Assembly: GCF_018448935.1 (NCBI RefSeq)
Contig: NZ_RCWC01000047.1
Coordinates: forward strand, 1 to 33,213
Reading direction: 5' to 3'
Length of the DNA stretch: 33,213 nucleotides
From: Photorhabdus noenieputensis
GTDB lineage: Bacteria > Pseudomonadota > Gammaproteobacteria > Enterobacterales > Enterobacteriaceae
How positions within the stretch are numbered: position 1 is the stretch's first letter; each line of letters opens with the position of its first letter. This document shows, in pieces, positions 1-33,213 of this stretch. The translations under genes were made by a program, and so were the position numbers. A model generated the notes under the pieces. The model was not told the origin of the DNA. It saw nothing but the letters and a program-made list of their open reading frames with translations, and made no database searches.

Positions 1-301
1 AGGTGAAAACTAATCCATCCATATTTGAAACCCTACATAATTGAACCATTATCCTGAAACGGGGATAACGCAGGAGGCTATTAAACGAGCCATTACAAGC
101 GGCTCTTTTAAATAGCGCCGGTCTGTTTCGCGGTAAAAAAATGACAGCGGAAAATAGCCATCATTTAATACGTGGCGTTAGAGAGAACAGTAGACCGCTT
201 CCAGCTAAGTAGGATGGAGTGGAGACAAATAACAGAGAATTTCGCTCTCTAAATATTATGACCACAAGATCACGATATTTATCATATGGACATAAAATAA
301 A

Positions 302-317
302 TGTGATAAATATCACA
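302..317. promoter_or_regulatory. CRP (cAMP receptor protein)-type palindrome
   Basis: The 16 bases have the form TGTGA-N6-TCACA, with both half-sites matching the CRP consensus exactly. It lies about 560 bp before the start of the gene at 880, with an ERIC element between, so it may instead serve a transcript starting nearby or a gene to the left of the window. Occupancy is inferred only from the sequence match. Confidence 0.55.
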
Positions 318-459
318 CAAAATGGCTAATTAATCGCCGCCGATGAATAGAATGAATAAAAATCGCCGTAAATTCTCACCTGATGCAAAGGCAATATAAA
401 ACCCCAAAAGCATCAAGATATTAATCCGAAACATTTGGCTGGCGATAAATAAGCTTTAA

Positions 460-586
460 TATACCCGTCACCTTTCAAGCTGCCTCTTTGTTGGCTGCAC
501 TTACTCACCCCGGTCACATAGTTATCTATGCTCCCGGGGATTCGCTCCCTTGCCGCCGCGATGCATCTTGAAATCCATAGGGTATA
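460..586. repeat. ERIC element, copy 1 (127 bp)
   Basis: This is an Enterobacterial Repetitive Intergenic Consensus palindrome: it begins TATACCCGTCA, has the central arms around CCCCGGTCAC and CTCCCGGGGATTC, and ends GGGTATA. The 127-bp length equals the canonical element. A second copy at 15798-15923 is nearly identical. ERICs are non-autonomous, transcribed into long hairpins, and abundant in Photorhabdus and Xenorhabdus. Confidence 0.93.
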
Positions 587-879
587 TACTCCTTTGCATA
601 TATATAAAGTGTATTCAAAATCAGCTAGGCTGACGCCTCATCGACATTCCTCTTCTGCCTTATATCGGCTGGAGTAGCCTTTTCGAGGTAAAGATGGTTT
701 GCAGTCTGAACCATCCGTCAATCGCTTCTATCTGATATCTGACCAATGACTACTCTACCGCAAAAAACAGCGAATAAAATAACCTAATGGGATAGGCATT
801 AAGTTGCTGAATAAGATAGGATCTTGACCTACTAAACACTAAATTAACCTTAGCAATCTACTAATAATAAGAAGGCATT

Positions 880-2895
880 ATGTGGTTCTCCAGATTTAAA
901 CTGGCTTTTATCGCGCTTTTACTTCCCTGGCTACTAACGGTGGCAACGCAAATGGCGGGAAGAATTTATCTCCTCTTCACTTATGGCAGTTATCAGCTTT
1001 TTACTGACTCGACTCAAGACGTGGAACGAATGTTCTGGATCGGCGGACTGTTTGATATTCGTATTGCCAGTTTGCTGTTTGTGCCTTGTCTGCTGATTGC
1101 TAGCTTATTTGCCATTAATAAAAACAGCTTCAACATATGGCAACACGCCTATCCGTGGTTGGCAACAACACTCAATACTGTGGTCGGCGCTTTGACGGTC
1201 AGTAATGTTTACTACTATGCCACTTATGAACGGCCGTTCGATATTTTCATCTTCGGCTTAGTCGAAGATGATACGCAAGCCGTGCTGCACACCCTATGGA
1301 ACGACTATCCTGTTATTGAAAGTTTGCTCTGTTTAGCTCTGTTCGCAATGACTGTTTTCTGGTCCTGTCTGCTCTGGCAACGCTACCTTATTTCACGCAC
1401 AGAGCGCAAAACCAGTCTGCCCGTTTCTGCTATCGCGACGCTGGTTATTTTAACTGTCTGTTTCGTTGGCATGCGTGGCTCCATAGGTACCTTTCCACTA
1501 CGTCAGGCCAATACACAGGTTTCAGAAGTCAAAATGCTTAATATGCTGACGCCTAATGGTCCAATGGCGCTGAACTGGGCATTTAATGATCATTACAAAA
1601 ATAGCTACTTCCCTGAAGCAACAGACGCGCAAGGTAGCTGGTTATTAAACCATTTTCTGGAGAAGCCAACCCCCGCAAATCTGTCACCGTTTATGGCTAA
1701 AACTGCCGATAATCCCACCGCTCAAAAAAATCCTCCTCATGTAATATTTAATGTCATGGAGAGTATGGGTTATCACCTACAAAGCCTGGATCGTCCAGAC
1801 CTTGATGTTTTTGGTGCCCTACGCCAGCACTGGCAAAACGACTGGCGTTTTGAACGCTTCGTTTCCGAAGGCGATGGCACCATTGACAGTTTGAGCCGTT
1901 TTTTGATCCGCAGCCCAAACAGCGCAATCAGCCAATCCATAGCGCAAAATCTCGACTTCACCAGTAATATGTTTAAACCCTATCTGGCGAATGGTTACAA
2001 AATTATCTTCGTCACATCCGGTAACGGCGCATGGCGTAATTTGAATCAGTTCCTGCCAAATCTGGGAGTCAGTGAATTTATCGATCAAAATGGGTTGAAA
2101 AAACGCTATCCAGAAGCCAAATTCGATACTTGGGGCGTGCCTGATGAGTTTATGTTCCGTTATATTGAGGAACGTTTAACTCAGGCAGAAAAGAACGGGG
2201 AGCATGTTCTGATTATGTCGTTATCTACTACCCATCACCCACCGTATAAATCACCGCCAAGCTATCAGAAAATCGATATAAAACTGAGTGATACCGAGAA
2301 ACAACGTTTAAGTCATTTAGCTAGTGGTAATGAATTACAAGAGGTTTTTCATACCCTGCGTTACGCCAATGATCAATTAGGACAATTTATTAGTTGGGTA
2401 AAATCTCAGTCATTGGCTTCTCATACCATTATTGCGGCAACCGGTGACCATAATATTCGAGGTATCAGTTATCCAGATGCTCATGAACTGGCAATCGGCC
2501 ACGGTGTACCGTTTTATCTTTACGTGCCGCCCGCTTATCGCCAAAACGCAATTTTTGATGCTACCAGAGTCGGCAGTCATAAAGACATTTGGCCAACCCT
2601 CTACCATTTGAGCTTGTCACATACAGCTTACTACCGTACCGGCTGTAATTTGCTGGCTAAACATCTCGATCCTATCTGGTGTCAAGGATATAACCCAGAA
2701 GTCACTATTACACCACAAGGGGCCTATATCATGATTGGCAAAGGTGAATTTAGACCGTGGGCAAATCAAACGGGATTATTACTCGGCGAACCCCAGCCAA
2801 TGACAGCCGACCAAACCAAACAGTTCCAACGTTGGCAGGTATTTACCGATCTCCTGTCATGGCAATTAAATCGTCAAGTTCACCACCAGCAATAA
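880..2895 (+). CDS. LTA-synthase-family membrane sulfatase/phosphoglycerol transferase
   Basis: A 671-residue inner-membrane enzyme of the alkaline-phosphatase superfamily, in the LtaS/OpgB-like group that moves phosphoglycerol or phosphoethanolamine onto glycans or lipids. The N-terminal third carries about five hydrophobic segments (near residues 7-27, 60-80, 95-113, 145-168 and 183-203). The extracytoplasmic catalytic domain follows from about residue 285. Visible active-site elements are the metal-binding Glu in NVMESMG (E294), the candidate nucleophile Thr in GDGTIDSLSRF (T334), a His pair at 452-453 and the metal-binding TGDH (D523, H524). GAAGG five bases before ATG supports the start. 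It is convergent with malG. The substrate cannot be read from sequence; in a Gram-negative, osmoregulated periplasmic glucans, LPS or another envelope glycan are the likely acceptors. Confidence 0.85.
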   Translation: MWFSRFKLAFIALLLPWLLTVATQMAGRIYLLFTYGSYQLFTDSTQDVERMFWIGGLFDIRIASLLFVPCLLIASLFAINKNSFNIWQHAYPWLATTLNTVVGALTVSNVYYYATYERPFDIFIFGLVEDDTQAVLHTLWNDYPVIESLLCLALFAMTVFWSCLLWQRYLISRTERKTSLPVSAIATLVILTVCFVGMRGSIGTFPLRQANTQVSEVKMLNMLTPNGPMALNWAFNDHYKNSYFPEATDAQGSWLLNHFLEKPTPANLSPFMAKTADNPTAQKNPPHVIFNVMESMGYHLQSLDRPDLDVFGALRQHWQNDWRFERFVSEGDGTIDSLSRFLIRSPNSAISQSIAQNLDFTSNMFKPYLANGYKIIFVTSGNGAWRNLNQFLPNLGVSEFIDQNGLKKRYPEAKFDTWGVPDEFMFRYIEERLTQAEKNGEHVLIMSLSTTHHPPYKSPPSYQKIDIKLSDTEKQRLSHLASGNELQEVFHTLRYANDQLGQFISWVKSQSLASHTIIAATGDHNIRGISYPDAHELAIGHGVPFYLYVPPAYRQNAIFDATRVGSHKDIWPTLYHLSLSHTAYYRTGCNLLAKHLDPIWCQGYNPEVTITPQGAYIMIGKGEFRPWANQTGLLLGEPQPMTADQTKQFQRWQVFTDLLSWQLNRQVHHQQ

Positions 2896-2906
2896 TTGAT
2901 ATTTCC

Positions 2907-2943
2907 GTGAATCCCTTTAATTTCGGCCTATAAAGGGATTCAC
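2907..2943. terminator. Hairpin between converging genes
   Basis: A 13-bp perfect stem (GTGAATCCCTTTA at 2907-2919 with its complement at 2931-2943) and an 11-base loop fill the short gap between the end of the plus-strand transferase gene and the end of malG. The symmetry and position suit a bidirectional terminator, but neither side has a T-run, so termination may be weak or the hairpin may protect 3' ends. Confidence 0.55.
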
Positions 2944-2960
2944 CTTGACGAATATTGCGA

Positions 2961-3851
2961 TTAGCCTTTTACTCCCCCGGCGGTCAAACCACTGACCAAC
3001 CAGCGCTGAGCAACCAGGAAGACGATGGTAATAGGGAGTGCTGAGAGCACAGCGGCAGCGGCAAAATCTCCCCAAAGATAGTTCTGTGGGTTAAGGTACT
3101 GCTGCATGCCCACCGCCAACGTGTAATTGTTCACATCTCGCAGCAGCAGTGAGGCAACAGGCACTTCCGTAATCACGCCAATGAAGGAAAGAATGAATAC
3201 CACTGCCAGAATCGGTACCGAAAGCGGTAACAGCACCATACGGAAAGCTTGCCACGGTGTCGCGCCATCAAGCGCGGCCGCCTCTTCCAAGGAGCCATCA
3301 ATAGTTTCGAAATAACCTTTAATCGTCCAGACATGTAACGCAATGCCCCCCAAGTAGGCAAAAATCACGCCACCGTGGGTATTAAGGCCGATGAACGGTA
3401 TATATTCCCCTAGTCGATCAAACAGGGCATATAGCGCCACCAAGGAAAGGACCGCTGGGAACATCTGAAAAATTAGCATGCCTTTCAGTAAGGTACTTTT
3501 ACCGCGAAAACGCATACGGGCAAAGGCATAAGCGCAGGTAGTTGATAATGTAACGATACCTACAGCGGTAATAAAGGCGACCTTAACAGAGTTCCAGAGC
3601 CATAGCATAACTGGGAAAGGCGGCGGTGTAACACGGCCATCCGGTGATACCACACTGTAGCCAAGCGCCAATTTCCAATGTTCCCAAGAGATACTTTCCG
3701 GGATCAAACTCCCCGTGGCAAAGTTCCCCGGCCGCAGGGAGATAGTAATAACCATCAGTAGAGGGAATAAGATCATGGCAATAAAGGTTAGCATCAATAA
3801 ATGTGTCGCCAACAAACGCCATTTTTGTGATTTGGGTTGAACCATCGCCAT
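2961..3851 (-). CDS. malG: Maltose ABC transporter permease MalG
   Basis: Inner-membrane permease of the MalFGK2 maltose/maltodextrin importer, 296 residues, the same length as E. coli MalG. It has six hydrophobic segments and the conserved cytoplasmic EAA loop ([15 protein letters not shown], near residues 190-204) that docks on MalK. The C-terminal GGVKG tail also matches the family. It is the last gene of malEFG, starting 12 bases after malF. The periplasmic P2-like loop before residue 85 is intact. Confidence 0.97.
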
Positions 3852-3863
3852 TACATTCCCTCC

Positions 3864-5420
3864 TTAGTCAAATTTAATACGGGTGGCTTTTAAGTTAATA
3901 ACCGCCAGTGCGCCAACCAACAAAAAGATCACTGTAGCAATCGCCGCCGCCAAGCCAAAGTCCTGCCCACTACTGCCGTCGAAAGCAATACGGTAGGTGT
4001 AGCTCACCAGTAAATCGGTATAGCCTGCCGGCGTCGTGGTGCCAATGCGATCTGGCCCGCCAAGGGTTAACAACTGAATCAGAACAAAGTTGTTAAAGTT
4101 AAAGGCAAAGCTGGCAATCATTAGCGGCGTCAATGGCTTAATCAGCAACGGGAAGGTAATTTTAAAAAAGTTCTGAAACGGCCCTGCGCCATCCATTGCC
4201 GATGCTTCATACAGATCATCAGGTATTGCCTTCAACAACCCCATGCAGAGGATCATCATGTAGGGATACCCAAGCCAAGTATTCACCACAATCAACATGG
4301 TTCGCGCCATCGTCGGATCGGTAAACCAAGCCGGTTTAAGACCGAATAGACCGTTAAGCAACAGATTGATCTCACCAAAGCTCTGGTTAAATAACCCCTT
4401 GAAAATCAAAATAGAAATAAACGATGGCACTGCATAGGGCAAGATCAACAACACGCGATAAACAGCACGACCTTTCAGCGCTTCCCACTGCACGATGCAA
4501 GCCAAAACCATGCCAACAGCAACTGTCAGCACCACAGTGAACAGAGAAAATACAACCGTCCAAATGAAAATAGCGAGGAATGGTTTCTGAATGCCTTCAT
4601 CCTGTATCACCCGCAGGAAATTTTTCCAGCCGATGGAAACAGTAAATCCTGGCGTCAAAGTCTCATTTCCCCAGGTTCCCTCAGCATTGACAGACTGATA
4701 GAAACCGGTATCGGTATTAGGGCGATAAAGCGTGCCTGTTTGATTATCGGTGAGGGCCTTACCATCTTCCCCAAGAGAGTATTGAGGGTGAATCCCAGAG
4801 AATTGACGTAACGAACTCATTTTCAGTTGGCTGCCATCCGGCAAAACAGCAACCAACTGGTTCAGTGCCTGTCGATTCTGGGTGATAGTGCGCAATGTCG
4901 CCGCTTCACCGCGCTGAGTATTATCCTGCTCATATAAATGCAGAGTCGTCTCTTTGGCTGCTGACAGAGAAAATGGCTCTGATACCAGTTGCTTAGTCTG
5001 GTCCGGTACGCTCAGCGCCAAAACCCACAGCTCCGATTTTGGATAGAGCTTAAAAGTCAATGTTTGCCCTGACTGATACTGACGGCTCATCAGGACAGAT
5101 TGTGCGCGTTCAAAAGTCAGTTGATTGAGACTACTATAGTTGGTGAAAGCGATAGCAATGGTGCAAATAAGCGGAAACAGTACAAACAATCCCATTCCGG
5201 CGACACCCGGATAGGTATAGCGCCAGGCATAAGTATTGCGGTTGGAAAAAACATAAATCCCCATTCCTAACAATACCAGTGTCACTATTGCAAACAGATA
5301 CTCTCCCTGTGAGTACATCAATACCACCAGATAACCGGTAAAGAGTACACACAAGCTCACTGCAAACCATTTCAGAGCAGAATGCTGCCACCATGATGTT
5401 TTTTCGAGCGTCGCTGACAT
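3864..5420 (-). CDS. malF: Maltose ABC transporter permease MalF
   Basis: Larger permease subunit of the maltose importer, 518 residues against 514 in E. coli. N-terminal hydrophobic segments are followed by the large periplasmic P2 domain (about residues 95-275) that contacts MalE, then the core transmembrane helices. The EAA loop (YEASAMDGAGPFQNFF) is intact for interaction with MalK. It lies 12 bases upstream of malG and 132 bases downstream of malE; the malE-malF gap holds a stable hairpin. Confidence 0.97.
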   Translation of the reverse strand: MSATLEKTSWWQHSALKWFAVSLCVLFTGYLVVLMYSQGEYLFAIVTLVLLGMGIYVFSNRNTYAWRYTYPGVAGMGLFVLFPLICTIAIAFTNYSSLNQLTFERAQSVLMSRQYQSGQTLTFKLYPKSELWVLALSVPDQTKQLVSEPFSLSAAKETTLHLYEQDNTQRGEAATLRTITQNRQALNQLVAVLPDGSQLKMSSLRQFSGIHPQYSLGEDGKALTDNQTGTLYRPNTDTGFYQSVNAEGTWGNETLTPGFTVSIGWKNFLRVIQDEGIQKPFLAIFIWTVVFSLFTVVLTVAVGMVLACIVQWEALKGRAVYRVLLILPYAVPSFISILIFKGLFNQSFGEINLLLNGLFGLKPAWFTDPTMARTMLIVVNTWLGYPYMMILCMGLLKAIPDDLYEASAMDGAGPFQNFFKITFPLLIKPLTPLMIASFAFNFNNFVLIQLLTLGGPDRIGTTTPAGYTDLLVSYTYRIAFDGSSGQDFGLAAAIATVIFLLVGALAVINLKATRIKFD

Positions 5421-5474
5421 AATGCTCTTCCTTTTTACTACGACGTAACAGCTTTGCGGATAGCTTAATCAATC

Positions 5475-5509
5475 TTCCTGCAAACAGGCATCCTTACTGG
5501 TTGCAGGAA
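5475..5509 (-). terminator. malE-malF intergenic hairpin
   Basis: TTCCTGCAA at 5475-5483 pairs with TTGCAGGAA at 5501-5509 across a 17-base loop, just downstream of malE in transcription order. There is no T-run, so it is more likely an RNA-stabilising or partial-attenuation element. E. coli has REP palindromes at this place that protect malE mRNA and help make binding protein exceed permease; the same role is inferred here. Confidence 0.55.
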
Positions 5510-5553
5510 AGAGACACCCTTTCAAAAGAAGAGCGCCCACAAGTTACAACTAG

Positions 5554-6753
5554 TTACTTAGTTATACGGGTTTCTGCATCACTTAGTGCGGCATCAACGG
5601 TTTGACGGCCAGCCAACGCATTAACCACAGCGTTGCGCATGGCATACCAAAAACTGCTCATTTGTGAGACGTTCGGCATGATTTCGCCGTTTTGAGCATT
5701 TTCCATCGTGGCAGCAATACGTGGGTCCTTAGCCAGAATATCGTGATAGGATTTCAATGACACAGCCCCCAACGGCTTATCCTTATTCACCATCTCCAGA
5801 CCTTCGTTGGTCAGCAAGTAGTTTTCCAAAAACTCCTTCGCCAGCTCTTTATTCGGGCTGGCAGTATTGATGCCTGCCGTCAATACGCCAACAAACGGCT
5901 TGGATGGATGGCCTTTAAACGTCGGCAACAACGCCACACCGTAATTTATCTTGCTCTTGTCGATATTAGCCCACGCCCACGGACCGTTGATGGTCATCGC
6001 CGTTTCACCTTTGTTGAACGCCGCCTCAGCAATGGAATAGTCAGTATCCACGTTTAGATGCTTATTCCTCACCAAATCTATAATGAAACGCAGCCCTGCT
6101 TTGGAACCCGCATTATTCACCCCGACATTCTTCACATCATATGCGCCATTTTCCAACTTGAAGGCATATCCTCCATCCGCAGCAATCAACGGCCAAGTGA
6201 AATAAGGCTCTTGCAGATTAAACATGATGGCGCTTTTGCCTTTGCTCCTCAGTTCCTTATCCAGAGCCGGGATCTCTTCCCAGGTTTTTGGTGGTGTCTT
6301 CACCAAGTCTTTATTGTAGATAAGAGAGAGGGCTTCAACTGCGATAGGATAACCGACCAGTTTACCGTCGTAGCGCACAGCATCCCAAGTGAACGGAAAC
6401 AGTTTATCCTTAAAGTTTTGATCTGGCGTGATTTCCGTCACCAGACCAGATTGCGCGTAACCGCCAAAGCGATCATGAGCCCAGAAAATAATATCCGGCC
6501 CATCGCCGGTTGCTGCAACTTGTGAATACTTCTCTGCAAGCTTGTCGGGATGTTCAACCGTAACATTGACACCCGTATCTTTTTCAAACTTCTCACCAAC
6601 TTGTGCCAGGCCGTTGTAGCCTTTATCACCGTTGATCCAGATAACCAGCTTACCTTCCTCTATTTTTGCAAACGCAGAGGCAGATAACGCTAGCGTGGCT
6701 AAGACAGAAAGCGCTAAGGTACGAGCGCTCGTTTTCAAGGTTGTTTTCATCAT
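5554..6753 (-). CDS. malE: Periplasmic maltose-binding protein MalE
   Basis: Substrate-binding protein that delivers maltose and maltodextrins to MalFGK2. The signal peptide runs from MMKTTLKTS to the Ala-x-Ala site before [10 protein letters not shown], the start of mature MalE in E. coli. The mature chain aligns along its full length ([13 protein letters not shown] near the N-terminus, GEIMPN and RITK at the end). The frame stays open 25 codons further upstream, but that part is not a signal sequence. Three tandem ATGs (6756, 6753, 6750) follow an AAGGA; the second has the best spacing, 7 bases. First gene of malEFG, divergent from malK. Confidence 0.96.
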
Positions 6754-6756
6754 CAT

Positions 6757-7130
6757 TCCGTCCTTATAGTCTGAAAGGTTCAGAGTGAACTGTGTTGTTT
6801 CATTGGCGGAGAGTGCTGAGCTAGTGTGCAATCAACAATGGAAAGACTCATCCTCCCCTACTCTACGCCCTACCCGGAATGGCTGTGATCTCTATTCCAA
6901 AAACAGAAGAACCGTGCCGTCGACCACAAAAAGGGGCATCTTTTTTTGCGATAATTATCACAAATTATCCCTTAACTCATACCTCACCACCTCAGTAACG
7001 CTTATCTCATCCTCCTAATTCCTCCCCCATAAAAAACTTCGGTATGGAGGATTTACTCACCCGCCATCTTAAACACACTCTGGTTTATTATTTTTCACCG
7101 CGAATTGCGGTGATAAGTCCGGGGGAGCAC
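6757..7130. promoter_or_regulatory. Divergent malEFG / malK-lamB-malM control region
   Basis: The 374-bp gap separates the two divergent mal operons. It contains a CRP site (6947-6962) and several decamers resembling the MalT box GGGGA(T/G)GAGG: GGGGAGGATG (minus strand, 6849-6858), TAGGAGGATG (minus, 7008-7017), GGGGAGGAAT (minus, 7018-7027) and a plus-strand GGAGGATTT near 7046-7054 close to malK. This mirrors the E. coli malEp-malKp region, where MalT bound to maltotriose and CRP activate both operons. Exact promoters were not assigned. Confidence 0.75.
6947..6962. promoter_or_regulatory. CRP site between malE and malK
   Basis: The sequence TGCGA-N6-TCACA differs from the CRP consensus at one base of one half-site. 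It lies between the MalT-box-like clusters of the two divergent operons, the arrangement expected for CRP/MalT co-activation and glucose repression. Confidence 0.7.
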
Positions 7131-8240
7131 ATGTCGAGCGTCACACTACATAATGTATCGAAGGCTTATGGTGAAACTATTATTTCCAAGAACATCAACC
7201 TTGAGATACAAGAAGGAGAATTTATCGTTTTTGTCGGTCCATCAGGTTGTGGAAAATCGACAATATTAAGAATGATTGCAGGCTTGGAAGATGTTACTTC
7301 CGGTGATTTGCTGATCAATAATATCCGAATGAACGATGTGCCACCCGCCAAACGCGGTGTTGGAATGGTTTTTCAGTCTTATGCACTGTACCCCCACCTG
7401 TCTGTTGCAGACAATATGTCATTCGGCATGAAGCTGGCTGGCGCTAAAAAAAGTGATATTCAGCAACGGGTAAAGCAAATTGCCGAGATGCTTCAACTCG
7501 CTCACCTGCTTGATCGCCGCCCTAAAGCCCTATCAGGCGGGCAACGTCAACGTGTTGCCATTGGCCGCACGCTGGTCGCTGAACCCAGTGTTTTTCTGTT
7601 AGATGAACCGCTTTCCAACCTGGATGCCGCGCTGCGCGTTCAAATGCGCATTGAAATCTCACGCCTGCATAAACGATTGCAACGTACGATGATTTATGTC
7701 ACCCACGATCAGGTTGAAGCGATGACGCTGGCCGACAGAATCGTAGTGCTGGATGGTGGAGATGTTGCTCAGATTGGCAAACCTCTTGAACTTTACCATT
7801 ACCCGGTTAACCGCTTTGTCGCCAGCTTTATTGGCTCACCTAAGATGAATTTCCTGCCAGTGAAAGTCACGGCTACTGCTATTGATCAGGTACAAATTAC
7901 TCTACCCAATCGACAACAAATCTGGCTGCCCGTAGAAAGCAAGGGGGTAAAAGTAGGCAGTAATGTCTCTCTGGGGATACGCCCTGAACACCTCCTGCCA
8001 AGTGATATCGCTGATGTTACGTTGGAAGGCATAGTTCAGGTTGTCGAGCAGTTAGGCAATGAAACCCAGGTTCACATTGAAATTCCGGCCATTCATCAGA
8101 ATCTGGTTTACCGCCAGCCTGATATTGTGCTGGTGGAAGAAGGAGCTACCTTCACCATCGGATTACCTCCCCACCGCTGCCATTTATTCCGGGAAGACGG
8201 AACGGCATGCCAGCGTCTGCATAAAGAACCCGGTGTTTGA
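7131..8240 (+). CDS. malK: Maltose ABC transporter ATPase MalK
   Basis: Cytoplasmic ATPase of the maltose importer, 369 residues against 371 in E. coli. Walker [10 protein letters not shown] (36-44, K42), Q-loop Q82, signature LSGGQ (135-139), Walker B ending in D158/E159, and switch H192 sit at the E. coli positions. The C-terminal regulatory domain (after about 235) that binds MalT and EIIA-Glc is present and ends in KEPGV as in E. coli. The frame is open from 7044, but the family N-terminus ([10 protein letters not shown]. coli MASVQLQNV) and a GGGGGAG ribosome site place the start at 7131. First gene of malK-lamB-malM. Confidence 0.96.
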
Positions 8241-8251
8241 GCCTGAGCTAA

Positions 8252-9562
<1,311 letters not shown>

Positions 9563-9622
9563 TCCGGTTACAACGATTTGATCTCAGATCAATCAAATGA
9601 TTTGTAATGGTTAACGCCTTTT

Positions 9623-9670
9623 AGACTGATATGTCTCCTAACCGTGGGGTGGGTATCAGTCTCTTTTTTT
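9623..9670 (+). terminator. Intrinsic terminator/attenuator between lamB and malM
   Basis: AGACTGATA (9623-9631) pairs with TATCAGTCT (9654-9662), and a run of seven T follows (9664-9670). This is a good Rho-independent terminator placed between two genes of one operon, so it probably lets a fraction of transcripts continue and keeps malM below lamB. Confidence 0.8.
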
Positions 9671-9690
9671 CAACCGAACAAGGGTAAGAG

Positions 9691-10596
9691 ATGAAAACTA
9701 AACTGCTCTCATGTTGCCTTAGTGCTGTACTTTGTAGCACATTTCCTCTTATAGGGTATGCAACGCCCATTACCGCAACTCAAACACAGGATATTGTTGC
9801 CCCTTCCCTCTCGATCACAGCATTGCAAAAACTGAGCTGGCAGCCGATTAATACCAGTGATACTCAGACTATTATTCTCAATGCCGCATCTCAGCATCTT
9901 AATGAGGGAGATATTCAGGGGCCGATAGCCGCATTCGCGCTGCCGGCAAACCGAGGCTCTCTGGATATTACCCTGAGCAGCTTAGTACAAGACAAACAAG
10001 TTTATGTACCAAATGTTTTAGTCCTGGATCAAGGGTTACGCCCCGCCGCATTTTACCCGAGCAGTTATTTTCCCTATGAACGTCCGGGAGTTATGTCCAC
10101 CGATCGGCTGGAAGGCACACTAAAGCTAACACCAGCGCTGGGGCAACAACAAATTTATATACTGGTCTACACCACCCGTACCGATTTGCAGAAATCCACT
10201 CAAATGGTTGATCCCGCCAAAGCTTACGCTCAAGGCGTCGGTAATGCCGTTCCCGCTATTCCCGATCCCGTTGCCCGCCATACACAAACAGGCACGTTGA
10301 AGCTGAAAGTAAAATCAGAACAAAACGCTGGCAACATCACGATTGGTCAAGTTTTCTCAAGTCCAGCACAGGAACCGATCATTGTCGGGCCAACACAAGC
10401 CACCGTAACGCCATCTACTCCGCAAAAGGTCAAACCGGTTCTGAGTGATACAGAGCGTTATTTCAGTGATGCAATTAAAAAAGAAATTAGCAATGGCAAT
10501 ATCGATAAGGCACTCAAATTGCTGGATGAAGCGGAACGCCTTGGCGCTTCAACTGCACGAGAAACATTTATCAACAGTATCAAAAACAAAGGGTAA
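9691..10596 (+). CDS. malM: Periplasmic maltose-regulon protein MalM
   Basis: Secreted protein of the maltose regulon, 301 residues against 306 in E. coli; its biochemical role is not settled. An N-terminal signal peptide ends near GYA. Family blocks are clear: VPNVLVLDQGLRPAAF, YPSSYFPYERPGVMS, LEGTLKLTPALGQQQ, DPAKAYAQGVGNAVP and the C-terminal KALKLLDEAERLG helix. A Pro/Thr-rich linker (about residues 230-250) separates the two parts. It ends the malK operon, downstream of an intercistronic terminator. Confidence 0.93.
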   Translation: MKTKLLSCCLSAVLCSTFPLIGYATPITATQTQDIVAPSLSITALQKLSWQPINTSDTQTIILNAASQHLNEGDIQGPIAAFALPANRGSLDITLSSLVQDKQVYVPNVLVLDQGLRPAAFYPSSYFPYERPGVMSTDRLEGTLKLTPALGQQQIYILVYTTRTDLQKSTQMVDPAKAYAQGVGNAVPAIPDPVARHTQTGTLKLKVKSEQNAGNITIGQVFSSPAQEPIIVGPTQATVTPSTPQKVKPVLSDTERYFSDAIKKEISNGNIDKALKLLDEAERLGASTARETFINSIKNKG

Positions 10597-10650
10597 ACAA
10601 ATGCTCTCCGAAGAGGGGGGCATCAGGTTCAACTCCTTTTTACACACATC

Positions 10651-10730
10651 CCCCGGAAATGGGGTTTTTATGTATACAAATAATTGCTATGATAAATATC
10701 TATACACAAAACACCCTTTTAAGGGGTTTT
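10651..10730. promoter_or_regulatory. Short palindromes and possible promoter before the AbiE pair
   Basis: The stretch holds a CCCC-GGAAAT-GGGG stem followed by TTTTT (10651-10669), which may weakly terminate malM; a TGTATACA palindrome (10671-10678); a TATGAT -10-like hexamer (10688-10693); and a CCCTTTTAAGGG palindrome (10714-10725). AbiEi antitoxins autorepress by binding inverted repeats upstream of abiE, so these palindromes are candidate operators. No good -35 is visible. Confidence 0.4.
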
Positions 10731-10747
10731 ACAGTAGAGATAATGAA

Positions 10748-11281
10748 ATGGATATGCTCACAGCAATTAACAAATTAGATGAGTTCAGCAAAATGGGAAG
10801 AGCCGTTTTCCTTTTACAGGATTTGGAAGTCATCTTTGCTGACGAGACTTCTCGAACATTGCAAAAATCTATTGATCGCCTCATCAAAGCCGGACTGTTA
10901 CTTCGCATTACCAAAGGGGTTTATGTCTATACGCGGGCCAGCATGGGGAGTTATCCCCTGGAGACTATCGCCAAAAATATCCGACGAGGCGAATATAATT
11001 ACATCAGCCTGGAGTCAGCTTTATCTCAATATGGGTTTATCTCACAAATCCCAATTGACCGCCTGACAATCATGTCTACTGGCAGAGCTGGAGAGTTTAA
11101 AACACCGTGGGGAGTCATTGAAATCACCCACACCAGCAGAGAGCCTAGCGAAATTCTGAAAGCAACATTAGAAAGCCGTGGCCCCCTGCGTATCGCAAAA
11201 AAAGAGACTGCTCTGCGTGACCAAAAAAGAGTGGGGAGGAATATGCATTTAGTTCAACTAGAGGAACTCAACTATGTCTAG
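10748..11281 (+). CDS. AbiEi-family type IV antitoxin (DUF6088-like)
   Basis: About 177 residues: an N-terminal winged-helix region (TSRTLQKSIDRLIKAGLLLRI followed by TKGVYVY) typical of AbiEi-type transcriptional repressor-antitoxins, then a C-terminal domain with YISLESALSQYGFIS, usual in this group. In type IV systems the antitoxin represses the operon and neutralises the toxin without forming a stable complex with it. The frame is open back into malM (10445), but those codons belong to malM in another frame. ATG at 10748 has an AGAGA upstream; 10754 and 10670 are alternatives. Its stop overlaps the toxin start by 8 bases. Confidence 0.85.
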   Translation: MDMLTAINKLDEFSKMGRAVFLLQDLEVIFADETSRTLQKSIDRLIKAGLLLRITKGVYVYTRASMGSYPLETIAKNIRRGEYNYISLESALSQYGFISQIPIDRLTIMSTGRAGEFKTPWGVIEITHTSREPSEILKATLESRGPLRIAKKETALRDQKRVGRNMHLVQLEELNYV

Positions 11282-12194
11282 CCACGTTAACTTTAACGCC
11301 ATTGTTGATGAAGTCATTGAACAAGACAGACTGGCAAACCTGAGGCCAGTTGTAGAAAAAGAACTGTTGCATTATGACATCCTGTTTTGTCTTTCTAAGG
11401 ACGGTTTACTCAAGGAGATTACCTTTCAGGGTGGTACATCGCTAAGGCTCTGCTACGGCTCTAACCGATTTAGCGAAGATCTGGATTTTGCTGGTGGGCG
11501 TGGTTTCTGTTCGGCTGATTTGAGTAGAATCAAAGAGTGTATCGAGAAATACCTGGGTGTACGATATGGGCTTGAGGTCACGGTAAAGGAACCGAATGAA
11601 CTACGAAACAAACCGGAGTATGCAGAAGTAAAAGTGGATAAATGGCAAATATCCGTCACTACTGCGCCTGAACGTAAAGACCTGCCAAAACAGCGCATAA
11701 AAATAGAAATCGCCAATATTCCTGCCTATACAAACACCCCCCGTTCATTGATAAGAAATTATTCAGTGTTACCCGACGGATATGCTGATCTCCTTGTGTC
11801 TGTCGAAACCCTGCCTGAAATCATGGCCGATAAGCTGATAGCATTCCCTGCTACTACATCTCAAATTCGATACCGCGATATGTGGGATTTATTATGGTTA
11901 AGTCAGCAAAATACAACACCAGACATAGAACTCATTAAAAGAAAAGTATCAGATTATCAGCTTGATAACTTTGAGGAATTGCTTCAAGCCAGAATCGACT
12001 CGATTGAAATTATTGTTGCTTCTGGTCACTTTCACAACGAGATGAGACGATTTATACCCGCACCTATATACGACAGAAGTGTAGGACAAGAAGCATTTTC
12101 CACCTATTTAACGACGAGCCTAAAGGAGTTGTTAACCACTGTGAAGAAAAGCCTGTATTCTTCAGGAGACAACTCCATTCCATTCAAGTTATAA
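11274..12194 (+). CDS. AbiEii/AbiGii-family nucleotidyltransferase toxin
   Basis: A 306-residue MenT/AbiEii-like toxin of the DNA polymerase-beta-type nucleotidyltransferase superfamily; characterised relatives add nucleotides to tRNA 3' ends or bind GTP and cause reversible growth arrest. Hallmarks are the GGTSLR nucleotide motif (53-58), the metal-binding DLD (69-71, in RFSEDLDF), a third acidic strand KIEI, and the C-terminal ADKLIAF...RYRDMWDLLWL block. It overlaps the antitoxin gene, so translation is coupled. AbiE systems can protect against phage. Location directly behind malM marks the edge of the accessory island. Confidence 0.9.
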   Translation: MSSHVNFNAIVDEVIEQDRLANLRPVVEKELLHYDILFCLSKDGLLKEITFQGGTSLRLCYGSNRFSEDLDFAGGRGFCSADLSRIKECIEKYLGVRYGLEVTVKEPNELRNKPEYAEVKVDKWQISVTTAPERKDLPKQRIKIEIANIPAYTNTPRSLIRNYSVLPDGYADLLVSVETLPEIMADKLIAFPATTSQIRYRDMWDLLWLSQQNTTPDIELIKRKVSDYQLDNFEELLQARIDSIEIIVASGHFHNEMRRFIPAPIYDRSVGQEAFSTYLTTSLKELLTTVKKSLYSSGDNSIPFKL

Positions 12195-12492
12195 CGATTA
12201 CATGTATTTTATGGCTGCTCTGGTGCCCTAGATTAAAATACCGCATTGCTGCCACTGAGCCGTTTGCAATGAATGCGACTTAAGGGTTCCTTCTATTTCC
12301 TTTGTTTGTTGAATCAATATCAGCCAGTATTCATAGAGTTGTTTCAAAACCCTGCATGCAATAGCAGTTAATCATTATTTACATCCTCAAGTACTTCAGG
12401 CAGCGGAGCGTTGCGGAAAAACGATGCCATACTCTGCTGCCAATCCTCCGATTTGACTAGAGATAAATAGTAACACTAATAACTGTCGTACA
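12195..12492. other. Gene-free stretch with possible gene remnants
   Basis: No intact gene. On the minus strand, 12368-12475 encodes a protein-like tail between stops (DWQQSMASFFRNAPLPEVLE within it), recalling C-termini of VapB/AbrB-type antitoxins but too short to assign. The adjoining minus-strand stretch 12228-12371 is open for about 47 codons in another frame without a start or ribosome site. These look like debris of a former small gene or gene pair between the AbiE module and the cassette. Confidence 0.35.
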
Positions 12493-13572
12493 TTAGATCT
12501 GATCTAATACAGGCAAAGCCTTAGTGATTCTTAACAGGAAATTATCTTCGTAAAGAAAGGCAATAGAATTTTTTATTGCTTGATAATCTCTTACTTTACA
12601 TTCGTCAATAATGAGTTGTAATTTTTCAGACAACTCAGGAATACTACCTGATTTATAAAGCTCACCATTTAAATTATTAATAATATCGTTCGGACCACAC
12701 TGGCAATCTGAACTTATACAGTAGATACCATAAGATATTGCTTCCGCTAATACCATGCCAAAGCCTTCATATTTTGAGGTTAAAATAAAAGCTGATACCT
12801 CTTTTATATTATCCATCACAAATTCCCACGGCTGATCTTGCCAACCATGCCAAATAATATTGTTATTTATATTAAGCTGTGAAGATAATTCTTTTAAATA
12901 ACCCTCATCATCACCAGAACCTACCATATGTAATTCCCAATGACCATGCAATTGTGAAAGCGCTAAAAACAGTTCAGTTATATTTTTTGATTTATAGGCA
13001 AGAATTCTGCCAACATATAAGAATCTGGCTATGTGTTTTGGTTGAGGAATGATAAAGGAGTTCATCTTAATAGGGTTGAAAATAAGATGAAGCTTATCCG
13101 TTTTTATCCCAAAAGATAACATTTGATCTCTTAAACCAGAACTGATTACAAGGTGTTCGTCGGCACAGCATAAATCTTTAATTTTCTGTGGGGTAGGATT
13201 TCTAATGGCAGTATGCAGCCAAGAATAAGTTTTTACCGGGAAATTAATCTTTTCACAAGAAAGTCGAGCAATATCACAGGATGTTGTGTCTAAACTTATT
13301 AGAATCTCGGGGTGAAATTTTTCTAATATCAAGGACAGCTCGCATGCAATATCCTGGCAAGATTCGCAATTGCTTGATGTTAAGGAGATATGTTGAGCAT
13401 GAGATAGCCAAGCACGATTCTCAATTATATTGGTTTCATTTAGTGATATGAAAATGAAATCAATTTCAATGTTGGCACGACCAATCAAATTGATTAAATT
13501 CGAACATACCGTTTCTACTCCACCATATCCATTCAAGAAAAGATCATGGTATATTATGAATATTTTTTTCAT
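12493..13572 (-). CDS. GT4-family glycosyltransferase
   Basis: A 359-residue retaining GT-B glycosyltransferase. N-terminal acceptor domain: MKKIFIIYHD plus a Gly-rich GYGGVETV loop (15-22), typical of GT4 enzymes. C-terminal nucleotide-sugar domain: FLYVGRI near 184-190 and an EX7E motif (E269, E277, in YEGFGMVLAEAISYG), followed by CGPNDII. The region resembles WaaB-like LPS galactosyltransferases as well as the MshA/BshA branch, so donor and acceptor are open. No membrane segments; cytoplasmic or membrane-peripheral. It is the last gene of the minus-strand cassette, 10 bases after the PIG-L gene; that pairing often means that it attaches an N-acetylated sugar which the deacetylase then trims. 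Very AT-rich. Confidence 0.88.
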   Translation of the reverse strand: MKKIFIIYHDLFLNGYGGVETVCSNLINLIGRANIEIDFIFISLNETNIIENRAWLSHAQHISLTSSNCESCQDIACELSLILEKFHPEILISLDTTSCDIARLSCEKINFPVKTYSWLHTAIRNPTPQKIKDLCCADEHLVISSGLRDQMLSFGIKTDKLHLIFNPIKMNSFIIPQPKHIARFLYVGRILAYKSKNITELFLALSQLHGHWELHMVGSGDDEGYLKELSSQLNINNNIIWHGWQDQPWEFVMDNIKEVSAFILTSKYEGFGMVLAEAISYGIYCISSDCQCGPNDIINNLNGELYKSGSIPELSEKLQLIIDECKVRDYQAIKNSIAFLYEDNFLLRITKALPVLDQI

Positions 13573-13582
13573 TACAAATCCT

Positions 13583-14362
13583 TTATTGAATTAACCAAAA
13601 ACGCTCTTGCACTTTTATTTCATTAATAGTTTTATGATATTTCCCCAATGAAATTAAAATATTTGATTCATTATCAAACAGAGGTTCTAGTTGAGTCTCA
13701 TAAAATAGGATGTTTTGCACTTTTTCTTTTAAATCAATATCCACCAATATAGCATGCTTATCAAATTTATTATTTCTTAATAAAGCACTTTCCAAACTAT
13801 CAGGGTTAATAATAGGGTATTCACCTAAAACATAGGGGAAATCTTCATAAAGCAATATTTTAAACTTACGTGAACCTTTTATATTATGTACAAGATTATT
13901 TATTATGATGTGGTCTACATGTCGACCTATTCCCAAAGGGGCATAGACATAATCAGGTTGATAATTTAACAATGTTTTGTCGATTAGCTCTTGAGCCATA
14001 TCGGATGCATAATCTGATTTATGTATCTGGCCACTATAAATCATGGCCGCATTTTTATACATAGGTTCACCGTATTGATCGGTTCTGTAAATGCAATCTA
14101 AAATTTTACCATGTATTGGAGTCGCTGATAATTTATTGCAAAAAGCGATATCTTCATTGGCTCGCTTTGCATAAAGTTTTATAAATGCATACATATTATC
14201 ATCATGTTCAGAGTGTGAATAATGAGATGTAAGATTTTTATCATATTCAGTAAAAAATGTTAAAACAACCACCTTTTGATTTTCTGAAACTAATTTATGT
14301 ATTAAACCGCCAGCGCTTAAAGCTGCATCGTCTAAATGAGGTGATAGAAATAGATGTATCAT
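13583..14362 (-). CDS. PIG-L (LmbE-like) family deacetylase
   Basis: A 259-residue Zn-dependent de-N-acetylase/amidase-like protein. The N-terminal motif is SPHLDDAALSAGG (7-19): H9 and D12 are predicted metal ligands and D11 the general base. The third ligand is in GRHVDH (147-151), and YEDFPY (172-177) is typical of this subfamily. Relatives (MshB, BshB, PIG-L, LmbE) remove acetyl from N-acetylglucosamine conjugates or cleave amides in sugar antibiotics. No signal peptide. It sits between the GT4 gene and the helical unknown, with near-zero spacing, so it is cotranscribed. Start by MIHLFLSPH, the usual distance to the first motif. The specific substrate is unknown. Confidence 0.88.
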   Translation of the reverse strand: MIHLFLSPHLDDAALSAGGLIHKLVSENQKVVVLTFFTEYDKNLTSHYSHSEHDDNMYAFIKLYAKRANEDIAFCNKLSATPIHGKILDCIYRTDQYGEPMYKNAAMIYSGQIHKSDYASDMAQELIDKTLLNYQPDYVYAPLGIGRHVDHIIINNLVHNIKGSRKFKILLYEDFPYVLGEYPIINPDSLESALLRNNKFDKHAILVDIDLKEKVQNILFYETQLEPLFDNESNILISLGKYHKTINEIKVQERFWLIQ

Positions 14363-14363
14363 T

Positions 14364-15110
14364 TTAAATCTCCATACAAAAGTTATTATATTTTATTTCC
14401 ATGAGTACAATATAAATAGCGGCCAGATCAATGCGTATCCCATCCCTGTTTTTTATAAAATCTGAGTTATCAATGTTTGAACTTTCTTGGGATTGAACTC
14501 TTTCATCATGGGCATAAAACTCTTTCATTATATCAAACCAGCCAGCATGGATTCTTTTTGCGGCAACTTCTATTACGCTGTCACTGTGGCCTAATATTGT
14601 CATTAAATCAGAAAAAATAGTATCGTTTGTAGAAAGTAAGGTTTCATAATTAAAATTATCAGACACAATATTATTGTCGTATGAATAAGTCTCTTTTATT
14701 ACTTCCGATATAATACTCAGGTCACTTATTATTAACCTTTTCTCAAATTTTTTCTCTTTTTCAGTGAATGCTTGATAAGGTTTTAAAAAATTAACTTGTA
14801 AGTCGTATTCAATCTCAAGTTTTTTTATTGAGTCTTGCATAGCAGTTTTATTATCGACTAAATATTTTGCACACCATAAGTCGTGTATACAAGAGGCAAG
14901 AATATCTAAATTATTATCCTGTCCCAAGAATATACATATTTCATAAAATAATTTAATCTGTGTATTATTTAACTGACGATGTAAAGTTATCTGGCTGGGA
15001 TTAAATATAAATGAGGCTTGCTTTAATCTTCTCTGAATCTCTTTGGTTAAGTATATTGAATTTAAATTGATTTTGCTCTCCAGCAGTTCTTTGTTATTTT
15101 CTTTACTCAT
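14364..15110 (-). CDS. Hypothetical helical protein
   Basis: I do not recognise this 248-residue protein. It is predicted almost entirely alpha-helical, charged and soluble, without signal peptide, membrane segment or cysteine motif. Two similar short motifs stand out: LASCIHDLWCAKYL (71-84) and AAKRIHAGWFDIMKEF (183-198), both with Ile-His-x-x-Trp. That spacing recalls the core helix of RyR-type domains, and suggests an internal duplication; this is a weak inference. It lies one base upstream of the PIG-L gene and 10 bases downstream of the nucleotidyltransferase gene, so it belongs to the same operon and may be an accessory or regulatory partner. Confidence 0.7.
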   Translation of the reverse strand: MSKENNKELLESKINLNSIYLTKEIQRRLKQASFIFNPSQITLHRQLNNTQIKLFYEICIFLGQDNNLDILASCIHDLWCAKYLVDNKTAMQDSIKKLEIEYDLQVNFLKPYQAFTEKEKKFEKRLIISDLSIISEVIKETYSYDNNIVSDNFNYETLLSTNDTIFSDLMTILGHSDSVIEVAAKRIHAGWFDIMKEFYAHDERVQSQESSNIDNSDFIKNRDGIRIDLAAIYIVLMEIKYNNFCMEI

Positions 15111-15120
15111 GATCTATCTC

Positions 15121-15747
15121 CTATCCTTTGTTCATTAACCTTATTTCCGTTGATGATATATCTAAGCGAAATAGATTTTCTGGAATAGATTCAAATAAAA
15201 ATCGATGTTCCTTTCTAATATTCACCAAATCATCAACAGTGTGATATTTATTATTAAAAAAACGTCCAGCCACCAGAAATCTACAATCATTACTCTTAAT
15301 TGTCATAAGAGATTCTTTTAATCCTTTCTCACCGCCATAATAAACAGGATTATTAATTTCTTGGCATAAATCAGCGCCAATGACAAAAATTGCTCCCTGA
15401 TAAATATGCGATTTCTCAGAGAAAATTTTAGCGTCACTTAAAACTATATCACCTTTCCCTTTGAATTGCCTGATCCTCTTGAAAATTTCATCGGTTGAAA
15501 TTGCAAGTTTTACCGCATTCTTAATTGACAATTCATAATATGGTTTCCTTTTAGTCATCGCTGTAGCGATTTGTTTTAATTCTTCATGGCCTTTATGAAG
15601 TGGATTGAAAGAACCAGATAAAATTAAAGTATCTTTCCAGTCTATATCTGTATCGTTAAAATCTCCATTTCTATCAATATGTATAGAATTCAACTTACCA
15701 TTAATTAAATTAATTAAATAACGCTCATCCTCGTTAGGCATATTCAT
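15121..15747 (-). CDS. NadD/NMNAT-like nucleotidyltransferase
   Basis: A 208-residue alpha/beta nucleotidyltransferase. After about 40 non-conserved residues comes GSFNPLHKGH (45-54) with the HxGH site (H51, H54), then GADLCQEI (124-131), and at the C-terminus ISSTEIR (197-203), the ISSTxIR phosphate-binding motif of NadD/NMNAT enzymes. Such enzymes transfer AMP (sometimes CMP) from NTP to a phosphate with release of pyrophosphate. The long N-terminal extension and AT-rich cassette context argue that it is not the housekeeping NadD; it may activate a sugar or nicotinate-like phosphate for the pathway. An ERIC element stands upstream, so it might head a separate transcript with the next three genes. 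Confidence 0.82.
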   Translation of the reverse strand: MNMPNEDERYLINLINGKLNSIHIDRNGDFNDTDIDWKDTLILSGSFNPLHKGHEELKQIATAMTKRKPYYELSIKNAVKLAISTDEIFKRIRQFKGKGDIVLSDAKIFSEKSHIYQGAIFVIGADLCQEINNPVYYGGEKGLKESLMTIKSNDCRFLVAGRFFNNKYHTVDDLVNIRKEHRFLFESIPENLFRLDISSTEIRLMNKG

Positions 15748-16151
15748 CTATATTCTCATATGTTATTACTGTTAATTAAACACATATCAATTCCTTATAT
15801 ACCCGTCATCTTTCAAGTTGCCTCTTTGTTGGCTGCACTCTCTCACCCCGGTCACATAGTTATCTATGCTCCCGGGGATTCGCTCCTTGCCGTCGCGATG
15901 CATCTTGAAATCCATAAGGTATATACTCAAATATTCTTAAATTCTACCATTGTATTATTTACCAATGGTGATTAATGATCCATTTTCACTCTTTTGAAAT
16001 AAATGTCAAATTGATTTCCCTAGTGATCGCCAAGCCGTCTGTTAGTGGTAATTTCTTGTTTTTTAACATTAAACCATGAACTATGAATGTTTTAATCGCA
16101 ACTCAGTTTATTGCTAAATTACCTGAACTGTTCTCATTAATTATCAGTATT
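15748..16151. other. 404-bp gap inside the cassette
   Basis: This gap splits the otherwise tightly packed cassette. It contains ERIC copy 2 (15798-15923). Between two minus-strand stops, 15986-16102 is open for 38 codons with a protein-like tail (MLKNKKLPLTDGLAITREIN within it), possibly the end of a lost gene. A plus-strand 33-codon hydrophobic frame near 16078-16180 has no ribosome site. No firm promoter was identified. Confidence 0.5.
15798..15923. repeat. ERIC element, copy 2 (126 bp)
   Basis: Same family and orientation as the copy at 460-586, starting TATACCCGTCA and ending GGTATA. It is one base shorter (a missing C in the TTCGCTCC segment) with scattered substitutions. It sits between the PLP-enzyme and nucleotidyltransferase genes, 51 bases before the latter's start, so the transcribed palindrome could act as an RNA-processing or attenuation element in the cassette. 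Confidence 0.92.
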
Positions 16152-17297
16152 TTATTTATAATTTTCCTTAGTGATTTTAATTAAGGCAGACTTTATTTTT
16201 AAAATATCTTCCATTGTATGCGACGTATCAAGGCTAACCCGAACAGCGCCATCAGGATACGTTCCGAATTTTTTATGCGCTAACGGTGCGCATTGCAATC
16301 CAGGACGGGTAATAATATTGTATTTGTTTTCTAGTATATAAGAGACTTCTCCGGGATGATAACCTTCTACCGTAAAAAGAATTGTTGGTAACCCGACTTG
16401 ATGTTTACAGATTAATTTGACCCTCTTTAATTGTGCTAGCTCATCTATAAGATTTATACGCAAAGTTTGTAATTGATTCTGAATATTCTCTATCCCAATT
16501 TTTTTTAAACGCCTGATAGATGCTAGCAATGAAAGTATGCCAATAGTGTTTTGTGTTCCTGATTCATATTTGTATGGTATGCCCGTTGGCTGTGTTGTCA
16601 ATCTTGATAATACACCTGTCCCACCCTGAACTAATTCACTATGAGAAAATCCATTATCAAGAATAAAGTACCCGCCAATACCTGATACTCCACCTAAACT
16701 TTTGTGCCCGCTAAAAACAAGGTAATCAATATTCCCTTTCGATAAATCAATTTCTTGTGAACCAAAAGATTGTGAGCCATCAACTAAAACCATTGCACCG
16801 TATAAATGTGCCAGTTTTCCTATCTCATCTATATTACAAAATGTACCAATAGTATTGGAGCAACTATGAATCACTAATAACTTAGTTTTCTTATTCTTTA
16901 ATAAAAACTCCAAATGCGACATATCAATTTCACCATCTGTCACATCGATAAATTGACTACTTACCCCAATGTCTTTTAAATGGTTTATCGGCCTAAGTAC
17001 TGAGTTATGTTCTAAATGGGTAGTAATGACATTATCACCTGGCTTAAGTGTACCTTTTAGACATTCGTTGAGTGAATACGTTGCTCCTGAGTTAAAAATT
17101 ACTGTCCCATGACCATTTAACTTTGTTTGTTCGATAAATTCGTGTCGGCACTCTTCAACGAGTTCAGTAACCTTTTTAGATTGTTGCGATAAAGATCGCC
17201 CTGGAGTTACGCCAAGAGTGTCTAAATACATATTTATTATATCTTTCACTTCTTGTGACTTTGGCCATGAAGTAGAAGCTACATCTGCATATAACAT
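16152..17297 (-). CDS. Cysteine desulfurase-family PLP enzyme (class V aminotransferase fold)
   Basis: A 381-residue fold-type I PLP enzyme of the group exemplified by the TIGR01977 'cysteine desulfurase family'. Visible residues: THLEHNSV (93-100; H97 stacks on PLP), VDGSQSFG with D174 and Q177, the Schiff-base lysine K199 in FSGHKSLGG, YESGTQN (244-250), and a candidate persulfide-forming cysteine C336 in RPGLQCAPLAHK. It would take sulfur from L-cysteine and leave alanine; some family members are C-S lyases or epimerases. No IscU, SufU or TusA partner is nearby, so it is unlikely to be a general Fe-S enzyme and may feed sulfur to this cassette's product. Overlaps the HIT-like gene by one base (TAATG-type junction). 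Confidence 0.87.
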   Translation of the reverse strand: MLYADVASTSWPKSQEVKDIINMYLDTLGVTPGRSLSQQSKKVTELVEECRHEFIEQTKLNGHGTVIFNSGATYSLNECLKGTLKPGDNVITTHLEHNSVLRPINHLKDIGVSSQFIDVTDGEIDMSHLEFLLKNKKTKLLVIHSCSNTIGTFCNIDEIGKLAHLYGAMVLVDGSQSFGSQEIDLSKGNIDYLVFSGHKSLGGVSGIGGYFILDNGFSHSELVQGGTGVLSRLTTQPTGIPYKYESGTQNTIGILSLLASIRRLKKIGIENIQNQLQTLRINLIDELAQLKRVKLICKHQVGLPTILFTVEGYHPGEVSYILENKYNIITRPGLQCAPLAHKKFGTYPDGAVRVSLDTSHTMEDILKIKSALIKITKENYK

Positions 17298-17953
17298 TAT
17301 CCAACCTCCATATGGTTACTAATATATGATTTGAATTTTTTAGCCGTCGCATCCATCTCCTTTATTCCTTCATTATCTCTCCAATCAGATCTTTCAGGCA
17401 CATTTAAACTATTTGCCAATACGGTTCTTATCATTCCTCTCTCAATGAAATCTGATTCACCTATCGTAAAAATATACTTATTACCACTATCTTCAACGTA
17501 AATATAGGGGCCAGCCTCACCGAACATCTCAAGTTCATCCAATGAGTCTATTGTATGCATTTTAAATTGATCCTTTAATTTATTATGCAGATCAATCTCG
17601 GTAGGGAAACAACATAAATGTGCATGATAACAATACTTTTGATTCGGGTCCATGATGATACAACCACCAGCTCGTCCATTTTCATAGCAAAGAGGATTGC
17701 TTATATTGTAATATTCTCGATAAAAATCATTTATTATATTCTTAAACTGTTTCAGTTCTTTTATTGCCTCTTCATCGTATATTTCTGCAAAACAACGGTA
17801 TCCTCCTAAACTAGTCTCACATTTATTGGTGGCAATTATTATATAGCCCTCAATTATCTGACCTTTAGGTACGAATACATAAAAATATTTTCCTTGTAAA
17901 AGTATTTTATCTTTTTCAAAGGAAGATTCTGGATGACAAAAAATACATCCCAT
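17297..17953 (-). CDS. HIT-like nucleotide-binding protein with CxxC motif
   Basis: A 218-residue protein resembling the HIT superfamily (nucleotide hydrolases and transferases). It begins with CIFC (C3, C6), a metal-binding pair typical of HIT/GalT-like proteins, and has CYHAHLCCFP (108-117) where the HIT motif H-phi-H-phi-H lies: H110 and H112 (the middle His, the usual nucleophile) are kept, but the third His is Cys114. The C-terminal 80 residues do not match a family I know. It could remove or transfer a nucleotidyl group, complementing the nucleotidyltransferase in the cassette. Its stop overlaps the PLP-enzyme start, implying coupled translation. Confidence 0.72.
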   Translation of the reverse strand: MGCIFCHPESSFEKDKILLQGKYFYVFVPKGQIIEGYIIIATNKCETSLGGYRCFAEIYDEEAIKELKQFKNIINDFYREYYNISNPLCYENGRAGGCIIMDPNQKYCYHAHLCCFPTEIDLHNKLKDQFKMHTIDSLDELEMFGEAGPYIYVEDSGNKYIFTIGESDFIERGMIRTVLANSLNVPERSDWRDNEGIKEMDATAKKFKSYISNHMEVG

Positions 17954-17964
17954 TTTAAACTCCT

Positions 17965-18921
17965 TTATCGTTTGTCAATTCTACTAATAAATATATCTTC
18001 ATGACACAAATTGAAATCTTCTTCAATATGCCAGGCAATCATCATGCTAAACTTATTTATAATACTATGTTTATTCAGTCTGCTTTGTAATTCAGAATAA
18101 ATAGGATTTGGTAAGATTATTCTGCATTTTGTCCTAATAGCAAGACAAGAATCAATCACAGATATAATTGTACCAGGAGCTGTATTGGATAAACCTATCA
18201 CCTCTACCGTGGTATCATCAAAACCTAATATCGCTAATTCTTTCCCAACAGCTAATAACTTAATATCATTGTAGCGAGGACACTGCTTTGAGTAAGCAAT
18301 CCAATTGTTATTTACTTCCCTGCCGAAAAAATTGATTTTATTAATATTACCTATTTCATTGAAATCATTCAGATCTACATCTATTTTGGTAGCTCCTTCC
18401 ACTACTATTTCTGTAAAATCAAAAATGTTCACTTTGCTACATAGGTATTTTTCGAAAATCTTTGAATAACATTTTATCTTTCTTTCATCAGAGTAACAAA
18501 CCGTCGCATCTACATCATTACTATGGGTTTGTTTGGCACTTTCTATTATCAAAGTTCGTGATTTTACACTTTCATCTATCCCAAAATCGCTAAGCATATT
18601 AATAGATACTCGTCGATATTTAAGAGTGAATTCACACCTTCTTGTTATAAGGATTGACAAGCATATATCGTTTATTTTATAAAAAAATGCTTTTATCTCA
18701 CTAGAAAGATTATATTTCTTTTCTTTCAGGTTTTTCCAAATAAAATAATCCAAGCTCCCTATATCACGCTTATAAAAATTATTTATTAGGATATAATTCT
18801 CTTCCGTTATATCTTCATAATTCAGGTTTACTCCACTCTCCATTATTTTGCCCCATTGTTTATATTGGCGACAATTGCTGCGCATTTTTAGTTTATATTC
18901 ATTTGCGAGTATATGAATCAT
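17965..18921 (-). CDS. Hypothetical protein, first gene of the cassette
   Basis: I do not recognise this 318-residue protein. It is soluble, without signal peptide or membrane span, rich in Ile, Asn and Lys. Blocks that look structured are RRVSINMLSDFGID (about 103-116), VIGLSNTAPGTIISVID (about 242-258) and IILPNPIYSELQSRLNKH; the last two have an alternating strand/helix pattern that could suit an acyltransferase-like or Rossmann-like fold, but no catalytic motif is clear. ATG 18921 lacks a ribosome site; ATG 18843 (MESGVNLNY) has GGGG seven bases upstream and may be the true start, giving 292 residues. It is 11 bases upstream of the HIT-like gene and heads the operon. Confidence 0.7.
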   Translation of the reverse strand: MIHILANEYKLKMRSNCRQYKQWGKIMESGVNLNYEDITEENYILINNFYKRDIGSLDYFIWKNLKEKKYNLSSEIKAFFYKINDICLSILITRRCEFTLKYRRVSINMLSDFGIDESVKSRTLIIESAKQTHSNDVDATVCYSDERKIKCYSKIFEKYLCSKVNIFDFTEIVVEGATKIDVDLNDFNEIGNINKINFFGREVNNNWIAYSKQCPRYNDIKLLAVGKELAILGFDDTTVEVIGLSNTAPGTIISVIDSCLAIRTKCRIILPNPIYSELQSRLNKHSIINKFSMMIAWHIEEDFNLCHEDIFISRIDKR

Positions 18922-19248
18922 GAAATATTGTATTTTATGACCTGTATCATAATTTAAAGATCCAATAGGAGAAATAACTGAGATTATTTATCCTGGAAAA
19001 TTAAATTTAAGTCTTCATCAATCATGCAAGAATACGGATAAAAATAGGTACCTTAAAGAGAATAATCTTTCATAAATTCTATGTGATGGGCCTTTAAATG
19101 AAATAATTATATTGACCAGCCCCCTGAATTAAATACGATGAGCTATTTTTGCATACCGAATAATATCCCTGATATAGCTAAGGTGACACAAGCCTCAGTG
19201 GGCAGAACGACAAGCTCTGCCGCTTTTACTAAAACAACGCCATAATAT
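18922..19248. other. AT-rich gap with likely cassette promoter
   Basis: This stretch separates the cassette's first gene from the decayed HigBA module. The minus strand contains a TATGAT hexamer close before the 18921 start, but no convincing -35. Bases 19143-19248 (-) continue the antitoxin remnant in a shifted frame. No intact gene is seen. Confidence 0.45.
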
Positions 19249-19452
19249 TTAAAGGTCATTATCAGACTGTTCCATTTTAGCAACAGTTGGTTGTTTGATC
19301 CCAAGCACAGCTGCCAGCTCAGTTTGTGAAACATCACGGGCCTCGCGGATCTGATAAAGCCCTATCTCCCGTTTCATTTCATCAACTTTTTTAGCAATTC
19401 TACGGCGGCTTTCAGGGCTGCGTTTTTCAAGCAATTCATCAAGTGTAGTCAT
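19249..19452 (-). pseudogene. Truncated XRE-family (HigA-like) antitoxin
   Basis: Only 67 codons survive. The N-terminal part and the complete helix-turn-helix (SQTELAAVLGIKQPTVAKME) match HigA2-type antitoxins, and the intact paralogue at 20051 shares LGIKQPTV. A TAA stop falls right after SDNDL, where the intact gene continues with KLSSLKRYVEATG and a beta-strand C-terminus. A second frame (19143-19337) runs on past this point and may hold the shifted remainder. The ATG overlaps the stop of the toxin remnant (ATGA). A short DNA-binding product may still be made. Confidence 0.75.
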
Positions 19453-19600
19453 ATTTCTCTCTCCAGTTCTGCTAGATACTTCTTAAATTCAGCACCAGCA
19501 AGCTTGATCATATCCTTAATATAACTGTTTTTCATTTAGCTTGGTTTTTCCATTTGGCCGGGACCTGATCATAACCAAATCAAGCTCAATATTTATACAT
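19449..19600 (-). pseudogene. Decayed HigB/RelE-type toxin remnant
   Basis: The minus strand at 19449-19535 encodes a C-terminal piece, SYIKDMIKLAGAEFKKYLAE, that lines up with MIPIADREFTAHLEKLKKE of the intact toxin at 19695. The upstream frame contains NEKQLY, matching NEKRFY of the intact copy; inserting one T joins the two frames, so a single-base frameshift separates them. Further upstream homology fades (to about 19600) and no start remains. Together with the truncated antitoxin this is an inactivated HigBA module transcribed opposite to the intact one. Confidence 0.6.
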
Positions 19601-19638
19601 GAGAAAGCTGACACCCTCGCGCAAGACACCAGTTTTTC

Positions 19639-19667
19639 TTGACTATAGATTTTTATCTATATAGCAT
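19639..19667 (+). promoter_or_regulatory. Promoter and operator of the intact HigBA-type operon
   Basis: TTGACT (19639-19644) and TAGCAT (19662-19667) are 17 bp apart. The spacer holds a perfect inverted repeat, TATAGAT-TTTT-ATCTATA (19644-19661), positioned so that a bound XRE antitoxin would block RNA polymerase. The toxin start is about 28 bases downstream of the -10. Confidence 0.65.
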
Positions 19668-19694
19668 TTGACCTATATTGAGTAAGGAGTAGTT

Positions 19695-20045
19695 ATGTGG
19701 GCTATCGAAACGACGGACACCTTTGATGCATGGTTCGATGCTTTGGATGACACCGACAGGGCCAATATGCTAGCTTCAATAATAGCACTTCGGGAAAGAG
19801 GCCCTATGTTACCCAGGCCATACGCAGATACTGTGAACGGTTCATGCCACAGCAACATGAAAGAATTACGTGTCCAAAGCAAAGGCGATCCGCTCCGAGC
19901 ATTCTTTACGTTCGACCCCAAGCGGAGAGGAATTTTGCTTTGCGCCGGTAACAAAACCGGAAACGAGAAACGGTTTTATGAAACGATGATTCCAATTGCT
20001 GACCGTGAATTCACGGCACATCTGGAAAAGTTAAAAAAGGAGTAA
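19695..20045 (+). CDS. HigB/RelE-superfamily toxin
   Basis: A 116-residue type II toxin of the phage-derived Gp49-like/HigB group, ribosome-dependent mRNA interferases in characterised cases. Typical features are the short N-terminal start MWAIETTDTFDAWFDAL, the helical pair up to residue 35, the MKELRVQ strand, and the basic C-terminus KRFYETMIPIADREF. AAGGAG lies 6 bases before ATG. The toxin gene precedes its antitoxin by 5 bases, the order characteristic of HigBA. Intact, unlike its decayed neighbour on the other strand. Confidence 0.88.
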   Translation: MWAIETTDTFDAWFDALDDTDRANMLASIIALRERGPMLPRPYADTVNGSCHSNMKELRVQSKGDPLRAFFTFDPKRRGILLCAGNKTGNEKRFYETMIPIADREFTAHLEKLKKE

Positions 20046-20050
20046 ACACT

Positions 20051-20353
20051 ATGGCAAGAACTCTTGATCAAATATTAGCAAACGAAAAGCCCGAAGTTGT
20101 TGCCAATGCACAAGCTGCGGCAACAGAGATGTTGCTAAACATCCATCTGGCAGAACTCCGTGAGCGGGTACAAAAAACTCAAGGAGAAATAGCTCTGGCT
20201 CTTGGTATCAAGCAACCCACGGTTTCTGACATGGAGAAGTTTGGCCGCGACTTGAAACTGTCTTCCCTCAAACGTTACGTTGAGGCAACGGGTAGCAAGC
20301 TGCGTCTCGATATCGAGTTACCCGACGGTACCCATTACGGATTTTCCGTTTAA
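20051..20353 (+). CDS. XRE-family antitoxin (HigA-like)
   Basis: A 100-residue antitoxin and autorepressor. The helix-turn-helix lies at about 44-66 (TQGEIALALGIKQPTVSDME), followed by RDLKLSSLKRYVEATG and a beta-strand end (LRLDIELPDGTHYGFSV) used in dimerisation or toxin contact. It follows the toxin gene directly, and the palindrome in the promoter at 19644-19661 is its likely operator. It converges on the rpoC terminator about 240 bp downstream. Confidence 0.9.
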   Translation: MARTLDQILANEKPEVVANAQAAATEMLLNIHLAELRERVQKTQGEIALALGIKQPTVSDMEKFGRDLKLSSLKRYVEATGSKLRLDIELPDGTHYGFSV

Positions 20354-20575
20354 CCACAAACGTTCCGGTAGCCCTCGCGGATATAATTCAAGATCAATGT
20401 CCGCATCGACTTTTTTACGTGCCAGATAATTGTGAGGAACAAGGTCTGCAAGTGAACGCTTTTAGGAAAGAAAAATTTGAGGAGAGGATTCTTAACGTGA
20501 AGGCAAGTTCCATTTGGTGAACGAAACTCGATTAAAACAGGTCACCAAGTGAAAATTATCAATTTATCAACAAGT
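20354..20575. other. Gap between HigBA and the rpoC terminator
   Basis: No intact gene. The minus strand at about 20354-20455 has an open, protein-like stretch (RSLADLVPHNYLARKKVDAD within it) reading into the 3' end of the antitoxin gene; it may be the remnant of a gene cut when the toxin-antitoxin pair inserted. I could not name it. A stop precedes it and there is no start. Confidence 0.4.
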
Positions 20576-20577
20576 TA

Positions 20578-20604
20578 AAATGCCCTCCCAAAAGGAGGGC
20601 ATTT
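20578..20604 (-). terminator. rpoBC operon terminator
   Basis: AAATGCCCTCC (20578-20588) pairs with GGAGGGCATTT (20594-20604) over a 5-base loop, 24 bases after the rpoC stop in transcription order. The T-rich flank on the transcript's 3' side completes a strong Rho-independent terminator. Confidence 0.92.
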
Positions 20605-20627
20605 AATTAGCTAGCGTGTCCTAAGAA

Positions 20628-23600
20628 TTACTTCTTATCGCCACCAAAACCGGCATTCAACAGTTCTGCCAAGTTCGCAGTAGCCTCATCGACACTCACT
20701 TGTGGTGCCTCAGCAGGCTCATTCAACTGGCGACGACGAATGCGATCCTGATGGTAAGCATAACCGGTACCAGCAGGGATCAGACGACCAACGATGACGT
20801 TTTCTTTCAAGCCACGCAGTTCATCACGTTTACCCGCAACCGCAGCCTCAGTCAGTACGCGGGTCGTTTCCTGGAACGATGCCGCAGAGATGAAGGATTC
20901 AGTCGCCAGAGACGCTTTGGTGATACCCAACAGGTCACGGCCATAAGTTGCAGGCACTTTACCTTCTTGCTCCAGCTTACGGTTTGCCACTTTAACGCGG
21001 GCATATTCAACCTGTTCGCCTTCCAAGAACTCAGAACTACCTGCACTTTCGATGGTTGCTTTACGCAGCATCTGACGAACGATAACCTCAATGTGTTTAT
21101 CGTTAATCTTAACCCCTTGCAGGCGGTAAACTTCCTGAACTTCGTTGGTGATGTAACGGGTAACCGCATGAACACCACGCAGGCGCAAGATGTCGTGTGG
21201 AGACTCTGGACCATCAGAGATGACGTCACCACGTTCAACCACTTCACCTTCGAACACGTTGAGCTGACGCCATTTAGGGATCATCTCTTCGTAAGCATCA
21301 CCACCATCTAATGGGGAGATAACCAAACGGCGTTTGCCCTTGGTTTCTTTACCAAAGGAGACAATACCGCTGACTTCAGCCAGGATGGCAGGCTCTTTCG
21401 GACGACGTGCTTCGAACAAGTCAGCAACACGTGGCAGACCACCGGTAATATCTTTCGTACCGCCGGATTCCTGCGGAATACGCGCTAAGGTGTCACCCGC
21501 AGAGATGCTTACGCCATCGTCTAACTGAACAATCGCTTTGCCCGGCAGGAAGTATTGAGCAGGCATATCAGTACCTGGAATCAATACATCGTCACCTTTG
21601 GCGTCAACAATTTTCAGTGCCGGACGCAGGTCTTTACCACTACCGGTACGCTCTGCACTGTCCAGGACAACCAATGAAGATAGACCGGTTAATTCATCAG
21701 TCTGACGGGTAATGGTCTGGCCATCTATCATGTCAGCGAAACGGATGATACCAGATACTTCACTGACCACTGGCATGGTGTGCGGGTCCCAGTTAGCAAC
21801 GGTTTCACCGCCGTTAACAGTTTCGCCATCACCTTTACCCAGTACCGCACCGTAAGGTACTTTGTAGCTTTCTTTCGTACGGCCAAATTCGTCGATCAAA
21901 CACAGTTCGGTGTTACGGGAAGTAATCACCAGTTTACCTGCGGAGTTGGTCACGGATTTAGCATTAAACAGTTTCAGGCTACCTTTGTTACGCACCTGAA
22001 TGCTGGATTCGGCTGCCGCACGAGATGCCGCACCACCGATGTGGAACGTACGCATCGTCAACTGTGTACCCGGCTCACCGATGGACTGAGCCGCAATAAC
22101 ACCAACCGCCTCACCTTTATTGATAATGTGTCCGCGAGCAAGGTCACGGCCATAGCAGTTAGCACAAACACCGAAGTCAGTTTCACAACTTACAACGGAA
22201 CGTACTTTAATGCTGTCAACGGAGCTCTCTTCTAACAGATCACACCATTTTTCATTCAACAAAGTATTACGCGGCACCAGAATGTCAGCAGTACCCGGTT
22301 TCAGAACGTCTTCCGCCGTCACACGACCCAATACACGCTCGCGCAGTGGTTCTTTAACATCACCACCTTCAATAACCGGCGTCATCAGAATACCGTCGTG
22401 CGTACCACAGTCATCTTCTGTAACAACCAAGTCTTGCGCCACGTCAACCAGACGACGAGTCAGATAACCAGAGTTCGCCGTTTTCAGTGCGGTATCCGCC
22501 AAACCTTTACGAGCACCGTGGGTTGAAATGAAGTACTGGAGTACGTTCAAACCTTCACGGAAGTTCGCCGTAATTGGGGTTTCGATGATGGAGCCGTCTG
22601 GCTTAGCCATCAAGCCACGCATACCCGCCAACTGACGGATCTGAGCGGCAGAACCACGCGCACCAGAGTCAGCCATCATAAAGATGCTGTTGAAGGAAAC
22701 TTGTTGTTCTTCTTCACCATCACGATTTGTGACTGTTTCAGTAGACAAGTTTTCCATCATTGCCTTAGCAACACGCTCGTTTGCCGCAGCCCAGATATCG
22801 ATAACTTTGTTATAACGTTCACCGGCGGTGACCAGACCTGACTGGAACTGTTCCTGAATTTCAGCAACTTCTGCTTCGGCTTCCGCAATGATGCCCGCTT
22901 TTTTCTCTGGGATAACCATGTCATCGATACCAACAGATGCACCTGAACGCGCAGCGTAGGCAAAGCCGGTATACATGATCTGGTCAGCGAAAATAACCGT
23001 TGGTTTCAGGCCCATCACGCGGTAACAGGTGTTCAGCATTCTGGAGATAGCTTTTTTACCCAATGGTTGGTTAACCAGTGAGTAAGGCAGACCTCTTGGT
23101 ACAATCATCCACAGGATTGCACGACCAATGGTCGTATCAATCAAACCGGTATTAACTGTGATATTGCCTTCGCCATCTTTCACTTCTTCAGTGATACGCA
23201 CTTTAACGCGGGCATGCAAAGAAGCCAGCCCTGCGCGGTATACGCGTTCAGCTTCTTTAGGCCCAGTCAGCACCATGCCTTCGCCTTTCGCGTTAACACA
23301 GTCACGGGTCATGTAATACAGACCCAGAACAACGTCCTGAGATGGAACGATGATTGGCTCACCACTCGCTGGAGACAAGATGTTGTTAGTAGACATCATC
23401 AACGCACGCGCTTCTAACTGGGCTTCCAGTGTCAGCGGTACGTGAACAGCCATTTGGTCGCCGTCGAAGTCGGCGTTATAGGCCGCACACACCAGTGGGT
23501 GCAACTGAATCGCTTTACCTTCGATCAGAACCGGTTCGAATGCCTGAATACCCAAACGGTGAAGTGTCGGTGCACGGTTCAGCAGAACCGGGTGTTCACG

Positions 23601-24848
23601 AATAACTTCATCCAGGATATCCCATACCACCGCCTCTTCACGCTCAACCATCTTTTTAGCGGCTTTAATCGTCGTCGCTAAACCACGCAGTTCCAGCTTG
23701 CCGTAGATGAATGGCTTAAACAGCTCCAGTGCCATCTTCTTAGGCAGACCACACTGATGCAGACGCAGGTAAGGACCTACGGTGATTACAGAACGACCGG
23801 AATAGTCAACACGTTTACCCAACAAGTTCTGACGGAAACGACCTTGTTTACCCTTGATCATGTCAGCCAGGGATTTCAACGGACGTTTGTTAGAACCAGT
23901 AATTGCACGACCGCGACGACCGTTATCCAGCAAAGCATCAACCGCTTCCTGCAACATACGTTTTTCGTTGCGAACGATGATATCTGGCGCAGCTAGATCC
24001 AGCAGGCGCTTCAAGCGGTTGTTACGGTTAATAACACGACGATAGAGATCGTTCAGATCCGAAGTGGCAAAACGGCCGCCATCCAGTGGAACCAATGGAC
24101 GTAAATCCGGTGGCAGAACTGGCAGAACCGTCAGAACCATCCATTCTGGTTTGTTACCAGATTGAATAAAGGCTTCCAACAGTTTAATACGTTTGGTCAG
24201 CTTCTTACGTTTAGTTTCAGAGTTAGTTTCGTTTAACTCTTCACGCAGCGTTTCACACTCATTTTCCAGATCGAGATTTTTCAGCAAAGATTGGATAGCT
24301 TCCGCGCCCATCTTCGCATCGAATTCATCACCAAACTCTTCCAGTGCATCCAAGTATTGCTCTTCTGTCAGGATCTGGCTGCGTTCCAAGCTAGTCATAC
24401 CGCCTTCTACAACCACATAGGATTCGAAGTACAGTACACGCTCAATATCACGCAGTGGCATATCCAGCAACAAACCGATGCGAGATGGCAATGATTTCAG
24501 GAACCAAATGTGTGCGGTTGGAGAAGCCAGTTCGATGTGACCCATACGCTCACGACGAACTTTAGTTTGGGTAACTTCTACACCACACTTCTCACAAATT
24601 ACACCACGGTGTTTCAAGCGCTTATATTTACCACACAAGCACTCATAGTCTTTTACTGGCCCGAAAATACGGGCGCAGAAAAGGCCGTCACGCTCAGGTT
24701 TGAACGTACGGTAGTTAATTGTTTCCGGCTTTTTCACTTCACCGAATGACCACGAACGGATCATATCTGGCGAGGCCAGAGCAATTTTGATCGCATCAAA
24801 CTCTTCGGTCTTAGTTTGCGCTTTCAGAAACTTCAATAAGTCTTTCAC
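20628..24848 (-). CDS. rpoC: RNA polymerase beta' subunit RpoC
   Basis: Largest RNA polymerase subunit, 1406 residues against 1407 in E. coli. The N-terminal zinc ribbon is intact (C70, C72, C85, C88 in [20 protein letters not shown]), as are the catalytic Mg-binding NADFDGDQM (458-466), the second Cys cluster (around residues 814-898), the bridge helix and trigger loop ([16 protein letters not shown]). The frame is open 25 codons further upstream, but E. coli alignment and AGGAG seven bases away place the start at a GTG (24848). Last gene of the rplKAJL-rpoBC block, 130 bases after rpoB. Confidence 0.98.
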
Positions 24849-24978
24849 GAAATGGCTCCTGTCGGAGTTAGACCTGTCAGGAGAGCAACCCATGCCGCTC
24901 CCCCCTATGACCAGTGCAACCACTGGCTGGTAAACTGCCCGTCATATCCATTCAGGGCAGTACCAGCGGGAATACGAT

Positions 24979-27900
24979 TTATTCGTCTTCCAGCTCGATG
25001 TTGATACCCAGAGAGCGGATCTCTTTCAACAATACGTTGAAGGATTCCGGCATACCTGGCTCCATCTGGTGGTTGCCATCCACGATGTTTTTATACATCT
25101 TGGTACGGCCGTTAACATCGTCGGACTTGACGGTGAGCATTTCCTGCAAGGTGTACGCGGCACCATATGCTTCCAATGCCCACACTTCCATCTCACCGAA
25201 ACGTTGACCACCGAACTGTGCCTTACCACCCAGCGGTTGCTGAGTAACCAGGCTGTACGAACCGGTTGAACGGGCATGCATTTTGTCATCCACCAGGTGG
25301 TTCAGCTTCAACATATACATGTAGCCAACAGTAACCTGACGCTCAAATTGCTCACCGGTACGACCATCAAACAGGGTAATTTGACCAGAAGTTGGCAAGT
25401 CACCCAGTTTCAGCAGCTCTTTAATTTCTTTCTCTTTCGCACCATCAAACACAGGTGTTGCAATTGGCATACCTTTTTTCAGGTTTTCTGCCAAACGCAT
25501 AACTTCTTCATCAGAGAAAGTGTTCAGATCAACTTTCTGACGGGTTTCATCACCCAGGTCATAAGCTTTCTGGATAAATTCACGCAGTTTGGCAACTTCC
25601 TGCTGCTGTTTCAGCATCGCATTGATCTTGTCGCCAATACCTTTCGCAGCCATACCCAGATGCGTTTCCAAGATCTGACCAATGTTCATACGTGATGGTA
25701 CGCCCAGTGGGTTCAGTACGATATCTACCGGCGTGCCGTTTTCATCGTAAGGCATATCTTCGATTGGGTTGATCTTGGAGATAACACCCTTGTTACCGTG
25801 GCGACCCGCCATCTTATCACCAGGCTGAATCTGACGTTTAACCGCCAGATAAACTTTGACGATTTTCAGCACACCCGGCGCTAAATCATCACCTTGTGTA
25901 ATCTTACGGCGTTTAGCATCCAGTTTTTTCTCGAACTCAGCTTTGAGTTCGTCATACTGTTCAGCCAACTGTTCCAACTGATTCTGTTTCTCTTCATCAG
26001 CCAGACCTAGCTCTAACCAGCGTTCACGAGGCAGTTTATCCAGTTTTTCAGCTTCGATGCCGCCAGCAATCAAAACAGAACGGATACGTGCAAACAGACC
26101 AGCTTCAAAGATTCGCAACTCTTCTGTCAGGTCTTTCTTCGCCTGACGCAGTTGCATCTCTTCGATTTCTAAAGCACGTTTATCTTTCTCTACGCCATCA
26201 CGGGTAAATACTTGTACGTCGATAACCGTACCGGATACGCCATTTGGTACGCGCAGAGAAGAGTCTTTAACATCAGACGCTTTCTCACCGAAAATAGCAC
26301 GCAGCAATTTTTCTTCTGGCGTTAGCTGAGTTTCACCTTTAGGCGTCACTTTACCAACCAGAATGTCACCGCCGGTCACTTCCGCACCGATATAAACAAT
26401 ACCGGACTCATCCAGTTTGGAGAGTGCAGCTTCGCCCACGTTAGGGATGTCAGCCGTGATCTCTTCAGGCCCTAATTTGGTATCACGAGATACGCAAGCC
26501 AGTTCCTGGATATGAATGGTTGTAAAGCGATCTTCCTGGACAACACGCTCAGAAACTAAGATGGAGTCCTCGAAGTTATAACCATTCCACGGCATGAACG
26601 CTACGCGCATGTTCTGACCGAGCGCTAGTTCACCCAAGTCAGTGGATGGGCCATCAGCCAGTACGTCGCCACGTTCCACCGGTTCGCCCAGAGAGACGCA
26701 CGGCATCTGGTTAATACAGGTGTTCTGGTTAGAACGGGTATATTTAGTCAGGTTATAAATATCAATACCTGCTTCACCCGAATACATCTCATCTTCGTTT
26801 ACTTTGATAACGATACGAGATGCATCAACGTACTGAACCACACCACCGCGTTTAGCAACAGACGTTACACCGGAGTCAACCGCTACCGCGCGTTCCATAC
26901 CTGTACCAACCAGCGGCTTATCAGCACGCAGAGTAGGAACAGCCTGACGTTGCATGTTCGCACCCATCAATGCACGGTTGGCGTCATCGTGTTCCAAGAA
27001 TGGGATCAAGGAAGCACCAACGGAAACCACCTGCTGGGTGGAAACGTCCATGTATTCAACCTGTTCACGGTTAAATAGGCTGGATTCGCCATAACTACGG
27101 CAAGTTATCAGATCTTCAACGAAGTGGCCTTCATCATCTAATACGGTGTTGGCCTGTGCGATAACGAAGTTACCTTCTTCAATCGCAGATAGATAATGAA
27201 TTTCATCCGTAACAACACCATCACGCACCAGACGATATGGGGTTTCAAGGAAACCATACTCGTTAGTCTGCGCATAAACAGACAATGAGTTAATCAGACC
27301 GATGTTCGGACCTTCCGGGGTTTCGATTGGACATACACGGCCATAGTGTGTTGGGTGTACGTCACGCACTTCGAAGCCAGCACGCTCACGAGTCAAACCA
27401 CCTGGGCCTAACGCAGAGATACGGCGTTTGTGAGTGATTTCAGAAAGCGGGTTGTTTTGGTCCATGAACTGAGATAGCTGGCTGGAACCAAAGAATTCTT
27501 TCACTGCGGCTGAAATCGGCTTAGCGTTGATCATGTCCTGCGGCATCAGTGTATCCAGATCACCCAGAGACAGACGCTCTTTAACTGCACGTTCAACACG
27601 TACCAGACCTACACGGAACTGGTTTTCCGCCATCTCGCCGACAGAACGGATTCGACGGTTGCCTAAGTGGTCGATGTCATCGACTTCACCTTTACCATTA
27701 CGGATATCAATGAGTTTCTTCATGACATCAATGATGTCATTTTTACTCAGGATACCGGAGCCTTCAACTTCTTCACGGCTCAATGAACGGTTGAATTTCA
27801 TACGACCAACCGCGGAAAGATCATAGCGATCTTCTGAGAAGAACAGATTTTCAAACAGATTTTCTGCCGCTTCGCGGGTTGGTGGCTCACCAGGACGCAT

Positions 27901-29007
27901 CATGCGATAAATCTCAACCAAAGCACTCAAACGGTCATTGGTTGGATCAACACGAAGCGTTTCGGAAATATAAGCACCGTGATCTAAATCGTTGGTGAAC
28001 AGTGTTTCAATAGATTTGTGACCAGCCTGGCTCAAACGAGCCAGCAGATCTAAAGAGAGCTCCATGTTAGCAGCACAGATAATTTCACCTGTATTGACAT
28101 CAATGTAGTCTCTTGCAACAACTTTACCCGCAATGTATTCAACAGGAACCTCAATACGGTTCACTTCGTCTTTTTCTAATTGACGGATATGACGTGCGGT
28201 AATACGACGGCCTTTCTCAACATAAACCTTGCCGTTTGCTTCAATATCAAAAGAAGCGGTTTCACCACGCAAACGCTCTGGTACCAGTGTCATTTGCAGT
28301 CTGTTGTCACGAATTTCGAAAATCGTTTTACTAAAGAATAGGTTTAAGATCTCTTCAGTGCTGTAATCCATTGCACGCAGAATAATCGTTGCCGGCAATT
28401 TACGACGGCGGTCAATACGTACAAACAGATTATCTTTTGGATCGAATTCGAAATCTAACCAAGAACCACGGTAAGGAATAATACGTGCGTTATACAGCAC
28501 CTTACCGGATGAGTGAGTTTTACCCTTATCGCTGTCAAAGAATACACCAGGACTACGATGTAACTGGGAAACAATAACCCGCTCAGTACCATTGATAACA
28601 AAGGTACCGTTGTCAGTCATGAGCGGAATTTCACCCATGTAGACTTCTTGCTCTTTGATGTCTTTGACCGTGCCTTCCGGTGCTTCACGTTCATAGATAA
28701 CCAGCCGCAACTTAACGCGCAGAGGTGCAGAATAAGTTACACCACGAATCTGGCACTCTTTAACATCAAACACTGGCTCACCAAGACGGTAGCTAACGTA
28801 TTGCAGCTCCGAACTGCCGCTATAGCTCTGAATTGGGAATACAGAACGGAATGCCGCTTCTAAACCATTCTGGCCTTCTGGATCTTGCTCGATAAACTTC
28901 TGGAACGAGTCAAGTTGGATAGAAAGGAGATAAGGTACGTCCAACACTTGGGGACGCTTACCAAAATCCTTACGAATACGTTTTTTCTCGGTATAGGAGT
29001 AAACCAT
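24979..29007 (-). CDS. rpoB: RNA polymerase beta subunit RpoB
   Basis: Second catalytic RNA polymerase subunit, 1342 residues, the same length as E. coli RpoB and colinear throughout. The rifampicin pocket is wild type: [20 protein letters not shown] keeps D516 and H526, and RISALG keeps R529 and S531. The [11 protein letters not shown] and [20 protein letters not shown] blocks of the active-site and switch regions are intact, and the chain ends IELEDE. It follows rplL after a 341-bp gap with an attenuating hairpin. Confidence 0.98.
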
Positions 29008-29348
29008 AGGGTTCCTCAGCTCGCTGATCAGTGACCCACTCTGCCCGCCCTAAAGGACAGCTCTTTACGACACTGTTTTTTCGAACAGAAAATTGAATTA
29101 TTTTCCGTAATACTCATTGCTATTACTCTTAAATCATTTCATTGCGTTACCTTACTACCGAGCTACCCGAGTGGATCGTAGCTGAGAACGCAGTATATTA
29201 AGTCGTCAATAGGAAAAAGTATTTGGGGGTTAATTAACAGCCAAACAGTGGAAATGCTGCTAATGCCCTACAGCGCAAAAAGGCTGGTGATTAAAAAAAA
29301 TCACCAGCCATCAGCCTTTAAAGTTAGGCTGCTAACTTAAAACTAAAC
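29008..29348 (-). promoter_or_regulatory. rplL-rpoB intergenic attenuator and leader
   Basis: Two hairpins follow rplL in transcription order: a small one (AAGTTAG, CAGC loop, CTAACTT; 29321-29338) and a strong one with an 11-bp stem (29282-29292 with 29299-29309) followed by TTTTT. In E. coli a partial terminator and an RNase III site in the same gap make rpoBC several-fold less expressed than rplJL; the same role is inferred. The remaining 270 bases form a leader before rpoB. Confidence 0.8.
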
Positions 29349-29714
29349 TTACTTAACCTCAACAGAAGCACCTGCTTCTTCCAGAGATTTTTTCAGTGCT
29401 TCAGCGTCATCTTTGCTGATGCCTTCTTTCAGTACGGCTGGTGCGCTTTCAACCAGGTCTTTCGCTTCTTTCAGACCCAGGCCAGTTGCACCACGTACTG
29501 CTTTGATAACAGCAACTTTGTTGCCGCCAATAGCAGACAGGACAACATCAAACTCGGTTTTTTCTTCAACAGCTTCAGCCGCACCAGCAACAACAGCTAC
29601 CGCTGCCGCAGCAGAAACGCCGAATTTCTCTTCCATTGCAGTGATCAGCTCAACAACATCCATAACGGACATTGTGGCAACTGTGTCCAGAATTTGTTCT
29701 TTAGTGATAGACAT
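29349..29714 (-). CDS. rplL: 50S ribosomal protein L7/L12
   Basis: Stalk protein of the large subunit, 121 residues as in E. coli. The N-terminal dimerisation domain ([17 protein letters not shown]) is followed by an Ala/Val-rich hinge ([14 protein letters not shown]) and the C-terminal factor-binding domain ([18 protein letters not shown]). Multiple copies on L10 recruit EF-Tu, EF-G, IF2 and RF3. Cotranscribed with rplJ, 63 bases downstream. Confidence 0.97.
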
Positions 29715-29777
29715 AACAAGTGTTCCTAAAATTCAGAAATAATTTATACGTTAAAAAGCACGGAGGAGACCTGACAA

Positions 29778-30275
29778 TTAAGCCGCTTCTCTCTTCTCGC
29801 GTAACGCAGCCAGAGTACGAACCAGTTTGCCTGCAACGGCTTCTTTCATGGTTGACATCAGGCGTGCGATTGCTTCTTCGTAAGTTGGGAGTGTTGCCAA
29901 ACGGTCAATATTGGCCGCAGAGATAAACTCACCTTCAAAGGCTGCTGCTTTAATCTCGAATGCTGGATTCGCTTTCGCGAACTCTTTGAACAAACGAGCA
30001 GCGGCGCCCGGATGTTCGTTAGAGAAAGCAATCAAGGTTGGACCAATAAACGCTTCTTTCAGGCACTCATAGGCAGTACCTTCAACAGCACGGCGGACCA
30101 GTGTATTACGCACAACACGGATGTAAACGCCAGCTTCGCGACCTGCTTTACGCAGTTCAGTCATTTTATCTACAGTAACGCCACGGGAATCCGCAACAAC
30201 CGCAGACAGCGCGCCTTTGGCTACTTCGCTGACTTCAGCAACAATCGCTTGTTTGTCTTGAAGATTTAGTGCCAT
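29778..30275 (-). CDS. rplJ: 50S ribosomal protein L10
   Basis: Stalk base protein, 165 residues as in E. coli. The N-terminal rRNA-binding domain begins [17 protein letters not shown]; the C-terminal helix ([20 protein letters not shown]) carries L7/L12 dimers. The ribosome site CAGGAG is 9-10 bases before ATG, as in E. coli. The L10-L12 complex represses its own translation via the leader upstream. Confidence 0.97.
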
Positions 30276-30581
30276 TAGCTTTTTGCTCCTGGATTAACCG
30301 GGAAAACCCCGGAACTCACATAACTCACAACACCAAAAGTGCCTGAGCTCTAAAACACGGTGAGCAGAATCCAGAAATGAATGTCATTTGGCTCTGTCAC
30401 CGTCTACGCAGGAATATTAAGTAATTACTTACACCTGCGGTCTTGGACGGGGCTTGGATAGGCCAAGCTCCAACCGAAAATTTTTTATTTAGCTAATAAA
30501 AAACTTACTAGCCAAATACAAGGTGCCAAATTCTAGACAAATCTGACACCAAGGTAAAGCGATAATCACATTCAGCTAAAA
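30276..30581 (-). promoter_or_regulatory. rplJL leader (L10-L12 autoregulatory region)
   Basis: The 306-bp gap between rplA and rplJ contains a long-range stem, ACGGTGA (30357-30363) with TCACCGT (30397-30403), and an E. coli-like CCGGTTAATCCAGGAGCAAA segment before the rplJ start. In E. coli the L10(L12)4 complex binds this leader and blocks translation of rplJL. An internal promoter is expected in the T-rich part near 30480-30530 (TTGGCT with a TAAATA 18 bp on), but the match is weak. Confidence 0.6.
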
Positions 30582-31784
<1,203 letters not shown>

Positions 31785-31822
31785 TTATCTAGGCCAGACT
31801 ACTAAAAAACAAAAGGCGCGAA

Positions 31823-31851
31823 ATTGTATGTTAATTTCTCACCTATTGCAA
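31823..31851 (-). promoter_or_regulatory. rplKAJL-rpoBC promoter
   Basis: On the minus strand TTGCAA (31846-31851) and TACAAT (31823-31828) are 17 bp apart, a strong sigma-70 match, followed by GC-rich discriminator sequence (CGCGCC) typical of stringently controlled ribosomal promoters. The roughly 100-base leader to rplK includes GTAGTCTGGCCTAGATAAGG, where L1 feedback would be expected by analogy with E. coli. Confidence 0.8.
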
Positions 31852-31874
31852 GCCAGCAAAAATATGCTCGAAAA

Positions 31875-32420
31875 TTACGCCTTTTCTACCTGACTGAAAT
31901 CCAGTTCAACGGGAGTCGCACGACCAAAGATAGAAACTGAAACTTTCAAGCGGCTCTTCTCGTAATCGACTTCTTCTACAACACCATTGAAGTCTGCGAA
32001 TGGACCATCGCTGACACGAACCATTTCGCCTGGTTCGAACAATGTTTTTGGCCGTGGCTTATCACCAACCTGTTGAAGACGATTCATAATCGCATCAACT
32101 TCTTTATCACTGATTGGTGCCGGACGATCAGATGTGCCACCGATAAAACCCATGACGCGTGGTACGCTGCGAACAAGATGCCATGTTGCATCGTTCATGA
32201 TCATTTGTACCAGCACATACCCAGGGAAAAATTTGCGTTCACTTTTGCGACGCTGGCCGCTACGAATCTCAACAACTTCCTCTGTTGGCACCATTACTTC
32301 GCCAAAAGAATCTTCCATATCATGTAATTTAATATGTTCACGTAAAGATTGTGCAACACGACCTTCAAACCCGGAAAATGCCTGTATAACATACCAACGT
32401 TTTTTTGGGGAATCTGACAT
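31875..32420 (-). CDS. nusG: Transcription termination/antitermination factor NusG
   Basis: A 181-residue factor, same length as E. coli NusG. The NGN domain ([20 protein letters not shown] to about residue 117) binds the polymerase clamp; the C-terminal KOW domain ([20 protein letters not shown]) contacts Rho or S10. One base separates it from secE, so the two are cotranslated. Confidence 0.98.
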
Positions 32421-32421
32421 C

Positions 32422-32805
32422 TTAGAACCTCAGGCCTGTAATAAATGAAACTAAACGCACCAGGATACCGTCAAGACCCCATAGGATCAAAGACATCAAT
32501 GCAGTGACTGCCGCAACAATCAAAGTTGTATGCAGCGCTTCCTGGCGAGTTGGCCAAATGACTTTACGCATTTCAATGCGGGCTTCGCGGGCGAAAGCCA
32601 ATGTGGTTTTCCCTTTCGCAGTCCAGAGCGCAGCCGCTCCCGCAAGAGCAACAATAACAACAACCGCCATCGCGCGTAGAGGAAGGCTATACTCCCGATA
32701 AAGGTAGTTTCCAACGATAGCAACCGTTAATAAGGCTGCCACTAATAGCCATTTCATTACCTCAAGACTGCGCCTACTTTCTTGAGCATCGCTATTCGCA
32801 CTCAT
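32422..32805 (-). CDS. secE: Preprotein translocase subunit SecE
   Basis: A 127-residue membrane subunit of SecYEG, as long as E. coli SecE and with three transmembrane segments (about 19-36, 45-63 and 93-111). The cytoplasmic amphipathic helix ([20 protein letters not shown]) and the essential third segment are conserved. It is cotranscribed with nusG from the promoter at 32928-32955. Confidence 0.96.
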
Positions 32806-32927
32806 AAACCAACCTGTAACTATGATTTAAATAGATAGCCAGCTTGCCTCGCAAGAGCAAAACAAATCAGACCGAACCAAAAAATTTGAGTGATTGTATC
32901 TGACTTGGCACCATAATTCAGTATGAC

Positions 32928-32955
32928 ATTGTATATCTGAGAGAGATATAGCCAA
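32928..32955 (-). promoter_or_regulatory. secE-nusG promoter
   Basis: TTGGCT (32950-32955) and TACAAT (32928-32933) on the minus strand are 16 bp apart, upstream of secE and downstream of the tuf terminator. The hexamers match 4 of 6 and 5 of 6 consensus positions. Confidence 0.65.
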
Positions 32956-33033
32956 TTCGTTGTATCAGAGCCTATCTCACCAATAATTAAAAATAACCAT
33001 TGATGAGATAGGTTCTTATTTAGACAACGTACA

Positions 33034-33059
33034 AAAAGGGCATCGGTTGATGCCCTTTT
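33034..33059 (-). terminator. tuf terminator
   Basis: AAAAGGGCATC and GATGCCCTTTT form an 11-bp stem with a GGTT loop, about 20 bases after the tuf stop. The T-run in the 3' arm makes it a strong Rho-independent terminator separating tuf from secE-nusG. Confidence 0.9.
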
Positions 33060-33079
33060 AGTGTAATCACATCAAAAAA

Positions 33080-33213
33080 TTATGCGATAACTTTAGCAAC
33101 AACACCAGCACCTACAGTACGGCCGCCTTCACGGATAGCGAAGCGCAGACCCTGGTCCATTGCGATTGGCGCAATCAGAGTTACTTTCATCTGAATGTTA
33201 TCACCTGGCATCA
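33080..33213 (-). CDS. tuf: Elongation factor Tu, C-terminal end (partial)
   Basis: The last 43 codons and the stop of EF-Tu; the rest lies beyond the window. The encoded tail runs from [18 protein letters not shown] through [15 protein letters not shown] to AKVIA, which is domain 3 of EF-Tu. Position upstream of secE-nusG corresponds to tufB of E. coli. Confidence 0.97.

Follow-up and report, generated by a model that had tools for sequence, protein, structure and literature searches.

A seven-gene operon of Photorhabdus resembles an undescribed pathway for a sugar compound, perhaps one containing sulfur

Between rpoC and malM of Photorhabdus noenieputensis lie seven minus-strand genes that look like an undescribed pathway for a sugar compound, perhaps a sulfur-containing one, carried by nearly all Photorhabdus sampled. 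The analysed stretch, here called the window, is contig NZ_RCWC01000047.1 at its full length of 33,213 nucleotides. Since gene order is conserved and dN/dS is low, the cassette is more than a chance assembly. We tentatively propose that it is a single biosynthetic operon, Photorhabdus-specific in our samples, whose product may be a small soluble glycoconjugate bearing sulfur and an amine and formed via a nucleotidylated intermediate. An earlier note on this DNA, made from the sequence alone, knew of no described pathway with this set; likewise, the listings returned by our literature searches contain no description of such a cluster.

An ORF check located all seven tightly spaced genes where they had been placed before (Table 1), with distances of 11, -1, 404, 10, 1 and 10 bp from gene 1 to gene 7. 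They are indeed richer in AT than their flanks: GC content ranges between 0.293 and 0.353 per gene compared to 0.497 for rpoC and 0.469 for malM. The earlier coordinates stand for six genes but need correction for gene 1, which probably starts at 18843 rather than 18921, because the extension upstream of 18843 contains stops in three orthologues (L017, L018 and L022). A promoter and terminator scan gave no clear signal, with 45 promoter-like sites against an expectation of 40.5.

Table 1. Features of the cassette and its flanks (positions in the window).
Feature	Position	Strand	Description
HigBA-like toxin-antitoxin pair (Gp49/HTH)	19695..20353	+	PF05973 + PF01381; flanking, outside operon
Gene 1	17965..18843	-	292 aa, no family match; start probable
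Gene 2 (HIT)	17297..17953	-	218 aa, CwfJ/CWF19L1-like histidine-triad protein
Gene 3 (desulfurase family)	16152..17297	-	381 aa, class-V PLP enzyme, cysteine desulfurase type
ERIC-like dispersed repeat	15798..15925	.	in gap separating genes 3 and 4
Gene 4 (nucleotidyltransferase)	15121..15747	-	208 aa, NadD-like HIGH nucleotidyltransferase
Gene 5	14364..15110	-	248 aa, weak RyR-domain match
Gene 6 (PIG-L)	13583..14362	-	259 aa, zinc de-N-acetylase family
Gene 7 (GT4)	12493..13572	-	359 aa, WaaB-type glycosyltransferase
AbiEii nucleotidyltransferase toxin (type IV TA)	11274..12194	+	PF08843, 124.7 bits; flanking, outside operon

The seven-gene order is identical in ten of the eleven other Photorhabdus loci, one of these ten having two broken genes; in the eleventh the cassette stops within gene 3, close to the contig end. 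All seven genes are under purifying selection, with median dN/dS ranging from 0.114 to 0.195 (0.193 for gene 1). Leaving out L013, whose measurement was unreliable, orthologue spacing lies between -19 and 13 bp, the exceptions being the gap that holds the repeat and a single gap of 90 bp (L022). Because the large gap separating genes 3 and 4 measures only 11 bp in P. thracensis, the cassette reads as ancestrally a single operon, divided elsewhere by a dispersed repeat that we take to be of the ERIC type. In a species with an internal deletion (G200) the genes have decayed jointly: those for the HIT protein and the nucleotidyltransferase are absent, genes 1, 3 and 5 are fragments and the GT4 gene is split. 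Spacing, the short gap of P. thracensis, shared selection and joint decay thus uphold the earlier view of the cassette as one unit. The repeat matches at least 44 other places in the G200 genome, a lower bound with 40 of 382 candidates scored. Among the 20 matches listed, it also resembles E. coli repeats located outside annotated features, and the central 3 kb of the cassette matches E. coli at the dispersed repeat only; the DNA of the GT4 gene has no E. coli match.

Among the genomes sampled, no complete seven-gene copy was found outside Photorhabdus. The nucleotidyltransferase (E<=1e-5) and genes 1 and 5 (E<=0.01) had no match in the plasmid collection, and the HIT proteins of Photorhabdus and Rhizobium had none in the phage collection. 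Four scans of viral contigs returned no true relative; one candidate locus (L066) was rejected as a chance match of 12 residues within another ORF.

Profile searches support the families previously read for genes 2, 3, 4, 6 and 7. Gene 7 passes the cut-off of NF007396 (WaaB; 469 vs 385 bits), shares 34.6% identity with E. coli WaaB, carries the motif EGFGMVLAE and has the WaaB structures as its closest solved relatives (E 5e-61). Gene 6 passes the cut-off of PF02585 (63.8 vs 28.2 bits) and contains the zinc motifs PHLDD and HVDH. Its nearest solved relatives are distant (E 2e-12 to 1e-9) and include the glycopeptide pseudoaglycone deacetylases Dbv21 and teicoplanin Orf2, although glycopeptide synthesis genes are absent from the seven.

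Gene 3 matches Aminotran_5 with 222.9 bits. It has the PLP lysine (SGHK) and the catalytic-loop cysteine (RPGLQCAP) of SufS and EF2568-type enzymes, the cysteine aligning with the solved desulfurase 5b7s. However, it scores below the cut-off for EF2568-type cysteine desulfurases (TIGR01977, 334.1 vs 377 bits), and no sulfur-acceptor partner gene was recognised among the seven; gene 3 could alternatively be a C-S lyase or other class-V enzyme. Gene 4 contains the motifs GSFNPLHKGH and ISSTEIR and passes the broad CTP_transf_like cut-off (27.3 vs 21 bits), while it fails the NadD model TIGR00482 (26.6 bits, cut-off 112.45). Gene 5, formerly described as an unknown helical protein, shows a weak match to the RyR domain PF02026 (E 4e-4, 21.1 bits) under the gathering cut-off of 27.4. 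This match is common to all ten family members scanned at E<=1 (best 9e-6, alignment A4); gene 5 has no PDB match. Gene 1 is matched by nothing in Pfam, NCBIfam, PADLOC or PHROG, and searching with an alignment of 11 sequences (A3) brought up no PDB entry at E<=10 and nothing credible in Pfam. A by-eye impression of a GNAT-like acetyltransferase was dropped as no profile backs it, and no kinship was found to gene 5 or to a 313-aa Streptomyces neighbour.

From its sequence, gene 2 belongs to a rare CwfJ/CWF19L1-like branch of HIT proteins: it passes the CwfJ_C_1 cut-off (23.3 vs 21 bits), and the branch profile aligns to CWF19L1 over positions 9-198 of 213 (E 5e-11), spanning the HIT domain and a conserved C-terminal region that includes a DWR motif. 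Unlike CWF19L1 and CwfJ it is a stand-alone bacterial protein, and the branch retains HxH at the position of HLQ in the aligned segment of CWF19L1. Gene 2 also contains CxxC, and the third triad position is Cys; the full classical HxHxH triad is absent from the Photorhabdus protein. The triad segment is HAHLC in Photorhabdus and HAHNH in Lactococcus (alignment A7), and the plain HIT family PF01230 is matched by the Lactococcus but not by the Photorhabdus protein. Taken singly, the HIT proteins of Rhizobium and of the xanthomonad-like lineage have no Pfam match. HIT-profile matches in other genomes, that in G848 excepted, do not extend beyond about position 117 of the 213 in the profile. Two weak matches were set aside by eye, L035 because it reads as GalT and L036 because no cassette-like gene surrounds it.

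A CwfJ-like HIT gene is located beside or near a cysteine desulfurase gene in Photorhabdus, Lactococcus, Streptomyces and Rhizobium. A lack of co-occurrence elsewhere, which the earlier note would have counted against its reading, is therefore half true: the full gene set was seen only in Photorhabdus, but this pair recurs in three other genera. A desulfurase accompanies the branch HIT gene in three of five non-Photorhabdus lineages compared to 0 of 19 ordinary HIT-like controls within 1.5 kb (Fisher p 0.005), a comparison of chromosomal controls with mostly plasmid-borne positives that leaves aside four partial HIT matches from further plasmid records and whose hypothesis was framed after the first loci were seen. 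The two genes overlap by 1-19 bp in Photorhabdus and by 4 bp in both Lactococcus and Rhizobium. The best scores of the HIT-linked desulfurases fall in different subfamilies, that of Lactococcus meeting TIGR01977 (388.9 bits, cut-off 377). On a second Lactococcus plasmid the desulfurase gene is fragmentary, and in two of six branch lineages (xanthomonad-like and Parabacteroides) the stretches examined contain none. The pair may constitute a portable sulfur-insertion module for nucleotidyl-activated metabolites in at least four distant lineages, which, joined to the Photorhabdus GT4-deacetylase arm, would yield a sulfur-bearing aminosugar metabolite of an undescribed class, kept nearly genus-wide. 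We regard this wider proposal as distinctly doubtful.

For the glycoconjugate pathway we infer reactions, reaction order and product. The WaaB-type GT4 would join an N-acetylhexosamine through a glycosidic bond, or move a hexose onto one, and PIG-L would take off the acetyl group to leave a free amine. The NadD-like enzyme would place a nucleotidyl group onto an intermediate, and the class-V enzyme would mobilise the sulfur of cysteine in the form of a bound persulfide. The HIT protein may accept NMP on its own histidine, allowing sulfur to be installed, or may instead clear nucleotidylated intermediates. Gene 5 could be a ligand-binding partner and gene 1 a tailoring or ligating enzyme. The expected motifs in the gene 3, PIG-L, nucleotidyltransferase and GT4 proteins and the HxH of the HIT protein are consistent with these roles, and the nearness of PIG-L to antibiotic deacetylases would favor this reading. 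Against it count the sub-threshold EF2568 score of gene 3, the Cys in the triad and the lack of a transporter or carrier gene in the seven-gene operon.

It is possible, if somewhat less so, that the operon modifies the LPS core or a surface glycan, with the GT4 adding an N-acetylhexosamine to the core, PIG-L de-N-acetylating it and the other genes adding a charged group. The model is Klebsiella WabH/WabN, where an N-acetylhexosamine is transferred onto the LPS core and then de-N-acetylated. WaaB (RfaB) is an LPS 1,6-galactosyltransferase, and both the curated cut-off and the nearest structures place gene 7 in its family; elsewhere in the genome GT4 is matched only weakly (E 1.5e-7 to 3.7e-4), and gene 6 is the sole PF02585 match in its genome. 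However, LPS-core genes are absent from the neighbours described, and among solved proteins PIG-L is closer to the antibiotic deacetylases. To our knowledge, LPS-core pathways make no use of a nucleotidyltransferase, a HIT protein, a desulfurase or a protein like that of gene 5. An assignment to LPS modification, named earlier as grounds for abandoning a new pathway, applies to one gene by family but not to the locus.

Rather unlikely is a modified nucleotide or RNA chemistry, in which the HIT protein, the NadD-like enzyme and the desulfurase would make a thio-nucleotide that GT4 and PIG-L decorate, giving a nucleoside natural product. In other lineages the HIT gene is accompanied by genes for nucleotide enzymes: Streptomyces has a dCTP-deaminase-like neighbour, Rhizobium has PRPP-synthase-like, thymidylate-kinase-like and TrpD-like ones, and Parabacteroides has ThyX and dihydrofolate reductase. 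These partners are missing from the Photorhabdus operon, though, and in Lactococcus the genes in a row encode desulfurase, HIT protein and a weakly EamA-like membrane protein.

The earlier analogy to mycothiol and bacillithiol synthesis does not hold in sequence. Such a thiol-cofactor pathway would build a glucosamine-cysteine thiol by means of GT4 and PIG-L, with a HIGH-fold enzyme for activation and gene 1 as the acyltransferase. The cassette shares the GT4 and PIG-L logic alone, the two genes being adjacent. But gene 7 fails the BshA model TIGR03999 (39.2 bits, cut-off 273.7), gene 6 fails the BshB1 model TIGR04001 (24.7 bits, cut-off 182.5), and among the matches listed for the seven proteins there is no cysteine ligase (BshC, MshC) or acyltransferase family. 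Enterobacterales, moreover, use glutathione. We consider this origin very improbable, even though HIGH-motif nucleotidyltransferases and class-I tRNA synthetases, the kin of MshC, form one HUP superclass according to an excerpt of PMC2922099.

A conflict or defence gene set lying between toxin-antitoxin loci is just as improbable: the flanking HigBA-like and AbiE genes, the low GC, the occurrence of desulfurases in Dnd/Ssp systems and a GT4-conflict profile matched under its cut-off (E 1.5e-4) speak for it, but PADLOC matches the desulfurase only (SspA, DndA), with no Dnd/Ssp partner gene and six of seven proteins unmatched at E<=0.1, no nuclease family is among the matches listed for the seven, and the cassette, far from being mobile, occupies a conserved position in most Photorhabdus loci.

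The genus Photorhabdus has been mined heavily for natural products. The nearly genus-wide operon described here lacks the NRPS and PKS genes on which common mining depends. If the recurrent desulfurase-HIT pair is read correctly, it would offer a genomic handle on further sulfur pathways across phyla. If a sulfur-bearing aminosugar metabolite is made, the chemistry would be new, and the trait would probably be one that the nematode-insect life cycle requires.

In the window, contig 47 of genome G000 (the source genome), the seven minus-strand ORFs that the earlier note had described are all present at its coordinates, between rpoC and malM. For gene 1 the ORF stood but the start at 18921 is probably wrong: since the extension 5' of 18843 contains stops in three orthologues, the start is more probably at 18843. 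The lower GC content claimed for the cassette was also found, the seven genes having GC 0.293–0.353 and GC3 0.21–0.28 compared to 0.497 and 0.479 for rpoC. We assigned the window to Photorhabdus because of the relatives of two of its proteins: rpoC is 99.86% identical to the P. caribbeanensis protein and HIT is 91–97% identical to proteins at 11 Photorhabdus loci. No tRNA was found in the window by ARAGORN.

Coordinates of the cassette, its surroundings and two distant loci with HIT relatives
Feature	Sequence	Position	Strand	Context
Seven-gene cassette	window	12493–18921	minus	between rpoC and malM
Repeat	window	15798–15925		large gap within the cassette
67-codon HigA-like HTH ORF	window	19249–19452	minus	adjoins HigBA-like pair
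HigBA-like pair	window	19695–20353
AbiEi/AbiEii-like pair	window	10445–12194	plus	between malM and cassette
Rhizobium leguminosarum pRL1 island	L042	617–12353		adjoins transposase- and integrase-like genes
G848 HIT locus	L031	418–5682		CwfJ-like HIT, then 428-aa unknown, HD protein, DNA methylase, ThiL-like AIRS protein

A 99-aa homologue of the short HigA-like ORF lies at the equivalent position in locus L074, and HigA-like matches on the same strand were seen in L013, L016 and L018. AbiEii was matched in only one of 11 other loci (L013, P. bodei); AbiEi is short or missing in several of them.

Searching 84,980 species genomes for the HIT protein, at a sensitivity that reaches close relatives only, gave 11 loci, every one from Photorhabdus. 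Ten of these loci keep the gene order, with each of the seven genes present whole or in pieces; in the remaining one, from P. heterorhabditis (L016), the desulfurase match runs only to residue 129 (of 381) and the contig ends about 0.2 kb further on. The cassette is adjoined by rpoC in 10/11 loci and by malM in 9 of the 10 loci whose other flank is covered, while L020 showed neither at its flanks. The nucleotidyltransferase gene (NT) was present in 11 of 12 Photorhabdus genomes and in 3/198 genomes of the family, two being Photorhabdus and the third a partial match of 23% identity. HIT was found in 1/394 order genomes (the source genome itself), in 2/369 class genomes (the source genome and G848) and in 4/398 phylum genomes (these two and two partial matches), and PIG-L in 1/360 class genomes, again the source genome (E<=1e-8). 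As the family, order, class and phylum sets are samples, more distant copies may exist.

Intergenic distances within the cassette are 11, -1, 404, 10, 1 and 10 bp. The repeat in the large gap has at least 44 other matching places in another Photorhabdus genome (40 of 382 candidates scored) and is also matched by E. coli repeats. Comparing the copies in which this gap was covered and reliably measured, which leaves out P. heterorhabditis and P. bodei, it amounts to 11 bp in P. thracensis versus 252–404 bp in the nine others, the window included. We therefore read the cassette as ancestrally a single operon into which the repeat was inserted later; alternatively, P. thracensis may have lost the repeat.

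Median pairwise dN/dS was 0.114 for HIT, 0.115 for the desulfurase (CSD), 0.153 for gene 5, 0.167 for NT, 0.180 for GT4, 0.193 for gene 1 and 0.195 for PIG-L, using 10–12 sequences per gene and omitting gene 1, NT and PIG-L of P. bodei and the short P. heterorhabditis CSD. In P. bodei a repeat-like insert interrupts gene 1 and the PIG-L gene is fragmented, with full-length ORFs for HIT, CSD, gene 5 and GT4. G200, the Photorhabdus genome without NT, has no piece of HIT either; fragments of genes 1, 3 and 5 remain, GT4 is broken into at least three ORFs, and an ORF near the deletion appears transposase-like by eye. This loss of part of the cassette with decay of the remainder is consistent with a single shared function.

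GT4 passes the curated WaaB cut-off (469 bits vs 385), has 34.6% identity to E. coli WaaB, and among solved structures matches WaaB at E 5e-61 and BshA at E 2e-6. PIG-L, the sole PF02585 match in the source genome, exceeds the Pfam cut-off and has the expected motifs; its nearest solved enzymes are Dbv21, the deacetylase entry 6iiy and teicoplanin Orf2 (E 2e-12 to 1e-9), with BshB1 at E 0.67. NT belongs to the CTP_transf_like family with GxFxPxHxGH and ISSTxIR motifs and scores far under the NadD cut-off; a sequence search for solved structures gave none. CSD is a class V enzyme with lysine and loop cysteine in place, scores under the EF2568-type cut-off and has eight additional, weaker relatives in the source genome. 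HIT matches CwfJ_C_1, not PF01230, and aligns together with its relatives with CWF19L1 through the C-terminal part. Gene 5 shows a weak RyR match in 10/10 members, and family and profile searches with gene 1 gave no credible match.

Outside Photorhabdus, the HIT protein as query matched two Lactococcus plasmids. The Lactococcus protein in turn found 10 plasmid records, six matching over 79–100% of the query (two each from Lactococcus and Streptomyces, one each from Rhizobium and Parabacteroides) and four covering half of it (three Sulfitobacter, one Listeria); the Rhizobium protein found five, all within the same six. One more full-length relative lies in G848, which we guess to be xanthomonad-like. 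Our survey of the pair covers the six near-full-length records and G848. On the first Lactococcus plasmid the desulfurase gene is followed by HIT and then by a weakly EamA-like gene; the second has a desulfurase fragment only. Both Streptomyces plasmids have the order 181-aa protein (dCTP-deaminase-like when tested in L043), HIT, 313/314-aa unknown and desulfurase. In Rhizobium the HIT and desulfurase genes overlap, in an island with inositol-phosphate-synthase-like, PRPP-synthase-like, PfkB and TrpD-like genes. In Parabacteroides and G848 a desulfurase was absent from the stretch examined. Counted by lineage, a desulfurase lies within 1.5 kb of HIT in 3/5 non-Photorhabdus lineages vs 0/19 control places with ordinary HIT-like matches (21 loci scanned, minus one duplicate and one NT locus; Fisher p 0.005), a post hoc comparison of few lineages in which controls are chromosomal and positives mostly plasmid-borne. 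The linked desulfurases score best as EF2568 type in Lactococcus and Photorhabdus and, with scores under the respective cut-offs, as NifS/DndA type in Streptomyces and Rhizobium. Because a rare HIT branch pairs repeatedly with differing desulfurase subfamilies, and the genes overlap in three lineages, gene context suggests a functional bond between desulfurase and CwfJ-like HIT.

The Rhizobium island, without annotation in the collection, also holds NTP_transf_2, DJ-1-like and thymidylate-kinase-like genes by profile and oxidoreductase-, SDR-, RidA-, methyltransferase- and PhyH-like genes by eye; its gene content resembles that of a natural-product cluster for a nucleoside or cyclitol. The G848 contig has an integrase-like ORF (read by eye). 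The conserved Streptomyces block adjoins LysR and methyltransferase genes, with a phage portal gene next in L044.

The most economical reading is a putative pathway joining a sugar half to a sulfur half. GT4 and PIG-L would build a glycoside and free an amine; in the sulfur half, made up of CSD and HIT and activated through NT, an intermediate would be nucleotidylated and the nucleotide then replaced by sulfur. Enzymes of tRNA thiolation exchange a nucleotide for sulfur after adenylation, and the proposed sulfur half would resemble them in this activation and exchange. Modification of LPS is a serious rival because GT4 is of the WaaB type, and so is nucleoside chemistry, since nucleotide enzymes neighbour HIT in other lineages. 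In the sugar–sulfur pathway gene 5 might sense or bind a ligand and gene 1 might be the joining enzyme. The enzymes of the cassette are all from known families, and neither the seven-gene combination nor the desulfurase–HIT pairing was found in the literature searched, which covered a minority of subscription journals. We rate the Photorhabdus cassette as an orphan biosynthetic operon.
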